A stretch of DNA of 64,000 nt from Desulfarculaceae bacterium. Lineage in GTDB: Bacteria > Desulfobacterota > Desulfarculia > Desulfarculales > Desulfarculaceae. Under the pieces are notes generated by a model, which had not been told where the DNA came from, ran no database searches, and saw only the letters and a program-made list of their open reading frames with translations. The DNA lies in contig JAHLKT010000003.1 of the NCBI GenBank assembly GCA_020444545.1, forward strand, positions 1-64,000. The letters are read 5' to 3'. The position numbers and the translations under genes are program-made. Position 1 is the stretch's first letter, and each line of letters begins with the position of its first letter. This document shows positions 1 to 64,000 of this stretch, piece by piece.

Positions 1-53
1 TGGCCTACTGGCCCAAGCTGGCAACCTGGCTCCCCAGCATCGTCTACGACTAG
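1..53 (+). CDS. C-terminal end of a truncated gene, unknown
   Basis: The first bases read in one frame as a 16-residue tail (AYWPKLATWLPSIVYD) ending at TAG 51-53. Most of the gene lies before the window. The tail is hydrophobic and aromatic, as in the last segment of some permeases, but this is too short to assign a family. Stem-loops that could end its transcript follow at once. Confidence 0.35.
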   Translation, partial: AYWPKLATWLPSIVYD

Positions 54-69
54 GCAGGTAAGCCCGAAG

Positions 70-105
70 AAAAAACCAGGCCAGCCGTTGCCGGCTGGCC
101 TGGTT
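70..105 (-). terminator. Intrinsic terminator, 13-bp perfect stem
   Basis: Positions 74-86 (AACCAGGCCAGCC) pair perfectly with 93-105 around a 6-nt loop. On the minus strand the stem is followed by a run of T (bases 75-70), so it best suits transcripts from the secreted-protein gene at 262-708. It may also stop the plus-strand gene that ends at 53. Confidence 0.65.
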
Positions 106-114
106 GATAAAGGA

Positions 115-153
115 ACGGGGAGCCAACCGCCGAGGTAGGCTCCCCGTAATTAT
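115..153 (+). terminator. Second stem-loop, possible plus-strand terminator
   Basis: Bases 115-124 (ACGGGGAGCC) pair perfectly with 138-147 around a 13-nt loop and are followed by the AT-rich AATTATT. The tail is not a strong T tract, so terminator function for the upstream plus-strand gene is only plausible. Confidence 0.4.
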
Positions 154-155
154 TC

Positions 156-177
156 GGCGCCCCCAGCGGGGCTCGAA
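156..177 (-). repeat. tRNA 3'-end fragment (T loop plus acceptor strand)
   Basis: Read on the minus strand, this stretch has TTCGAGC followed by CCCGC and a G-rich acceptor-like strand ending in GCCG. That is the layout of a tRNA T loop, 3' T stem and 3' acceptor strand. The 5' T stem does not pair, so it is a broken fragment and not a gene. It could be a scar of an old tRNA-targeted insertion like the one at 16741. Confidence 0.35.
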
Positions 178-261
178 GCATGTTTTGGGCGCGAGGGGCG
201 GCCCCGGGGGGCGGCTATATCCTGGCCGGTTTCTTTAGCGATCCGCCCCCCCGCGAACCAG

Positions 262-708
262 CTATGGCAGGGTAAAGGTGACGCTTCCCGAAACACCCTG
301 GCCAAAGGACCCTTTTTTCACCACGTATTGGGCCGGTTTACCACTAAGGTGCTCAACATGGATTTTCCCGGCTTTGAGTTTTGCATGGCAAATCCCCTGC
401 CCCACTCTGTAAACATAGCCAATATTATCCGAGGCATCGGCGTCTTGCTTGTAGATGACGATCTCGCAATCCGGCCCGTACAAAGCCAATTCGTCAACCG
501 GTTCCAATAGAATCCATTTGTCTTGCACCCGGGACGCCTTGCCGTGACGGCAACTGTTCGCCTTGACAAACCAGCCTTCACCGCCGCCTTCAACTATAAC
601 GTTCAAGATGTCGCATTGAGCGGTGGGGTCGGCCGACGCCTGGCCGGCAAATCCCAAGGCCAGGCCAAAAATCATGGTCAGGGACAGTAGCGCCGCTTTT
701 ATCTTCAT
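262..708 (-). CDS. Small exported protein of unknown function
   Basis: A 148-residue protein with a clear Sec signal peptide: Lys at positions 2 and 4, a hydrophobic core to about residue 20, and an AxA-type cleavage site near residue 26 (QASA|DPT). The mature part is about 120 residues with four cysteines (in CDI, SCRH, DCEI and GICH), which suggests periplasmic disulfides. I recognise no family. A purine-rich stretch (GAGAGGATCGATC) lies upstream of the ATG at 708. It is a single-gene unit that reads toward the hairpin at 70-105. The coding signal is convincing; the function is unknown. Confidence 0.75.
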   Translation of the reverse strand: MKIKAALLSLTMIFGLALGFAGQASADPTAQCDILNVIVEGGGEGWFVKANSCRHGKASRVQDKWILLEPVDELALYGPDCEIVIYKQDADASDNIGYVYRVGQGICHAKLKAGKIHVEHLSGKPAQYVVKKGSFGQGVSGSVTFTLP

Positions 709-1262
709 GATCGATCCTCTCGTTGTTCAGTTCCCGCGCGGATTCCGGCAAGCAAGAATTATGCGCCACATGCCGCATAGCAGCGCACCTCGAGCCGCCC
801 GACACAGCTCATCACAAGGCTTATGCCTCAATGTCGGCCGGGCCGGCGTCTTTGGCCTTGAAGGTCCCCTTTGTCCTGAAAGTACGGTGAGCAAGCGTTT
901 GGGGCAAGGAGTTTTTCAGCGCAGGGCAGTACACCCCCACAGCGTGTAGACAAAGAAAATTTCACCCAACCCGGCGGTGGGGGCAAGGCGGATACATCTT
1001 GCGCGGGCGGCGGAGGCCTGCCGTCCGCGAAAAAACCCCGGCCGCTGGCGCAGAACGGCCTCCGGCAACGCAACCTTGCTTGTGCTTCTGGCAACCCCTC
1101 CTGATGATTAACGATGCTGGATCCGCTTCCCAAGGGCCTTGGGAGCTTTGGGCGGCCTGGCCGTGGCGGACTGCCCATGAGGGGTGGCCGCGAACCCGGC
1201 CCCATCAGGCCGAGGGGGCCGGTGAAAGACCGCCCACAAGGGTTTCAACAGGACGGGGCGTA
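709..1262. other. Intergenic region between divergent genes
   Basis: About 550 bases lie between the start of the exported protein (minus) and the start of the efflux adaptor (plus), so promoters for both directions should be here. I see no convincing gene. Reading frames on both strands cross it but have no recognisable protein. A 17-nt palindrome (TCCCAAGGGCCTTGGGA) lies near 1128-1144; its role is unknown. Confidence 0.5.
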
Positions 1263-2870
1263 ATGAAAAAGACTTGGCTAATCTCGGCTGTCCTCCTCGC
1301 GGCGGCCCTAGGGCTGGCCGCCCTCCTGATGGGAGGCGGCGAGGGGGACGCGGAAGCTTACCGCACCGTCACCGTGCGCAGGGGCGATATCAAGTCCACG
1401 GTGGCCTCCACCGGCAAGCTGGCTCCCCTGCACACCGTGGAGGTCGGGAGCCAGGTGTCGGGCAACATCAAGGAGCTGTATGCGGACTACAACTCGGCGG
1501 TCAAAAAGGACCAGGTGATCGCCCTCATCGACCCCGAGATCTACCAGGCCCATGTGAACCAGGCCAAGGCTCAGGTCAAAAAGGCCAGGGTGAACCTGCT
1601 CAGGAGCAAAAAGGAGACCGCCGCCGCCCAGGCCGCCGAGAACAACGCCAGGGCTCAACTCTTTGCCGCCCGCGCCGTCTTCCGGGAGGCCGAGCTCGAC
1701 TACCAGCGCAAGGCCAAGCTCACCAAGCGCGGGGCCATCTCCGCCAGCCAGATGGACGCGGCCCTGGCCCGCAAGGACAACGCCCAGGGGGCGGTGCAAA
1801 TGGCCCAGGCCAAACTGGTATCCGCCCAGGCCCAGATAGACCAGGCCCTGGCCCTGGAAAAGTTCGCCGCGGCGGAGATCGCCGCCCGGGAGGCGGAACT
1901 CCAACTGGCGGCCATGAAGCTGGACTACTGCACCATCCGCTCACCCATTGACGGGGTGGTCATCACCCGCAACGTGGACGCGGGGCAGACCGTGGCGGCG
2001 ACCCTGCAATCGCCGGTGCTGTTCACCATCGCCGAAGACCTGAAGCACATGCAGGTGGAGGTGGATGTCAGCGAGGCGGACGTGGGCCAGATCAGGCCGG
2101 GGCAGGAAGTGGAATTCACGGTGGATGCCTTCCAAGACCAACGGTTTCAGGCCAAGGTCAATCAGGTGCGCAACTCGGCCACCAGTATCCAGAATGTGGT
2201 GACCTACAAGATCGTGGCGGACGTGGGCAACGACCAGTTGTTGCTGCGGCCGGGCATGACCGCCAACGTGACCATCGTGCTGGCCACGGTGGGCGACACC
2301 CTCAAGGTCCCTAACGCCGCCCTGCGCTTCAAGCCCCCGGGCAGGATAGGCCGGGCCAGGGAAAGCAAGCGGCCCCCCATAAACGAGAGGCCCTTATACA
2401 AGAAGATTGTCCAGGCCCTGGCCCTGGACGAGGCCCAGGCGCGGGAGCTGGTCAACATCCTGTCCCGCAGCGAGCAGAAGCTCAAGGCGGCCTATTCCCT
2501 GCCGGAGGACAGCCGGGACCTGCCCCAGGCCTTGCGCGCCTTTTTCAGGCAGGTTCTCAGCGAACTCCACAACATTCTGCGTCAGGACCAGTACGCCAAG
2601 TTCGCGGCCTTTCGGGCGGCTTTGAAAAAGGTGCGCAAGCGGTCGGACCGAGGCCAAGGCCGCCGCGCCACGATCTACGTGGCCGGAGAAAACGGCCCCA
2701 TGGCCCTGCCCATACGCGTGGGCATATCCGATGAAACCGAGACCCAGGTGATCGGCGGCGAACTGAAGGCGGGCGACAAGGTGATCGTGGGGCTGGCCTT
2801 GGTTTCGGAGCGGGACGCGGCCTCCTCGGGGGGCGGCATGCTCATGAAGTTTTTCCGCAAGGGGAACTAG
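1263..2870 (+). CDS. MacA-like periplasmic adaptor (HlyD/RND family) with inserted helical segment
   Basis: This 535-residue membrane fusion protein links an inner-membrane ABC exporter to an outer-membrane channel. An N-terminal transmembrane anchor (residues about 3-22) precedes the half-lipoyl motif GQVSGNIKEL-type region, a long Ala/Lys/Gln-rich coiled coil (about 95-210), the second lipoyl half (CTIRSPIDGVV) and the beta-barrel. About 100 residues (roughly 360-465) are inserted before the last membrane-proximal domain; they are charged and predicted helical and are absent from typical 370-400 residue MacA proteins. The ATG at 1263 is chosen because it directly precedes the signal anchor. 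The gene ends 3 bp before the ATPase gene, so the two form an operon. Confidence 0.88.
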   Translation: MKKTWLISAVLLAAALGLAALLMGGGEGDAEAYRTVTVRRGDIKSTVASTGKLAPLHTVEVGSQVSGNIKELYADYNSAVKKDQVIALIDPEIYQAHVNQAKAQVKKARVNLLRSKKETAAAQAAENNARAQLFAARAVFREAELDYQRKAKLTKRGAISASQMDAALARKDNAQGAVQMAQAKLVSAQAQIDQALALEKFAAAEIAAREAELQLAAMKLDYCTIRSPIDGVVITRNVDAGQTVAATLQSPVLFTIAEDLKHMQVEVDVSEADVGQIRPGQEVEFTVDAFQDQRFQAKVNQVRNSATSIQNVVTYKIVADVGNDQLLLRPGMTANVTIVLATVGDTLKVPNAALRFKPPGRIGRARESKRPPINERPLYKKIVQALALDEAQARELVNILSRSEQKLKAAYSLPEDSRDLPQALRAFFRQVLSELHNILRQDQYAKFAAFRAALKKVRKRSDRGQGRRATIYVAGENGPMALPIRVGISDETETQVIGGELKAGDKVIVGLALVSERDAASSGGGMLMKFFRKGN

Positions 2871-2873
2871 GCG

Positions 2874-3560
2874 ATGGACGCGCCGGTGATCCGTTTCGCG
2901 GGGGTGGCCAGGACATACCCCATGGGAGGGGAAGAGGTCCAGGCACTGCGCGGCGTGGACCTGGAGATCGGGCAAGGCGAGTTGCTGGCCATCATGGGCC
3001 CTTCCGGCTCGGGCAAATCCACCATGATGCACATCGCCGGCCTGCTGGACACCCTGAGCCGTGGCAGCTACGAGCTGGAAGGCGAGGACGTCTCCTCCCT
3101 TTCCAAGAACCAGCGGGCGGACATCCGCAACCGGCGCATCGGATTCATCTTTCAGAGCTTCAATCTGCTGGCTCGTTGCAGCGCGCTGGAAAACGTGGAG
3201 CTGCCCATGCTCTATCACCGTCCCGGCTTGAATCAGCGCCGCGAGCGGGCCCTGGCGGCCCTGGAGGCGGTGGGCATGGCCGACCGGGCCCTTCATCTGC
3301 CGCGGCAGCTCTCCGGCGGCCAGCAGCAGCGGGTGGCGGTAGCCCGGGCCTTGGTGAACCGTCCGGCCCTGATCCTGGCGGACGAACCCACCGGCAACCT
3401 GGACACCCGCACCGGCCGCGAGATCATCAGGCTGCTGAGCTCCCTGCATGAACAGGGAATCACCGTGGTGCTGGTCACCCACGACCCCGAGGTGGGCCGC
3501 GCCATGCGGCGCCGGGTCTTTTTGCGCGACGGCCTGTTGGAAAGGGATGAGGCGTCCTGA
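2874..3560 (+). CDS. ABC transporter ATPase (MacB/LolD type)
   Basis: A 228-residue nucleotide-binding subunit. Walker A is GPSGSGKST (about residues 42-50), the Q-loop follows in IFQSFNLL, the signature is [15 protein letters not shown] and Walker B is [12 protein letters not shown], followed by the switch His in VTHD. These are the hallmarks of the LolD/MacB subfamily that powers mechanotransmission-type export. It lies between the adaptor and the permease with 1-3 bp gaps, so it should act with both. Unlike canonical MacB, ATPase and permease are separate genes here, as in many Gram-negative anaerobes. The substrate (macrolide-like compound, lipopeptide or lipid) cannot be told from sequence. 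Confidence 0.93.
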
Positions 3561-3561
3561 G

Positions 3562-4794
3562 ATGGAGATGCTGGGCACCGTCATTCGCCTGGCTCTGCGC
3601 GGGCTGCTGGCCTACAAGGCCAGAAGCCTGCTGACCATGCTGGGCATCATCATCGGCATCGGGGCGGTGATCGTGATGATCAGCGTGGGCCGGGGAGCCA
3701 ACGCCAGCATCCAGAAGCAGATAAGCGACCTGGGGGCCAACATGCTGGTGGTCTACTCGGGCTCCGCCAAAAAGGGCGGGGTCAAGGGCGGCTACGGCAG
3801 CAAGCCCACCCTGCGGGTAGGGGACGCCCAGGCCATTGCCCGCGAGTGTCCGGCCGTGGCCGAGGTGACCCACATGACCATGCGCAGCGCCCAGATCGTG
3901 GCCGGGGAGAAGAACTGGAACACCTCGGTCTACGGGACCACGGCCAGTTACCCGGTGGTGCGTGACTGGCCCATCCAGGAGGGGGAGTTTCTGACCAACC
4001 AGCACCTGCGCTCGGCCTCCAACGTGGCCGTGCTGGGAAGCACGGTGGTGGAGAACCTCTTCACGCCCGGGGAGGCGGTGCTGGGGCGCAAGATACGCAT
4101 CAGCAACGTCCCTTTCACCATTATCGGCGTCCTGTCGCCCAAGGGGAGCGATCCCCGCGGACGGGACCAGGATGACACCCTCTACGTTCCCTACACCACC
4201 TTTTCGCGCAAGCTGCACGGCCGCCGTCTGCCCGGAGTGGTGAGTATCATCTCCCTCTCGGCCCAATCCAAGCGTCTGGTGCCCGAGGCCAAGCGGGAGG
4301 TGGAACAGCTGCTGCGGCAGAAACACCGCATTCCGCCCGGGGCGGAAGACGACTTCTCGGTCCGGGCCCTGGACGAATACGCCCAGATGGCCGACAAGAC
4401 CATGGACATCATGACCATCCTGCTCACCTCGGTGGCGGCCATCAGTTTGGTGGTGGGCGGCATCGGCATTATGAACATCATGCTGGTCTCGGTGACCGAG
4501 CGGACCCGGGAGATCGGCATACGCATGGCCGTGGGCGCGCGGGAGCGCGATGTGCTCATCCAATTTCTGACCGAGGCCATGACCATGAGCCTGCTGGGCG
4601 GCATTCTGGGCACCCTCCTGGGAGTGGGCGCCGCCAAGGCGGTGGGCTGGATGACCGGCTGGATGAGCCCCATCGACCTGGACGCCATCCTGCTGGCCAC
4701 CCTTTTTTCCGCCGGGGTCGGGATTTTCTTCGGCTATTACCCGGCCCGCCAGGCCTCGCGCATGGACCTCATTGAAGCGCTGCGCTACGAATAA
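3562..4794 (+). CDS. ABC transporter permease (MacB/FtsX family)
   Basis: A 410-residue permease with the MacB topology: one N-terminal transmembrane helix (about 20-42, following the [19 protein letters not shown]-type start), a large periplasmic MacB_PCD domain (about 50-270), then three helices of the FtsX domain with the typical [22 protein letters not shown]-like coupling segment. It ends in [18 protein letters not shown], a common family tail. ATG 3562 begins one base after the ATPase stop; an in-frame ATG at 3568 and one at 3547 are alternatives. It works with the ATPase, the adaptor and the TolC-like protein of this operon. Confidence 0.92.
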
Positions 4795-4845
4795 ACGCCC
4801 CAAGCCGAGGGAGCCGGCCCGGGTGCATCGGCGAGAGCGAGGGAT

Positions 4846-6348
4846 ATGGTGAACCGGAAACCAAAGGCTTCGCAGAGAGCTTTTTCAAAAAGAGACTGGG
4901 CTGCCACTGGGCTAGCCTCTTGCCGCAGCGCGAGGGGGCTTGGGTGGTGGCTGAAGCGCATCGCGGGCTCGGGCCGCGGCTGGACCGCCCTGGGGCTCGG
5001 CTTGATAATGTTGCTCCTGGCCACCGCCCCGGCCTTGGCCCAGGAGAAGGCGATCCCGGCTCCCGGCCGGGAGATAACCTTGACCCTGGCATTGACCATG
5101 GCCCTGGATTACTCGCCCAACATCAAGCAGTACTTGGCGGCCATGGACAAGGCGGCCAGCCAGCAAAAAGAGGCCTTCACCTATTTTCTGCCCTCGTTTT
5201 CGACCAGCTACGGATGGCAGAAGACCCAGAACCCGCCCGAGTTCCGCACCGAAACCATCCACGTGGCGGTGAATGAAAACGAAATTTACAAATGGTCCAC
5301 CGGCCTGAGCCAGCCCCTGTTCACCGGCTTCCGCCTATCAAGTCAATACGAACTGGCCAAGCTGGGGGTGGATTTGGCCGAGGTGAACCTCTTTCTGGCC
5401 TACCTGGACGTGGCCTTGAAGGTGAAGGAGCAGTACTTCCTGCATTTGCGCAACATCAAGGGGGTGGAGGTGGCCCGGGAGGCGGTGGGCCAGCTGGAGG
5501 CTCAGCTCCAGGTGAGCCGCGACTACCACGAGGTGGGCATGATCCCCATCAACGACGTGCTTAAAACCGAGGTGCGCCTGTCCGACGCCCGCCAGCGTTT
5601 GGTCAGCGCCAAGAACGACCGCGCCCTGAGCCGGGCCCGTCTCAACCGCCTGCTGGGCCTGCCCGTGGAGCGTTCCCTCCGGGTCAAGGACATCCTCAAA
5701 TCCTACCCAATAGAACTGGACTTTCAGAAGTTCCGCCTGGTGGCCCTCAACGAGCGCCCGGAGATAAAGGCAGTGGATCTGCAACTCAAGCAGGCCGACC
5801 AGAGCATCAGGAAGGCCCAGAGCGGTTACTACCCCATGGTGAATCTCAAGGCCTCCTACAACTTCACCTCCAACGACGCCACCCTGGGCGATAGCGAATA
5901 CAACGACCCGACCAACTGGGCAATCACCACCCAGCTGGACTGGGCCTTCTGGGAGTGGGGCCGCACCGCCCATCAGACCAGCCAGCAGCGGGCCGACAAA
6001 CGCCGCCTGCAAGCAGCCAAACAGGAGCTGGTGGACGAGGTGGCCTTGCAGGTGAAGGAGGCGGCCCTGTTCTTGGGCGAGTCCCAGACCAACATCGTCA
6101 CAGCCACCACCGGTGTGAAGCAGGCCCAGGAAAACTACCGCGTCACCTTCGAGCTCTATCGCGAGCAGCTGACCACTAACACCGAGCTGCTTGACGCCCA
6201 GCTGCTTTTGGCCCAGGCTCGCAACAGTTATTACAACGCCCTGGCCACCTTCAACATTGCCGAAGCCCGTTTGCAGCGGGCCATGGGGCATGGCCTGGCT
6301 CGGGTGGGCATCAAACCACCCCGGCCGGACACCAGCGTCTGGCCATGA
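4846..6348 (+). CDS. TolC-family outer membrane efflux protein
   Basis: A 500-residue outer-membrane channel protein. It has a long charged N-terminal region, then a hydrophobic signal sequence (about 46-65, cleavage ALA|Q66), then two OEP repeats rich in Ala/Gln/Leu heptads. Family features include the LTLALTMALDYSPNI opening and the second-repeat segment RPEIKAVDLQLKQADQSIRKAQSGYYP. It lies 51 bp after the permease in the same direction and completes a MacA-MacB-TolC type tripartite pump. The roughly 45 residues before the signal core are unusual; a start further in is possible, but GAGGG stands just before the ATG at 4846. Confidence 0.9.
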   Translation: MVNRKPKASQRAFSKRDWAATGLASCRSARGLGWWLKRIAGSGRGWTALGLGLIMLLLATAPALAQEKAIPAPGREITLTLALTMALDYSPNIKQYLAAMDKAASQQKEAFTYFLPSFSTSYGWQKTQNPPEFRTETIHVAVNENEIYKWSTGLSQPLFTGFRLSSQYELAKLGVDLAEVNLFLAYLDVALKVKEQYFLHLRNIKGVEVAREAVGQLEAQLQVSRDYHEVGMIPINDVLKTEVRLSDARQRLVSAKNDRALSRARLNRLLGLPVERSLRVKDILKSYPIELDFQKFRLVALNERPEIKAVDLQLKQADQSIRKAQSGYYPMVNLKASYNFTSNDATLGDSEYNDPTNWAITTQLDWAFWEWGRTAHQTSQQRADKRRLQAAKQELVDEVALQVKEAALFLGESQTNIVTATTGVKQAQENYRVTFELYREQLTTNTELLDAQLLLAQARNSYYNALATFNIAEARLQRAMGHGLARVGIKPPRPDTSVWP

Positions 6349-6728
6349 TCCGCCTGGAGCCGGGAACCGGTTTCTCTCTGCAAAGGGCCCCCGCTTAGTG
6401 CCGCTCGACAGTAGAAACTTCTATTGAAATATTCGATTTTACTTTCTTGATAAGCCATTCAATAATTTCGCATCTGTCTCACCCCAACCACATGGCGGCT
6501 GTCCATGCGACTGTTTTTCGGCTTTACCTGAACCTGCCCCTCGGAGTCTACCCGGGTCAGGTAGGTGGGAAAGCCAACGCCGCGTCTTAAGCTCTTCATT
6601 TTTCCCCGGCATAAAAAGCCCGTCCTAGCCTGAACTCCCGGGGTGCCCCGGCTCCGGTAAGCGGTATCGACCAGCAGCCGCCCGGCCGTACGCGGGCCCT
6701 TGTCCAAATCCAAGAAGGGAAAAAGAGC
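6349..6728 (+). other. Intergenic leader before the formate dehydrogenase
   Basis: About 380 bases without a gene. Bases 6410-6475 are strikingly AT-rich for this GC-rich chromosome (TTGAAATATTCG, TTGATAAGCC, AATAATTTCG), as expected for a promoter or operator region of the formate dehydrogenase gene. No clear -35/-10 pair or named operator can be fixed by eye. AAGAAGGGAAAAAG just before 6729 supplies the ribosome binding site. Confidence 0.4.
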
Positions 6729-9425
6729 ATGAGCTCCACCCAGGCAACCATGACCCTAAACGGCGCCACGGTCACCTTCACCCCTGGTCAGACCATCCTG
6801 GAGGCGGCCCGCGACCACGGCGTGAAAATACCCACCCTCTGTTATCTCAAGGGCTGCACCCCCACCGGGGCCTGCCGGGTGTGCCTGGTGGAGGTCAAAG
6901 GCGCCCGCACCCTGGTGGCCTCCTGCGCCATGCCCGCCGGAGCGGGCATGGAGGTGGAAACCGACACCCCCAAGGTGCGCACCGCCCGCAAGCTGGCCAT
7001 CGAGATGCTCCTGGCCAGCGGGGACCACAACTGCCTCATCTGCGAGGCCAACGGCGAGTGCTCGCTCCAGGCCCTGGCCTATGAGTACGGGGTGGACGCG
7101 GACCGCTTCCCGCCCACCATCCCCGCCGAGCCCCTGATGGATGACAACCCCCTAATCATCCGGGACCAGGCCAAGTGCATCCTCTGCGGCCGCTGCGTGC
7201 AGGCCTGCAACGAGGTGCAGGTGAACCGGGCCATCGGCTTCGGCTACCGGGGGGCCCAGGCGCGCATCATCACCACCGGGGACCGCCCCCTGGACCAGAG
7301 CGACTGTGTGTTTTGCGGCCAGTGCGTACAGTCCTGCCCCACCGGCGCGCTCAGCGAGAAAAAGGCCAAGGGCCTGGGCCGCCCCTGGGAGACCAGCAAG
7401 GTGCGCACCACCTGCCCCTACTGCGGGGTGGGCTGCCAGCTCTGGCTGCACGTGCATAAGGGCCGCATCATCAAGGTCACCGCCGTGGAGGAGGCCCAGC
7501 CCAACCGGGGCCGCTTGTGCGTGAAAGGCCGCTTCGGCTACGACTTCGTGCACTCCTCCGAGCGCCTGACCACGCCGCTTATCAAGGAGAACGGCGAGTT
7601 CAGGGAGGCCTCCTGGGACGAGGCCCTGGACCTGGTGGCCACTAAGTTCTCGGCCATCATTGCCGAGAGCGGGCCCGACGCCCTGGCCGGGGTTAGCTGC
7701 GCGCGCAGCACCAATGAGGACTCCTACAACATGCAGAAGCTCTTCCGGGCGGTGATCGGCACCAACAACATTGATCACTGCGCCCGGGTGTGCCACGCCC
7801 CCACCGTGGCCGGCCTGGCCCGCTCCTTCGGCTCCGGGGCCATGACCAACAGCTTCGCGGACTTCGACCAGGCCAAGATGTTCTTCGTCATCGGCTCCAA
7901 CATGACCGAGGCTCACCCCGTGGCGGCCACCTTTGTCAAAAACGCGGTGATGAACGGGGCCAAGATGGTTTTGGTGGACCCCCGGCGCACCGCCCTGGCT
8001 GAGTTCGCCACTTCGCATCTGCCGCTCAAGGTGGGCAGCGACGTGGCCCTGATCAACGGCCTGATGCACGTGCTGATCAACGAAGATCTCTACGACAAGG
8101 AGTACGTGCAAAGTTGCACCGTGGGCTTCGAGGAGCTCAAGGCCAAGGTGCTGGAGTATCCGCCCGAGCGGGCCGCGGCCATCAGCGGGGTGAGCGCCGA
8201 GCGCATCGTGGAGGTGGCCCGTTTGCTGGCCGCCAACAAGCCGGCCATGCTCATCTACACCCTGGGCATCACCGAGCACACCTGCGGGGTGGACAACGTG
8301 ATGAGCACGGCCAACTTGCAGATGCTCCTGGGCAACGTGGGCTTCCGCTGCGGCGGGGTGAACCCCTTGCGCGGCCAGAACAACGTGCAAGGAGCCTGCG
8401 ACATGGGCGCCCTGCCCAACGTGTATCCCGGCTACCAGAAGGTGGACGACCCCGCGGCTCAAGCAAAATTCCAGGAGGCCTGGGGCGTGGAGCTGGACGG
8501 CAAGATCGGCCTGATGATGCCGGCCATGTTCCGGGGCCTGAGCGAGGGCAGCATCCGGGGCATGTACATCTTCGGCGAAAACGTGGCCAACACCGAGCCG
8601 GACATAACCCACGTGGAGCGCTGCCTGGAGCAGGCCGAGTTCCTGGTGGTCAACGACATCTTCCCCAACGAGACCACCCGCTTCGCGGACGTGGTGCTCC
8701 CCGCCGCCGCCTGGGGCGAGGACGAGGGCACCTACACCAACAGCGAGCGCCGGGTCAGCCGGGTGCGCCAGGCGGTGGAAGCCCCTGGCGACGCCAAGCC
8801 CAATTGGTGGATCTTCAGGGAGATCGCCCGGCGCATGGGCCAGGAATGGGACAGCGCCTCGGGCCAGGAGATATGGGACAACGAGGTCTCGGCCCTGGCC
8901 CCCCAGATGGCGGGCATCAAGTATCGCCGCATCGAGGACGACGGCCTGCAATGGCCGGTGCCCGACCTGGAGCACCCGGGCACGCCCTATCTGCACAAGG
9001 AAGGCTGCTTCACCTGCGGCCTGGGCAATCTGGCGGCCCTGGATTGGCGGCCTCCCGCCGAGGTGCCGGACCAGGACTACCCCATGGTGCTATCCACCGG
9101 CCGCAGGCTCTACCACTACCACACCCGCACCCAGACCGGCCGCTCCGGCGGGCTCAACCAGCTGCTGGGCGAGGAGACGGCCGACATATCCCCGGCCGAC
9201 GCGGCCAAGCTGGGCCTGGCCAACGGCGACAAGGTGAAGGTTAGCTCGCGGCGGGGCTCGGTGAAGGTGCCGGCCCGGGTGACCCCCGAAGTGCCGCCGG
9301 GCCTGGTGTGGATGGCCTTCCACTTCCGGGAAGGCTGCGCCAACTGGCTGACCAACCAGGCCTACGACCCCATCTCCCAGACCGCCGAATACAAGGCCTG
9401 CGCGGTGCGCCTGGAAAAGCTCTAA
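6729..9425 (+). CDS. fdhA: Formate dehydrogenase alpha subunit, Cys type, with NuoG-like N-terminus
   Basis: This 898-residue molybdenum/tungsten bis-pterin enzyme oxidises formate to CO2 or does the reverse. The N-terminal 2Fe-2S domain has Cys38, 49, 52 and 66; then comes a NuoG-type cluster with Cys102, 105 and 111, and a two-cluster ferredoxin domain (CILCGRCVQAC at 150-160, CVFCGQCVQSC at 193-203). The catalytic domain starts with CPYCGVGC (229-236) and has CARVCHAPTVAGL, where Cys355 is the predicted metal ligand; it is TGC (7791-7793), not TGA, so this is not a selenoprotein. No signal peptide or Tat motif is present, so it is cytoplasmic. HdrA and MvhD genes follow, which suggests those as electron partners in place of NAD-linked FdhB. 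Confidence 0.93.
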   Translation: MSSTQATMTLNGATVTFTPGQTILEAARDHGVKIPTLCYLKGCTPTGACRVCLVEVKGARTLVASCAMPAGAGMEVETDTPKVRTARKLAIEMLLASGDHNCLICEANGECSLQALAYEYGVDADRFPPTIPAEPLMDDNPLIIRDQAKCILCGRCVQACNEVQVNRAIGFGYRGAQARIITTGDRPLDQSDCVFCGQCVQSCPTGALSEKKAKGLGRPWETSKVRTTCPYCGVGCQLWLHVHKGRIIKVTAVEEAQPNRGRLCVKGRFGYDFVHSSERLTTPLIKENGEFREASWDEALDLVATKFSAIIAESGPDALAGVSCARSTNEDSYNMQKLFRAVIGTNNIDHCARVCHAPTVAGLARSFGSGAMTNSFADFDQAKMFFVIGSNMTEAHPVAATFVKNAVMNGAKMVLVDPRRTALAEFATSHLPLKVGSDVALINGLMHVLINEDLYDKEYVQSCTVGFEELKAKVLEYPPERAAAISGVSAERIVEVARLLAANKPAMLIYTLGITEHTCGVDNVMSTANLQMLLGNVGFRCGGVNPLRGQNNVQGACDMGALPNVYPGYQKVDDPAAQAKFQEAWGVELDGKIGLMMPAMFRGLSEGSIRGMYIFGENVANTEPDITHVERCLEQAEFLVVNDIFPNETTRFADVVLPAAAWGEDEGTYTNSERRVSRVRQAVEAPGDAKPNWWIFREIARRMGQEWDSASGQEIWDNEVSALAPQMAGIKYRRIEDDGLQWPVPDLEHPGTPYLHKEGCFTCGLGNLAALDWRPPAEVPDQDYPMVLSTGRRLYHYHTRTQTGRSGGLNQLLGEETADISPADAAKLGLANGDKVKVSSRRGSVKVPARVTPEVPPGLVWMAFHFREGCANWLTNQAYDPISQTAEYKACAVRLEKL

Positions 9426-9436
9426 GCGATTGCCAC

Positions 9437-9467
9437 CCCGCCGCCGGGGAGTCTTCCCGGCGGCGGG
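9437..9467 (+). terminator. 12-bp GC hairpin after fdhA
   Basis: CCCGCCGCCGGG at 9437-9448 pairs perfectly with 9456-9467 around a 7-nt loop, 12 bases after the fdhA stop. There is no T tract, so it may be a 3' stability element or a Rho-assisted stop and not a classical terminator. Confidence 0.5.
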
Positions 9468-9543
9468 CCCATGGCCCAAAGCGATAGGCACCTAGCGGCC
9501 ACATCGATATTAAGTATTTGACCAAAGGCGGGGCCTTGCGCTG

Positions 9544-9559
9544 TAATATAGCTATATTA
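9544..9559. promoter_or_regulatory. 16-bp AT-rich palindrome upstream of hdrA (candidate operator)
   Basis: TAATATAGCTATATTA is a perfect 16-bp inverted repeat in an otherwise GC-rich region, about 290 bp before the hdrA ATG. Symmetry and composition fit a dimeric regulator site or an overlapping -10 element. I cannot match it to a known consensus. Confidence 0.4.
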
Positions 9560-9851
9560 TAGCTCCAATCAGGCGGTAGGACATGCCAGTTCGCTTCGGC
9601 TTCACTTGAGTGCCCGTGGGCCACGCTACCCGGGCACGGTAGACCGAGAATGCCGAGGCTGTCCTAACCTAGTCCACGGGCCTTCGCCCGCCAGCCTTAT
9701 TCAATCCTCCCTCCACCTCCCGGGTCGGCCCCCATCGGGGCCCTGGTTCCCTCCGGCGGTTTCGCCGGGACGCGTAGCGATAATTTCAGCCGACGCCCAT
9801 AAGGCGGCAAGAACCCAAGCAGGCGGCTAGCCCGCCGGGGAAAAACAGACC

Positions 9852-12800
9852 ATGAGTGAGGTGCTCAACGATCAAGTCCGGCAGCTCTGCCGTGGGGCGG
9901 AGAACGGCGAGTTCGGCGACGTGATGGTGGTGGGCGGCGGGATATCGGGCATCCAGGCCGCCTTGGACCTGGGCACTGCCGGCTTCAAGGTCTACCTGGT
10001 GGACAGCGCGCCCACCATCGGCGGGCACATGGCCCAGCTTGACAAGACCTTCCCCACCAACGACTGCTCCATGTGCATCGAGTCGCCCAAGTTCGTGGAG
10101 TGCAACCGCCATCCCAACATCGAGATAATGACCTACACCGAGGTGGATTCGGTGGAGGGCCGGGCGGGCGACTTCACGGTCACCCTGTTCCAGAAGCCGC
10201 GCTACATCATCGAGAGCAAGTGCACCGGCTGCACGGTGTGCGTGGAGAACTGCCCGGCCACCTACCCGGACCAGTTCAACCAGGAGATATCGGACAACAA
10301 GTCCATCCACATCTACTTCGCCCAGGCCATCCCCCTGAAGCCCTACATCGATCAAAGCTGTCTGTACCTGAAGGAAGGCAAGTGCCGGCTCTGCGAGGCG
10401 GTGTGCAAGACCGGGGCGATCGACTTTCACCAGAAGGGCGAGAGGCTCCAGGTCAAGGTGGGGGCGGTGATCCTGGCGGCCGGTCTGGAGCCCTTCGACC
10501 CTTCCGGGCGGCCGGAGTATCACTACGGCGAGTTCGCCAACGTGGTGACCAGCATGGACTACGAGCGCCTGCTCTGCGCCACCGGCCCTTACGAGGGCGA
10601 GATTCTGCGGGCCTCGGACGGCAAGCACCCCCACAACATCGCCTGGATCCATTGCATCGGCTCGCGCCGGGTGACTCCCGGGGACAACGGCTACTGCTCG
10701 GCGGTGTGCTGCACCTACACCCAGAAGCAGGTGATCCTGACCAAGGACCACGACGCGGAGGCCCGCTGCACCATCTTCCACAACGACATCCGCTCCTACG
10801 GCAAGGACTTCGAGCGCTTCTACGCTCGGGCCGAGGCTTTGCCGGGCACCCGCTTCATCCGGGCTTACCCCAGCATCGTGCGCGAGGACCCGGAGAGCAA
10901 GAACGTGACCCTGCGCTACGCCACCCCGGAAGGGGTCAAGGAAGAGGAGTTTGACATGGTGGTGCTCTCGGTGGGGCTCAACCCGCCCAAGGGCATGACC
11001 GCTTTGGCCGCCAAGTGCGGGGTGGAGCTGGAGCCCCACGGATTCTGCCAAAACCAGCCCTTCAACCCCATGCAGACCTCGCGGCCGGGCATCCTGGTCA
11101 GCGGCGCCCTGCAAGGCCCCATGGACATCCCCGAGGCGGTGGTCACGGCCAGCGGGGCGGGCTCCCAGTGCGGCCAATTACTCAACTACCGCCGGGGCAA
11201 GCTCTCGCGGGAGCGGGTCTACCCGGCCGAGCGCGACGTGTCCCAAGAAGAGCCGCGCATCGGGGTGTACGTGTGCCACTGCGGGGCCAACATTGGGCGC
11301 ATCGTGGACGTGCCGGGCACCGTGGAGTACGCCAAGAGCCTGCCCCACGTGGTGCACGCCGAGGAGAGCCTGTTCATCTGCTCCACCGAGGCGGCGGCCA
11401 TGCTGGCCGAGGACATCGAGCAGCGCGGGCTGAACCGGGTGATCGTGGCCGCCTGCACCCCGCGCACCCACGAGCCCCTGTTCCGCGACACCCTCAGGGA
11501 AGCGGGCATTAACCAATACTATTACGACATGGCCAACATTCGGGAGCACTGCTCCTGGGTGCACTCCAAGGAAAAGGAAGCGGCCACGGACAAGGCCCAG
11601 GACATCATCCGCATGTCCGTGGCCCGGGCCCATTTCCTGGAGGCCCTGCAAGAGTTCGACCTGCCGGTGGACGACCGGGCCCTGGTGGTGGGCGGCGGGG
11701 TGGCGGGCATGACCGCCGCCCTGTCCATCGCCGAGCAGGGGCACGAGGTGTTTTTGGTGGAAAAGGCCCCTGAGCTGGGCGGCCTGGCCCGGCGCATCCA
11801 CCACACCCTGGAGGGCCGGGAAGTGGGGGGCTTTGTGCGCGATATGGCCGACAAGGTCTTCAAGCACCCCCTGGTCCACGTGTACACCAAGGCCGAGATC
11901 AGCGAGGCCAGCGGCTATGTGGGCAATTTCTTCACCAAGGTCGTCTCCTCGCGCGGCATCAGCGAGATCCGCCACGGGGCCACGGTGATCGCGGTGGGGG
12001 CCGAGCTCTACGAGCCCACGGAATACCTCTACGGCCAGGACCCCCGGGTGATGAACCACCTGGACCTGGAGGACAAGATCGTCGGGCACGATCCCCTGCT
12101 GCGCGAGGCCCGAGCGGTGGTGATGATCCAGTGCGTGGGCTGCCGCAACGAAGAGCGGGGCTATTGCAGCCGGGTGTGCTGCGGCGAGTCCATCAAGAAC
12201 GCCCTGGCCCTCAAAGAGGCCGACCCTGAGCGCGAGGTCTACATCCTCTTCCGCGACATGCGCACCTACGGCTTCAAGGAGGACTATTACCGCGAGGCCA
12301 GCGAAAAGGGGGTGCGCTTCATCCGCTACACCCCTGAAGACCCGCCCCGGGTGGAGGCGACGGACGATGACGAGGGCCGGCCCGTGCTCAGGGTGTCGCT
12401 GACCGACCCTGTCCTGGCCGAGGAGCTGGCCATAGACGCGGACCTGTTGGCCTTGGCCGCGGCGGTGGTGCCCAACCAGGCGGCCAAGCAGATCGCCCAG
12501 ATGTTCAAGGTGCAGCTGGGGCCGGACGACTTCTTCCAGGAGGCCCACGTCAAGCTCAGGCCCGTGGACTTCGGGGCCGAGGGGGTGTTCCTCTGCGGCA
12601 TGGCCCACTACCCCAAGTACCTCTCCGAGACGATCAACCAGGCCTATGGCGCGGCGGGCCGCGTGCTGACCCTCTTGGCCAACGACACGGTGGTGGCCTC
12701 GGGCTCGGTGTGCGCGGTGGAGGCGGAGCGCTGCATGGGCTGCGGGGCCTGCGTGGAGGCCTGCGCCTATGGGGCCATCGAGCTCAAGAACACCAAGCAA

Positions 12801-13007
12801 GGCCCCAAGGCCGAGATCATCCCCATCCTGTGCAAGGGCGACGGCCTGTGCAACAGCAAGTGCCCCACCGAGGCCATCCAGCTGAAGCACTACACCGACC
12901 AGGAGCTGTCCCACCAGATACGGGCCGCCCTGCACCAGGAGTTGGACCTGAACCAAGGCGCGGAGCCCGCGCCCCCGGCCGGAAAGGCGGCTTCCCATGG
13001 GTGCTAG
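9852..13007 (+). CDS. hdrA: Tandem HdrA-like FAD/iron-sulfur protein
   Basis: This 1051-residue protein carries two HdrA units. Unit 1 has a GGGISG dinucleotide fold (about 27-35), the HdrA Cys cluster around CSMCIESPKFVEC, and an inserted ferredoxin (CTGCTVCVENCP near 124, CRLCEAVC near 178). A linker resembling the HdrA N-terminal domain (CHCGANIG ... CTPRTHEPLF) leads to unit 2, with a second FAD fold (GGGVAG near 613) and CVGCRNE/CSRVCC cysteines. Two 4Fe-4S motifs end the protein (CMGCGACVEAC near 961, CKGDGLCNSKC near 994). HdrA flavins bifurcate electrons in methanogens and sulfate reducers. With FdhA upstream, MvhD overlapping downstream and no HdrB/HdrC here, it likely passes formate electrons between ferredoxin and another carrier. 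Confidence 0.92.
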   Translation: MSEVLNDQVRQLCRGAENGEFGDVMVVGGGISGIQAALDLGTAGFKVYLVDSAPTIGGHMAQLDKTFPTNDCSMCIESPKFVECNRHPNIEIMTYTEVDSVEGRAGDFTVTLFQKPRYIIESKCTGCTVCVENCPATYPDQFNQEISDNKSIHIYFAQAIPLKPYIDQSCLYLKEGKCRLCEAVCKTGAIDFHQKGERLQVKVGAVILAAGLEPFDPSGRPEYHYGEFANVVTSMDYERLLCATGPYEGEILRASDGKHPHNIAWIHCIGSRRVTPGDNGYCSAVCCTYTQKQVILTKDHDAEARCTIFHNDIRSYGKDFERFYARAEALPGTRFIRAYPSIVREDPESKNVTLRYATPEGVKEEEFDMVVLSVGLNPPKGMTALAAKCGVELEPHGFCQNQPFNPMQTSRPGILVSGALQGPMDIPEAVVTASGAGSQCGQLLNYRRGKLSRERVYPAERDVSQEEPRIGVYVCHCGANIGRIVDVPGTVEYAKSLPHVVHAEESLFICSTEAAAMLAEDIEQRGLNRVIVAACTPRTHEPLFRDTLREAGINQYYYDMANIREHCSWVHSKEKEAATDKAQDIIRMSVARAHFLEALQEFDLPVDDRALVVGGGVAGMTAALSIAEQGHEVFLVEKAPELGGLARRIHHTLEGREVGGFVRDMADKVFKHPLVHVYTKAEISEASGYVGNFFTKVVSSRGISEIRHGATVIAVGAELYEPTEYLYGQDPRVMNHLDLEDKIVGHDPLLREARAVVMIQCVGCRNEERGYCSRVCCGESIKNALALKEADPEREVYILFRDMRTYGFKEDYYREASEKGVRFIRYTPEDPPRVEATDDDEGRPVLRVSLTDPVLAEELAIDADLLALAAAVVPNQAAKQIAQMFKVQLGPDDFFQEAHVKLRPVDFGAEGVFLCGMAHYPKYLSETINQAYGAAGRVLTLLANDTVVASGSVCAVEAERCMGCGACVEACAYGAIELKNTKQGPKAEIIPILCKGDGLCNSKCPTEAIQLKHYTDQELSHQIRAALHQELDLNQGAEPAPPAGKAASHGC

Positions 13008-13794
13008 CGCAAAATTCACTCCCAAGATGGTGGGCATCATCTGCAACTGGTGTTGCTACGGCGGGGCGGACCTCTGCGGGGTCTCGCGCTTCCAATACCC
13101 CCCCTACATCCGTCTGATCCGGGTGATGTGCTCGGGCCGGGTGGACATGAAGCACATCCTGGGGGCATTCGCCGAGGGCGCGGACGCGGTGTTCATCGGC
13201 GGCTGCCACCTGGACGACTGCCACTACATCACCCACGGCAACTACGAGGCGCTGAGCATGGTGCAGCTCACCCGGCGTTTGCTGGAGCACGCGGGGGTGG
13301 AGCCGCGCCGCCTGCGCATCGAGTGGGTCTCGGCCGGGGAGGGCATCCGCTTCGCCAACCTGATGAACGAGTTCGGCCGGGAGATGGAAAAGCTGGGCCC
13401 CCTGGGGCAAAGCGAGGGAGTCGAGGCCGGGGAGCTGCAAGCCAGGCTGGGCGAGGTGCTGCGCCTGGTGCCCTACATCAAGATGGCCCAGCGGGAGAAG
13501 CTGGCCCTGCACCTGCGCGACAACCCGGCGGACTATGAGCAGCTCTACAGCGCGGAGGAGGTCGAGCGGCTCCTGCGCGAGGTCCCCATTTATGAGATCG
13601 ACCCGGAGAAGTGCCAGGCCTGCATGATCTGCGCGAAACGCTGTCCGGTGGAGGCCATAACGGGGGCCAAGAAAACCCCGCATGTCATCGACCAGTCCCG
13701 GTGCATCAAGTGCGGCACATGTTTGGACGCCTGCCCGCCGCGCTTCGGGGCCATAAAGATGGAGTCCCCCCTATCTGAGGGAAGCCTCCCATAG
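12997..13794 (+). CDS. mvhD: MvhD-type electron-transfer subunit fused to a HymB-like 2x[4Fe-4S] tail
   Basis: A 265-residue protein. Residues 1-140 are an MvhD (FlpD, hydrogenase iron-sulfur) domain with CNWCCYGGADLC (about 16-27), a CSGRVD motif and GCHLDDCHY, which bind a 2Fe-2S cluster and hand electrons to HdrA. After a helical linker (about 145-200), the C-terminus has two ferredoxin motifs (CQACMICAKRCP near 206 and CIKCGTCLDACP near 236), very like the tail of NuoF/HymB subunits. It overlaps the end of hdrA by 11 bp, so the two are translationally coupled. The fused tail probably extends the electron wire toward FdhA or soluble ferredoxin; that is inference. Confidence 0.9.
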   Translation: MGASAKFTPKMVGIICNWCCYGGADLCGVSRFQYPPYIRLIRVMCSGRVDMKHILGAFAEGADAVFIGGCHLDDCHYITHGNYEALSMVQLTRRLLEHAGVEPRRLRIEWVSAGEGIRFANLMNEFGREMEKLGPLGQSEGVEAGELQARLGEVLRLVPYIKMAQREKLALHLRDNPADYEQLYSAEEVERLLREVPIYEIDPEKCQACMICAKRCPVEAITGAKKTPHVIDQSRCIKCGTCLDACPPRFGAIKMESPLSEGSLP

Positions 13795-14383
13795 CACGCA
13801 TAAGGTGTCCGGAGGTGTTTCAAGGAGAGGCATGCAGGCCTGATAATGGCCAAGAAGCATTAACCTGCCGCCCACTCTTCTGATCAGTCATGAATCACCT
13901 CCGTCAAGCAAGTTACTCGCTTGGTTCGGTGTCCGACAAATCTGGGCTGGATCATCTGCCCAGCGGGTTTGTCCTTGAGTTGGCGCTTGGCCCGGCCCAG
14001 GATCGGCCCTACCCGTGGAACGCACCATGGCTTGTCCGCCTCGGGTTAAGCCGCGGGAGCCGGCCCCATAGTCCGCATGACCGCCGGCGTCACCCATCCT
14101 GCCGCGACCCGGAGCGGGGAACCCTTTGGTTTGTGCGTAAACAACTGGTCATTTTAGGTTATTATGCAAAGCTCCAACCGCACCCCAACCGCTTTGCTTT
14201 TATTTGCCACGTGACCGGCCATATAACCGTTCTATAAATTTAGCGTAAATTTATTTGGCCTACCTTTGGCCCCCGCCCTGACGCGCAATGGGGGGAGGCG
14301 GTCAATAACCTGTCAATAACAGGTTTTTACTGGAAAGGCCGAAAGATATATTGAATGCTCGCCCCTGTTTTGTTACAAAAAGA
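13795..14383 (+). other. Intergenic region upstream of the riboswitch
   Basis: No convincing gene is seen between mvhD and the riboswitch. The segment 14140-14345 is AT-richer than its surroundings and should carry the promoter for the riboswitch transcript. It contains GTCAATAAC twice, 11 bp apart (14301 and 14312), the second lying in the hairpin described separately. Confidence 0.45.
14307..14331 (+). terminator. Short hairpin with T run and overlapping direct repeat
   Basis: AACCTGT (14307-14313) pairs with ACAGGTT (14319-14325) around CAATA and is followed by TTTTTA, an intrinsic-terminator layout that could end the hdrA-mvhD transcript. The sequence also contains GTCAATAAC in two copies one helical turn apart, so a protein-binding site is an alternative reading. 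Confidence 0.4.
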
Positions 14384-14535
14384 AATCCGGTGCCCGCAAG
14401 GGCTCAAAAGGGAAGACGGTAACAAGCCGTCGCGGTCCCGCCGCTGTAGCCGGGGACGAACGCCGCGAAATGTCACTGCCGCAAGGCGGGAAGGCGCGGT
14501 CAGTAGGGAGATCCGGGAGCCAGAAGACCTGCCGG
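14384..14535 (+). promoter_or_regulatory. Cobalamin (B12) riboswitch
   Basis: The conserved parts of the cobalamin aptamer are present in order: CCGGTGCC at the 5' end, AAGGGAAGACGGT, GCGGTCCCGCCGCTGT, a B12-box-like TGTCACTGCCG, GGCGGGAAGGCG, and the closing GAGCCAGAAGACCTGCC. Adenosyl- or methylcobalamin-class aptamers with this layout usually repress uptake or synthesis genes when B12 is present. An intrinsic terminator at 14646-14676 follows within the leader, so control is probably by premature termination. The regulated gene is the exported protein at 14827. Confidence 0.93.
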
Positions 14536-14645
14536 ACAGAACACGAGGACCCGCCATTGCCGCCGCAGACAGCGGTTCATGGGTTCACCATGGCCTATGG
14601 TGGAGGGCGCGTCCGGGAGACCAAGCGAAATCAGGGTGCAATCTC

Positions 14646-14676
14646 CCCAGCCCAAGCAGGGCTGGGTTTTGTTTTT
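14646..14676 (+). terminator. Riboswitch-associated intrinsic terminator
   Basis: CCCAGCCC (14646-14653) pairs with GGGCTGGG (14659-14666) around a 5-nt loop, followed by TTTTGTTTTT. It lies between the cobalamin aptamer and the coding region, 150 bp before the ATG, as expected for the expression platform of a transcription-terminating riboswitch. Confidence 0.8.
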
Positions 14677-14826
14677 GGCGGGGCGCATAGGCCCCGCGAG
14701 GCAAAAGGCGGCTTGGTTGGGTCAGCGCCCGGCCAACCGTCTGCCCGGCCCGAAAACACGGCACAGCCAAGGAATTCAGCGGTAAGACCACGATCCCACA
14801 ACACATCATTAGGAGAACCACAAGAG

Positions 14827-16317
14827 ATGATGACTAAAAAGAACGGCCTGCTGATAATTTTCACCCTGTTGCTGGCGCTGGGGGCCGGGTCGGCCTTGGC
14901 CGACCACCCGGTGGTGCCTTACAACCAGGGCCATCCCATCGCCTTTCCGGTGGTGACCACCTGGGTGGAGCCCCCGCTGGTGATGGCCAAGCCGGTGAAC
15001 CCGGTGTACGTGCCCACCCTGCCGGGCCTGCTGGCCGGCAAGCCGGCCGTGAACTTCATGGGCGGCAAGATACCCAAGCACGACGGCCTGACCATCAAAC
15101 AAAGCAAAGTGGCCGGAGGCAAGGTGACCATTCCGGTGGGTGGCTTTGTGTTCAAGTGGGATACCACCCGGGGCATCCTGCCGGTGGTGGGCTCCACTGA
15201 GTATGTGTTCGGCCCGGAGAACCTGTGGTACTACGTGGACTACCCTGGCGCGGTGATCGTCAAGGCCACCAACGTGACCCTCAAGAGGGGCGAGAAAAAG
15301 GTGGTGGGTGACAATGTCTTCCATTACCTATCGGCCACCGGCCACGGCTGCTTCCGCAACCCGGTGGTGGACCTGCGCACCGAGTCCGGGGTGGCCTGGG
15401 ACTTCGTGGGCATGGCTCCGGCCACCTTCACCGTGGGCCTGACCAAGCAGGACCCGGGCAAGGACTTGCACTACGGCTATCCCGCGGGCAGCAAGCCCGG
15501 CGGCCCGCAAGAGGCGGTGCTGTTGGACTACAACCAGCTTTTCGCCTCGCGGGATAAGATCAGCGGCAAGCAGATCACCCTGGACACCATTTACAGCACC
15601 GACTTGCAGACCTGGACCATGAGCCCCACCCTGGCCTTCAAGGGCCGGGTGGCGGACGGCAAGACGGTCAAGGCCGGCGCTTATCAGGTGCAGGTGACGG
15701 AGGCCAAAGCCACGCCGGACAAGCAGAGCGCCAAGGTGCGCTTGCTCAAGGACGGCAAGGAGCTGGCCGCCAAGACCCTGGTCTGGCGCCCCAAGGCCGA
15801 CCGCTACCTCTCGCCCTACAATGTGAAGTGGCAGAAGAATGTGCTGCTCAAGCACGATGGGGTCATCGTGCACCTGCTGGCCGCCCACTACCCCAAGATG
15901 TCCAACCCGGTCAACGCCCAGGGAGCCGAGCTGGCGGTGTACACCGATTGCATCGAGGTCAGCGACGGCAAGCCCTGCCCCTGGGACAAGCGCTTCGCCT
16001 TGGACTTCCAGCAATGCCCCCAGGGCCACGGCTTTGGCACGGTGTTCTGGAACACCATGCCCATCGTGCTGGACGCCAAGAATCCGGTGTTCAAAGGGCC
16101 GGCCGGTTACCTGAGCCTGGTCATCGACAAAATAGAGGGTGACCAAGTCACCTTCCATCTGGCCACGGCCAAGGGCAAATCCCTGGAGTTCACCAAGACC
16201 GGCAACGTGGACCTGATCCTGGGTCAGGGGCGGGCCCAAAAGGACCTGATCCGCGATCTGAATCACGCCACCGAGCGCGAGATGTACCGTCAGTTGGAGA
16301 AGAGCCGGGCCAAGTAG
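14827..16317 (+). CDS. Exported protein of unknown function under cobalamin control
   Basis: A 496-residue protein with a textbook Sec signal (MMTKKNGLLIIFTLLLALGA..., cleavage ALA|DHP near residue 25), so it is periplasmic or surface-exposed. The mature part is rich in beta-forming Val/Gly/Thr segments. It has a few cysteines (HGCFRN; then DCIEV, KPCPW and QQCPQGHG close together, suggesting a disulfide or metal site). I recognise no family and see no TonB box, beta-barrel end or cobalamin-binding motif. AGGAGA ten bases before ATG 14827 supports the start. It is the only gene between the riboswitch and the terminator at 16342, so it is the riboswitch target. A role in corrinoid capture or in replacing a B12-dependent step is inference. 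Confidence 0.85.
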   Translation: MMTKKNGLLIIFTLLLALGAGSALADHPVVPYNQGHPIAFPVVTTWVEPPLVMAKPVNPVYVPTLPGLLAGKPAVNFMGGKIPKHDGLTIKQSKVAGGKVTIPVGGFVFKWDTTRGILPVVGSTEYVFGPENLWYYVDYPGAVIVKATNVTLKRGEKKVVGDNVFHYLSATGHGCFRNPVVDLRTESGVAWDFVGMAPATFTVGLTKQDPGKDLHYGYPAGSKPGGPQEAVLLDYNQLFASRDKISGKQITLDTIYSTDLQTWTMSPTLAFKGRVADGKTVKAGAYQVQVTEAKATPDKQSAKVRLLKDGKELAAKTLVWRPKADRYLSPYNVKWQKNVLLKHDGVIVHLLAAHYPKMSNPVNAQGAELAVYTDCIEVSDGKPCPWDKRFALDFQQCPQGHGFGTVFWNTMPIVLDAKNPVFKGPAGYLSLVIDKIEGDQVTFHLATAKGKSLEFTKTGNVDLILGQGRAQKDLIRDLNHATEREMYRQLEKSRAK

Positions 16318-16341
16318 AGCCCAACCCGCGTGACCAAGACA

Positions 16342-16372
16342 GAGCCCCCGGCAACGGGGGCTCCGTTCTTTT
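16342..16372 (+). terminator. Intrinsic terminator after the cobalamin-controlled gene
   Basis: GAGCCCCCG (16342-16350) pairs with CGGGGGCTC (16355-16363) closed by a GCAA tetraloop and followed by CGTTCTTTT. A compact, strong rho-independent terminator. Confidence 0.85.
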
Positions 16373-16702
16373 CTAGGGGCATGCCTCGGCGGGCGGCTGT
16401 TCAGGTCCGCCGGGAGGGCGGGAGGTTGCTTGATCCGCCGCCGGCCGCAGGAAGAGATAGACTACATCCTGGCAATAGTAGGGGTGACTAGGGCCCTAGA
16501 ATTGCCCCTCTCTTTGGTGGAACTGGCCCAATTATCCCGGGATGCCCGGTGCCAGCCTCCTGACCGATCATTTGTCCTCGCCCGCCGAGCTTAAAGTTAA
16601 AACCCGGGGTGCGCCGAACCCACGGCGATCTTTGCCCCGGCTCGGCTAAAAGTCCAAAATTTTCCTCAGAAATTCGCGCGGTTTTTCAGGCAATGGCAAA
16701 GA
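16373..16702. other. Intergenic region left of the island
   Basis: About 330 bases between the terminator at 16342 and the old tRNA terminator at 16703. I see no gene, RNA or repeat in it. Confidence 0.4.
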
Positions 16703-16734
16703 AAAGAGGCCAGCCGCAACCGGCTAACCTCTTT
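16700..16734 (-). terminator. Original tRNA-Glu terminator, displaced to the left end of the island
   Basis: AAAGAGG plus AGCCG (16703-16716) pair with CGGCT plus CCTCTTT (16721-16734); on the minus strand a T-rich tail follows. It sits directly beyond the displaced tRNA-Glu 3' end, so it probably terminated tRNA-Glu before the island came in. A very similar hairpin replaces it at 59281-59311. Confidence 0.65.
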
Positions 16735-16740
16735 ATATAA

Positions 16741-16788
16741 TTTGGCAGTCCCAACGGGGTTCGAACCCGTGTCTTCGGCGTGAGAGGC
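16741..16788 (-). repeat. attL: 48-bp duplicate of the tRNA-Glu 3' part
   Basis: These 48 bases are identical to 59318-59365, which form the 3' part of the intact tRNA-Glu gene (CCA end, T arm, variable loop, anticodon arm up to the loop). Identity stops in the anticodon loop. This is the standard duplicated core left when a tyrosine-recombinase element inserts into a tRNA gene. It fixes the left boundary of a 42.6-kb island. Confidence 0.95.
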
Positions 16789-16856
16789 AGCCCAGGGGGA
16801 CGGATTCCGCCATTTTAAGCCGGTTTGGGCCGGTTTTTACCCCTTTTTACCGAGTA

Positions 16857-16880
16857 AACTGTAGCCAGAACTGTAGCCAA
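16857..16880. repeat. Arm-type integrase site candidate, left end
   Basis: AACTGTAGCC...CTGTAGCCAA here matches the 24-bp stretch at 59251-59274 at 21 of 24 positions in the same orientation. Each copy contains two CTGTAGCC words 12-13 bp apart. Their place just inside each att core fits arm sites for the integrase. Confidence 0.55.
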
Positions 16881-16969
16881 GACTACGATGCAGAAGTTGG
16901 AGAAGGTGTTCTCTGGCTTGTTTTCAAGGCCGTGAGGGTGAGTGAATCAAATTTTGGGACCTCGCTGGC

Positions 16970-17404
16970 TTATGGCTCAGATCGACATACAACCGCCGGG
17001 TCCAAAGTAAAGGCACAAGGCTGGCCCTGCTGGGCCTGCCAGTGATGGACCTCGAAGCGCGAGGTACAGCCGGCATCTTCCCAAAGAGCGGTCCGCCCTC
17101 GCGGGTCACAGACCAGCAATACAGCGTGACCCTGCCAAGTCTTGGTTAGCATCACGTCTCCCTGAAAATTAATTAGGAGGTCGCTGCTGTCAGCGCGATT
17201 CAGGCAGCTTGCAACCAGCTCTCGGTTCGCCAAACCTGGTGGCGGCCCACTTGGGTCTTGTAGGCAAGCCTCCAGAATACTAGTAACGCGGGAGAGTTCC
17301 GCTGCCCTTTGGTATATTGCCTCTGATTTGGGTTGACCGCAAATCGCACATCCTATGGTCATCAACAAGGCAAGGCCGGCCAGACAGCCCAGTGCCGCAC
17401 GCAT
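16970..17404 (-). CDS. Small lipoprotein-like exported protein, unknown
   Basis: A 144-residue protein with a hydrophobic N-terminus (RAALGCLAGLALLMTIGCAICG) that ends in a weak lipobox (TIGC), so it may be an outer-membrane or inner-membrane lipoprotein. The rest is soluble, with Cys residues in EACLQD, ASCLN, LVCDP and AGCTS that could form disulfides. No family is recognised. The ATG at 17404 overlaps the stop of the preceding phospholipase-like gene (TGATG), so it is coupled to it; a GTG at 17407 is an alternative start. GC content is lower than in the chromosome proper. Confidence 0.65.
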   Translation of the reverse strand: MRAALGCLAGLALLMTIGCAICGQPKSEAIYQRAAELSRVTSILEACLQDPSGPPPGLANRELVASCLNRADSSDLLINFQGDVMLTKTWQGHAVLLVCDPRGRTALWEDAGCTSRFEVHHWQAQQGQPCAFTLDPAVVCRSEP

Positions 17405-18324
17405 CACGCTTCCTCCCAGTAAACATGCTCACCATCGGCCTGGCGACCTGTGTCCAGGTTCCAACCCCGTGACGCCGATAGCGTTGGCTCTTCGGATCCA
17501 GCCAATTGCCGGTCAATGAGTTGCCACATGCCAAGCACGTTTTTCTGCCCGCGCTGGAAAATATCGTCGTAGCTCATGGGACCTTCTGGAGTCGCTACTC
17601 CATCTAAATATTGACGTTCCACCTCTGGCGGGCGTGGGTAGTTGAGCCCTAAACCCATGCTGAGATGCCTGGCCCACGTGACAAGCCGGTAGCCTTCGGA
17701 AGCGATTTAATCCATGACAAAGAGAAAGCCTCGGTGCCAGAGATCAGGGTCCGGTGGGTTAGAGGCAAACGCTTCAGAGTAGGCATCTTGCAGCATTCCT
17801 TGCCACAAGCCACGCACTCCCTCATGTATAGCCCTAGGACTTTGCTTGGATGTGCACCGAGCAATTCCGGAATCAAAGTATTCTGGAACCCCGACTTCGC
17901 CCAGGTTCAGCTGGGGAAAAATGAAAGCGTCTTGATGCAGTTCGCATATACGGTGCGCGGTCTCATTACCCTTGTATGGCCCGACCTTGAGCTCCACTAC
18001 TGGATGCACGGTCATGTCCAAAACCACATGGGAAGCGTAGCCAAGAAACCAAGCCAAACATTTGCGCCGCTCATTACCTTGTAGGTTGCGCAGCCGGCTC
18101 ACACCTGCGTTTAGAAGCTCAACGACTTGTTCGTAGTGCATCAGATCGGCCCAATCGTTGGCAGCTTCGTTGCCTAAGGCAAGGTAGGGGTAGTCAGGAC
18201 TCACCGCCCCCAAATCGCAAAAGTGCGGGTAATAGAGAAAAGACGCGCGTACCTCGTTCGGGAGCTCCTGCATGTGGTCCCGCATTTTGGCGATAAGAGT
18301 CAGATGGGCATATGACGCCGGCAT
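17404..18324 (-). pseudogene. Zinc-dependent phospholipase C-like gene with in-frame TAA
   Basis: Residues 1-205 resemble the Zn_dep_PLPC family (bacterial phospholipase C / S1-P1-like helical fold): an opening with MPASYAHLTLI, HFCDLGAVSPDYPYL, LGYASHVVLDMTVHP and repeated His/Asp metal-ligand candidates. A TAA at 17707-17709 interrupts it. The same frame then stays open for another 100 codons (17706-17404), ending in coding-like sequence. Either this is one gene with a nonsense mutation or two short genes, the second starting at the ATG at 17658. One original gene of about 306 codons is favoured because the frame and composition continue. The complete family protein would be secreted or surface-acting, but no signal peptide is visible here. 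Confidence 0.6.
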
Positions 18325-18352
18325 GGTCGTCCCCCTTTACCCTAACAAGGCG

Positions 18353-18694
18353 CTACCCGCCTGAAGCCAGCAGGCTAAATTGCTCTCGCTGCATGATAAC
18401 AAACTGAACGACTTTGTTGTCACCCCGGCTCCAAACCATTTCCGCCCGCTCCAGCGGATTATCTCCTCTCTGAGAAAATCCGTTGGGGGTGGCGAAGCCA
18501 ATGGAATGAGATTTAGGGACAAAACAGGCAAGCAAGACAGAGCTGGTCTTCACCTGCCTACTCTGCCAGATGGCGATCACGTCATGATCGCACTCAAGCT
18601 CTCTTGAGCCGAACCGATTAGCAAAATTAGCAGCATTAGCAGCAGTAGCATCAAAATATGGTTTTCGAAATAATGCAATATTGATCATGCCCAA
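18353..18694 (-). CDS. Possible small protein, doubtful
   Basis: An open frame of 113 codons. Its start encodes an Ala/Asn/Phe run (ATAANAANFANRF) that comes from a short TTAGCA-like DNA repeat near 18620-18650. No domain is recognised and there is no clear ribosome binding site. It may be a remnant or a chance frame. Confidence 0.25.
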   Translation of the reverse strand: MGMINIALFRKPYFDATAANAANFANRFGSRELECDHDVIAIWQSRQVKTSSVLLACFVPKSHSIGFATPNGFSQRGDNPLERAEMVWSRGDNKVVQFVIMQREQFSLLASGG

Positions 18695-19265
18695 GCTAGT
18701 CTTGCTAATCTTGCTAATCTTTTAAAATTAGGCAATTTTTCAAAGATAGTTACGGCAAGAATCAATTCAGCTTCACCAAACCGGAGACAGGGAGCCGGTG
18801 TAAGCTTCAATAACCTCATACATAGGTCCAGTGCAGGATCTTAGCTAGGTTGAAATATTGAACTGAGCGTCAACTTATTACTTGCAGGGCCTCCATTAAG
18901 ACAATCTGGAGGGCAGAGGCCAGCACAGTAGGTCATAACGCATAGGCAAAACGACAGTTGACCACGGGCATATAGATGAATTAGCTTGGATGTGTCGGGA
19001 AACGAGATACTCTGGGGGGACCGTGACTATTATTCTACCCGCCAGTTTCCAAGCCAATCATCGCGATTTAAATCACAGGCGCAACAGGCTATTAGAACGC
19101 GTTAGCGATGATCGGCCGTTCCGAAACTTGTTTTGCATGTTGCAGAATCGTGGATTTGTTTAGGATATTTTACTTTAGGTTTGGCTCCTTCCACTTAAGT
19201 ATTTATAAGTTTACGCTTGTGTTTCGGTGCCGTTAATGATCATGCTTAGTTAATCTGATGTAATT
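18695..19265. other. AT-rich intergenic region before the GmrSD gene
   Basis: About 570 bases with no gene that I can support. Short repeats (CTTGCTAATC twice near 18703-18720) and stop-rich frames suggest eroded sequence at a junction between acquired segments. Confidence 0.4.
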
Positions 19266-19295
19266 TTTAAGTTATTACCATAGCTCTGCTATAAT
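19266..19295 (+). promoter_or_regulatory. Candidate promoter of the GmrSD gene
   Basis: A perfect TATAAT lies at 19290-19295, about 25 bases before the GTG start, with only a weak -35 match (TTTAAG) 18 bases upstream. AAAGGAGAAG before the start is a strong ribosome binding site. Confidence 0.4.
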
Positions 19296-19320
19296 AATAT
19301 AACTCAAAGGAGAAGTGTAA

Positions 19321-21300
19321 GTGGAAACGCAAAAACCAATATTGGGCAATCTACTTAATAAGCAAATAAGATATGTTGTACCTGTGTTTCAGCGACACTA
19401 TGTATGGACTGAAGAATATCAGTGGAAGCCTCTTTGGGAAGATATTAAAAATAAAATTGATGAACGGATTAATAATAATAAAATTCACCCTCATTACACA
19501 GGATCGATAGTCCTTAATCAAGAAATTGTCACTACTGATGTTCTGAGTACATACTGTGTTATAGATGGCCAACAACGCCTTACAACTTTCCAACTTTTTT
19601 TGATAGCCTTCAGGGAAGTATGCAGAGAACTTGAAAATAATGAAATTCTTTTGGGGTCTATAAACAAATATATTTTTAACGAACCAGCATATGGTGACAG
19701 CAATTATGATGCGCAAAAATACAAATTAATTCCCACTAAATTTGATATTGAAACCTTTAAGGACATTGCTGATTTAACATACGATGAATTTTTCAAAAAA
19801 CGATTACAGCCCATTTTGAACGAGTATGGAATGGGGCCAAAAACATATAGAAATGAAGCGAAGAAAAGAAATGTAATTATGGGAGCTTATATGTTTTTTT
19901 ACGATGAATTGTTAAGATATTTTAAACAAAATATTCACAACTTAGAACGGCCAAATTTGATTAAAACAATTCTTTTGTCTGTAACAAATGATTTTCAGTT
20001 TGTTGAAATCGGCCTTTCCCCTAACGATGATCCTCAAATGATTTTTGAAACTCTTAATGGGCGAGGCGCATCACTCACAGAAACAGATTTGATCAGAAAT
20101 TATATTTTTATGCGGGCAGATTCTAACGGTGAGAACCTAAACGGTATTTACGAGAAGTACTGGGATGAATATGACGATCCTGTGTCTGAATATAAATGGC
20201 ACAACAAAATGACAAGAGGTCGCTTTAGTGAGTCCAGGCTTCAATTTTTTCTAATTGACTATTTGATAGTAAAAATTCAAGAAGAAATCAGATATGATCA
20301 AATCTTTTACCGATACAAATCATTTATTGTTAATGCCGCCCCATTCCTCACAGCAGAAGAAGAACTTAAAGAGCTATTCAAATACAGTCGAATATTCAAA
20401 AAAATAACCAATCCATCCAATGATTCTGTTCTAGAGAAGTTCTCTATAAGATTGCTGGCTATGGATACAACAACAATATTTCCACTCCTTCTTTTTGTTG
20501 AGGGCGATGACGAAATAACTCAACCAGATAAAGAAAAAATATATTCAACTTTAGATTCGTTTATAACGCGAAGGTTCCTGTGTGGTTCTACGGCAAAAAA
20601 CTACAACAACGTATTTTTAGACTTGCTAAAATTCATAACAAAAAACAAAACTGCAGATAGCCTGGTCACTTATTTGCAAACTAAAACAGCAGACTCCAAT
20701 AATTGGCCTAATGACAATGCGTTAAAAGAAAAGATCATTAATCGTCCTATCTACAAGGAAGAAAAGGGGAAATCTAAAGTAATTATTAATATACTACTAG
20801 AGGTTGAACGTTCGCTGAGGACCTCAAAACAGGAGTCTATAGATATCTCGCCTGCCAATCTGACAGTTGAACATATTTTGCCTCAATCATGGTATGAACA
20901 TTGGACCATTGGTAGCAAAGTTGTTACCGAAGAAGATTTTAATTTATCCGGGCAAAAAGTCTGGGGAGAAGATGATGAAAATGGTATTTTTCATCAAATC
21001 GAATATAGAAAAACTGCATTAAATACTATGGGTAATTTGACGATAATGACAAGTTCATTAAACCCCAGTATCAGCAACGCATCCTACACGATTAAAAGGC
21101 CAGAAATATTAAAGCAGTCAACTCTAATTCTCAATTCTTACTTCCAAGATATCCCTAATTGGGATGAGGACAATATTATAACGAGAGGAGATAAATTATT
21201 TGAAAAAATAAAGAACTTATGGAAACACCCTAACAAAATAGCAGAACAACCGGCTCAACCTTATTTCGATAACGTTGGCGGTGATGACACAGCTAATTGA
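19321..21300 (+). CDS. GmrSD-type restriction protein (DUF262 + DUF1524 HNH)
   Basis: A 659-residue single-chain GmrSD-like protein. The N-terminal DUF262 domain has the VPVFQRHYVWTEEYQW motif and the DGQQRLTT signature (nucleotide-binding, ParB-like fold). A helical middle follows, and the C-terminal DUF1524 domain has TVEHILPQSW and NTMGNLTIMTSSLN, an HNH-type nuclease core with its His. Family members cut modified phage DNA (type IV restriction). The start is GTG at 19321 behind AAAGGAG. The gene is far more AT-rich than everything around it, which points to separate acquisition. It stands alone and is intact. Confidence 0.9.
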   Translation: METQKPILGNLLNKQIRYVVPVFQRHYVWTEEYQWKPLWEDIKNKIDERINNNKIHPHYTGSIVLNQEIVTTDVLSTYCVIDGQQRLTTFQLFLIAFREVCRELENNEILLGSINKYIFNEPAYGDSNYDAQKYKLIPTKFDIETFKDIADLTYDEFFKKRLQPILNEYGMGPKTYRNEAKKRNVIMGAYMFFYDELLRYFKQNIHNLERPNLIKTILLSVTNDFQFVEIGLSPNDDPQMIFETLNGRGASLTETDLIRNYIFMRADSNGENLNGIYEKYWDEYDDPVSEYKWHNKMTRGRFSESRLQFFLIDYLIVKIQEEIRYDQIFYRYKSFIVNAAPFLTAEEELKELFKYSRIFKKITNPSNDSVLEKFSIRLLAMDTTTIFPLLLFVEGDDEITQPDKEKIYSTLDSFITRRFLCGSTAKNYNNVFLDLLKFITKNKTADSLVTYLQTKTADSNNWPNDNALKEKIINRPIYKEEKGKSKVIINILLEVERSLRTSKQESIDISPANLTVEHILPQSWYEHWTIGSKVVTEEDFNLSGQKVWGEDDENGIFHQIEYRKTALNTMGNLTIMTSSLNPSISNASYTIKRPEILKQSTLILNSYFQDIPNWDEDNIITRGDKLFEKIKNLWKHPNKIAEQPAQPYFDNVGGDDTAN

Positions 21301-22024
21301 GGTGACGCAGCGGCTTAGTCCGACGTTACATTTGATACATTATAGGAATCAATGGTGAATATCTCTGCGCGTTACACTCTTTAATATAAAAACACTAACG
21401 GGCCAGCCTGTTCGGTTTAAACATAATTATCCAATACAGGTTTTTTCATTTAGCTCAAACGCAGCAATACATAATGAATCAGGAAAACAAGTGAAGGATA
21501 TTCGGTGTATTTATTTTGTCGCATTGTGAGTCTGTGTTGGGCATCTGAGAGCATCATTTTAATTAGGATATCAGAGGAGGCCTCTGCTGTTTGGACAGTT
21601 CAGCGGCGTCGTTAAGGTGGATTGCGTTTGTTGTTTTCATGCCGCCGCTTCGATCATAACTTCAACCAGACGTAAAGACTCATACATGATGGACGAATTT
21701 GTGAAAAACCTGGTCTTGTATAATGTAAATGCAGTATGAAAAAATCGTTTAATCTGATCAGTTAACCTTGTCGGCTTGTCTGAGCGTGGTCGTTTTGTAA
21801 AGGCAAAAAATATAGCGATAGTCTTCTTCCTTTTTTCAGGAAAGGCTTGATATCAGTTGCGGTCATGTCTTCATGCTTGTCTTCGTGCTCTGACCCTTGG
21901 GCTGGCACATGGATGGAGACCGAGGATCAGCACCCCTAATCTACAAAGCTAGGTAGTCACGATGCTACAAGCCGACACACAGGTTCGGTGCTGATCTCGG
22001 AAAGCGTGTCCGCATTTTTTGCTT
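21301..22024. other. Non-coding region ending in IS110-type flank
   Basis: About 720 bases with no intact gene. The stretch 21900-22024 is likely the non-coding end of the IS110 element; it contains CCGAG(G)ATCAGCACC (21920-21934) and its inverse GGTGCTGATCTCGG (21987-22000). The 21600-21700 segment could be an eroded gene end, but I cannot name it. Confidence 0.4.
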
Positions 22025-23070
22025 TTAGGACCTAACCGTATTTAATCCCGGGTAAGTCGGGTTATAGGCCTCGCCATTTTTCCAAAGCCGATGGCCCAGG
22101 ATAAGGAGCCTGCGAGCCAGAGCCACCATGGCGACCATGGCACCGCGTTTGACGATAAGTCTCCGAGTCCATTTCTGCAGGTCGGGGGTCAGCTTTTTAT
22201 TCCGCAAGGCCGCCAGGCTGCTTGCACCATAAGGTATCGAAGCATGGATCTGCCCTGGTGGGTGATTCCACCTCGTTTCTGACTATCGCCACTGTCACGC
22301 GCAGAGGGGACCAAGCCTGCATAGCTGGCCACTTGGCCCGAATGCTTGAAGCGAGTTGGGTCATCGAGGCTGCTAAGGACCGCCAGGGTAACCACAGGTC
22401 CGTAGCCCGGAATCTGGCGCAAAAGCGGAGCCTCGGGCCAGCCGTCCTGCTCCTGCACGACCATGGCGTCCAAATCGTGCCGTTCGTTGTCCAGGACTTC
22501 CCAGATATTGCGATAAGACACCAAGAGCGGCTTCATCCAAATGGGGATGGCAGGGTTGTCCAGCAATTCCTCCCAATGGGCTTGTTTGCGCCACTTGTAT
22601 TTGCTGATTGATACCCCTACTGAGCGAAGTAGGCTTCGCGCAGCATTCAAGGTGGCCGTGGCCTGCTTTACTACATGGTGCCTGGTCTGCATCAAGGACC
22701 GAGCACGGCGGCCGCGTTCACTGGGTATTTGCACTGAGCAGTTTTCAGCAAGGCCGGCCTTTAGAGCTTCGGCCAGGGTCCGAGCGTTTCGCCGGTAGCT
22801 CTTCTTCTTGCTGTCGGCGATCATCTTAAACTGGCGGGCATCGACTACCACCGGCTCTATGCTTACGCTGCGAAGGACATCCACCACCCACCAAGTCATG
22901 CCACCAGTCTCGATAGCCACCCGGGTCTCATGTGGAGGCCAATGCTTTACAATATCGAGCCAACCGCTTTCCCCGCTGGTGACTTTGCCTCGGCGAACAA
23001 GCTGGCCTTCATCGCCCAAAGCGCAAAAGGTGGTGGTCCGCTTGTGCACATCCATGCCAACATAGATCAT
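22025..23070 (-). pseudogene. IS110-family transposase, frameshifted
   Basis: The frame from 23070 encodes the N-terminal DEDD RuvC-like domain (IYVGMDVHKRTTTFCAL ... ETGG) and most of transposase_20 (PGYGPVVTLAVLSSLDD, GLVPS, ITHQGRSMLRYLMVQAA). It then runs into an early stop at 22189. The true C-terminus (RNKKLTPDLQKWTRRLIVKRGA..., GEAYNPTYPGL) continues in another frame to 22025. One missing base near 22220 explains it. With the RuvC-like and Ser domains split from the tail, the element is probably inactive. It lies between the GmrSD gene and the first IS3 copy. Confidence 0.85.
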
Positions 23071-23475
23071 GGTCGCCCTCCTGGTAGATGGTTTGTTATC
23101 CCGACGACCATTTTAGAACGCCGGGAGGACGACCACGCTCATCTCATCTATAAATTTTATTTCAGCGGCTTTGATAAAATTTAACCTAGGATTTGCAGGC
23201 TAAATTAGGGCTGCCCATCAGGGCAGTGCAGGGTGCTTACATAAGGTTGGTTGTATTGGGTCGCTATTAGGTGCCGATAGAGCCGAATATATCTCACTCA
23301 TCCCCAGACGACGTTTTTAAGAAAATGCATCAAATCTTAAATCAGGAGTCGGAAATTATACCAATTAAGGAGCCTGCCAAAAACCTACCTGGATATCCCC
23401 CCCAACCCTAAAGCGCCACCCAAGTTGAATCGTCCCGGGATTGCCGGAGACTCCATTACTTGAGAGGATGGAGTC

Positions 23476-24694
<1,219 letters not shown>

Positions 24695-24835
24695 CTCAAA
24701 CAAAAGAGCCTCCGGGAAAACCGGGGCGGTTCAGGTCCTTACTCAACCTTTGATTTTTATTGAGCTGTTCGGATCGGGCTTCTCGAACCGCTCTTCGCTT
24801 ATCTCCGTGGCTAGGTGGTAGCTGATCACGTTCGC

Positions 24836-25261
24836 CTACCGCCATTTCATTCTGGTGGTGTGCAGGTATACTTCCACTATCCTGCCCGCTGTTACCAGAG
24901 GAGCCAAGAAGTTCAAAGCATTGCCGGGCAGGTACAGCGTTATGATGGTGTCGTATCCCTTGCGGGACTCAACCCTTCCCACGGCGATTGGCTTCGCCTC
25001 GCTCTCCCCCCGGCGTTCCTCACGCATGTCACTTCTGGGACTGCAGAACAAGGTAAGTTCGTACTCCGGGCTGTACCTGTAACCTTCAGTGGTGATCTTT
25101 CCTATCAGTTTCATTTGACGGCACTCGCTGTATGGGCCCGGCAACCAATCCACTGGGTTCAAGCCATAGCTGTATGATCCCTCCCACCTATCAACGGTGA
25201 GATAGTGCTCTTCATATTCAGGTTGAGGACTCCGCTTTTTCTTTGATTTGCGCTTTGGCAT
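24836..25261 (-). CDS. Hypothetical protein, 141 residues
   Basis: A basic N-terminus (PKRKSKKKRSPQPE) precedes a soluble domain with alternating beta-like segments (DTIITLYLPGNALNFLAPLV, GRIVEVYLHTTRMKW). No family is recognised. It stands alone between the first IS3 copy and the restriction operon and reads away from that operon. Coding likelihood rests on length and sensible composition only. Confidence 0.5.
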   Translation of the reverse strand: MPKRKSKKKRSPQPEYEEHYLTVDRWEGSYSYGLNPVDWLPGPYSECRQMKLIGKITTEGYRYSPEYELTLFCSPRSDMREERRGESEAKPIAVGRVESRKGYDTIITLYLPGNALNFLAPLVTAGRIVEVYLHTTRMKWR

Positions 25262-25570
25262 CGCCTACCTCCACTACGGCTTTTGGGATTTTCCGATAGG
25301 CTGAAGGCCGCCTCAGCCCGCCTTGGCTTTCTCTTACCGATGTGACATTGTGACTACCGAGGAACAAATGTTCCGACTTCGCCTTCCTGTTGCCCTGGCG
25401 GTCTCTCGTAGTCAAGCCAACACTTCCGCTCCCCCGCGCCGCCCCTCAGCTATCCCTTAAATCATCCTATATCTAGTTAGTTACTAGATTGACCGCCAAT
25501 GCGTTTGGCTAAATAAATATTCATTGGCAATGATGCAAAAAAAGAGTTGACAGGCAGGAGGTGATTCGAT
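25262..25570 (+). other. Promoter region of the type I restriction operon
   Basis: About 310 bases without a gene. The AT-rich part includes TTGACC at 25489-25494 and TAAATA at 25510-25515 as a weak promoter pair. The region ends in AGGAGGTG (25557-25564), a very strong ribosome binding site that serves the 15-codon leader frame at 25571. Confidence 0.35.
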
Positions 25571-25618
25571 ATGATCTCATCATCGTCAATGGAGCAGTCA
25601 AATGCAACCTCTTCATAA
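25571..25618 (+). CDS. Candidate 15-residue leader peptide overlapping the half-S gene
   Basis: ATG at 25571 stands 6 bases after a perfect AGGAGGTG and encodes MISSSSMEQSNATSS before TAA at 25616. It overlaps the start of the next gene (25602) by 17 bases in another frame. The strong ribosome binding site fits this start and not the next one, so the leader may be translated and couple or dampen expression of the restriction operon. Confidence 0.35.
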   Translation: MISSSSMEQSNATSS

Positions 25619-26183
25619 ACTCGTCACGATCAGGCCAGGACACCCCTTCAGAGGTCGGATACCCGAGGTGCCTGGCAGCGAGGTGCGGGTTGTCCAGATG
25701 AAGGACGTCGACCCCGAGCAAGGGCTGGACTGGTCGTCTACTTATTGCACGACCATCACTGGCAGACGTAAGCCTGATTGGCTGCAGCCGGGCGATGTGC
25801 TCTTTTTAATGCGAGGCAGGAACAACTTTGCGGTCCATATTGCCCATGTCCCATCGCAGGCTGTTTGCTCACCGCAATTCATGTTGTTGAGGGTCAAGCT
25901 CGATTCCGGCCTACTGCCCGAGTTTTTGGCGTGGCAGATCAACCAGATTCCTGCTCAGAAATGCCTCCACATGGCATCGGAGGGCACTCTACAAACGAGC
26001 ATCCGCCGGGGTGAGCTGGAGCACTTGCCTTTGGTGGTACCGCCAATAGTTGTACAAAAGACCGTGGTCCAACTGGACCAAGTGGCCAGGCAAGAGGCCG
26101 GCATATACAGGGAGCTTATAGCCAACCGGCAGCGCATGATGCATGCCGTGGCCAAAAAAGTTTTAGAGGAGGACGAGGGATGA
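25602..26183 (+). CDS. Half-length type I restriction specificity (S) protein
   Basis: A 193-residue protein with one target-recognition domain: a TRD-type opening (VRVVQMKDVDP), QPGDVLFLMRGRNNFAVHIA and the C-terminal region LPLVVPPIVVQKTVVQLDQVARQEAGIYRELIANRQRMM, like the conserved S-subunit helix. Full S subunits have two such halves (about 400 residues), so this one could dimerise to recognise a palindromic site or swap with the full HsdS at 27684. Its stop overlaps the hsdM start by ATGA. The start at 25602 is the only ATG available after an in-frame stop at 25572, with GGAG 7 bases upstream. Confidence 0.82.
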   Translation: MQPLHKLVTIRPGHPFRGRIPEVPGSEVRVVQMKDVDPEQGLDWSSTYCTTITGRRKPDWLQPGDVLFLMRGRNNFAVHIAHVPSQAVCSPQFMLLRVKLDSGLLPEFLAWQINQIPAQKCLHMASEGTLQTSIRRGELEHLPLVVPPIVVQKTVVQLDQVARQEAGIYRELIANRQRMMHAVAKKVLEEDEG

Positions 26184-27694
26184 CTAGCAAGGTCAACCAG
26201 CAGCAAATCAACAACGCCGTTTGGGCGGCGTGCGACACCTTCCGGGGGGTGGTCGATCCCAGCATCTACAAGGACTACGTCCTTACTATGCTCTTCCTGA
26301 AATACATCAGCGACGTGTGGCGGGACCACTACGAAAAGTATCAGGAGGAGCATGGCGATCATCCCGAGTTGATCAATGAACTCATGAAGAATGAGCGCTT
26401 CGTTCTACCCAAGCAGGCCAGCTTCTATTATCTACACGAGCACCGCCACGAGCCGGGCAATGGCGAGCGCATAGACAAGGCGCTGCACGCCGTGGAAGAG
26501 GCCAACTTAGACAAACTGGCTGACGTCTTCCAGGACATCAGCTTCAACTCAAACAAGCTGGGCGACGACAAGCAGAAGAATGATTTGCTGCGCTACATGC
26601 TGGAGGACTTTGCCAAGCCCGCCTTGGATCTACGCCCCAGCCGTGTGGGCAAGCTGGATATCATCGGCAATGCCTACGAGTTTTTAATCAAGAACTTCGC
26701 CTCCACCAGCGGCAAAAAAGCCGGCGAGTTCTACACCCCACCCGAGGTGTCGGAGCTAATCGCGGCCCTGGTAGATCCCCAGGAAGGCGACGAGATATGC
26801 GACCCGGCCTGTGGCTCCGCCTCCTTGCTCATGAAATGCGGCCGCAGGGTCAGGGAACAGCACAAGGGTTCCAAAAAGTACGCCCTGTACGGCCAGGAAG
26901 CCATCGGCTCTACCTGGGCCTTGGCCAAGATGAACATGTTCTTGCACAGCGAGGACAACCATCGCATTGAGTGGGGAGACACCATCCGCAACCCCAAGCT
27001 GCTGGATGGCGAGGACCACCTAAAGCATTTCGACGTCGTGGTGGCCAATCCGCCCTTCTCCCTGGACAAGTGGGGCCATGACATTGCCGATGCCGACCGG
27101 TTTGGTCGCTTCCGCCGGGGCATCCCCCCCAAGACCAAGGGAGACTATGCTTTCATCCTGCATATGATCGAAACCATGAAGCCGGTCAGCGGCCGCATGG
27201 GCGTGGTGGTGCCTCATGGCGTCCTGTTCCGTGGTTCTTCCGAGGGCAAGATACGCCGTCAGCTCATCGAGGAAAACCTGCTGGACGCGGTTATCGGATT
27301 ACCCGAGAAGCTCTTTTACGGCACCGGCATCCCTGCCGCCATCCTGGTTTTCCGCAAGAAGAAGAAGGACAAAAGCGTTCTGTTCATCGATGCCTCCCGC
27401 GAATACAAGGACGGCAAGAACCAGAACCTCCTTACCGAGGAGAATCTGGCAAAGATTCTGGAAACCTATAGTACGCGCCAGACAGTGGATAAATACAGCC
27501 ACCTGGCCACGCTCGACGAGATCGAGGAGAACGACTTCAATCTCAACATCCCCCGCTATGTGGACACCTTCGAGGAGGAAGAGGAGATAGACATAAAGGC
27601 GGTGCTTGAGGAGCGCAAGAAGCTAAGGGAAGATCTAGAGGGATTGGAAAATGAGATGAAGGGGTACCTGAAGGAGCTAGGTTATGTTGCCTGA
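26180..27694 (+). CDS. hsdM: Type I restriction-modification DNA methyltransferase (HsdM)
   Basis: A 504-residue N6-adenine methyltransferase. It has an N-terminal HsdM_N helical domain (NNAVWAACDTFRGVVDPSIYKDYVLTMLFLKYISDVW), the SAM-binding motif DPACGSASLL (about residue 211) and catalytic NPPF (about 290). The C-terminal helices serve S-subunit binding. It overlaps the half-S gene upstream by 4 bp and the full hsdS downstream by 11 bp, so the three are co-translated. All catalytic motifs are intact. Confidence 0.95.
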   Translation: MTSKVNQQQINNAVWAACDTFRGVVDPSIYKDYVLTMLFLKYISDVWRDHYEKYQEEHGDHPELINELMKNERFVLPKQASFYYLHEHRHEPGNGERIDKALHAVEEANLDKLADVFQDISFNSNKLGDDKQKNDLLRYMLEDFAKPALDLRPSRVGKLDIIGNAYEFLIKNFASTSGKKAGEFYTPPEVSELIAALVDPQEGDEICDPACGSASLLMKCGRRVREQHKGSKKYALYGQEAIGSTWALAKMNMFLHSEDNHRIEWGDTIRNPKLLDGEDHLKHFDVVVANPPFSLDKWGHDIADADRFGRFRRGIPPKTKGDYAFILHMIETMKPVSGRMGVVVPHGVLFRGSSEGKIRRQLIEENLLDAVIGLPEKLFYGTGIPAAILVFRKKKKDKSVLFIDASREYKDGKNQNLLTEENLAKILETYSTRQTVDKYSHLATLDEIEENDFNLNIPRYVDTFEEEEEIDIKAVLEERKKLREDLEGLENEMKGYLKELGYVA

Positions 27695-28889
27695 GGGTTG
27701 GGAAAGCCGAAGACTCGGCGATATGCTGGAGAAAATATTTGATTACAGAGGCAAGTCTGTTCCTAAATCAGACAATGGCATCCCTCTCATCACAGCTAAA
27801 AATGTGCGCCAAGGATATCTGGATTTTACAGAGCGGGAATACATTGGTAGCGATGAATATGATGCATGGATGACCAGAGGTGTCCCTGGGAGTAAAGACA
27901 TCCTGTTTACTACTGAGGCCCCCCTCGGTTACGCCTGTATGTACCCTGAGGACGGTAAATTTGCTGTGGGGCAAAGGACAATAACCTTGAGAGTTAAGGT
28001 TAGTGTTATTGATCCAAAGTACCTACTTTATTTTATTTTATCGAAATACGGTCAGCGCTTAATTCACAAACGCGCCAGTGGTTCTACGGCTAAGGGAATC
28101 AAATCCAGTGAGCTTAAGAAGGTAGTAATTATCTGCCCCCCTATTGAAGAACAAACCAAAATAGCCCGCATCCTGTCTGCCTGGGACCGGGCCATTGGGA
28201 CTACCGGAAAGCTAATTGAAAGTAGCAGGCAGCAAAAGCATGCTCTTATGCAGCAACTGCTCACGGGCAAGGGTCGCCTGCTGGGGTTTAAGGACAAGTG
28301 GTCTTTAATTGAAGTAGCCAAGATGGGCAAAATTTATTCTGGTGGGACTCCAGATACTAATAATGCTTCGTTTTGGGGAGGTGACATACCATGGGCCACT
28401 CCCACTGACATCACACAATTACATTCAAAATTTATTGACAGTACCGCTAAATGTTTAACTGCGGAAGGTGTCAAGAATAGTGCGGCAAAGCCTATGCCTC
28501 CAAATTCTTTGCTTGTTTGCACACGCGCAACCATAGGGTTTATGGCAATCTCAGAAAAGGTTATGTGTACCAACCAAGGGTTTAAAAACTTGGTGCCTAA
28601 CGATAATTTTGACATCAACTTTCTTTATTTTTTGTTCGCATTTAACAGGAAATTATTGGTGAAATACGCGTGCGGCTCTACTTTTTCTGAGCTTTCCGGG
28701 AGGGATTTTAAGCGTTTAAAATTTATGGTGCCTTCTAAAAAAGAACAGATAGCCATAGCTGAGGTTTTGCTGAAAATCGATCAGGTTATCGAACAATATG
28801 AAGGACTCAAAGATAACCTAGCAGATCAAAAACGGGCTCTCATGCAGCAACTCCTAACCGGCAAGCTCCGTGTGAAGGTGGACGAATAA
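27684..28889 (+). CDS. hsdS: Type I restriction specificity subunit (HsdS)
   Basis: A full-length 401-residue S subunit with two target-recognition domains, each followed by a long conserved helix ending in LMQQLLTGK (about residues 185-198 and 383-396). The first TRD spans about 5-150 and the second about 205-355. The two helix repeats are near copies (KHALMQQLLTGKGRLL and KRALMQQLLTGKLRV). This subunit sets the bipartite DNA target of the HsdMSR complex. The gene is more AT-rich than hsdM, as is common for exchangeable S subunits. Confidence 0.94.
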   Translation: MLPEGWESRRLGDMLEKIFDYRGKSVPKSDNGIPLITAKNVRQGYLDFTEREYIGSDEYDAWMTRGVPGSKDILFTTEAPLGYACMYPEDGKFAVGQRTITLRVKVSVIDPKYLLYFILSKYGQRLIHKRASGSTAKGIKSSELKKVVIICPPIEEQTKIARILSAWDRAIGTTGKLIESSRQQKHALMQQLLTGKGRLLGFKDKWSLIEVAKMGKIYSGGTPDTNNASFWGGDIPWATPTDITQLHSKFIDSTAKCLTAEGVKNSAAKPMPPNSLLVCTRATIGFMAISEKVMCTNQGFKNLVPNDNFDINFLYFLFAFNRKLLVKYACGSTFSELSGRDFKRLKFMVPSKKEQIAIAEVLLKIDQVIEQYEGLKDNLADQKRALMQQLLTGKLRVKVDE

Positions 28890-28926
28890 TGCCTGCCACT
28901 CCCATAAGACGAAAGGAGGCTGTGGT

Positions 28927-29811
28927 ATGGCTGCTAAACATACTCCCATGGCCATCTGCTACGACTTCGACGGCACGCTGTCGCCGCGAAACATGCAGGA
29001 GTACGACTTCCTTCCTCAGCTTAGCTTGAAGTCCAACGCGTTCTGGCGGGAAGTGGCCGATAAGGCCAAAAAGCACAAGGCAGATAACATCCTGATTTAC
29101 ATGACCCTGATGCTGGAAAAGGCGCTGGCATCAGGTGAGGTGCAGGTGTCCAGGTCAGCATTTGCTGAGTATGGCAAGACCGTGGAGCTATACGATGGGG
29201 TCGAAGGATACTTTGATCGTATCAACGAGTACGCCCGGCGACACAAGGTGAACCTGCAGCATTTCATCATCTCTTCTGGCCTGAGGGAGATGATCCAGGG
29301 CAGCCCCATCGCAAAACACTTCAAGGAGATATACGCCTCCGGATTCCGTTATGACCAGCACGGGGTGGCCAAATGGCCGGGCATTGCTCTCAACTACACC
29401 ACCAAGACCCAGTACCTGTTCCGCATCAATAAAGGCGTGCTGGACGTTTGGGACAACGAGACCATCAACGATTACGTGCCCAAGGCCGATCGCCCGGTCC
29501 CCTTCCACCGCATGATCTATATCGGTGACGGCACCACCGACGTTCCCTGCATGAAGCTAGTAAAGGAGCAGCGAGGGCACTCCATCGCCGTTTACAGGCC
29601 TCGCTCCAGTGACAGCAGACAGTTGGCCGCCACTTTGATGAGCCAGCAGCGCGTCAACTTCATCGCTCCCGCCGATTATCGGCCAGGAAAACCCCTGGAC
29701 CACCAGATCAAGGCGATCATTGATAAGGTCGCGGCTGACGCTATGGTGGAGAGACTGGAGAGGGCCTGCGTGCCCAGGGTGCCCTCTCAACCAGGAGATT
29801 ATGAACCATGA
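28927..29811 (+). CDS. HAD-superfamily hydrolase inside the restriction operon
   Basis: A 294-residue protein with HAD motif I DFDGTLS (near residue 14), a Ser in ISSGL (motif II) and the acidic motif in IYIGDGTTDVPC (motif IV). It resembles phosphoserine-phosphatase-like members with a helical cap. AAGGAGG before ATG 28927 gives a strong start. It lies between hsdS and hsdR and overlaps the hsdR start by ATGA, so it is part of the operon. A nucleotide or DNA 3'/5'-end phosphatase role in defence is inference; the substrate is unknown. Confidence 0.85.
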   Translation: MAAKHTPMAICYDFDGTLSPRNMQEYDFLPQLSLKSNAFWREVADKAKKHKADNILIYMTLMLEKALASGEVQVSRSAFAEYGKTVELYDGVEGYFDRINEYARRHKVNLQHFIISSGLREMIQGSPIAKHFKEIYASGFRYDQHGVAKWPGIALNYTTKTQYLFRINKGVLDVWDNETINDYVPKADRPVPFHRMIYIGDGTTDVPCMKLVKEQRGHSIAVYRPRSSDSRQLAATLMSQQRVNFIAPADYRPGKPLDHQIKAIIDKVAADAMVERLERACVPRVPSQPGDYEP

Positions 29812-32800
29812 GCCTGACGCCTGAAACCAAGGAAGAGTACAGCGCCAAGATACCTGCCCTGCAGGTCCTCATGGCCATGGGCTGGGAGTACCTTTCGCCG
29901 GCCGAGTGTCTTGCCAAGCGCGGCAACAACCGCGAAGTGCTTCTCAAGGACTCGTTAGTACAGGAGCTTCGTGAACGGCGCTTCGAGTGGGGGGGTGAAG
30001 AGCATCCCTTGTCGGCCAACGCCATCGAGCAGATAGTCCGAGACGTCGAATCACATGGCCTAAACGAGGGGCTGCTCACGGCTAATGAGCGCATCTATGA
30101 CAAGTTGGCCCTGGGCATCACGGTCACCGAGTTCATCGATGGCAAGAAGGTGCAGCCGACTATCCCCATCATCGATTGGGACCACCCGGCCAACAATCGC
30201 CTCCAGGTCACAGAAGAGTTCGAGGTGCTGGATACCTCGGGGGTTCATAAGCGCATCCCAGACCTGGTGCTGTTCGTAAACGGCATCCCTTTGGTGGTCA
30301 TTGAGGCTAAGCGCCCCGAATCGGGAAACCCCAATAAATCCATGGTGGACGAAGGGGTCAGCCAGCAGATACGCAACCAGAAGAATGAGGAGATCCCCCT
30401 CCTCTTCGTCTATGCCCAACTGCTCATGGCCATCAGCGGCACAGATGGCCGCTACGGCACCATCAAGACGCCGGCCAAATTCTGGTCCGTGTGGCAAGAG
30501 GAGGAGCTGGAAGAAGCCCACTTCAAACGCATTAAGAATACTGCTTTGATAGATGAGCAGAAGCAGGCTATTTTCGCCGGTCGGCCGGCCAAGGTGCGTT
30601 CGTACTTCGAAAGCCTTTGGTCCCACGAGATGGTTGCTAGTGATCAGGACAGGCTCCTTATCAGCCTCGCCTCGCCTGCTCGCCTGCTTGAGACGATTCG
30701 TTTCTTCATGATCTTCGATAAGAAAGCGGGCAAGATAGTTGCTCGGCACCAACAGGCTTTCGGTGTCAAGAAAATGCTGGAGCGCGTGACCAAGCTGGAT
30801 TCCCGAGGGGCCCGACAGGGCGGCGTCATTTGGCATACCACCGGCTCAGGCAAATCTTTTTCCATGGTCTTCCTCAGCAAGGCTCTTCTGCTACACCCTG
30901 AGCTGCGAGACTGTCGGATCATTGTGGTCACTGACCGTGTGGACCTTGAAAAGCAGCTTTCTAAAGTGTTCATCAGCGGTGGGGCCTTTGGCTCGGCCAT
31001 TGCCTCCAAGAAGGAGGGAGCCAGGGCGAAGGCTCGTTCGGGCAAGGACTTGGCTCGTCGCATCGGCAAGGGCAACGAGCGCATCATCTTCACCATCATC
31101 GACAAATTCCAGACCGCTTCCAAACAAAAGGAATGTTACAACCCCAGCGACAAAATCATCGTGCTTATTGATGAAGCCCACCGCAGCCAGGAGGGGGAGA
31201 CCCACGAGCGCATGCGGCAGGCTCTACCCAACGCTGCCTACATCGGTTTCACTGGTACCCCACTTCTCAAAAAGAACAAGACTCAGAACCGCTTCGGCCC
31301 CATCATCCACGCCTACACCATGCAGAAGGCCGTCACCGACGGCACGGTCACCCCACTGCTCTATGAGGAGCGTCGGCCCGAGCTGGTTGTCAACGAGACG
31401 GCCATAGACAACTGGTTCGACAAACTGACCCAGAAGCTGAGTGAAGAGCAGAAGAGTGACCTTAAGAAGAAGTTCGCTAACAAAGGGGCAGTCTACGGCT
31501 CTGAGAATCGGATCGAGCTCGTTGCCTGGGACATAGCTTCTCACTTCGTAGATAACTACAAGGACCTGAACACCGGCCTGAAGGCTCAACTGGCGACCGA
31601 CAGCAAGCTATCTGCAATCCGCTACCAAAAGTTGCTGGAGAAGACTGGCCTGGTGAGCAGTGCCGTGGTGATCTCTCCTCCCGATACCCGCGAGGGTCAC
31701 GAGGATGTGGACTCCGAAGAGATACCCGAGGTGCAGGAGTGGTTTAAAAAAAACATAGGCCATGCCTCGGACGCCCAGGAATATGAGCGCCAGGTGGTCG
31801 AAGATTTCAGCACCGACGGCAAGCCAGACATCCTGATCGTGGTGGACAAGCTCCTTACCGGCTTTGATGAACCTAGAAATGCAGTGCTCTACATTGACAA
31901 GCCCCTTAAACAGCATGGACTGATACAAGCCATCGCCCGCGTCAACCGCCTGCACCCGGCTAAAGACTATGGGTTGCTGGTTGACTACCGGGGCATCCTA
32001 AAGGAATTGGACACGGCTATTAAAGAATACCGTGACCTTGAAACCGACACTCAAGGAGGTTATGACGTGGAAGACTTGGCTGGTCTCTACAGCCAAGTTG
32101 GGACGGAGTATAAGAAGCTCCCCTTGCTGCATGACAAGCTGTGGGCCATCTTCAAGGATGTTAGGAACCGTCGTGACTTAGAGCAGTACCGGCAGGTCCT
32201 GGTGCCAAAATACGAGGATGATGAGGAGGGCAACACCTTCGATGCCAATCAGAAGGTTAGAGATGATTTTTATCAGGCCCTCACCGAGTTCGGCATGTGC
32301 CTCAAGATGGCGTTGGCATCGCGCTCCTTTTACGAGGATGGCAGTTTCGGCGAGAATGACATTGCTACCTATAAGGGAGACCTGCGTTTCTTCACCAACC
32401 TACGTAAGGTGGCCAGGCAGGACGCTCAAGAGACCATCGACTACAGCGAGTATGAGAAGCATATCCGGCTCCTGGTGGACAAGCATGTCGTGGGCCAAGC
32501 AATCAAAGAATCTGAAGATCGCTATCTGATCGACGAATTGTTAGAGACCGAAGACCCGGAAAAATGGAGCGAAGAGAAGACGCGCAACGAGACCGAGATA
32601 ATACGCTCCAGGATAAAAAAGACCATTGAGCAGGACCTAGCCGATGATCCGTATGCACAGCAGGTCTTCTCTGAGCTATTAAAAATGGCTATTAAGGAAG
32701 TCGAGGCCCAGTTTGAGCATCCCTTTAAGCAGTTCTCGTTATTCAAGGAATTAGAGAAGCAGGTTGCAGAACGGGAAATGGAAGGAATTCCCCCGGAGTT

Positions 32801-33092
32801 GAAAGATAAGCCCAAGGCTCGTGCGTATTGGGGCGTCTTACGCATGGAGACAGATGCTAAGGGTTCCGAGACTGCAGGCGATGATCAACTAGCTGGGGAG
32901 GCCCTGGAGATCGACAAAGTGGTCACCACAGCAGTGGCCGAACATTCTCTCAATCTCAAAAGTATGGAGGCCGAGATAAACAAAGGTTTGCTGCCAAGGC
33001 TGTTCGACATGTTCGGGATAGAGGTGGCCAAGAAACTGATAGAGGAGATTATCAACATTACTCGCATCAGGCTCAGCCGGGATGCCGCTTAG
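29808..33092 (+). CDS. hsdR: Type I restriction endonuclease, motor/nuclease subunit (HsdR)
   Basis: A 1094-residue translocase-nuclease. The HSDR_N nuclease domain has PDLVLFVNGIPLVVIEAK (PD...ExK catalytic core, about 145-167). The SF2 helicase part has Walker A TTGSGKS (about 344) and DEAH in LIDEAHRSQEG (about 455), then motif III in FTGTPL and motif VI in QAIARVNR. The C-terminal helical domain contacts HsdM. It is complete and overlaps the HAD gene by 4 bp. With hsdM and hsdS it forms a full restriction enzyme. Confidence 0.95.
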   Translation: MSLTPETKEEYSAKIPALQVLMAMGWEYLSPAECLAKRGNNREVLLKDSLVQELRERRFEWGGEEHPLSANAIEQIVRDVESHGLNEGLLTANERIYDKLALGITVTEFIDGKKVQPTIPIIDWDHPANNRLQVTEEFEVLDTSGVHKRIPDLVLFVNGIPLVVIEAKRPESGNPNKSMVDEGVSQQIRNQKNEEIPLLFVYAQLLMAISGTDGRYGTIKTPAKFWSVWQEEELEEAHFKRIKNTALIDEQKQAIFAGRPAKVRSYFESLWSHEMVASDQDRLLISLASPARLLETIRFFMIFDKKAGKIVARHQQAFGVKKMLERVTKLDSRGARQGGVIWHTTGSGKSFSMVFLSKALLLHPELRDCRIIVVTDRVDLEKQLSKVFISGGAFGSAIASKKEGARAKARSGKDLARRIGKGNERIIFTIIDKFQTASKQKECYNPSDKIIVLIDEAHRSQEGETHERMRQALPNAAYIGFTGTPLLKKNKTQNRFGPIIHAYTMQKAVTDGTVTPLLYEERRPELVVNETAIDNWFDKLTQKLSEEQKSDLKKKFANKGAVYGSENRIELVAWDIASHFVDNYKDLNTGLKAQLATDSKLSAIRYQKLLEKTGLVSSAVVISPPDTREGHEDVDSEEIPEVQEWFKKNIGHASDAQEYERQVVEDFSTDGKPDILIVVDKLLTGFDEPRNAVLYIDKPLKQHGLIQAIARVNRLHPAKDYGLLVDYRGILKELDTAIKEYRDLETDTQGGYDVEDLAGLYSQVGTEYKKLPLLHDKLWAIFKDVRNRRDLEQYRQVLVPKYEDDEEGNTFDANQKVRDDFYQALTEFGMCLKMALASRSFYEDGSFGENDIATYKGDLRFFTNLRKVARQDAQETIDYSEYEKHIRLLVDKHVVGQAIKESEDRYLIDELLETEDPEKWSEEKTRNETEIIRSRIKKTIEQDLADDPYAQQVFSELLKMAIKEVEAQFEHPFKQFSLFKELEKQVAEREMEGIPPELKDKPKARAYWGVLRMETDAKGSETAGDDQLAGEALEIDKVVTTAVAEHSLNLKSMEAEINKGLLPRLFDMFGIEVAKKLIEEIINITRIRLSRDAA

Positions 33093-33093
33093 T

Positions 33094-33822
33094 ATGGGTA
33101 TGCAATCGCTATCGTATGGAGGACAGCTTATCCATTACCGGGTGGTGGTGGCTCCAAGCTGCAAAAAAAAGATTTCCATACAGGTAAAACCAGATGGTTC
33201 TGTCCAAGTATATGCACCAGAGGCGGCAAAGCCAGATCAGTTGAGGACCGCCGTACAGAAAAGAGCTAGATGGATCGTTACCCACGTAGCGCGGGCCAGA
33301 CAGCGCCGAGAACATATGTTGCCACGCAATTATGTAAGCGGTGAAAGCTATTTCTACCTAGGCCGGCGGTATGTGCTCAAAGTGGATCATGGCAACGAAG
33401 GGACGAGAGATGTGAAGCTCAAATCGGGCCAATTTTACGTCCATACCGATGATAGCTCGCCAGAGATGGTCAAGACCCTGCTCAGGCAATGGTACAGAGA
33501 TCATGCAACCCAATATCTTAGTCAGCAGTTGGAAGGTCTAGTCTCTCGGCTTCCCTGGGTTACTCAGATTCCCCCGTGGCGATTGCGACACATGACCAAG
33601 CGATGGGGAAGCTGCTCTCCTAAAAGGACGCTTTCGCTCAATCTTCAATTGGTAAAGGCGCCCAAAGAGTGCGTGGAATACGTCCTCCTCCATGAACTGT
33701 GCCACCTCAGGGAGCACAACCACAGTAAACGGTTCTACGCTCTCCTGAATAGGCACATGCCTAACTGGCGTCTTCTGAAGGAAAGATTGGACGGAATGGC
33801 TGAAATGTTGTTGAATGAATAA
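33094..33822 (+). CDS. YgjP-like (DUF45/SprT-type) zinc metallopeptidase
   Basis: A 242-residue protein of the YgjP/M48-like family. The C-terminal part has RWGSCSPKRTLSLNLQLV, then HELCHL (the HExxH zinc-binding motif) and a third ligand region in HNHSKRFYALL. YgjP-family genes often follow hsdR in type I restriction operons and may process or control the enzyme; that role is not proven. The ATG at 33094 lies just after the hsdR stop; ATGs at 33082 (overlapping hsdR by 11 bp) and 33100 are alternatives. Confidence 0.88.
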   Translation: MGMQSLSYGGQLIHYRVVVAPSCKKKISIQVKPDGSVQVYAPEAAKPDQLRTAVQKRARWIVTHVARARQRREHMLPRNYVSGESYFYLGRRYVLKVDHGNEGTRDVKLKSGQFYVHTDDSSPEMVKTLLRQWYRDHATQYLSQQLEGLVSRLPWVTQIPPWRLRHMTKRWGSCSPKRTLSLNLQLVKAPKECVEYVLLHELCHLREHNHSKRFYALLNRHMPNWRLLKERLDGMAEMLLNE

Positions 33823-33926
33823 CATATTTGAGAACTATCCGATAAAAAGAATAGGCGTTGAATTAGACCTTAAATTTATCTGATGAGTGGAACAGCAATG
33901 GGTGCCTAACGAATTGGAAGGCGGAT

Positions 33927-35195
33927 ATGACGGAAACAACGATACATAACCCTGACCGGTATATGGTCGATTTGAGACAGATCTTGTCTCAGGGGCGGAA
34001 GCGAATTGGTTTGCTCCTTGGAGCGGGTGCGCCAGTATCTGTTAAAGTGAATGCAGATGGAAAACCGGATGAGGCAGGAGAGCCTCTGATACCAGATGTT
34101 GCGAGGCTTACCGAAACTGTTCTAAACCGTTTGGAAGAAGCAGACAAAACAGTAATTAATGCATTTTTACCCGAACTTGGGACATGTCCGAATATAGAAA
34201 CAGTTCTGACTCGTGTCAGGCGGTTATCACAAGCGATTGGCAGCGCAGAAGTGCATGGTATTAACGGTGACGGTTATAATGCGCTGGCCGAGAAAATATG
34301 TGACAAGATTGGAGAGATTGTTGCACCTGAATTACCTAAAGAATCCAATTCATATACCGAACTTATATCGTGGATCGGTGGTACGCATAGAGAACACCCA
34401 GTTGAGATTTTTACACCAAATTATGACTTGTTAATTGAAGAAGCATTTGAGCGAGCTAAACTGCCCTATTTTGATGGATTCTCAGGTGCACATCGGCCAT
34501 TTTTTGATGCAGCAAGCATATCAAATGATTCGCTTCCTGCGCGTTGGTCACGTTTGTGGAAAATTCACGGTTCGCTTGGCTGGGAAGTCGAGGAAGATTC
34601 CGTTATTAGAACAGGTAGCAGAAAAGCAACTAAATTGATCTACCCTGACCACCTGAAATACGATCAGATAACACGACAACCTTATTCGTCACTTTTTGAA
34701 AGGCTTCGTGAATTCCTGACTACGCCAGACGGTTTATTATTGTGTACCGGCTTTTCGTTTTTTGATGCGCATATCACATCAGTTTTGGATGAGGCGTTAG
34801 CGGCTAACACACACACCGCTATCCTTGCCTTCCAATTTACTCCGCTCAGTGAAGCACAATCAGCCATTAAGCTTGCACAGCGCCGCCCTAATCTGAGTGT
34901 TTATGCGAGAGATGGTGCTGTGATATCCGGTGTTCAGGGAAAATGGCAACCCGGTCAACCACCAACTGATGAGTGGGGAGCTATTCGCAAAACCTTCTGG
35001 AAATATGGGGCAGCCGGAAGTGAGGGGGAATTTCTGCTTGGAGACTTTGCTAAACTGGCGCGTTTCTTCGCACTGGCTGCAGCTTTTGAGTTTAAGGACG
35101 AGACATGCGATATAAAGATAGTAGAGGAATCTGAAGAGAGTGGCTCGGCAGAAAGTATCAATATTAATAGTGCAGTAGAAGATCATGATGTGTAG
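33927..35195 (+). CDS. SIR2-domain NADase-type defence protein
   Basis: A 422-residue protein with an N-terminal SIR2-like domain: GLLLGAGAP (nucleotide loop), FTPNYDLLIEEA (T-x-N-x-D motif with the catalytic Asn, about residue 164), WKIHGSLGW (catalytic His, about 211) and LLCTGFSFFD. Bacterial defence SIR2 domains hydrolyse NAD+ on phage infection, causing abortive infection. It overlaps the HerA gene by 11 bp, the classical SIR2-HerA arrangement. The C-terminal part (about 300-422) has no recognised domain. GC content is lower than in the hsd genes, so it is a distinct cassette. Confidence 0.9.
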   Translation: MTETTIHNPDRYMVDLRQILSQGRKRIGLLLGAGAPVSVKVNADGKPDEAGEPLIPDVARLTETVLNRLEEADKTVINAFLPELGTCPNIETVLTRVRRLSQAIGSAEVHGINGDGYNALAEKICDKIGEIVAPELPKESNSYTELISWIGGTHREHPVEIFTPNYDLLIEEAFERAKLPYFDGFSGAHRPFFDAASISNDSLPARWSRLWKIHGSLGWEVEEDSVIRTGSRKATKLIYPDHLKYDQITRQPYSSLFERLREFLTTPDGLLLCTGFSFFDAHITSVLDEALAANTHTAILAFQFTPLSEAQSAIKLAQRRPNLSVYARDGAVISGVQGKWQPGQPPTDEWGAIRKTFWKYGAAGSEGEFLLGDFAKLARFFALAAAFEFKDETCDIKIVEESEESGSAESININSAVEDHDV

Positions 35196-37023
35196 CCATG
35201 ATCCTACATACCTGGGGACAGTGGCATCAGTGTCCGGGTCAACCGTCAGTGTTCATTTGTCGAAATCTGTTGCATCCGGTCTGTCAATCATCGAGGGTAG
35301 AAGCTATAGAATAGGCCAAGTAGGAAGCTTTATCCGTATTCCTCAAGGATACCAAGATTTATTTGGAGTAGTCGCTGAAGTAGGTGCAAAAGCTGCGCCC
35401 TTCGCTGATGATATAAAACTTGCAGAAACAGGCCGCTATATGCAAGTTCAGTTGGTTGGGGAATCGATTGGGGGGAATTTTGAGCGAGGTATCAGCCAGT
35501 ACCCAAATATAGGGGATGCTGTTCATATAACTACGGAAAGCAACCTAGCTCGAATATATGGAGCTGCAGACTTCGGAAATATCACAATTGGGACCCTCGC
35601 CAGCGCGGAAAGCATACCAGCCAAACTGGCAGTGAACGAGTTAGTAACTCGACATTCGGCAGTATTAGGTTCTACCGGATCTGGTAAATCAACGACTATC
35701 GCCAGCATTGTTAGATCAATTACATCTGCAAATGATGACACTCTAAGATATCTGAGTGCTCGAATATTAATGATTGATATCCATGGAGAGTATCCGAATG
35801 CGCTTGAGGATGTCGCATCAGTTTATTCTGTTGATCCACAACCTGGTGAAGAGAGGCTGTTAATACCATATTGGGCTTTAGATTCCACTGATCTCCTCGA
35901 GTTTCTGACCGGAGGAGTAGACGGTCCCAGAGAGACCGCATTTACTGACAAAATCTTTGAGCTTAAAGTGGCGTCGCACATTGCTTCAGATTTCCCAGGC
36001 GTTGAAGAAAGTTCAATAACGGTAGATACCCCTCTTCCATTTAGTCTCAAGAAACTTTGGTTTGACCTTATTGATTTCGAAATCGCAACTTTCGAAGGTC
36101 CAAACCGTGACCAGCCAACAAAACAGGATGATGGTGACGCGGACAAGCTATTGTCCCCCAAATATAAACCGCATGCTATGGGAGCACAAGGACCATTCTT
36201 GAACCAACAAGCTGTAGGAATACGGCGGCAGCTTAACTTATTACGTTCTAGATTACTTGATCGACGTTATGACTTTCTGCTTCATCCAGGTCCGTGGGAA
36301 CCAAATCTTGATGGTACTGTAAATCAGGATTTAGACACTCTTCTGTCAGGATGGATTGGTGGAGACAAGCCCATAACTATTTTAGATCTTTCTGGCGTGC
36401 CTAGCTCTGTATTGGAAAGACTCGTAGGGTCAATTCTCAAGATTGTTTATGAGTCATTGTTTTGGAGCCGTGAAAAATCTGAAGGTGGTATCGCCCGTCC
36501 TTTACTTGTTGTAATGGAAGAAGCGCATCGTTACTTATCTGGTGAAGCAAAGAATCTAGCGGCAGAAACCGTGCAGAAAATAGCAAAAGAAGGACGTAAA
36601 TATGGCGTAGGAGCTATGATAATAAGTCAAAGGCCTTCCGAGGTAGACGAAACGATCCTGTCTCAATGCGGAACCTATTTTGCGCTTCGTCTTTCAAACC
36701 CGGCTGATCGTGCTCGAGTTCAGGGGACACTCCCAGATGGACTTGTAAGCCTGCTTGATGTCCTCCCCGTACTTCGTACAGGTGAGGCTATTATAATGGG
36801 CGAGTCAGCGAAACTTCCTATGCGGTGCCGCATCACACTGCCGGCTGAAGAACATCGGCCCAAAAGCACAGATCCGAAAGTTAGTCAGCAATGGGAAATC
36901 CCCCGCCGAAAAGAAGGATATGAACGTGTAGTAGCATCATGGAGAGCCCAAAGACCGCGCGCGGTAGTGCATGACTTGTCAATTGAAAGACAACCAGTAA
37001 CCGATGAAACAGATGAGGGTTAG
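35185..37023 (+). CDS. HerA-type ATPase of the SIR2-HerA defence system
   Basis: A 612-residue FtsK/HerA-family hexameric ATPase. An N-terminal HAS-barrel (about 1-150) precedes Walker A GSTGSGKSTT (about residue 170), Walker B VVMEEAHRYL (about 440) and the arginine/sensor region GAMIISQRPSEVDETILSQC. In SIR2-HerA systems this ATPase binds the SIR2 protein in a large complex and controls its NADase. Its start is within the SIR2 gene; a KTSC gene follows 9 bp after its stop. The catalytic motifs are intact. Confidence 0.93.
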   Translation: MMCSHDPTYLGTVASVSGSTVSVHLSKSVASGLSIIEGRSYRIGQVGSFIRIPQGYQDLFGVVAEVGAKAAPFADDIKLAETGRYMQVQLVGESIGGNFERGISQYPNIGDAVHITTESNLARIYGAADFGNITIGTLASAESIPAKLAVNELVTRHSAVLGSTGSGKSTTIASIVRSITSANDDTLRYLSARILMIDIHGEYPNALEDVASVYSVDPQPGEERLLIPYWALDSTDLLEFLTGGVDGPRETAFTDKIFELKVASHIASDFPGVEESSITVDTPLPFSLKKLWFDLIDFEIATFEGPNRDQPTKQDDGDADKLLSPKYKPHAMGAQGPFLNQQAVGIRRQLNLLRSRLLDRRYDFLLHPGPWEPNLDGTVNQDLDTLLSGWIGGDKPITILDLSGVPSSVLERLVGSILKIVYESLFWSREKSEGGIARPLLVVMEEAHRYLSGEAKNLAAETVQKIAKEGRKYGVGAMIISQRPSEVDETILSQCGTYFALRLSNPADRARVQGTLPDGLVSLLDVLPVLRTGEAIIMGESAKLPMRCRITLPAEEHRPKSTDPKVSQQWEIPRRKEGYERVVASWRAQRPRAVVHDLSIERQPVTDETDEG

Positions 37024-37032
37024 GGGGGCATT

Positions 37033-37245
37033 ATGGAGCGATCATATGTACCATCTACTAATATAGCATCTATTGGATACGATGAAGCGACAGAAACACT
37101 TGAGGTTGAATTCTTAAATGGTTCAATTTATCAATATTACAACGTACAATTAAATATATATCAACAAATAATGCAGGCGGGTTCTAAAGGGAAATTCCTG
37201 AACACTTATATTAAAAACGGATATCCATATTCTCGAGTTGGTTAA
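37033..37245 (+). CDS. KTSC-domain small protein
   Basis: A 70-residue protein that is essentially one KTSC domain: VPSTNIASIGYDEATETLEVEFLNGSIYQYYNV, then GSKGKFLNTYIKNGYPYSRV. KTSC domains occur as stand-alone phage and bacterial proteins and fused to nucleic-acid enzymes; their role is unknown. It starts 9 bp after the HerA stop in the same direction and is followed by a terminator, so it is the last gene of the SIR2-HerA unit and may be a third component. Confidence 0.85.
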   Translation: MERSYVPSTNIASIGYDEATETLEVEFLNGSIYQYYNVQLNIYQQIMQAGSKGKFLNTYIKNGYPYSRVG

Positions 37246-37252
37246 ATAGTAC

Positions 37253-37280
37253 TTTTAAGAAAATGTGTGTTTTCTTAAAA
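37253..37280 (+). terminator. Terminator of the SIR2-HerA-KTSC unit
   Basis: TTTTAAGAAAA (37253-37263) pairs perfectly with TTTTCTTAAAA (37270-37280) around TGTGTG, 8 bases after the KTSC stop. The stem itself provides the A and T tracts on both sides, so it may also stop the convergent minus-strand cluster. Confidence 0.7.
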
Positions 37281-37592
37281 ATGCCACGTTGATGATCTTA
37301 ACTTATATAGAGTCTTTCATTATCTCATATCGAAAAACGAGGATTACATAAAGGAAATGCTAACCTCCCAGTGCGAGCTGACTGAGGGCCTTGCATTTTA
37401 GCACTTTTTCCGCTAACCAAGGGAGGTTTACACGTCGCCTACAAACTAAGATTAGCAATAAGTACCAACCATTCCACGTTATATCATTTGAGATATTGTT
37501 TGATAACGTAGCAGTTTTGTCGTCATTCCAACGAATAGCGGACAGACTATTAATCAACCTGTTGGGATTCGAAAGCCAATTGGGTTAGGCAG
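37281..37592. other. Convergent intergenic region
   Basis: About 310 bases between the end of the defence unit and the end of the minus-strand gene cluster. AACCTCCC near 37362 and its inverse GGGAGGTT near 37420 form an inverted repeat with a long spacer. I see no gene. Confidence 0.4.
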
Positions 37593-38564
37593 CTAATGCA
37601 AGGCCTGCCAAACGTGAAAGCTGGAACTCTTTCGAATTCGGCATACGTATTTATACCGTTCCTCCAGCCAGGGTCGGATAGGGATTCGTCCTTGTACGAC
37701 GAGTACAAGACACTTTGAGCGTTCTGGTGCTCCATCAAGGAAATCGCGTAGAAGCCGATAGTCTTCGGAAATGCCCCTGTGCAATGGAGGGTTGCTGACA
37801 ATCATGTCCCACGATCCTTTATGACCAACGGCATGCCAGCCGTCACCGAGATGCGTCCTAACTTCGGGCACATTGGATTGTGTTGCTTTGATTGCTAGGG
37901 CATCCGAGTCGAGCGCATCCACCCTAGAGGCACCAAGGACCAGCACCCCGTAAGATAACACGCCAGTGCCACATCCATAATCTAGCACCGAACCATGCAC
38001 CTCCAATCCTTCAAGCAGAAGCTTTGAAGCCCTATCAATACCGCCCTTTGCAAATAGGCCAGGATAGCTCATCCATGGAATGCTATGCCCATCAAATAGT
38101 ATATGACTATGTTCGGCCCAATGGTCCAGGGTGCGGTATAAGTCCTTTACCCCATGTGCCCGGATAAGTCTGCATTTACTCCGACATGCAATGATCTCGA
38201 CCTCTTCGAATATAGGAGCCAACAATTTGCCAACGGATCGAATGCCCTCATCATTGGATCCATATATGTAAAATTCTCCTTTTGGATCGATCACGCTTGC
38301 CAAAGCGTGCACTGCCATTTCAACCGCGCGGCGGGCCTTTGGAATCCTCAATGTGGCGACAGCAAAGGGGCCTTTGGGTGGCCAGAGCGTTCCAGGGCGG
38401 CCTGGTTTCGACCAGCGGCTCCACAGCGGGGCAGCGAGGGCTTGGGCCAGCTGCGCATCTTCTCCGACGATAACTGGTCCGTGTATACCTATAAGCTCTT
38501 CTAAGGCGAAACTACTAATGCGGTTTTCCCGGCGTTCCATATACACGCCCAATCGCTTATTCAT
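37593..38564 (-). CDS. RsmC-like SAM methyltransferase, paralogue 1
   Basis: A 323-residue two-domain protein laid out like RsmC (16S rRNA guanine-N2 methyltransferase). The N-terminal half is a degenerate methyltransferase-like domain; the C-terminal half has the SAM motif VLDYGCGTGVLSYG (about 197-210), LDSDALAIKATQSN, and the catalytic NPPLH (compare NPPFH in RsmC). The N-terminal charged start has GGGAG just upstream. It is the last gene of the cluster, 97 bp downstream of a radical-SAM gene. Substrate could be rRNA or a small molecule; the cluster context makes a tailoring or self-resistance role possible, which is inference. Confidence 0.85.
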   Translation of the reverse strand: MNKRLGVYMERRENRISSFALEELIGIHGPVIVGEDAQLAQALAAPLWSRWSKPGRPGTLWPPKGPFAVATLRIPKARRAVEMAVHALASVIDPKGEFYIYGSNDEGIRSVGKLLAPIFEEVEIIACRSKCRLIRAHGVKDLYRTLDHWAEHSHILFDGHSIPWMSYPGLFAKGGIDRASKLLLEGLEVHGSVLDYGCGTGVLSYGVLVLGASRVDALDSDALAIKATQSNVPEVRTHLGDGWHAVGHKGSWDMIVSNPPLHRGISEDYRLLRDFLDGAPERSKCLVLVVQGRIPIRPWLEERYKYVCRIRKSSSFHVWQALH

Positions 38565-38661
38565 TTTTCTCCCATGGTATGCTTATCATTACGCATACAA
38601 CATAAACAATTCAAAGCGGGCTAGTTGAAACTGACAGAAAGATTCGGAAAGGACTTAGAGG

Positions 38662-40026
38662 TCAAAAAAACGCGTTCAGCGGATCGTTCGTGTCCATTCC
38701 ACCGGCACCATGATGTGCGGTATAGTTTTTCCCGTGTGCCCGGCAATGTTCTATCTTGCAGTATTCATCCCCTGGCTGCCGAAAATAGATCTTGAACTGC
38801 CGTACCGCCATGGCGATAAGGTTAACTTCGTCGTCGAGCTTTCCAAGCCTCACCCTGGCATCGTCTGGCCTAACATTGCACGGTTGCACGTTGCCATCAG
38901 CCCTTATTTGTCGAAACACTAAGGCCAACCCACACGGTGCCTCATTTCGGGGTGTATGGGAGCGCGTTGCCTGAAGTAGGTCCTCAACATTGGTATTCCG
39001 CACTAAAAAAAACCCAAAATCCGAATCGGACATTATTTGGCCCAACGCCTTTTTTAAAACTTCCATATCCGCATCGGAAACATCCAGTAGGGGATCTCTG
39101 GTTTTAGCGAGGATAGGTGGTTGTATATGGCTACGGTATTGCACCGAAACACTCTGCAACCGTGATGGCCTCCTGGTTTTCACAAAGTTCCAAATGAATC
39201 GTGCAAATTCAAGCCCATATCGCAATGAATCCCTGGTTACCGTAAAATTGAAGGCAATATGTCCTATGTTACAGTCCAGATAGCGAAGGCTCGTGTCCAA
39301 CGCTTTGTGGAACGCATCAATTCCTTTAATTTTTTGATAATCCTCGCGGTTTATAGCCCCGAGCGACAAGCGAGCAAACGTGAAATGACGGTACCAGTCT
39401 CCTTTTGGCCAGTGGATACCGTTCGTGACCAACCCCAAAGCCATTTTAGGCATAATCTGCTTTAAATTTGAAACCAAGCCATTGAAATCACATGAATTGT
39501 TTTTGTATATTGTTGGTTCGCCACCCCCCACCAGAACCATGGCCTTAGGGTCGAAGACTTTCAGAAGCTCAAGTTCATCAGCGGGATAGATGGCTGCCCT
39601 GTCACCATGCGGGTTGGACATGGATCGAATGCACCCGCTGCACTTTGCATTACACACGTCTGTGGGATGGAACTCGACCATCCCTGCCTTGAGAGTCTGC
39701 AGGAGTTGCGCTCGAGCCTCCTCAACAGATATAGATGCGTGGTGGGATATATATTCAAGGAAGTCAATACATTCTATGTCACCGCTTAAGAATAAACCGG
39801 CTTCATGAGAAAGTCCTTCATGCTCGCTCAGCACCCCCAGCGTTGCCGCCACATGTAATTTATGAATGATGAGATTATTATAATTGGCGATATTGTTCAT
39901 TGTCATAAAAGAGCGGCTTGACGGATCGATGCCACTGTTGCGACAGTGGAGTATCATGTCCCTTCGCTCATCAATAAGCTCATAAGCGGGATTGAGGCGT
40001 GCAAGAGTATTCAACAAATCAACCAT
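38662..40026 (-). CDS. Radical SAM protein with C-terminal Cys cluster region (rSAM 4)
   Basis: A 454-residue radical-SAM enzyme. The 4Fe-4S motif is CNAKCSGC (CX3CX2C, about residue 128), followed by GGGEPTIYK (SAM-binding GGE motif) and VTNGIHW. The C-terminal part has CGLAL, QPCNV and the pair CKIEHC, like a SPASM or twitch region for auxiliary clusters. The N-terminal ~115 residues are helical and unassigned. Start 40026 is chosen because AAAGGTGG lies upstream and it clears the preceding gene. It is followed by an RsmC-like gene, an arrangement repeated at 47.4-45.5 kb. The reaction is unknown. Confidence 0.85.
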   Translation of the reverse strand: MVDLLNTLARLNPAYELIDERRDMILHCRNSGIDPSSRSFMTMNNIANYNNLIIHKLHVAATLGVLSEHEGLSHEAGLFLSGDIECIDFLEYISHHASISVEEARAQLLQTLKAGMVEFHPTDVCNAKCSGCIRSMSNPHGDRAAIYPADELELLKVFDPKAMVLVGGGEPTIYKNNSCDFNGLVSNLKQIMPKMALGLVTNGIHWPKGDWYRHFTFARLSLGAINREDYQKIKGIDAFHKALDTSLRYLDCNIGHIAFNFTVTRDSLRYGLEFARFIWNFVKTRRPSRLQSVSVQYRSHIQPPILAKTRDPLLDVSDADMEVLKKALGQIMSDSDFGFFLVRNTNVEDLLQATRSHTPRNEAPCGLALVFRQIRADGNVQPCNVRPDDARVRLGKLDDEVNLIAMAVRQFKIYFRQPGDEYCKIEHCRAHGKNYTAHHGAGGMDTNDPLNAFF

Positions 40027-40075
40027 ATGAACAACCACCTTTAAGTCATAATAATAAAATTGTACAGGTTTCGAG

Positions 40076-40810
40076 CTAAACGGCGGGGATCTCTGGGGGT
40101 ATATTTTTAATAAAATCGACAAAGGTTTCTTTACCAATCCGCAGAATATCGTTGCACGCTTTCTCCGGGGCGGTGGTGCAGCCCGATTCCATGGCATCCG
40201 GGAGGTAATGTGGTGCAAGCCTAGGATTTATAGGAAATGGAGGAAAGTCTGGATGTTCCACAGGAGTCATCTTTTGCGCCAAAACAGGTTTGACCCGCGT
40301 GATTTCGTGGTTTTCGATCCAACTAGCATGGCCGTTTGGCGGGTATCCCAGCTCGTTGGCCCAAGTTATCGACACGGCACTGACGGCCTGCCATACGTTC
40401 CAATAATAAATACATGACCTAGGTAGTTTTGCCATCATCTCCGAGAGCAAGCCGGTAATCACCTCATTACCGCCATGCCCCGTGATAAATATCATACGCC
40501 TAAACCCCTGCGTGTATGAAGACTGTATAAGGTCTTCGATGATGCCAAGCATCGTCGATGTACGCAACGTTAGAGTGCCCGGATAGTTGAGGGCAAAAGC
40601 TGAGCACCCGAAAGGAAGCGACGGGGCCACAAGCACACCCGTCGCCTCTGAGGCAACGAGGGCGATTTCTTCAGCAATCAATGTATCCGTGCATACGCTA
40701 AGTTCGGAGTGTGCTTCCGTAGCACCCAAAGGAAAAATAAGGCGGCAATCATGTTCCACAGATGCTTTGATATCCTTCCAAGACAGGTTCTTATACTGGG
40801 CTATTGCCAT
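40076..40810 (-). CDS. Creatininase-family amidohydrolase (MftE/ArfB-like)
   Basis: A 244-residue member of the creatininase superfamily. The metal motif is FPLGATEAHSEL...CTDT (Glu, His and Asp ligands; usual form GSTEQHGPHLP..TDT) and the second is FITGHGGNE. The loop differs from creatininase and resembles the wider group with MftE (mycofactocin peptide cleavage) and ArfB-type deformylases. ATG 40810 lies directly after the stop of the oxidoreductase gene (TAGGATG), so the two are coupled. It likely cleaves an amide or formamide bond in the pathway product or a precursor; the substrate is unknown. Confidence 0.85.
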   Translation of the reverse strand: MAIAQYKNLSWKDIKASVEHDCRLIFPLGATEAHSELSVCTDTLIAEEIALVASEATGVLVAPSLPFGCSAFALNYPGTLTLRTSTMLGIIEDLIQSSYTQGFRRMIFITGHGGNEVITGLLSEMMAKLPRSCIYYWNVWQAVSAVSITWANELGYPPNGHASWIENHEITRVKPVLAQKMTPVEHPDFPPFPINPRLAPHYLPDAMESGCTTAPEKACNDILRIGKETFVDFIKNIPPEIPAV

Positions 40811-40811
40811 C

Positions 40812-41933
40812 CTACTCGTCCTTTGCCCACGCCGGAGGCGGTGGCAACACTTGCGGTTCTCCAGAACGTATAGTCTTGAGGGCATCATACGCATTTAGTA
40901 TATGCCATGCATCCTTAAGTCCGGCTGTTTTTACCGGGGTGTCATTAACGATACAATGGCAGAAATATATCAATCCACGGGCATAGCCTTGATAGAACAA
41001 ATAATTGTTGTAGTGCTCACCAGAATATCCATCCATTTCCCATATTCTGGGGGCGGTTTCGGACAGGCCACCAAAATCCACGTTTTGGCCATACGCCATC
41101 GGGACCACCCCCTTATGTCCCGGCGGGTAATAAACTAGGCGCATGTTGCGTTCCAAAACGACATTCGCACCGCTTCCAATGATCTCTAAACGCTCCATGG
41201 GTGAAGTGCCGGATTGTCCCCATGGCATATGCAAGCAACCACATACAGATGAGGCGTATCGCAATGCTAGCACGCAGCCGCCGTTGGGTGCCTCTTCAAT
41301 GTATATCCTCACCAATGTACCAAACAATCGCCTCAATATAGAAAGTGGATGGACGATGTGGTCGACAAACAACTGCATGACAGCGTGGTTGTGTCTCTTT
41401 TCAAGCTGTGGCATGAGTTCCGGATCACGTAAATTGAATGTTGTCGGTACTCCGAATTCTTCCTTATTATTCATGAGGCGAATAATATTCTCTAACCCGG
41501 TTGAAAACATCTTCATGAAACCAACGCCAACTTTTTTATCTTTCTGCTGTGCAAGCTGAGCCAATTGGTTTATTTCTTCAGCGCTGGATGCAGGTGGCTT
41601 TTCCATCCAGACATGGCAGCCTGCTTTTACAGCAATTTGAGCCAACTCAGAATGCACCGGACGTTTATCATAATCATAGCCCACGGCAAGAAAGACGACA
41701 TCCGGGGACAAGTCTGCAATCATGTCCGCCATGCTGCTCCCGTAAACTTCGGTCCCGAGCATTGCGGCAGCACATTGGGCACGCTCCACATTCACGTCGC
41801 AGGTTCCAACTATCTTTGCAGGGGTGAATCTCAGAGAAGGGAACAGATTTCTCATTGCATGAGAACCGCAACCAACCCAAAGTGCTCTGATTTCTTTTGT
41901 GAATTCATGCTTGTAACAGACGGTTTTTTCCAT
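40812..41933 (-). CDS. Gfo/Idh/MocA-family oxidoreductase
   Basis: A 373-residue NAD(P)-dependent dehydrogenase. The Rossmann start is ALWVGCGSHAMRNLFPSL (GxGxxA-type), with the catalytic EKP motif in VWMEKPPASS (about residue 112). The C-terminal alpha/beta domain has HIVHPLSILRRLFG. This family oxidises sugar or inositol hydroxyls, often to feed a DegT-type aminotransferase, and such an enzyme is encoded at 49114. It is tightly coupled to the creatininase-like gene. The sugar substrate is not predictable. Confidence 0.92.
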   Translation of the reverse strand: MEKTVCYKHEFTKEIRALWVGCGSHAMRNLFPSLRFTPAKIVGTCDVNVERAQCAAAMLGTEVYGSSMADMIADLSPDVVFLAVGYDYDKRPVHSELAQIAVKAGCHVWMEKPPASSAEEINQLAQLAQQKDKKVGVGFMKMFSTGLENIIRLMNNKEEFGVPTTFNLRDPELMPQLEKRHNHAVMQLFVDHIVHPLSILRRLFGTLVRIYIEEAPNGGCVLALRYASSVCGCLHMPWGQSGTSPMERLEIIGSGANVVLERNMRLVYYPPGHKGVVPMAYGQNVDFGGLSETAPRIWEMDGYSGEHYNNYLFYQGYARGLIYFCHCIVNDTPVKTAGLKDAWHILNAYDALKTIRSGEPQVLPPPPAWAKDE

Positions 41934-42007
41934 GGGCCGTTTCCTCTGTTTTTATGACGGTTAGAAAGGGTAATGCTAGAGGCATCGCTAATGTAGTTTC
42001 TTCATGG

Positions 42008-43021
42008 CTAATCTGATAGTAAAATAACATTTTTCCGCTTTTTGTTCGTATAGTGCAACTTATATGGATAGTCTCCGCGCATGAAATCTAGCTCCGCTAT
42101 GCCCATTCCGGGAAACTCTTCAATCATTCTATTCAGCATGAGGTGACCTGGTGACAGCTTTCTGTATTCCAAGGAATACGCAGTGCGATATCCTCCGTAC
42201 CAATTCCCAATTTTAAAACCATAATACATGGCTATCGGTTCGCCATTGAGAGTGAGCTTTGTCAACAATAACATCCCTTTCTCTGCCAAGGCAATACCAG
42301 CGGTACGAAATTGGTCATCCACTACGCTGCCATCGAAAGGCGCAACAACGTCATTCCGATCGCGCCATTGACGCTTATGAAGGGCAATGAAAGAAGGCAT
42401 GCCCGCTGCTACGCCCCCGGGAGTACTTTCATGGATACAAGCCACCTCCCCAAGTCGGCACAACCGGCGCCATTTGATTTGGTATTCCTTCCTAGAAAGG
42501 AGGCGGTGGCATGTTGCTGTATCGGCCAAATCTAGGCTAGACACAGTAGTTCCCGGCTGTATTACACCTCCCAACTCCTTCCAAGCCGTGCACAGGGGGC
42601 TGTCTAGCGGGACCTCCGACAAATTCCATTTATCAGTGAATCTATTGCGAAGGCTTTTCACGAGCCAGCGCACACCCCACGGCCGTAACTTGCCCGGCTC
42701 ATACACCAGCCCTGCATAGTCGCACCAAGGAAAGCCAAGCATGAATACTCTGTCCCGATTCTCTACACTATGCTGTAAGGCTAGGCCCATAATCATATCT
42801 TGCTTATCAAAAATCTGAGCAATGATGGGTACAACACCTTCATTCTTGGAAACAACACGTATCCAAGGCCGGAGCCATGCAGAATTTGCAAAGATGCTCG
42901 GTTCTGGAGTCGCATTTGCCAAGCTATCCCATGATTCATTTAGGGCTTCCAATGCCTGCATGAAACCCTCGTAAATGAGCATCGTTAGACCGAGACTTTT
43001 GCATTCACTAAAGGTTACCAA
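42008..43021 (-). CDS. FemAB/CelD-like GNAT acyltransferase
   Basis: A 337-residue protein of the Acetyltransf_6 (CelD/BcsL, FemAB-like) group: an N-terminal WLRPWIRVV segment, and a C-terminal GNAT fold with the family block GKMLLLTKLTLNGEPIAMYYGFKIGNWYGGYRTAYS-like and HLMLNRMIEEF...ELDFMRGDYPYK. These enzymes transfer acyl or aminoacyl groups. The frame starts with TTG (43021) ten bases after the GT9-radical SAM stop, with AGGAAATAGG upstream; ATG 42982 is an alternative without a clear ribosome binding site. It is in the same operon, so it probably acylates the pathway product. Confidence 0.82.
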   Translation of the reverse strand: MVTFSECKSLGLTMLIYEGFMQALEALNESWDSLANATPEPSIFANSAWLRPWIRVVSKNEGVVPIIAQIFDKQDMIMGLALQHSVENRDRVFMLGFPWCDYAGLVYEPGKLRPWGVRWLVKSLRNRFTDKWNLSEVPLDSPLCTAWKELGGVIQPGTTVSSLDLADTATCHRLLSRKEYQIKWRRLCRLGEVACIHESTPGGVAAGMPSFIALHKRQWRDRNDVVAPFDGSVVDDQFRTAGIALAEKGMLLLTKLTLNGEPIAMYYGFKIGNWYGGYRTAYSLEYRKLSPGHLMLNRMIEEFPGMGIAELDFMRGDYPYKLHYTNKKRKNVILLSD

Positions 43022-43030
43022 CGGTTCGAC

Positions 43031-45328
43031 CTATTTCCTTGCGGGATTGAAGCCTTCATATTTGAGAATGCGGTTAGACTCCGGATTGTGCCACTCCAGA
43101 TTTTCTTCGCGGACCCAGTGAAACCGCATGACGCCAATCCGCTGTCGAGTCTCGCGAAGACGCGCATGTGAAAAATTGCATCTCCGGCACAATGATGTTC
43201 GCTCATGCCCTTGCCGAAAGGCTTTGACAGCCGTAGAGTCCCAGATTTGTTGCAATGTCTGGTGGCTCAGGTCTCCTAAAATAATTTCTCCGTTGTAATC
43301 ATGGCAACACGGCACTACACGACCGTCCCATAAAACAACTACCGACTCGAAGGGTCGGCGGCAAAAGTCATGAGTGTGGCGGGTTTCGTCAACACCCAAG
43401 TTTGCTGCGGTATCGTCCTCGAAGTCCCACCTGCCCACCGGCACGACTACCGCATGGTCAACTCCAACGCTGGTGGCATATTCTAAAAATGCCTCTCCCT
43501 CGTCGTGGTTGATATTCATTTGGATCATTTGTAGGGTAATGCACGTTGAGAAGCCACCCTCATCCCTCTTCCGTACAAAGTTGCGTATGTTTGCGTCTGC
43601 AAGTGCTAGGTCAGCGGTAGCTCCCCGGATTCTTTTAAAACGGAATGGGTTGAGAGAATCTAGGGAAAGCACGATGTGGCTCAGCCCCGCTTTGAGGATA
43701 TTCTCCCCTTGGCTATCTGTGAGAAGCTGCGGATTACCACTGAGGCCAGTTTCCACGCCCACTTGTGCTGCAAGGGAAATGTAGTGAGGCAATTGATTGT
43801 ACAAGAGGCTGTCACCGAAATGGTGGAGACCAATGTATTTTTGTTTCGGACTCATCTGCTCCAAAAGGCGGATAAATACCTTTGGGGCCATCCAGCCGAC
43901 AGGACGTTGCATCTTGGGCCTTGCGCACATAATACATTGGAAGCAACATTGGTTGGTCAGCTCAACTTGATCAATTAAGGGCAGGGTAGGCTGTTGACTG
44001 TTGAGGACGTGGTCTCGCCATTGTTTGCCCTCTGCTTCGGTGTCAAATAGAATACGGCACTCCTTTAACTTTTCAATCGCATCATTAAGCGAGTGTTCCT
44101 CGGTCCACATGCATTTGCCCGCCAAGGCATCCCAATCCCTCCGTTTAATGCTCGTCTGCTTATCGGCAAAGACGTTTTCAATACAAACTCGCCCATCCTT
44201 ACCGCGTGCATTCCAGCCCAACATGATACTTCCGAATTTTTCCAGTCGGGAGGATCGAGTAGATTTGAGTTTGTCCACAGCAATAAGTGGCCGCATCTGC
44301 CTCCATACCGCATATGCTGACAAGCCATCGCGGCATGGTGCCGCGCAGTGGTCATAGTATTTAGTGCAAGTCCCGGCGACACGGTCCTGGTGTCTGCAGT
44401 TAGCGCCTTGTGGACTCCATAGGTTTAGGCTCTTGGGGTTACGGCTACCCCAAAGAGTCGGGCACGTGCTAAAATATAGTCCAACCGTAGGTAAATCCAA
44501 GGCATCCGCCGCATGCACGGCCCACGTATCGTTGGAGATTAAGATGTCCAACGCAGCAAGGCTATTAATGGTAGAGAGTAGACTCTTGGCGGGATGGTGC
44601 GAAATCGCGGCCATAACTTTGCCACCGCGTTTGGCCATGCACTGGAAAAAGGCTTCCGCATCACGCTTCTCGTCTTCTTTTACTCCTGAAAATACCATAA
44701 TGTGGGAGTTGGTCCGTTCCAACAGTAATAGGGCCAGTTCAACCCACTCTTTAACTTTCCAACGCTTGATGACTTGGCTGGCTGGCAGAAAGAAACCGAT
44801 ACGCAGAGTAGGTGCTGTGCCTCTTTTCGGGAAAACCGACCTCAGATATGCCTGTTCGTGAAAAGGTAAATAGTTAATGTACTCCACTCCCAGCGTTTTG
44901 CTTATGCACTGAAAAACATGTGCGCCGCTCGCGATCCAAGGAGCGGATTGCTCGTAGAGAGAAACCCAAGATACCTTAGCTAATCCTTGATGTCGAAAAT
45001 TTTCGTAGCCCGTGTCACTATCCGGAGACAAGCAACGCAGATTGACAATGGTGTCAATGTTGGACTGTGAGACAAATGAACGGATATCTTTGATCTCTTC
45101 ATCCCTGAATCGCCTCCACGTGCTTGGAAATTCCCCTAAAAAGCGACACAGTCCCCCATGCTGGGCAGAGATTATTTCACTTAAGAAAGGATTTTCCAGG
45201 TGGTAGTAGCTTACATTCGGATTGCTTTGCTCATACGCCTTTAGGATTGGAAACATAAGAATGCCGTTTCCAATGCCGTAATGATTAACCATCATTACGT
45301 TACGCGTGTTGCCAAATCGAGAAATCAT
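43031..45328 (-). CDS. GT9 glycosyltransferase fused to radical SAM/SPASM enzyme
   Basis: An unusual 765-residue fusion. Residues about 1-345 are a GT9 (heptosyltransferase) fold: GIGNGILMFPIL at the start, RIGFFLPASQVIKRWK, then ISNDTWAVHAADALDLPTVGLYF. A region near 375-445 (KRRDWDALAGKCMWTEEHSLNDAIEKLKECRIL) resembles a PqqD-like winged helix. The rest is a radical-SAM/SPASM enzyme with CCFQCIMC (CX3CX2C, about 470), HHFGDSLLY and a SPASM tail with CRRPFE, GRVVPCCHDYNGEI and CRRCNF. ATG 45328 has GAGGGGG 11 bases upstream; TTG 45370 and ATG 45355 are alternatives. It could install a sugar and modify it on the same chain. Confidence 0.88.
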   Translation of the reverse strand: MISRFGNTRNVMMVNHYGIGNGILMFPILKAYEQSNPNVSYYHLENPFLSEIISAQHGGLCRFLGEFPSTWRRFRDEEIKDIRSFVSQSNIDTIVNLRCLSPDSDTGYENFRHQGLAKVSWVSLYEQSAPWIASGAHVFQCISKTLGVEYINYLPFHEQAYLRSVFPKRGTAPTLRIGFFLPASQVIKRWKVKEWVELALLLLERTNSHIMVFSGVKEDEKRDAEAFFQCMAKRGGKVMAAISHHPAKSLLSTINSLAALDILISNDTWAVHAADALDLPTVGLYFSTCPTLWGSRNPKSLNLWSPQGANCRHQDRVAGTCTKYYDHCAAPCRDGLSAYAVWRQMRPLIAVDKLKSTRSSRLEKFGSIMLGWNARGKDGRVCIENVFADKQTSIKRRDWDALAGKCMWTEEHSLNDAIEKLKECRILFDTEAEGKQWRDHVLNSQQPTLPLIDQVELTNQCCFQCIMCARPKMQRPVGWMAPKVFIRLLEQMSPKQKYIGLHHFGDSLLYNQLPHYISLAAQVGVETGLSGNPQLLTDSQGENILKAGLSHIVLSLDSLNPFRFKRIRGATADLALADANIRNFVRKRDEGGFSTCITLQMIQMNINHDEGEAFLEYATSVGVDHAVVVPVGRWDFEDDTAANLGVDETRHTHDFCRRPFESVVVLWDGRVVPCCHDYNGEIILGDLSHQTLQQIWDSTAVKAFRQGHERTSLCRRCNFSHARLRETRQRIGVMRFHWVREENLEWHNPESNRILKYEGFNPARK

Positions 45329-45496
45329 ATGATAATTTGCCCCCTCATGCTTCATTTGAAGACGACACAACGCTATGAGTTGTGATCAGAGAAACCAATT
45401 CATCACTTTACATTTCACGTCGTGTATAGGTGTAACGGTTAATGCTTTTGTGAAATCGGCCGAAGCAATGACTGCCAAACAACTCCGTATCGCCCA

Positions 45497-46444
45497 CTAC
45501 CATAGCCGAAGCACTTTAAAGCCGTCTTGTGAACCAACCTTTTCCAACCTTCCGAGGGGGGCAAGCCATTTTTCATAGTTGAGTTGCTCACGAATGACAA
45601 TGAGGAGCTGCCCGCCAGGTTTGCACAGTTTGGCCATGTCCATGAACAACTGTCTTAGAATATCACTCCCAGCATGGGTGGGAGGGTTGGAGACGACATA
45701 ATCCATGGGTGGGAGAGCAAGCTTAGATAGAATGTATTCATGCCGCACGTCCGCCGTGAGTCCGTTTTGCTCCAGATTTTTTATTGAGTAACGCACTGCC
45801 CTCGCATCGCTGTCCATCATAGTGACGGAACAACCTCGGGCTGCCAGCGAGACACCCAGCAGACCGTAGCCGCACCCGACATCCATAACGGATTCGCCTC
45901 GACCGGCATCGCAACAGGAAATAAGCAGACTGGACCCCAGATCCGGGTGCTTATAAGAAAAGAGCCCTGGAACCGTGGTGAATAAGAGTTCGGTTGAGGC
46001 ACCCTCAGGGGTATATGACCAGTTAAGTTCCTCGATCTGGTACGTACCAATGGTTGGCGAACTCAGCAAGATGACATTGCAGTGTTTTTCCAAAAACACA
46101 TCGTCGAAAAATTTGCGCGCCAGCGTACGGACCATGTTGCGTACTTTCGGGGACGGCAAAATGACTTGCGCTTGTCCGCCAGGCGCAAGCAGCCTGCCAA
46201 CGTTTGCCAAATCGGCTTTCAGTTGGGCCTTTGGATATTGGGCGGGCATGGCGATTACTATGCTGCTGAACAGTCCATCAATTTTGTCGAGTAGTATGGC
46301 CTGGCGATTGTTCGCCCCGACTAAGGACAGGCGCACAACATCGAAGTCTGCATAAAGCGCATCACTGAAACCGGAAAGTGGTTCTCGTGCCATGTAAATA
46401 AGTTTTTTTTCTTTCACGGGCTTATTCGAACTCTCGCGTTTCAT
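45497..46444 (-). CDS. RsmC-like SAM methyltransferase, paralogue 2
   Basis: A 315-residue RsmC-type protein with a degenerate N-terminal domain and an active-looking C-terminal MTS domain: VMDVGCGYGLLGVSLAARG (SAM motif), MMDSDARAVRYSIKNLEQNG, and NPPTH (catalytic motif). It shares layout with the gene at 37593 but is clearly diverged. ATG 46444 has AGGA 8 bases upstream. It lies 42 bp downstream of a radical-SAM gene. As above, rRNA or a small molecule may be the substrate. Confidence 0.85.
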   Translation of the reverse strand: MKRESSNKPVKEKKLIYMAREPLSGFSDALYADFDVVRLSLVGANNRQAILLDKIDGLFSSIVIAMPAQYPKAQLKADLANVGRLLAPGGQAQVILPSPKVRNMVRTLARKFFDDVFLEKHCNVILLSSPTIGTYQIEELNWSYTPEGASTELLFTTVPGLFSYKHPDLGSSLLISCCDAGRGESVMDVGCGYGLLGVSLAARGCSVTMMDSDARAVRYSIKNLEQNGLTADVRHEYILSKLALPPMDYVVSNPPTHAGSDILRQLFMDMAKLCKPGGQLLIVIREQLNYEKWLAPLGRLEKVGSQDGFKVLRLW

Positions 46445-46486
46445 GTTATCATTCCTGCAAGACATCATCGCACCTTGCTCAGATGG

Positions 46487-47383
46487 CTAGAAACTATCAC
46501 AAGTGCGGCAAGGAGCTGGTATACGCCCTGCCTCGATTTCTTTTGCCCAGGCTATTCGAACCTCCTCTATGGAGCGAGAAAACACGTTGGGCACAGCAGA
46601 AAGCCCGGGAGCGTCGTTGGTACACAGAACATATCTGCCCAGGGCATCAATGCACACTGCAGCAGTGGCATAGCCGCAATTTTTGCCTCGCTCTGCCCAG
46701 CCGCCTGCATAATGGCGATACTGTCCCACCCTGCCATGGGGTAAGTATATATCCACGAATCCAGGCACAGTCCGGTTGGATACGTTAGACATGCGGATAG
46801 AGAACCGAGGATAGATATCCTTTGCCGCCGCATATCCGACAGAAGCTGAGTTGAGGGAACAATGGACGATATAGAGAGTGATCTGGCATTGACGAGACTC
46901 GGTCATCTTATGCATGCGGCGCAGGCTTCGATGTAAATTATGATAGAAATCACGCTGACAAATGCTCCTATGTTCACCACGATCCATTGAATGGATGCTG
47001 ACGATGATTTCGTCGCACAAGCACATCAATTCATCTTCCCCAATGGAGCCAAGACGTGAGCCATTTGTGTTAAGCATGACTTTGAAGCCTCGTTTGGTAG
47101 CTTCAGACATGTGGTACAAGATGCCTGGATGAAGTGTTGGTTCACCAAAACCGGCAAATTTGACATGCGTAACACCTGACTCTTCCAAGCGGTCCAGCGA
47201 CCTAGAATAGGTATAGTCATCCATATACCGGCTTTCACCGATCACGTGGCGAGGGCAGAACACACAGGCAGCATTACATTGGTTCGTAAGCTCCAATTCT
47301 GCTAAATCTGGAACGTTAGAGAATGATATTGCGTCCTGTTGCATCGCCTGCGAATTATCTTTGATCATGGATACGCATCCCAC
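46487..47383 (-). CDS. Radical SAM/SPASM-like protein (rSAM 2)
   Basis: A 298-residue radical-SAM enzyme with CNAACVFC (CX3CX2C, about residue 36), GFGEPTLHP (the GGE-type motif as GFGE) and LNTNGSRL. The C-terminal region has NCGYATAAVCIDALGRYVLC and a final PCRTCDSF, a short SPASM-like set. It begins with GTG at 47383, or with ATG at 47368. It sits 10 bp downstream of the LOG-like gene, in one operon. It belongs to the group of small rSAM/SPASM proteins often found in peptide or sugar modification clusters; the reaction is unknown. Confidence 0.85.
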   Translation of the reverse strand: MGCVSMIKDNSQAMQQDAISFSNVPDLAELELTNQCNAACVFCPRHVIGESRYMDDYTYSRSLDRLEESGVTHVKFAGFGEPTLHPGILYHMSEATKRGFKVMLNTNGSRLGSIGEDELMCLCDEIIVSIHSMDRGEHRSICQRDFYHNLHRSLRRMHKMTESRQCQITLYIVHCSLNSASVGYAAAKDIYPRFSIRMSNVSNRTVPGFVDIYLPHGRVGQYRHYAGGWAERGKNCGYATAAVCIDALGRYVLCTNDAPGLSAVPNVFSRSIEEVRIAWAKEIEAGRIPAPCRTCDSF

Positions 47384-47393
47384 TCAAGCCTAA

Positions 47394-47942
47394 CTACAGC
47401 AGGGATTCGATTATATCGACGACTGTCACAGGGTCGACAGTTTCAACCGGAAAGTGATGACGGTTGGGTGCAAGCCATTGCGTAAGGTTCAGAAGAGGAA
47501 AGTCGCCGATAAGAATAAGTGGCTTTCCGATGTCGCTGCACAATGATATTTCCGTTGCCGTTCCAAAATGACCTTCAAAGGCGATAACTGCATAGGAACT
47601 CCAAATAATAATGTCGTTTCGAGCCAGGTCCATGGAGGTGGGAATTGTATAGTCCAGATAAGGATTTCCCCCGCCCAACACGTTTCCTTTGAGAATTCCA
47701 ATGGTGGTGCCACCGGCCTCTTGGCATCCTTTGCAGGCAGCCTCGGGTGCCCCGTTATCACCACCACATACGATGCTGAACCCTCGCTGGGCCAGGATGC
47801 TGCCGATAGCTTCTGCAGCTTTGCAAGCTGCGGGGGTAGTGTTTTGGACACGGCCGCCGATGATTCCAATCGTTCTTTCCACCTGTCTTTCCTTATCGTT
47901 ACCTTCTTCGTTTACTGCGGTCTTCTCGGAGTGCCCATGCAC
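47394..47942 (-). CDS. TIGR00725/LOG-like nucleotide-binding protein
   Basis: A 182-residue SLOG-superfamily Rossmann protein. Motifs: IGIIGGRVQNTTPAACKAAEAIG, VCGGDNGAPEAACKG (usual form GGGxxGxMxAxxxG) and FEGHFGTATEI (usual PGGxGTxxEx). Relatives include TIGR00725 proteins and LOG phosphoribohydrolases, which split base from nucleoside 5'-monophosphates. The PGG of active LOG enzymes is altered here (EGHFGT), so activity is uncertain. Placed between two radical-SAM genes, it may process a nucleotide for the pathway; inference only. Confidence 0.82.
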   Translation of the reverse strand: MHGHSEKTAVNEEGNDKERQVERTIGIIGGRVQNTTPAACKAAEAIGSILAQRGFSIVCGGDNGAPEAACKGCQEAGGTTIGILKGNVLGGGNPYLDYTIPTSMDLARNDIIIWSSYAVIAFEGHFGTATEISLCSDIGKPLILIGDFPLLNLTQWLAPNRHHFPVETVDPVTVVDIIESLL

Positions 47943-47970
47943 AGAAAAGCCTCATTCCTATCCCTTTTCC

Positions 47971-49092
47971 TCATGGGGACCAGGCCACCTCTGAGAAAGG
48001 ACCGGTCCCCAGACCATTCGAAATGGTGGCACAAGCGTCCTGGGCAGCCTGTAAAGAGCCCTCATTCCGAAATGAAGGTATCATTCGCAGGTCGTCTCCA
48101 CTAGCCGTCTCATCCACCATGATGTTGAGCGATTCATAATGCGTAAAGCAACTTCGGCAGCGAGGATCAAGCTGTCCATATTTGTTTGGCTGAATTTTGC
48201 AAGACTTGTTCCTTGGGGCTGTGGAGCCAATGCGCTGCAATTGGTTTTTCTTGTCCCAACTGGGACGTGTGTGTCCGAGGCAGGGACAAACTAGACGCCT
48301 GAGCCTTGGGCCAACGCCATAGTTGAACCTAGGCACATGGCAAGGCCAAAGCCGCTTTCCGGAGTCCATGAAAATCAGCAAGCGCTCCATATACCTCTGG
48401 CCGGGCAGGACAATGGCAAATTCATCGTACCTGTCCAGCACCATCTTCCGCAATTGGCTCACTTGGGCAACGGAAGCCGGGACCACCTCGGAGGAGAGGC
48501 CAGAAAAAGGACGCACCGGGAATGGCTGCACGACAGCCATTCCTTTGTATCTCTTCCATACCTCTTTAAGCATGCGAGGAAAATCGTCAATGTTACGTCT
48601 GGTCATGACGCAATTAATTTCTAGTCTGTGCCCCCTGTTTACAACTATATCGGCAAAACGCCACATTGCGTCGTGGAGGCTCCTGTTGCCACCGCATCGC
48701 CAAGCATTGGTCTCATGTGTAAGACCGTCAATGGTAATACAAAAGACAATGTTTGGAAGCCTGCAGAGTTTGCTGAGAAGCGCCATGTTCATGGTTCCAT
48801 TTGTCATAACCTGTACAGTTGAAATATAAGATGATGTGTAAGCTAATAATTTATCAATACCTCCCCACAAAGAGGCTTCGCCGTAACCGGAAACCTTGAA
48901 CACGCCGGGTCGGGCACTTTCTAGTACTACATTTACGCTGGCTATGGCGTCTTCAATGGACACAGCTTCGGCAACACCCTCGTTGTTTGTACGGCAATAT
49001 GCACACGTGAGGTTGCATCGTTCAAAAACGCAAAAATCAAGGTAGGCATATGGACGCCTTATATCATCCGAAGGGTGTCTGTTGGTTGCCAA
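47971..49092 (-). CDS. Radical SAM protein (rSAM 1)
   Basis: A 373-residue radical-SAM enzyme with CNLTCAYC (CX3CX2C, about residue 26), VSGYGEASL and VMTNGTMNM. The C-terminal region has several cysteines (WPCHVPR, RLVCPCLGH, SCKIQP, CRSCFTHYE) that could hold one or two auxiliary 4Fe-4S clusters. It directly follows the DegT-like gene with a 21-bp gap. Its arrangement differs from the other radical-SAM proteins of the cluster, so it should catalyse a different step. Confidence 0.86.
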   Translation of the reverse strand: MATNRHPSDDIRRPYAYLDFCVFERCNLTCAYCRTNNEGVAEAVSIEDAIASVNVVLESARPGVFKVSGYGEASLWGGIDKLLAYTSSYISTVQVMTNGTMNMALLSKLCRLPNIVFCITIDGLTHETNAWRCGGNRSLHDAMWRFADIVVNRGHRLEINCVMTRRNIDDFPRMLKEVWKRYKGMAVVQPFPVRPFSGLSSEVVPASVAQVSQLRKMVLDRYDEFAIVLPGQRYMERLLIFMDSGKRLWPCHVPRFNYGVGPRLRRLVCPCLGHTRPSWDKKNQLQRIGSTAPRNKSCKIQPNKYGQLDPRCRSCFTHYESLNIMVDETASGDDLRMIPSFRNEGSLQAAQDACATISNGLGTGPFSEVAWSP

Positions 49093-49113
49093 CTCCAGAA
49101 ACTCCTTGATAAA

Positions 49114-50319
49114 TCATATTTGGTTAAGTGCCCGTTCAACCGCCAACCGAAAGGTAAATGCCACTTTAATAATTTCTTCGCGGGAACTGTGCGGGTTAAT
49201 GCCGAAGCCGCTTCCTAAGTAGGAGTCAGACACACCGACAGATAAAATCAAGCTTCGTGAAAGTATGCCGTCTGTCTGCGGCAACATGCCTTTCTTGTAT
49301 AGGCTTTCACCACCTGGGATAGAAGAAACTTGTGAGAGTGCTGCAATGTTCCCGTAATAGTGTTTTCCTGAATGGATGATCGTCCTAATACCTAGTTCAT
49401 TAGCCACTTTTATGGCCAGCTCTTCTTGGTCAAAAATCCAGGCCGCAACAGTGGCGCACTCGCCACGCGGATCATTGATCTGACGCCTGACAGCACCGGG
49501 CAACCCGTCCAATGCTTCGAGAAACAGTGCCTTTTGATGATGTAGGGCTGAAAGGATCACAGGAAGCTTTCGCAACTGTACCCAGGCAACAGCACCTGTC
49601 AATTCATGCATCCTAAAATTGAGACCTAGGGCGTTCTTTGCATCGGCTACACCTCTTCGTAATGGCTTCGATCCATGGTCATGCAGGGCAAAGGTTGTGG
49701 CATAGAGGTCCGAGTCGTCAGTGATGAGCACGCCTCCATCCCCGGCGGTCAGGATCTTGAATACGTTGAGCGAAGTCACACCCGCCAAGCCCCAAGTCCC
49801 TAATTTACGTCCTTGAAAACTCCCGCCGAATGCCTGGGCCGTATCCTCCAACAACCATAGTCCATGACGGTCTGCAATGGCACAAAGTCTATCCATCCGG
49901 GCAGGCGCACCCAGCATGTGCACGGCAATAATGCCAACTGTGTTTCGATTGACACATGACTCCACTCCGCAGGGATCCAAGGTCAGCGACTCATCAATTT
50001 CACACAGAACCGGGGTTCCGCCGGCAAAAATCACAGCAGCAGCCGTAGCCACAAAAAGGTAACCTGGTATGATTACTTCATCACCAGGCTGCAGCTTCAG
50101 ATGCATCAGGGCACTCCATAAAGCCGAAGTGCAACTATTCATTCCTAGGGCATGCTTGACGCCAAAGCTAGACTCAAGGTTCCGCTCAAATCTATAGACA
50201 TAAGAAGAATTACTCGGTTGATCATCAAAGCGGTATCGGCTCATATTTCTTGATCGCAAAACGTCGAGAACGGCCTCCTCTTCTTCCATGTCTATGAAGT
50301 GTATTCCTGGTCCGGTCAT
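49114..50319 (-). CDS. DegT/DnrJ/EryC1/StrS-family PLP aminotransferase
   Basis: A 401-residue sugar aminotransferase homologue. It has the typical LGMNSCTSALWSALMHL (cofactor phosphate site), GDEVIIPGYLFVATAAAVIFAGGTPV, and the catalytic Lys in SLNVFKILTAGDGGVLIT. The family adds an amino group to keto-sugars or keto-cyclitols, usually after oxidation by a Gfo/Idh-type dehydrogenase, which is encoded at 40812. The core residues are intact, so it is likely active. Confidence 0.93.
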   Translation of the reverse strand: MTGPGIHFIDMEEEEAVLDVLRSRNMSRYRFDDQPSNSSYVYRFERNLESSFGVKHALGMNSCTSALWSALMHLKLQPGDEVIIPGYLFVATAAAVIFAGGTPVLCEIDESLTLDPCGVESCVNRNTVGIIAVHMLGAPARMDRLCAIADRHGLWLLEDTAQAFGGSFQGRKLGTWGLAGVTSLNVFKILTAGDGGVLITDDSDLYATTFALHDHGSKPLRRGVADAKNALGLNFRMHELTGAVAWVQLRKLPVILSALHHQKALFLEALDGLPGAVRRQINDPRGECATVAAWIFDQEELAIKVANELGIRTIIHSGKHYYGNIAALSQVSSIPGGESLYKKGMLPQTDGILSRSLILSVGVSDSYLGSGFGINPHSSREEIIKVAFTFRLAVERALNQI

Positions 50320-50363
50320 GCCTCACTCCATGTGTTTGCCGCCCATAGCTTTCCATTCATGAT

Positions 50364-51194
50364 CTATGCGGCATTGAAAGTACTTCTTAGGAATGAAAAC
50401 GCCTGCTCGGCAGTTTCCCATGAAAGAGCTTCATCCGCAGAAGGATGTAAAAAAATCTCAGGAACAATAATGCCACTATATCCAGCCTGCATCAGAGTCT
50501 TGCGGACTGCCGTCCAAGGGATGTTGCCACTTCCCAATAAGCCTCTATGGTGCTCGGAGGCGTGGAAATGCACAAGATGTCCAGCCGATTTCTCTATCGC
50601 TTCAACCAAATCCATCTCAGTCTTATTCAAATGATACGTGTCTAGGAGAAGCCCGACATTGTCGCGCCCAACTGCTTTCTTGAAATCCAAACCCTGTCCG
50701 ATAGTATTTATTAGTGCGTTCTCTTCCTGGTTCGTCGGCTCAAAGCAGAGCGCGATGCTTGCCTCGGCAGCATGATCGGCAAATTTCTGGTAAAGGGCAA
50801 CAATCTCTTCCCACATCATGCTTGACACCATTTGGCTCTCTGGACAGCCGACGCCCGCATAATTGACTCCGGCTATGGTCGTGGCACCCAATTCCGACGC
50901 ATAGTCTATGAGACGTAACAACCAATCGCGACCTGCGATGCGCCTTTTCGGGTCTCTACTTATCAAATCATGCTCGGGCTGTAACGACCAGCCTAGTATC
51001 GCACCTAGTCCGGCATCTGATAGCATCTTGCCGAAATCTCTCCTCTCATGCCGTGCGTATTCAATGGGCACTATTTCTATGCCGGCGTACCCTATATCGC
51101 GTACGCGGGAGAGCCTACCTGCATGAAACAGATACTTAGGGTTGGGGAAAAGCATGCTATGCAAATAGAATGGAGAGGAATAACTGATGTGCAT
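50364..51194 (-). CDS. Sugar isomerase/epimerase-like TIM barrel
   Basis: A 276-residue AP_endonuc_2/xylose isomerase-like protein. Barrel features with likely metal ligands are VPIEYARHE, LCFEPTNQEEN (Glu), LLDTYHLNK (Asp, His), VHFHASEHH (His) and IVPEIFLHP (Glu). Relatives include IolE, IolI and 2-keto-3-deoxy sugar or inosose isomerases. It lies between the SHMT-like and DegT-like genes and likely rearranges a keto-sugar or cyclitol intermediate. Confidence 0.88.
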   Translation of the reverse strand: MHISYSSPFYLHSMLFPNPKYLFHAGRLSRVRDIGYAGIEIVPIEYARHERRDFGKMLSDAGLGAILGWSLQPEHDLISRDPKRRIAGRDWLLRLIDYASELGATTIAGVNYAGVGCPESQMVSSMMWEEIVALYQKFADHAAEASIALCFEPTNQEENALINTIGQGLDFKKAVGRDNVGLLLDTYHLNKTEMDLVEAIEKSAGHLVHFHASEHHRGLLGSGNIPWTAVRKTLMQAGYSGIIVPEIFLHPSADEALSWETAEQAFSFLRSTFNAA

Positions 51195-51225
51195 TATGAG
51201 CCGTCAGGTTTGGCTTATGAGGTGT

Positions 51226-52563
51226 TTATTGATCAAAGTGCTGCTTCCATAATACGTCGAATAACTCTAACCCTTTCCCTCCTGTTAATGCCTTCAGCAC
51301 TGCTGCTCCTTCCGCAGGGCTATAGCAATAGGAATGACGGTAGGTCTTTCGCAAAGCAACGACATTAGAGCGCACGCGATCCGCTGGAGCTGTCTTCAGA
51401 ATGATTTGGGCAAGGGATTCGGCCAAATGCGCCACTCCATCTGTCCGCATTCCCAGCCGTGTGGGTTCATTAAGGCCGATACGTAGGCACCACCCGCCCT
51501 CACCGATAGCAGGTGCCGGTGAATGTGGATTGACGACGATACCGGCCTGAAAAAGATCATCAGCCAATGCATGGGGATTGGCACCTTCGGGTATTGAGAT
51601 CCACACTTGGTGGTTGTCTGTGAACTGCCTCCCTTTCTGGTACAGTACTTGAACGCCATGCTCTACTAGGCAAGCTGCCATATGGCGTGCATTAACCACC
51701 ATCTGCTGAGCGTAATCTCCTCCATTGCACTCATCAAACTCCATAAGAGTAATAGCCAACGCCAATATGGATGCAGTATGGTGATGACTTATGGTGTTCA
51801 CTGCAGTCATAGTGAGACGGTGCTCAAGGTCATCATCATTAACGAAAATCACAGCCTTATGAGGGCCGGGTATAGTTTTGTGCGTGGAACCACCGTATGA
51901 ATGTGCTCCGCAGTTTAAAGGATTAGGATAAATCTCAGCCCAAACTAACGCATTCACATGGCTAGTATCGGCATGAAGGTGAACTTGCGAGCCGGCGTCC
52001 TTCACAACGCTGGCAATGCCTTTAATATCAAGTGGATATAAGCTAGTAGCGTGGTCAAGATATATAAGAGATACGTCCTCTTTTGCCAAACGTTTTTCCA
52101 AGGCGGAAAGGTCCACGGTAGCCCAATCACAAAAGGGCAAACTCTCTGGAGTCATCCCAAGGCGTTTTGCAACATATGCTGTGTCCGGGTGTCCCCCCAT
52201 TGCAGTAGGGATGGAAAGCATTACAGAACCAGGCGTTCCTCCAAAGGCCATTTGAGCCAAAATCATACCACTAAGGCCGGATACAGGATGTAGATTTACA
52301 TGAGAGGCCTGTCCGTATTTGAGCAACAAGGGGAGCAGGATATCTGTTTGCACAGGACCAATCAAGCTTCCACCTTGAAAGCTCCACCGGCCAAACACCT
52401 CATTTTCATTAAAAAAATAGCGGCTATACGCATCGGAAATATAGACGAGACGAGCAAGGGGAGATAATGAATTCTCACTCGCAATTAAACTGAACCCATT
52501 GTTAAAATATGATTCATGGTTTTCTAGCAGCCTAGCAAATAGATTTATTTTTGACATGGACAT
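51226..52563 (-). CDS. Serine hydroxymethyltransferase-like PLP enzyme
   Basis: A 445-residue SHMT-family homologue: FSLIASENSLSPLA at the start, HVNLHPVSGLSG, LHADTSHVNALVWA and the PLP Lys in GGSTHKTIPGPHKA. AGGAGG 8 bases before ATG 52563 is a strong ribosome binding site. A housekeeping glyA normally sits elsewhere, and this one is embedded in the cluster and diverged. Cluster-borne SHMT homologues in nucleoside antibiotic pathways act as threonine transaldolases that make beta-hydroxy amino acids on an aldehyde. Such a role, or supply of a one-carbon unit or glycine, is inference. Confidence 0.88.
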   Translation of the reverse strand: MSMSKINLFARLLENHESYFNNGFSLIASENSLSPLARLVYISDAYSRYFFNENEVFGRWSFQGGSLIGPVQTDILLPLLLKYGQASHVNLHPVSGLSGMILAQMAFGGTPGSVMLSIPTAMGGHPDTAYVAKRLGMTPESLPFCDWATVDLSALEKRLAKEDVSLIYLDHATSLYPLDIKGIASVVKDAGSQVHLHADTSHVNALVWAEIYPNPLNCGAHSYGGSTHKTIPGPHKAVIFVNDDDLEHRLTMTAVNTISHHHTASILALAITLMEFDECNGGDYAQQMVVNARHMAACLVEHGVQVLYQKGRQFTDNHQVWISIPEGANPHALADDLFQAGIVVNPHSPAPAIGEGGWCLRIGLNEPTRLGMRTDGVAHLAESLAQIILKTAPADRVRSNVVALRKTYRHSYCYSPAEGAAVLKALTGGKGLELFDVLWKQHFDQ

Positions 52564-52731
52564 AAATACCCTCCTAACCTATTTGTAGTTTCATGTGGTG
52601 TTTTCTGTGGCATCTAGTTAACCTTTAGATATCTTCTTTATAATGTAATTTTGGTTGGATTTACCTTGTAAAGTATATACAAAACGTCATTTTTGTAAAA
52701 TCACCAGGGACATTTATGATAGTCTGCGAGA

Positions 52732-53493
52732 TTATTCGTCTGCTTCTCCCGACAGAAATGGTTTTACCAGTTTCGCAAAATTCGTTTTAGAATTCATCAA
52801 TCCAGCGATAGAAAGTTTTTTTAAATATTTGTCCCAAAATTTTGACTCCCAAAGATGCCTACAATAGGCTGAGGGCCATTTATTCCTTGAATTAATAAAC
52901 ATTTCAACCCCATCTTGCGGACGCCAAAGAGGCCAGTGAAAAGCATATTTATTTTCTATATGCAATATACCAGGATGTTCTTTTGCAAGCTTAGCAGGGT
53001 AATAACATGATATTTCATTCCACATCCAAGGTTCAAAATATTTCCAGCCTTCAAGACAGAGTCCAAGAAACTCTGAATCAGGCTGCGCAAGTATGACACC
53101 GTTACACAAACATTTATCAGACTCTTCTTCCCCCCAGACACAATCATGCATTGTAAGCTTGGTAAATGGTTTAATACAAATTATGTCTAAATCGAGATAT
53201 ATACCTCCCATTTGAATCAGTTTATTCAGTCTAACAATATCGGCCCGATGCGCGTATCTATTTATTTTATCACCAAATTTTTCATCTGCCTCATTAATTA
53301 TCTGAAAGTCAACATATAGTTTTGATTTTTCCCACCAGTATCCATGTGGTATGTATTTATACCAGAGTATAGAGCAGTCTGGTTTATTGATAACAACTGC
53401 AGATTTGATTGATAAGTAATGAATTAATGAAAAGGGCTTTCCCCCGAAGTCTTCAGTCATCCCAAAAACAAAATGTAAAATATTTGGAATCAT
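52732..53493 (-). CDS. GT32-like glycosyltransferase (OCH1/capsule type)
   Basis: A 253-residue protein with the GT32 sugar-binding (Gly_transf_sug) pattern: IPNILHFVFG at the start, RADIVRLNKLIQMGGIYLDLDIICIKPF containing the DxD motif for nucleotide-sugar and metal binding, then GVILAQPDSEF. Such enzymes add hexoses to glycans or lipids. It is AT-rich compared with the rest of the cluster and lies between the SHMT-like gene (168-bp gap) and a GT4 gene. Confidence 0.88.
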   Translation of the reverse strand: MIPNILHFVFGMTEDFGGKPFSLIHYLSIKSAVVINKPDCSILWYKYIPHGYWWEKSKLYVDFQIINEADEKFGDKINRYAHRADIVRLNKLIQMGGIYLDLDIICIKPFTKLTMHDCVWGEEESDKCLCNGVILAQPDSEFLGLCLEGWKYFEPWMWNEISCYYPAKLAKEHPGILHIENKYAFHWPLWRPQDGVEMFINSRNKWPSAYCRHLWESKFWDKYLKKLSIAGLMNSKTNFAKLVKPFLSGEADE

Positions 53494-53529
53494 AGGTCAC
53501 GCTCCGGTTATGTGTTGAGTAAATATGTT

Positions 53530-54663
53530 TTATTCTGTTGGGTGGGTTTTTAAAAACGATTCATATCGGCGATAAATATGTTTCTTCATTAGTAAATTAC
53601 GAACATCAACAGAAAACTTTTTATTAAATTTGAATTGGCTCTTGGCTGCATTACCAATATTTTTCCTAGTTTCTGGGTTCATGACAAGACGAACAAGGAT
53701 TTTATTAATTGTAAATAAATCTATGCCCCGGCTAAATTGTGGGTACGCTGCAGGATTTTTGAACTTAACTTTGAAACCTGTGACACCATCTTCAATTACT
53801 TCAGATACAAAGGGTGAACTCGGTGCATCGGCAGCAATACAACATAATCCATGATACATAGCTTCGAGAAGAGCAAATCCCGTTGCGTCTGCCCTAGTTA
53901 AAAAAAGAAAAATATCCGCGAGGCTATAAACATTCCACAGTGCTGATCTCGAAAGCCTTGGTAAAAAATGAATTTTCTCAGAAAAACTGTAATTATCATA
54001 TTTATTACTAACCAATACAAGATGTGCATCTATACCTTGCCCAGACAGAATATTATGACATTGGACAGCACTATTAATATTTTTTCTGCCTTCTATTTCG
54101 CAAACACCAGGTTGTGAATCTATTGCAAGAAGAACTATACAATTAGGACTTAAGTTTGACTGTAAGGAACCAATAAAAGAAAGCTCTTGTGTAGAGGCTA
54201 CTTCAATGGGCGGAATCACGCTAGGATAAGCCACACATATATCTTCGATACCACGCAAACCATATTTAGCAAATAAACCTTCTATCGATTGTTTGGCTGA
54301 TATAGACCATGCAATCACACCCATCAGGTACGGCGACGACAATGACCTAATTATTAAACGTTCTGCCAAAGGCCTTTCAATCTCCTGATGCCGTAAGTGC
54401 CTGTAACTTCTGATTTGCTCAAATATATATTCAATATGATCAATGTCAAACACCCAAAAATTCGTGCCGCCTGGAAAAAGGCTAGAAGCATGTATCCACT
54501 CATTGGGTAAAGAAGAAAAGTTAGCCCATGGCCTACCAATTTCTAAATTGAAATCGATATCTGTTTCTCTGTAAGACCACTCAAGTGGCGGTGAATCTAC
54601 TAGACTTCTTGGGTATGCATAGTGGTCATTATATATACCTGAATAACAGAACTCAATTTTCAT
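53530..54663 (-). CDS. GT4-like glycosyltransferase
   Basis: A 377-residue GT-B glycosyltransferase. The C-terminal half has the family signature RLSRSALWNVYSLADIFLFLTRADATGFALLEAMYHGLCCIAADAPSSPFVSEVIEDGVTG-like region with the E-x7-E motif (about 265-295). The N-terminal half is less conserved. It is the first gene of the 15-gene minus-strand run and starts at ATG 54663, preceded by about 250 bases before IS scraps. AT-rich, like the GT32 gene. Probably adds a sugar to the cluster product or to a surface glycan. Confidence 0.82.
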   Translation of the reverse strand: MKIEFCYSGIYNDHYAYPRSLVDSPPLEWSYRETDIDFNLEIGRPWANFSSLPNEWIHASSLFPGGTNFWVFDIDHIEYIFEQIRSYRHLRHQEIERPLAERLIIRSLSSPYLMGVIAWSISAKQSIEGLFAKYGLRGIEDICVAYPSVIPPIEVASTQELSFIGSLQSNLSPNCIVLLAIDSQPGVCEIEGRKNINSAVQCHNILSGQGIDAHLVLVSNKYDNYSFSEKIHFLPRLSRSALWNVYSLADIFLFLTRADATGFALLEAMYHGLCCIAADAPSSPFVSEVIEDGVTGFKVKFKNPAAYPQFSRGIDLFTINKILVRLVMNPETRKNIGNAAKSQFKFNKKFSVDVRNLLMKKHIYRRYESFLKTHPTE

Positions 54664-54916
54664 TGTACTTACAACTCGTTGTCCATATTGTGTTGCACCC
54701 GTCCTGTTCCACCATTTCTTTATCCACCGATGTCCCAGTTTAGAGTGAAGCCCAACGAGACGGCATAGAAGGCCTTCGTCTTAAAATTTTTTGAACGTTG
54801 CTTGTCGAGACAGGGCAGGCAGATAAGTATTCCCAACTTTTATAAGAGTAATAAAATGCCCGCACATATGTCAACCACAGTACATGTAAAAACGTCTTTA
54901 ACCCCTAAATGTATGA
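54664..54916 (-). promoter_or_regulatory. Upstream region of the minus-strand gene cluster
   Basis: About 250 bases between the GT4 gene and the IS3 fragment. It is AT-rich (TTTATAAGAGTAATAAAATG near 54837-54857) and should carry the promoter of the 15-gene run, or the promoter may have been lost to the IS insertions. No clear -35/-10 pair can be fixed by eye. Confidence 0.3.
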
Positions 54917-55525
54917 TTATCTTTCAAATTTCGCACCAGGGGACAGATTGGGATTTTCTTCCTTTGAGGTAATACCCGTTTCGAGTCCAAGTGGGATGGT
55001 AGATTTCCAGGTTTTTGGAGGTAACCCCGAATTAGATCCGGGCAATAGGGGAGGATTTGGCCCATTTGGACACCCTCCGGATGGGGTATTGGGCAGGTGG
55101 CATCGAGCAAATTCCCGAGGCGTCCGTTCTCCCAGGGAGGTGTGAGGTCGGCTATCATTATAGTCCCGCCTCCAAGTTTCGATCTCAGTTTTGGCATCTT
55201 CCAAAGACAAGAACCAATTCACATTGAGGCATTCATCGCTAAAATGGCCGTTGAAGCTTTCGATCAGTGTGTTGTCCCTGGGCTTGCCAGGCCGGGAGAA
55301 GTCCTGGGTTATACCATTTTCATAAGCCCGCAGATCCTGAGCTTTACTGACTAATTCTGGGCCGTTGTCCAGGAATATCCTGTCAGGCAGTCCACTCATT
55401 TCAGAAACCCGCTCCAGCACCTGGACTACTCGCTGGCCGGTAATGCCCTGGCCCACTTTGACGGCCGGGCTCTCCCGGGTGAAATTATCGATCACGGTCA
55501 AGGCCCACAGGCGGGAGCTAATGTC
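54917..55525 (-). pseudogene. IS3-family OrfB fragment (IS407-like), 5' part missing
   Basis: The reading frame holds only the rve integrase C-terminal half: ALTVIDNFTRES, IFLDNGPELVSKAQD (second catalytic Asp), IESFNGHFSDECLN (Glu) and SRPHTSLGERTPREFA. The first third of the gene is absent; the frame crosses into sequence belonging to the IS256 element, which evidently inserted into it. A long Pro/Gly-rich tail (55100-54917) follows where the natural stop should be. It is a different IS3 subtype from the 1308-bp element. Confidence 0.82.
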
Positions 55526-55542
55526 AAAAGTTGTGTTTCGGC

Positions 55543-56387
55543 TTATGCGGCCTTCCGTTCTTCCCTGACTCCATCCACAGACCTGATTCCCTGGATTACC
55601 TCGGCCATCCGCTTGGACCCATCCAGGCGGCGCCATTTTTTCTGGGCGCTCAGGCATAGCCTGAAAACCATGGTCAACATGGTTTGCCGGGAGCAGCAGT
55701 TCTTGGTCCTGTAGGTCCGCTGACGCACCGTGGCAAAAGTCGATTCAATGGGGTTGCTGGTCCGGATGTGCTTCCAGTGCTCAGCCGGGAAATCATAAAA
55801 AGCCAAAAGATCATCCCGATCCTTGTCCAGGCAGCCGGTGGCCTTGGGGTACTTGCTGCCGTAGGCATCCAGGAAAAAGTCAAAGGCCCCCTCGGCATCG
55901 GCCCTGGTTTCAGCCATCCAGATTTCATGCAGATGCGCCTTGGCCCTTTGCTGCACACCCTTGGGCAGCTTGTTGAGCACGTTAGCCGTCTTGTGCACCC
56001 AGCAGCGTTGGCGGCGGACATGGGGATAAACCTGGGGCAGCGCCTTCCAGAATCCAAGGGCACCGTCTCCCACCGCCAGCTTGGGAGGAATTACCAGCCC
56101 TCGTCGCTTGAGGTCCAGCAAAAGCTCACGCCAGGATTGTTCGCTTTCCCGGTAGCCGTCCAAAAGGCCCACCAGCTCTTTCCTGCCGCTCTCATCGGCC
56201 CCGATGATCACAAGGATGCACTGCTTGTCCTCTTCCAGGCGCACGTTGAAATAAACCCCATCAGCCCAGAAGTACACATAGCGCTTCCTGAAAAGGTCCC
56301 GCCCCTGCCAGGCCCGAAGCTCTTGTTTCCATACATCCTTGAGACGCCCGATGGTCGCGGGTGACAGGCCGGGGGCACCCGGTCCTA
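55543..56387 (-). pseudogene. IS256-family transposase, N-terminally truncated
   Basis: It encodes about 280 residues of a mutator-type DDE transposase: YFWADGVYFNVRLEED (first Asp), VIIGADESGRKELVGLLDGYRESEQSW, AVGDGALGFWKAL (second Asp) and HIRTSNPIESTFATVRQRT (Glu). The normal protein has about 400 residues; the first ~120 are cut off exactly where the second IS3 copy starts at 56388. The missing part is not visible on the far side of that copy, so a deletion or rearrangement followed. Confidence 0.88.
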
Positions 56388-56437
56388 TGAATCGTCCCGG
56401 GATTGCCGGAGACTCCATTACTTGAGAGGATGGAGTC

Positions 56438-57656
<1,219 letters not shown>

Positions 57657-57923
57657 CTCAAACAAAAGAGCCTCCGGGAAAACCGGGGCGGTTCAGGTAG
57701 CCCATAGCCAGACCGCTACTTTGCTAATTACATCCACTTAAATCTCCTGCCTTTCAAATCGACCAAGTTACATATTCCTAATAATAAAAGTCATTTAACC
57801 AATCAATGCGCGTTAGCTTTTGAAAGATTTTTTTGTTTCTTTCACTTCTTCCGCTAAATATCTTTCTTACCGATACGAATGATAGCTACTAGTTCGACCA
57901 TCAGCTTCAACAAAGGTATCTTG

Positions 57924-58319
57924 ATGGCATACATCAACCGAAAGATACCTATTTTCATGGGCTTACAGGCATTATATAATCAAATAGGAAAGCGTTTATC
58001 AGCGGCACAGCTCGCGGAATACTTAGAAGTAGATGCTGACTACGTGCGCTCACACTACCAGCTATTCGGCGGAATCCGTCCTCCGGGAGGCAAGAACATC
58101 TTGTTTTTCGAAAACCTAGTTATCGAAGCTTTACGGAGGGCAGCACATGGCAACAAAGGTGACCAAGAACGGCAAGACTCGATGGTTTGCAAGAGTACAG
58201 AAGGGAGGCAACATCAGGACCAAGCTATGCAAGACCAGGACGGAGGCCTTAGCCTGGGAGGCCGAGCAAAAGGCCGCCGACTGGAGCAAGACCGGCATGG
58301 GCTGTTTGACGGTGCATGA
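57924..58319 (+). CDS. Small DNA-binding protein, possible excisionase
   Basis: The N-terminal 70 residues (MAYINRKIPIFMGLQALYNQIGKRLSAAQLAEYLEVDADYVRSHYQLFGGIRP...) look like a helix-turn-helix with a predicted winged turn, as in element-encoded Xis proteins. AAAGG 8 bases before ATG 57924 supports the start; ATG 57879 is possible. The frame overlaps the integrase by about 170 bases; that C-terminal part (NKGDQERQDSMVCK...) is probably an artefact of a missing stop. It lies directly upstream of the integrase. Confidence 0.5.
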   Translation: MAYINRKIPIFMGLQALYNQIGKRLSAAQLAEYLEVDADYVRSHYQLFGGIRPPGGKNILFFENLVIEALRRAAHGNKGDQERQDSMVCKSTEGRQHQDQAMQDQDGGLSLGGRAKGRRLEQDRHGLFDGA

Positions 58320-59238
58320 GTGGGCCACCAGGTACCTGGACTACGCCAAGCAAAGGTTCACCCCCAAGACCTATGCAGAAAAGCGCATGACCTTCAAGCG
58401 ATTGCTCAAGGTGGTGGAGCCTACTGGGCTAGCTAGGAACCTTACGCCTGTGCAGGTGCTGGATCACCTCAAGGTTCAGGCCCAAAAGCGTTCCGGGTAC
58501 GCGGCGAACAAAGACCGCAAGAACCTCACTGCCGCCTGGAACTGGGGGGTGAAATACCTGGGCCTGCCCCTGCCCAATCCGGCCGCCATGGTAGAGAAAT
58601 TCCCCGAGCAGCGTAGGCCACGCTATGTGCCACCAGAGGAGGACTTTTGGAAAGTCTTCGACTTGGCTGAGGGGCAGGACCAGGTGATCCTTGCTGTGGC
58701 GCTCTACACGGCCGCCAGGCGCGGTGAAATATACCGCCTCGAGTGGGAGGATGTGGACTGGGGCAACGACAGAATCCGGCTGAGCACGCGCAAACGGCAA
58801 GACGGGTCCCTGGAGTACGATTGGCTCCCCATGGCCGAAGGCCTTCGCGCCCACCTGAGATGGTGGTGGGAGCACCGGACCTTCAAGGAGTCGCCTTGGG
58901 TATTCGTGAGCGAGAACGAGATGGCCGCGCACGCTGAGCTGCTGGCGCAGCCCTTCACCACCAGGCGCACCTTCATGCCCAACCTGTGCAAGAAAGCCGG
59001 CGTCAAGGCCTTTGGCTTTCATGCCATACGGCACTTGGCCGCGAGCATTTTGTACAAGCAGGGGTGCCCGGTGAGCCAAATCCAGGTAATCCTGCGCCAC
59101 CAGAGCCCCACTACCACCACAGAATATTTGAGGACACTCGGGCTGGAGGAGGTGCGGGACGCTATTGACAGCCTCGGACGCAGCCGGGCCGAGGTAATTG
59201 ACCTCAGGGCCAGGTCGAAATCAAAAAAACGGGCATGA
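58147..59238 (+). CDS. int: Island integrase, tyrosine recombinase
   Basis: A 363-residue phage-type integrase. An N-terminal DNA-binding domain (SAM-like, about 55-150) precedes the catalytic domain with the tetrad: Arg in ALYTAARRGEIYRLEW (about 190), His-x-x-Arg in HAIRHLAASILYKQG (about 293-296), His in LRHQSPTTT and Tyr in TTEYLRTLG (about 326). GGAGGG 7 bases before ATG 58147 is a strong ribosome binding site. It ends 80 bp from the attR core, the normal place for the integrase of a tRNA-integrated island. All catalytic residues are present. Confidence 0.95.
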   Translation: MATKVTKNGKTRWFARVQKGGNIRTKLCKTRTEALAWEAEQKAADWSKTGMGCLTVHEWATRYLDYAKQRFTPKTYAEKRMTFKRLLKVVEPTGLARNLTPVQVLDHLKVQAQKRSGYAANKDRKNLTAAWNWGVKYLGLPLPNPAAMVEKFPEQRRPRYVPPEEDFWKVFDLAEGQDQVILAVALYTAARRGEIYRLEWEDVDWGNDRIRLSTRKRQDGSLEYDWLPMAEGLRAHLRWWWEHRTFKESPWVFVSENEMAAHAELLAQPFTTRRTFMPNLCKKAGVKAFGFHAIRHLAASILYKQGCPVSQIQVILRHQSPTTTTEYLRTLGLEEVRDAIDSLGRSRAEVIDLRARSKSKKRA

Positions 59239-59250
59239 TTGACCGATGAG

Positions 59251-59274
59251 AACTGTAGCCGAACCTGTAGCCAA
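59251..59274. repeat. Arm-type integrase site candidate, right end
   Basis: 24 bases that match 16857-16880 at 21 positions in the same orientation, with two CTGTAGCC words. It lies between the integrase stop and attR. Confidence 0.55.
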
Positions 59275-59280
59275 ACAAGA

Positions 59281-59311
59281 AAAGAGGCTGGCCCAAAAAG
59301 CCAACCTCTTG
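59281..59311 (-). terminator. tRNA-Glu terminator carried by the island
   Basis: AAGAGG plus TGGC (59283-59293) pair with GCCA plus CCTCTT (59301-59311), with a T-rich tail on the minus strand. It resembles the displaced original at 16703-16734, so the island supplies a replacement terminator for the restored tRNA-Glu; it may also end the integrase transcript. Confidence 0.65.
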
Positions 59312-59317
59312 ATATTT

Positions 59318-59365
59318 TTGGCAGTCCCAACGGGGTTCGAACCCGTGTCTTCGGCGTGAGAGGCC
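59318..59365 (-). repeat. attR: 48-bp core within tRNA-Glu
   Basis: Identical to 16741-16788. It spans from just past the CCA end to the anticodon loop of the tRNA-Glu gene. The island brought this copy, which keeps the tRNA intact. Right boundary of the island. Confidence 0.95.
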
Positions 59366-59395
59366 GATATCCTAAACCACTAGACGATGGGACCA
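59320..59395 (-). tRNA. tRNA-Glu (CTC)
   Basis: On the minus strand it starts GGTCCCA, which pairs with TGGGACT (G-U at the first pair), and it encodes CCA at 59322-59320. The anticodon loop CTCTCAC gives anticodon CTC, read for Glu. The T loop is TTCGAAC. Its 3' half is shared with the attL fragment at 16741. It neighbours tRNA-Gln and gltX. Confidence 0.95.
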
Positions 59396-59410
59396 TGCAC
59401 AAACTTATGT

Positions 59411-59484
<74 letters not shown>

Positions 59485-59545
59485 GCGAGTAGCCACTGAT
59501 TTATCGTCTACACTCGCTGGCGTCAAGGGCTATTTACCAGTTTTT

Positions 59546-60961
59546 TCATCCCCTGGCTATAGCCAAGGCCCTCTTTAGCCTGCCCATAACCCGGTCGCTG
59601 CCCAGCAGGGCCATAACCTCGAAAATGCCGGGGCTGAAGGTGCGCCCCATGAGGGCCACGCGCACCGGCTGGGCGATGCCGCCGAGCTTGAGGCCCAGCT
59701 CCTCGCTGAGCTCGCGCACCCCGGCCTCCAGGGTCTCGGGCTCCACCCCGCGCTCTTCCACCAGGCCGACGACCCGCTCCAAAACCGGGGCGGTCTCGGG
59801 CTTGAGAAACTTCTTTGCCGCCTTGGGGTCCATTACCGGCTCGGCCACCAGGAAAGGCTCGGCCCAGTCGGCCAGCTCCACCAGGGTCTTGGCCCGGGGA
59901 GTCAGCTCGGGCAGGCAGGCCAGGAGCAGGGCGTGGTCGTATTCGGTGATGCCGCGCTCGGCCAGGAAAGGAGGCAGAAGCTCGGCCAAACGGGCCGGGT
60001 CGGCCTCCTGGATGTAGGTCTGGTTCAGGTGCAGCAGGCGGCCGGTGTCGAACACCGCCGCGCTGCGCCCCACCGCGTCCAGGCCGAAGAACTCGACCAG
60101 CTCCTCGCGGGTGAACTTCTCCTGATCGCCGTGGGACCAGCCCAAACGGGCCAGGGCGTTGATCATGGCCTCGGGCAGATAGCCCATCTTCTGATAGTCC
60201 ACCACCGCGGTGGCCCCGTGGCGCTTGGAGAGCTTGGTCTTGTCCGGCCCCAGGATCATGGGCACGTGGGCAAAAAGTGGCAGCGGCGCGTCCAGGGCCT
60301 GGTAGAGCAGGATCTGGCGCGGGGTGTTGTTCACGTGGTCGTCGCCCCGGATCACGTGGCTGATTTGCATGTCAATGTCGTCCACCACCACGGCCAGGTG
60401 ATAGGTGGGCCAGCCGTCGGAGCGCAGGATGATCAGGTCGTCCAACTCCTTGTGATCAAAGGTGATGGGGCCCTTGACCAGGTCGTTGAAGGTGGTGCTG
60501 CCGGTGCGGGGGCCCTTGAAGCGCACCACAGCGCCCTCGGCCGGGCCCAGGTTCTTCTCGCGGCAGGCGCCGTCGTACATGGGCTTGCCGCCGGCCTTCA
60601 TGGCCGCCTCGCGCTTTTTGGTCAGCTCCTCGGGGGAGCAGTGACACCAGTAGGCGCGGCCTTGTTCGAGCAATTGGTCGATGGCCTCGCGGTAGCGCTC
60701 CAGGCGCTTGGTCTGGTAGAAGGGGCCCTCGTCAAAGTCGAGCCCCAGCCAGTCCATGGCCGCCATGATGGAGTCGGTGTGCTCCTGCTTGGAGCGCTGG
60801 CGGTCGGTGTCCTCCAGGCGCAGGACGAAGTCCCCGCCGAAGTGACGGGCGAAAAGCCAGTTAAAAAGAGCAGTTCTAGCGCCGCCCAGATGCAGGGCCC
60901 CGGTGGGGGAAGGCGGAAAGCGGGTGCGCACCCGGGGGGTGTTGTCAGTGGGCTGGTTCAT
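59546..60961 (-). CDS. gltX: Glutamyl-tRNA synthetase
   Basis: A 471-residue class I aminoacyl-tRNA synthetase that charges tRNA-Glu (and tRNA-Gln in organisms with the amidotransferase route). The start region has the HIGH-type signature FPPSPTGALHLGGARTALFNW and the KMSKS motif is KLSKRHG; both are canonical. AGGAAAGG before ATG 60961 supports this start over the ATG at 61003. The two tRNA genes on its 3' side, for Glu and Gln, fit its role. Chromosomal housekeeping gene, GC-rich. Confidence 0.95.
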   Translation of the reverse strand: MNQPTDNTPRVRTRFPPSPTGALHLGGARTALFNWLFARHFGGDFVLRLEDTDRQRSKQEHTDSIMAAMDWLGLDFDEGPFYQTKRLERYREAIDQLLEQGRAYWCHCSPEELTKKREAAMKAGGKPMYDGACREKNLGPAEGAVVRFKGPRTGSTTFNDLVKGPITFDHKELDDLIILRSDGWPTYHLAVVVDDIDMQISHVIRGDDHVNNTPRQILLYQALDAPLPLFAHVPMILGPDKTKLSKRHGATAVVDYQKMGYLPEAMINALARLGWSHGDQEKFTREELVEFFGLDAVGRSAAVFDTGRLLHLNQTYIQEADPARLAELLPPFLAERGITEYDHALLLACLPELTPRAKTLVELADWAEPFLVAEPVMDPKAAKKFLKPETAPVLERVVGLVEERGVEPETLEAGVRELSEELGLKLGGIAQPVRVALMGRTFSPGIFEVMALLGSDRVMGRLKRALAIARG

Positions 60962-61015
60962 ATTGCCTTTCCTGGCGATCGCGCCCGCCGGGACCGGGGG
61001 CACGCATTAGAGTGT

Positions 61016-61819
61016 TTACTTTATTATCAGGCCGGCGTAGGCCACCACTTCGTCGAAATCGCCGGTAACCTTGCCGCTGTTGGTGTAGTCCACCAGCTCG
61101 GCCGCGGACGCGCCCAATTCCAGGGCCGCCACCAGGGCCACGGTGGTGGGCAGCACCCCGCACATGGTTATGTTCTTGCCGGTCACGGTATGGTACAGGC
61201 CCTCGGGGTCCATGGCCAGGATGTGCTTTAGGGCCAGCTTGTCCTTGCTGGCGGCCGAGGCCTCGCTTTCGTAGTGGGTCATGTCCGTGCTGGCCACCAA
61301 AAGCACCGGTTCGCCGACCTCTTTGATCGCCGTGGCGATGGCCCGCCCCAGCTTGGCGCACTGCTCATAGGAGAGCATGGACAAGCACAAGGGGGTGAGC
61401 AGGAACTCCGGGCGCAGCATCTGCAGGAAAGGAACCTGCACCTCCAAAGAGTGCTCGTAGCGGTGGGCCAGGTCGTCCTCGGCCACCAGGGGGCTGGCCG
61501 CCTTGAGCGCCGCGCCCAGCTCAGCATCCAGGGGCACCTCGCCCAGGGGGGTCTGCCAGGAGCCCCGGCTCATCAGCGCCGCGCGCTGGCCCAGGCCCTG
61601 GTGATTGGGCCCCAGGACCATGACCCGCTTGGGAATGGCCACCCGGCTGAGCACCTGGCCGGCCACCGCCCCGGAGAAGACATAGCCCGCGTGAGGGCAC
61701 ACCGCGACCAGCGCCTTCTGCGGCGCGGCGTCTGGCTCCAGATAGCCCGAGATCATGGCCCTGAGTTCGTCGGGGTGGCCGGGATAAAAACGGCCGGCCA
61801 CGGCGGGAGCGCGGGACAT
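61016..61819 (-). CDS. MEMO1-family protein (AmmeMemoRadiSam system protein B)
   Basis: A 267-residue protein of the MEMO family, a LigB-dioxygenase-like fold. It starts SRAPAVAGRFYPGHPDELR and has VAVCPHAGYVFSGAVAGQVL, LGPNHQGLGQRAAL, HRYEHSLEVQVPFLQML and LLVASTDMTHYESE, with conserved His, Asp and Cys that line the active-site cleft. In bacteria it often accompanies an AMMECR1 protein and a radical-SAM protein; neither is visible in this window. GGAGG before ATG 61819 fits this start. It ends about 55 bp before gltX, in the same direction. Confidence 0.9.
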   Translation of the reverse strand: MSRAPAVAGRFYPGHPDELRAMISGYLEPDAAPQKALVAVCPHAGYVFSGAVAGQVLSRVAIPKRVMVLGPNHQGLGQRAALMSRGSWQTPLGEVPLDAELGAALKAASPLVAEDDLAHRYEHSLEVQVPFLQMLRPEFLLTPLCLSMLSYEQCAKLGRAIATAIKEVGEPVLLVASTDMTHYESEASAASKDKLALKHILAMDPEGLYHTVTGKNITMCGVLPTTVALVAALELGASAAELVDYTNSGKVTGDFDEVVAYAGLIIK

Positions 61820-61997
61820 GGCAAACCTCCGGAAGACGGTTGGGGAACTGCTTACACTGATAGCACACCGGCCCGGGCCCCGCAACCGGGCCGCCGCCCT
61901 AACAGGCCGCATTCACTAACATCCCCCCGTCCGGCTTGCCGATCTTCCCGCCCATTGATAGGCTTTGACCCGCAACCCGCCAACCCACGGAGGCCCC

Positions 61998-62429
61998 ATG
62001 GAGTTCTTCGGCCTGGCTGATGTGCAAACCACCCCCCAGCGCCTGCAACAGTGCCTGAGCCTGGAGCGCCTGCCCGAGTTCTGCGAGGGCATCAGCTCCC
62101 TGGTCAAGCAGATCAGCGAGCAAGAGTGCGAGTTCTATTGCATGTGGGGCCACTTCGCCATTCGCAAGGACCTGATCAACGGCGGGGTGCGCTTCTCCAT
62201 GCCCACCTGCCCCAACCTCCTGGCCTGGACCGTGACCACCGGCTTCCCCCCCGCGCCGGAGAAAGTCGTGGTGCACGCCACCATCGCCCGCACCCAGCAC
62301 GACCCCGGTTTCATCGAGTCCTTGGAGGAGTTCGTGCAGATGTGGGTGCAGGGCCTGGAAGCCTCCGAGGAGCTGACCCAGAGCTGCGCGCCCACGCCCC
62401 AGCCCCTGAGCGGCCTGGACAGCCTCTAG
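61998..62429 (+). CDS. Hypothetical protein, 143 residues
   Basis: A soluble, acidic protein (MEFFGLADVQTTPQRLQQCLSL...). GGAGG 8 bases before ATG 61998 is a clear ribosome binding site, and the composition is chromosomal (GC-rich). Several Trp and Cys residues (FYCMWGHFAIRKDLI, TCPNLLAWTVTTGFPP) suggest a compact domain, but I recognise no family. It is divergent from the MEMO gene and precedes the membrane-protein pair. Confidence 0.7.
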   Translation: MEFFGLADVQTTPQRLQQCLSLERLPEFCEGISSLVKQISEQECEFYCMWGHFAIRKDLINGGVRFSMPTCPNLLAWTVTTGFPPAPEKVVVHATIARTQHDPGFIESLEEFVQMWVQGLEASEELTQSCAPTPQPLSGLDSL

Positions 62430-62535
62430 CCCCCTCCCCCGGCCGCGCCCCGGGGAAACGCCGCCCTTTCCCCCAGCCGCCCTTTTTTGGCATAGTGGTC
62501 TGCGACGATCAACCGGCAGCCACGGGCGGGGGGCC

Positions 62536-63162
62536 ATGGACCGCAGCGACAAGCTCAACCTCTTCTATCTGATCAGCTTCCTCATCCTGCTGGCCTGGTC
62601 CGGCTGGAAACCCTACGACCGCTTCACCTGGTTCCTGGAGGTGCTGCCCGCCCTCATGGGCCTGGCCGCCCTGGGGCTCACCTACCGCCGCTTCCGCTTC
62701 ACGGACCTGCTCTACCTGCTCATGTGGCTGCACGCCCTGATCCTCTTGCTGGGCGGCCACTACACCTACGCCCGGGTGCCCCTGGGCGACTGGGTGAGCC
62801 AGGCCTTTGACCTGGGGCGCAACAACTACGACAAGCTGGGCCACTTCGCCCAGGGCTTCGTGCCGGCCATGGTGGCCCGCGAGGTGTTCATCCGCAACGG
62901 GGTGGTGGCCCGGCGGGGCTGGCTGGGGCTCTTGGTGGTCAGCCTGTGCCTGGCGGTCAGCGCCTTTTACGAGCTTATCGAGTGGTGGGTGGCGGTGCTC
63001 ACCGGCAGCGGGGCCGAGGACTTTTTGGGCACCCAGGGCTACGTGTGGGACACCCAGAGCGACATGGCCCTGTGCCTGCTGGGGGCCATCGTGGCGCTGC
63101 TTTGCCTGAGCCGCCTGCACAACCGCCAGCTCGCCCGCCTGCCAGAGGAGAAAAAGCCATGA
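62536..63162 (+). CDS. YjdF/DUF2238-family membrane protein
   Basis: A 208-residue integral membrane protein of the YjdF (DUF2238) family, with the family blocks FLILLAWSGWKPYDRFTWFLEVLP, GGHYTYARVPLGDWV, NNYDKLGHFAQGFVPAMVAREVF and SAFYELIEWWVA. About five to six transmembrane helices. The function of the family is unknown. It shares an ATGA overlap with the next gene, so the two are coupled. Confidence 0.9.
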   Translation: MDRSDKLNLFYLISFLILLAWSGWKPYDRFTWFLEVLPALMGLAALGLTYRRFRFTDLLYLLMWLHALILLLGGHYTYARVPLGDWVSQAFDLGRNNYDKLGHFAQGFVPAMVAREVFIRNGVVARRGWLGLLVVSLCLAVSAFYELIEWWVAVLTGSGAEDFLGTQGYVWDTQSDMALCLLGAIVALLCLSRLHNRQLARLPEEKKP

Positions 63163-63812
63163 CCGAGGCCTCCATCCGCGCCCTGAGCGGCCTGCGCGAT
63201 TTGAGCACCTTGCAGTGGTACGTGATCCCGCTGCTGGCCTACACCTTCTACATCTACAGCGCCCAGTTTAAAAAGGCGCGGCGAACCGCCGACTGGAACG
63301 GCCTGCTGGCCGGGCTGACCATCTTCGGCATGGACTTCGTTAACGAGTCCATCAACGGCTGGATTCTGCACTTCACGCAGCACTCGGCCCTGTGGACCGC
63401 GCCCGGCCCCACCGCCCTGCGCACCATGGTGGGCTGGAACATCGAGATCATGTTCATGTTCGCCATCATGGGCCTGATCTACTACCAGACCATCTCCGAC
63501 GACCCCAAAGAGAAGATACTGGGCATCCCCAACCGCTGGTTCTGGGCCATAGGCTACAGCGCCTTCTGCGTGTTCGTGGAGTGCCTGCTCAACAAGGGCG
63601 GTTTGCTGATCTGGGAGTATCCCTTCTGGACCCGCAGCTTCGCCGGGGTGTGGCTCATCTTCCTGTTCGGCTACTTCCACTTCTTCGTGGCCGCCATCAT
63701 CGTGCTCAGCCTCAAGTCGCTCAAGGCCAAGGTGTTCACCGTGTCCGGCATCTACGCCGTGGCCGTGGTCCTGAACATCATCGGCCTGGGGATCATGGGC
63801 TGGCGCTACTAG
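63159..63812 (+). CDS. Polytopic membrane protein, unknown
   Basis: A 217-residue protein with about six hydrophobic helices (for example WYVIPLLAYTFYIYSA, IEIMFMFAIMGLIYY, VWLIFLFGYFHFFVAAIIVLSL and VSGIYAVAVVLNIIGLGIMGW) and a conserved-looking FGMDFVNESINGWILH stretch. I cannot name the family. Translationally coupled to the YjdF-like gene, so they may work together. Confidence 0.75.
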   Translation: MTEASIRALSGLRDLSTLQWYVIPLLAYTFYIYSAQFKKARRTADWNGLLAGLTIFGMDFVNESINGWILHFTQHSALWTAPGPTALRTMVGWNIEIMFMFAIMGLIYYQTISDDPKEKILGIPNRWFWAIGYSAFCVFVECLLNKGGLLIWEYPFWTRSFAGVWLIFLFGYFHFFVAAIIVLSLKSLKAKVFTVSGIYAVAVVLNIIGLGIMGWRY

Positions 63813-63832
63813 CCGGGCCCCGGGTTTTTTGC
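63813..63832 (+). terminator. Short GC hairpin with T run
   Basis: CCGG GCC CCGG followed by GTTTTTTG directly after the membrane-protein stop. The stem is only 4 bp, so termination is plausible but weakly supported. Confidence 0.3.
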
Positions 63833-63917
63833 TTTGACCGCCGGCGCGGCGGGTTACAATGAGCCCAGCTCATGGCCGCCCTCGGGGGCCGCAAACCCTC
63901 GCCTAAGGATCTGCCGC

Positions 63918-64000
63918 ATGCCTTTGCCCAAATTGCTAGCCGCCGCCCTGGCCGCGCTCCTGCTGCTGGCCGCCGGGCCGGAAGCCGGGGCATCTCCGGT
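63918..64000 (+). CDS. Start of an exported protein, runs past the window
   Basis: ATG at 63918 begins MPLPKLLAAALAALLLLAAGPEAGASP, an almost ideal Sec signal peptide with a possible AGASP cleavage site. AAGGA stands 10 bases upstream. Only 27 codons are visible, so the protein is not identifiable. Confidence 0.7.
   Translation, partial: MPLPKLLAAALAALLLLAAGPEAGASP

Follow-up and report, generated by a model that had tools for sequence, protein, structure and literature searches.

Within the 64,000-nucleotide stretch of Desulfarculaceae DNA analyzed here (the window), a cobalamin riboswitch, an intrinsic terminator and the gene for an exported 496-aa protein, P0001, follow one another on the forward strand. 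The aptamer (14371..14550) meets Rfam RF00174 over all 189 model positions (model 1-189), scoring 104.5 bits where the gathering score is 31.5 (E 4.4e-25 in the 64-kb search). Behind it come a linker or expression platform (14551..14645) and, starting about 96 bp 3' of the aptamer and thus before the gene, the terminator of the platform (14646..14675; CCCAGCCC-AAGCA-GGGCTGGG-TTTTGTTTTT), a G+C-rich hairpin of -17.6 kcal/mol followed by a T run. It was among the two strongest of 10 terminator-like sites in the region, where 2.7 were expected. A consensus scan of the region also gave two sigma-70-like promoter matches against 0.5 expected, and a weak match (9/12) upstream of the leader on the same strand (14138..14165) is a possible promoter.

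The P0001 gene (14827..16317, +) runs from an ATG at 14827 to a stop at 16317, behind a Shine-Dalgarno sequence AGGAG (14812..14816, +). Its first 25 codons (14827..14901, +) encode what we read by eye as a Sec-type signal peptide, MMTKKNGLLIIFTLLLALGAGSALA cleaved before D, with a KK n-region, a hydrophobic core and the cleavage motif ALA before that D. Because a further terminator (16342..16373, +) directly follows the gene, we take this to be a one-gene unit; no second gene was found in the unit and no transporter gene adjoins it. A 615-aa version of the reading frame was rejected as a gene, since it extends upstream through the riboswitch. The intact reading frame, native G+C content at codon positions (0.891 at third positions), signal peptide, ribosome site and the two terminators together suggest that P0001 is under selection. 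The original prediction of a full cobalamin aptamer, a terminator and a single 496-residue Sec-exported protein therefore stands, with coordinates right to within 13 bases and the aptamer starting at 14371 rather than 14384.

The cobalamin riboswitch class is known for switching expression off when the ligand binds. From aptamer through linker to terminator, the P0001 leader can be aligned with two others, one at C1:906270 of the same genome and one in a congener, at about 74% identity (the figure for aptamer plus platform against leaders L010 and L053, in both of which the terminator is conserved). This close likeness to another B12 leader of the same genome makes it look like a working transcription OFF switch, and a platform common to homologous leaders looks functional. 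Repression of the P0001 gene by cobalamin would follow from the aptamer class and this anatomy. Folding of the leader gave no convincing single antiterminator helix, and a search of it for a second RNA family returned chance-level matches only. The riboswitch by itself is ordinary: it shares a full consensus aptamer and a terminator between aptamer and gene with other RF00174 systems that use a terminator platform, and differs from them in its target, an orphan exported protein rather than a gene of transport, synthesis or a known B12-independent isozyme.

Seven cobalamin riboswitch matches, that of the P0001 leader among them, were found at six sites of the host genome. Downstream of the others come a BtuF-CbiZ fusion, a TonB receptor (behind a tandem riboswitch pair), a ThiC-family gene with a CobT-like gene (by eye) after it, and, at the two remaining loci, targets without recognized function. 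The first three show that such switches do govern B12 genes in this genome, and with P0001 the B12 regulon gains an orphan exported protein. The riboswitch at C1:906270 heads genes for an exported 296-aa protein, a NapH-like 4Fe-4S membrane protein and a 2-hydroxyglutaryl-CoA dehydratase D-like protein. Those at C8:100748 and in a congener (G003, leader L053) precede small proteins of about 110-156 aa that are alike by eye, one of which was scanned and has no Pfam match.

An exported protein family with a cysteine or probable selenocysteine site

P0001 gave nothing over cut-off in Pfam and no match in NCBIfam or among PDB sequences, which rules out a recognizable B12 domain and agrees with the prediction that the target lacks a recognizable B12 function. 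This holds for the known corrinoid-binding and uptake families with models in Pfam and NCBIfam (the BtuF family Peripla_BP_2, TonB, CbiZ and others). Whole-genome searches found relatives at 27-28% identity; several, among them a paralogue in the host genome, contain a single in-frame TGA. An alignment, together with 29 loci recovered when 84,980 species genomes were scanned, defined a family in which exported modules of about 500 aa occur singly or, in many relatives, as two in tandem; P0001 is a divergent member. Homology extends over the whole module in tblastn comparisons of P0001 with its relatives (1e-10 to 1e-40), and the family HMM gives P0001 507 bits, a score to be read knowing that P0001 belongs to the alignment. 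The hosts include Desulfobacterota, Acidobacteriota, Bacillota and Chloroflexota. No Pfam or NCBIfam model scored over cut-off where the family was scanned (0/5 relatives in NCBIfam), and word searches of a 2026 selenoprotein review (PMC13188914) and a paper on new selenoproteins (PMC12013277) gave no sign of it.

Most members carry CxxC, or UxxC by way of the in-frame TGA, at a single column that is invariantly Cys or Sec in the aligned modules. The motif is CGHC in the second module of double proteins, the first module having no Cys/Sec motif, and USTC, UASC, UATC, UPQC and others in single ones. In P0001 the column is occupied by Cys397 (codon TGC) in Cys397-Pro-Gln-Gly-His401 (16015..16029, +), so that the motif reads CPQGH and the partner, or second, Cys is missing. 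A tRNA-Sec scored over the family cut-off in the host genome and in most of the TGA-carrying hosts searched (it was not found in two incomplete genomes), and a stem-loop lies about 17 nt after the TGA in 10 of the 12 relatives folded. Covariation for a SECIS element was weak, in a weak alignment fold whose pairing mask is off by one column in part, so that the stem-loop is no more than consistent with Sec insertion. Taken together, these observations make insertion of selenocysteine at the TGA likely, short of proof. The relatives resemble UxxC redox selenoproteins, thioredoxin-like and others (PMC13188914), in their in-frame TGA within UxxC, their Cys homologues and the stem-loop after the TGA in ten relatives; they differ in lacking any match to a thioredoxin-type family, and P0001 in having Cys at the site and no second Cys. 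The host's own paralogue (C3:425691-426941) has the in-frame TGA in USTC, with a TonB-dependent receptor downstream on the same strand; preceding it is a small secreted protein ending in Cys before TGA. Double CGHC proteins lie in operons with arylsulfotransferase-like proteins, YeiH-type permeases and molybdoenzymes.

The CPxGH subfamily

The closest relatives by score are a protein from a Xanthobacteraceae metagenome-assembled genome (30% identity, E 1e-40) and three Paracoccus plasmid proteins (29% identity). These alphaproteobacterial proteins share with P0001 the motifs CPxGHxF (CPTGHxF in their version; CPxGHxFG defines the P0001 subfamily) and NVDLxLGQGR as well as several His, and the subfamily-conserved residues are H173 (15343..15345, +, in alignment A2), H343, C397 and H401. 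P0001 clusters with them in the tree (support 100/99), a placement to be read with a long-branch warning. The genes next to the alphaproteobacterial relatives encode TusA, DsrE, a small membrane protein and a TusA/MetE-like fusion, and in Paracoccus additionally a cysteine desulfurase, SelA, TrxB, SelB and tRNA-Sec. On plasmid pFER4 of Paracoccus ferrooxidans, for example, cysteine desulfurase, TusA, DsrE, the membrane protein, the P0001 relative, the TusA/MetE-like fusion, SelA and TrxB are encoded at 9262-17476, with SelB and tRNA-Sec nearby. The proposal that P0001 represents a corrinoid-related protein family found no support: the Sec/Cys motif and the gene context indicate thiol or selenol chemistry, among sulfur or selenium genes.

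Control by B12 was likewise not seen among the homologues examined. No cobalamin riboswitch at the gathering score occurred at any of the 29 scan loci (fetched flanks, some contigs short), in the fetched flanks of the four alphaproteobacterial regions (three Paracoccus, one Xanthobacteraceae) or of 20 Desulfovibrionia loci, or at the paralogue in the same genome. A conserved riboswitch association, none having appeared in 53 loci and regions of other genomes, is rejected, and the B12 control of P0001 appears to be a local recruitment. The prediction had proposed asking whether homologues follow B12 riboswitches and had named, as the pair of findings that would count against it, homologues lacking the riboswitch and expression indifferent to cobalamin; the first half is what we found.

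Possible role of P0001

Our leading account, which we hold tentatively and with less than even confidence, is a one-gene cobalamin-riboswitch unit for a B12-repressed exported Cys/His protein that may scavenge cobalt or corrinoid. By its aptamer class and anatomy, the leader would work as follows: cobalamin bound to the nascent RNA would favor the terminator and turn the gene off, and when cobalamin is scarce polymerase would read through and the exported protein would be made. That protein is predicted to be soluble, extracytoplasmic and beta-rich, in a family marked by a Sec/Cys site for redox chemistry or metal binding; with its single Cys beside a His, and other conserved His, the CPxGH site would suit a soft or metal ligand better than disulfide exchange. 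In this lineage the gene seems to have been drawn into the B12 regulon by gaining a leader akin to one found at a second B12-controlled locus. P0001 is most likely an exported protein that binds a ligand through Cys/His and is produced when B12 is short; that ligand, bound or scavenged outside the cytoplasm in such shortage, may be cobalt or a corrinoid. The account draws on the aptamer, the terminator, the monocistronic layout, the homology of the leader, the B12 genes behind other riboswitches of this genome, the family with its invariant C397, the subfamily residues, the tree support with its long-branch warning and the signal peptide. Against it stand the absence of B12 riboswitches at the homologues examined and the own paralogue, the sulfur and selenium genes around the nearest relatives, the lack of similarity to known corrinoid-binding families, the lack of an adjoining transporter and the lack of a convincing antiterminator helix.

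In a more specific version, which we consider rather unlikely, P0001 would represent a new family and bind corrinoid or cobalt, having evolved from a selenol/thiol module by loss of the second Cys and gain of a Cys-His site and come under B12-riboswitch control. A precedent that counts in favor of the leading account comes from Bacteroides, where orphan exported proteins of B12 uptake loci proved to bind B12 (BtuG, PMC6143338; BtuH, PMC8941943; DUF4465, PMC13398666); it bears on P0001 as a base-rate argument only. Like P0001, these are exported orphan proteins of a B12-linked locus, but P0001 has no Pfam or NCBIfam match, is not beside btuB and shows no lipoprotein signal, and B12 binding is for it a candidate property. 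Corrinoid binding would make P0001 a new capture protein outside Bacteroides, and binding of corrinoid or cobalt would mean a new way of capturing corrinoid outside the cytoplasm.

Nearly as likely as the ligand-binding reading, if still somewhat improbable in absolute terms, is a B12-sparing role, in which exported P0001 takes over, under B12 shortage, a step on a sulfur or selenium compound otherwise served by a corrinoid enzyme. The model is MetE, which replaces MetH in other organisms. The TusA, DsrE and TusA/MetE-like neighbors of the Paracoccus and Xanthobacteraceae relatives, with SelA, SelB and tRNA-Sec in Paracoccus, would fit such a role, and methyl-sulfur and methyl-selenium compounds are among the substrates of corrinoid methyltransferases (PMC10418091). 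However, none of the TusA, DsrE or Sel partners adjoins P0001, and P0001 lacks a resolving Cys.

It is unlikely, though less so than the last alternative below, that P0001 is a divergent accessory gene in front of which a copied B12 leader happened to land, so that the regulation is real and of little physiological meaning. The distribution of the gene favors such a capture: we found no P0001 orthologue in the genus, in 63 genomes of the class or in 395 of the phylum. Comparable searches found none in order and class samples of 297 and 385 genomes around the Xanthobacteraceae genome (that genome excepted) or in 348 genomes of the Bilophila class. In none of these searches was another CPxGH member recognized, the motif being read in part of the hits only; phages gave no match either. 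Collinearity with the nearest relative breaks just upstream (in a congener with the same upstream genes, similarity stops at window position 13756 and the unit is missing from the matched contig), the leader resembles that of another locus, and the P0001 branch is very long. Yet the codon-position G+C content is native and nothing is broken in the reading frame, signal peptide, ribosome site or either terminator, which makes P0001 look like a gene under selection.

Structural comparison hinted at a possible relationship to archaeal S-layer proteins. In AlphaFold models of P0001 (mean pLDDT 74.1) and a TGA relative (mean pLDDT 88.7), the top VIA-align 2 match of both was the archaeal DUF1608 S-layer domain (3u2g/3u2h), with a first set of figures of Z 9.5, 220/274 residues and rmsd 6.4 and a second of Z 8.4, 217 residues and rmsd 17.6; the rmsd is large in both. 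The search listed no corrinoid-binding fold, an absence that is not evidence against one, and viral fusion proteins that covered about 80 residues were set aside as a common beta arrangement. We take this moderate likeness in fold to DUF1608, with its weak profile support, as a lead on ancestry that is silent on function. That P0001 is itself a structural cell-surface protein related to these S-layer proteins is very unlikely: the best structural match, PF05123 and PF07752 reaching 4.7e-5 and 1.1e-4 in a few relatives, and the tandem modules of many relatives point that way, whereas P0001, a bacterial protein, scores 13.7 bits with PF05123, below the 27-bit Pfam cut-off, the second model (the TGA relative) has no significant Foldseek match, a B12-controlled structural coat would be odd, and the conserved Cys/Sec site implies chemistry.

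Genomic setting of the unit

The riboswitch unit sits just beyond the left end of a putative element of about 42.5 kb. A perfect 47-bp direct repeat occurs at window positions 16742-16788 and 59318-59364. Its second copy forms the 3' part of a tRNA-Glu gene, and the two copies are probably the ends of the integrated element. Two ALIL pseudoknots, scoring 99.6 bits each, lie at window positions 23754-23870 and 56716-56832, with transposase-like reading frames around the first. Upstream of the unit, at window positions 12997-13794, lies an MvhD-like gene without an in-frame TGA; an in-frame TGA is present in the closest MvhD-like copies of several congeners and in another copy in the host genome.
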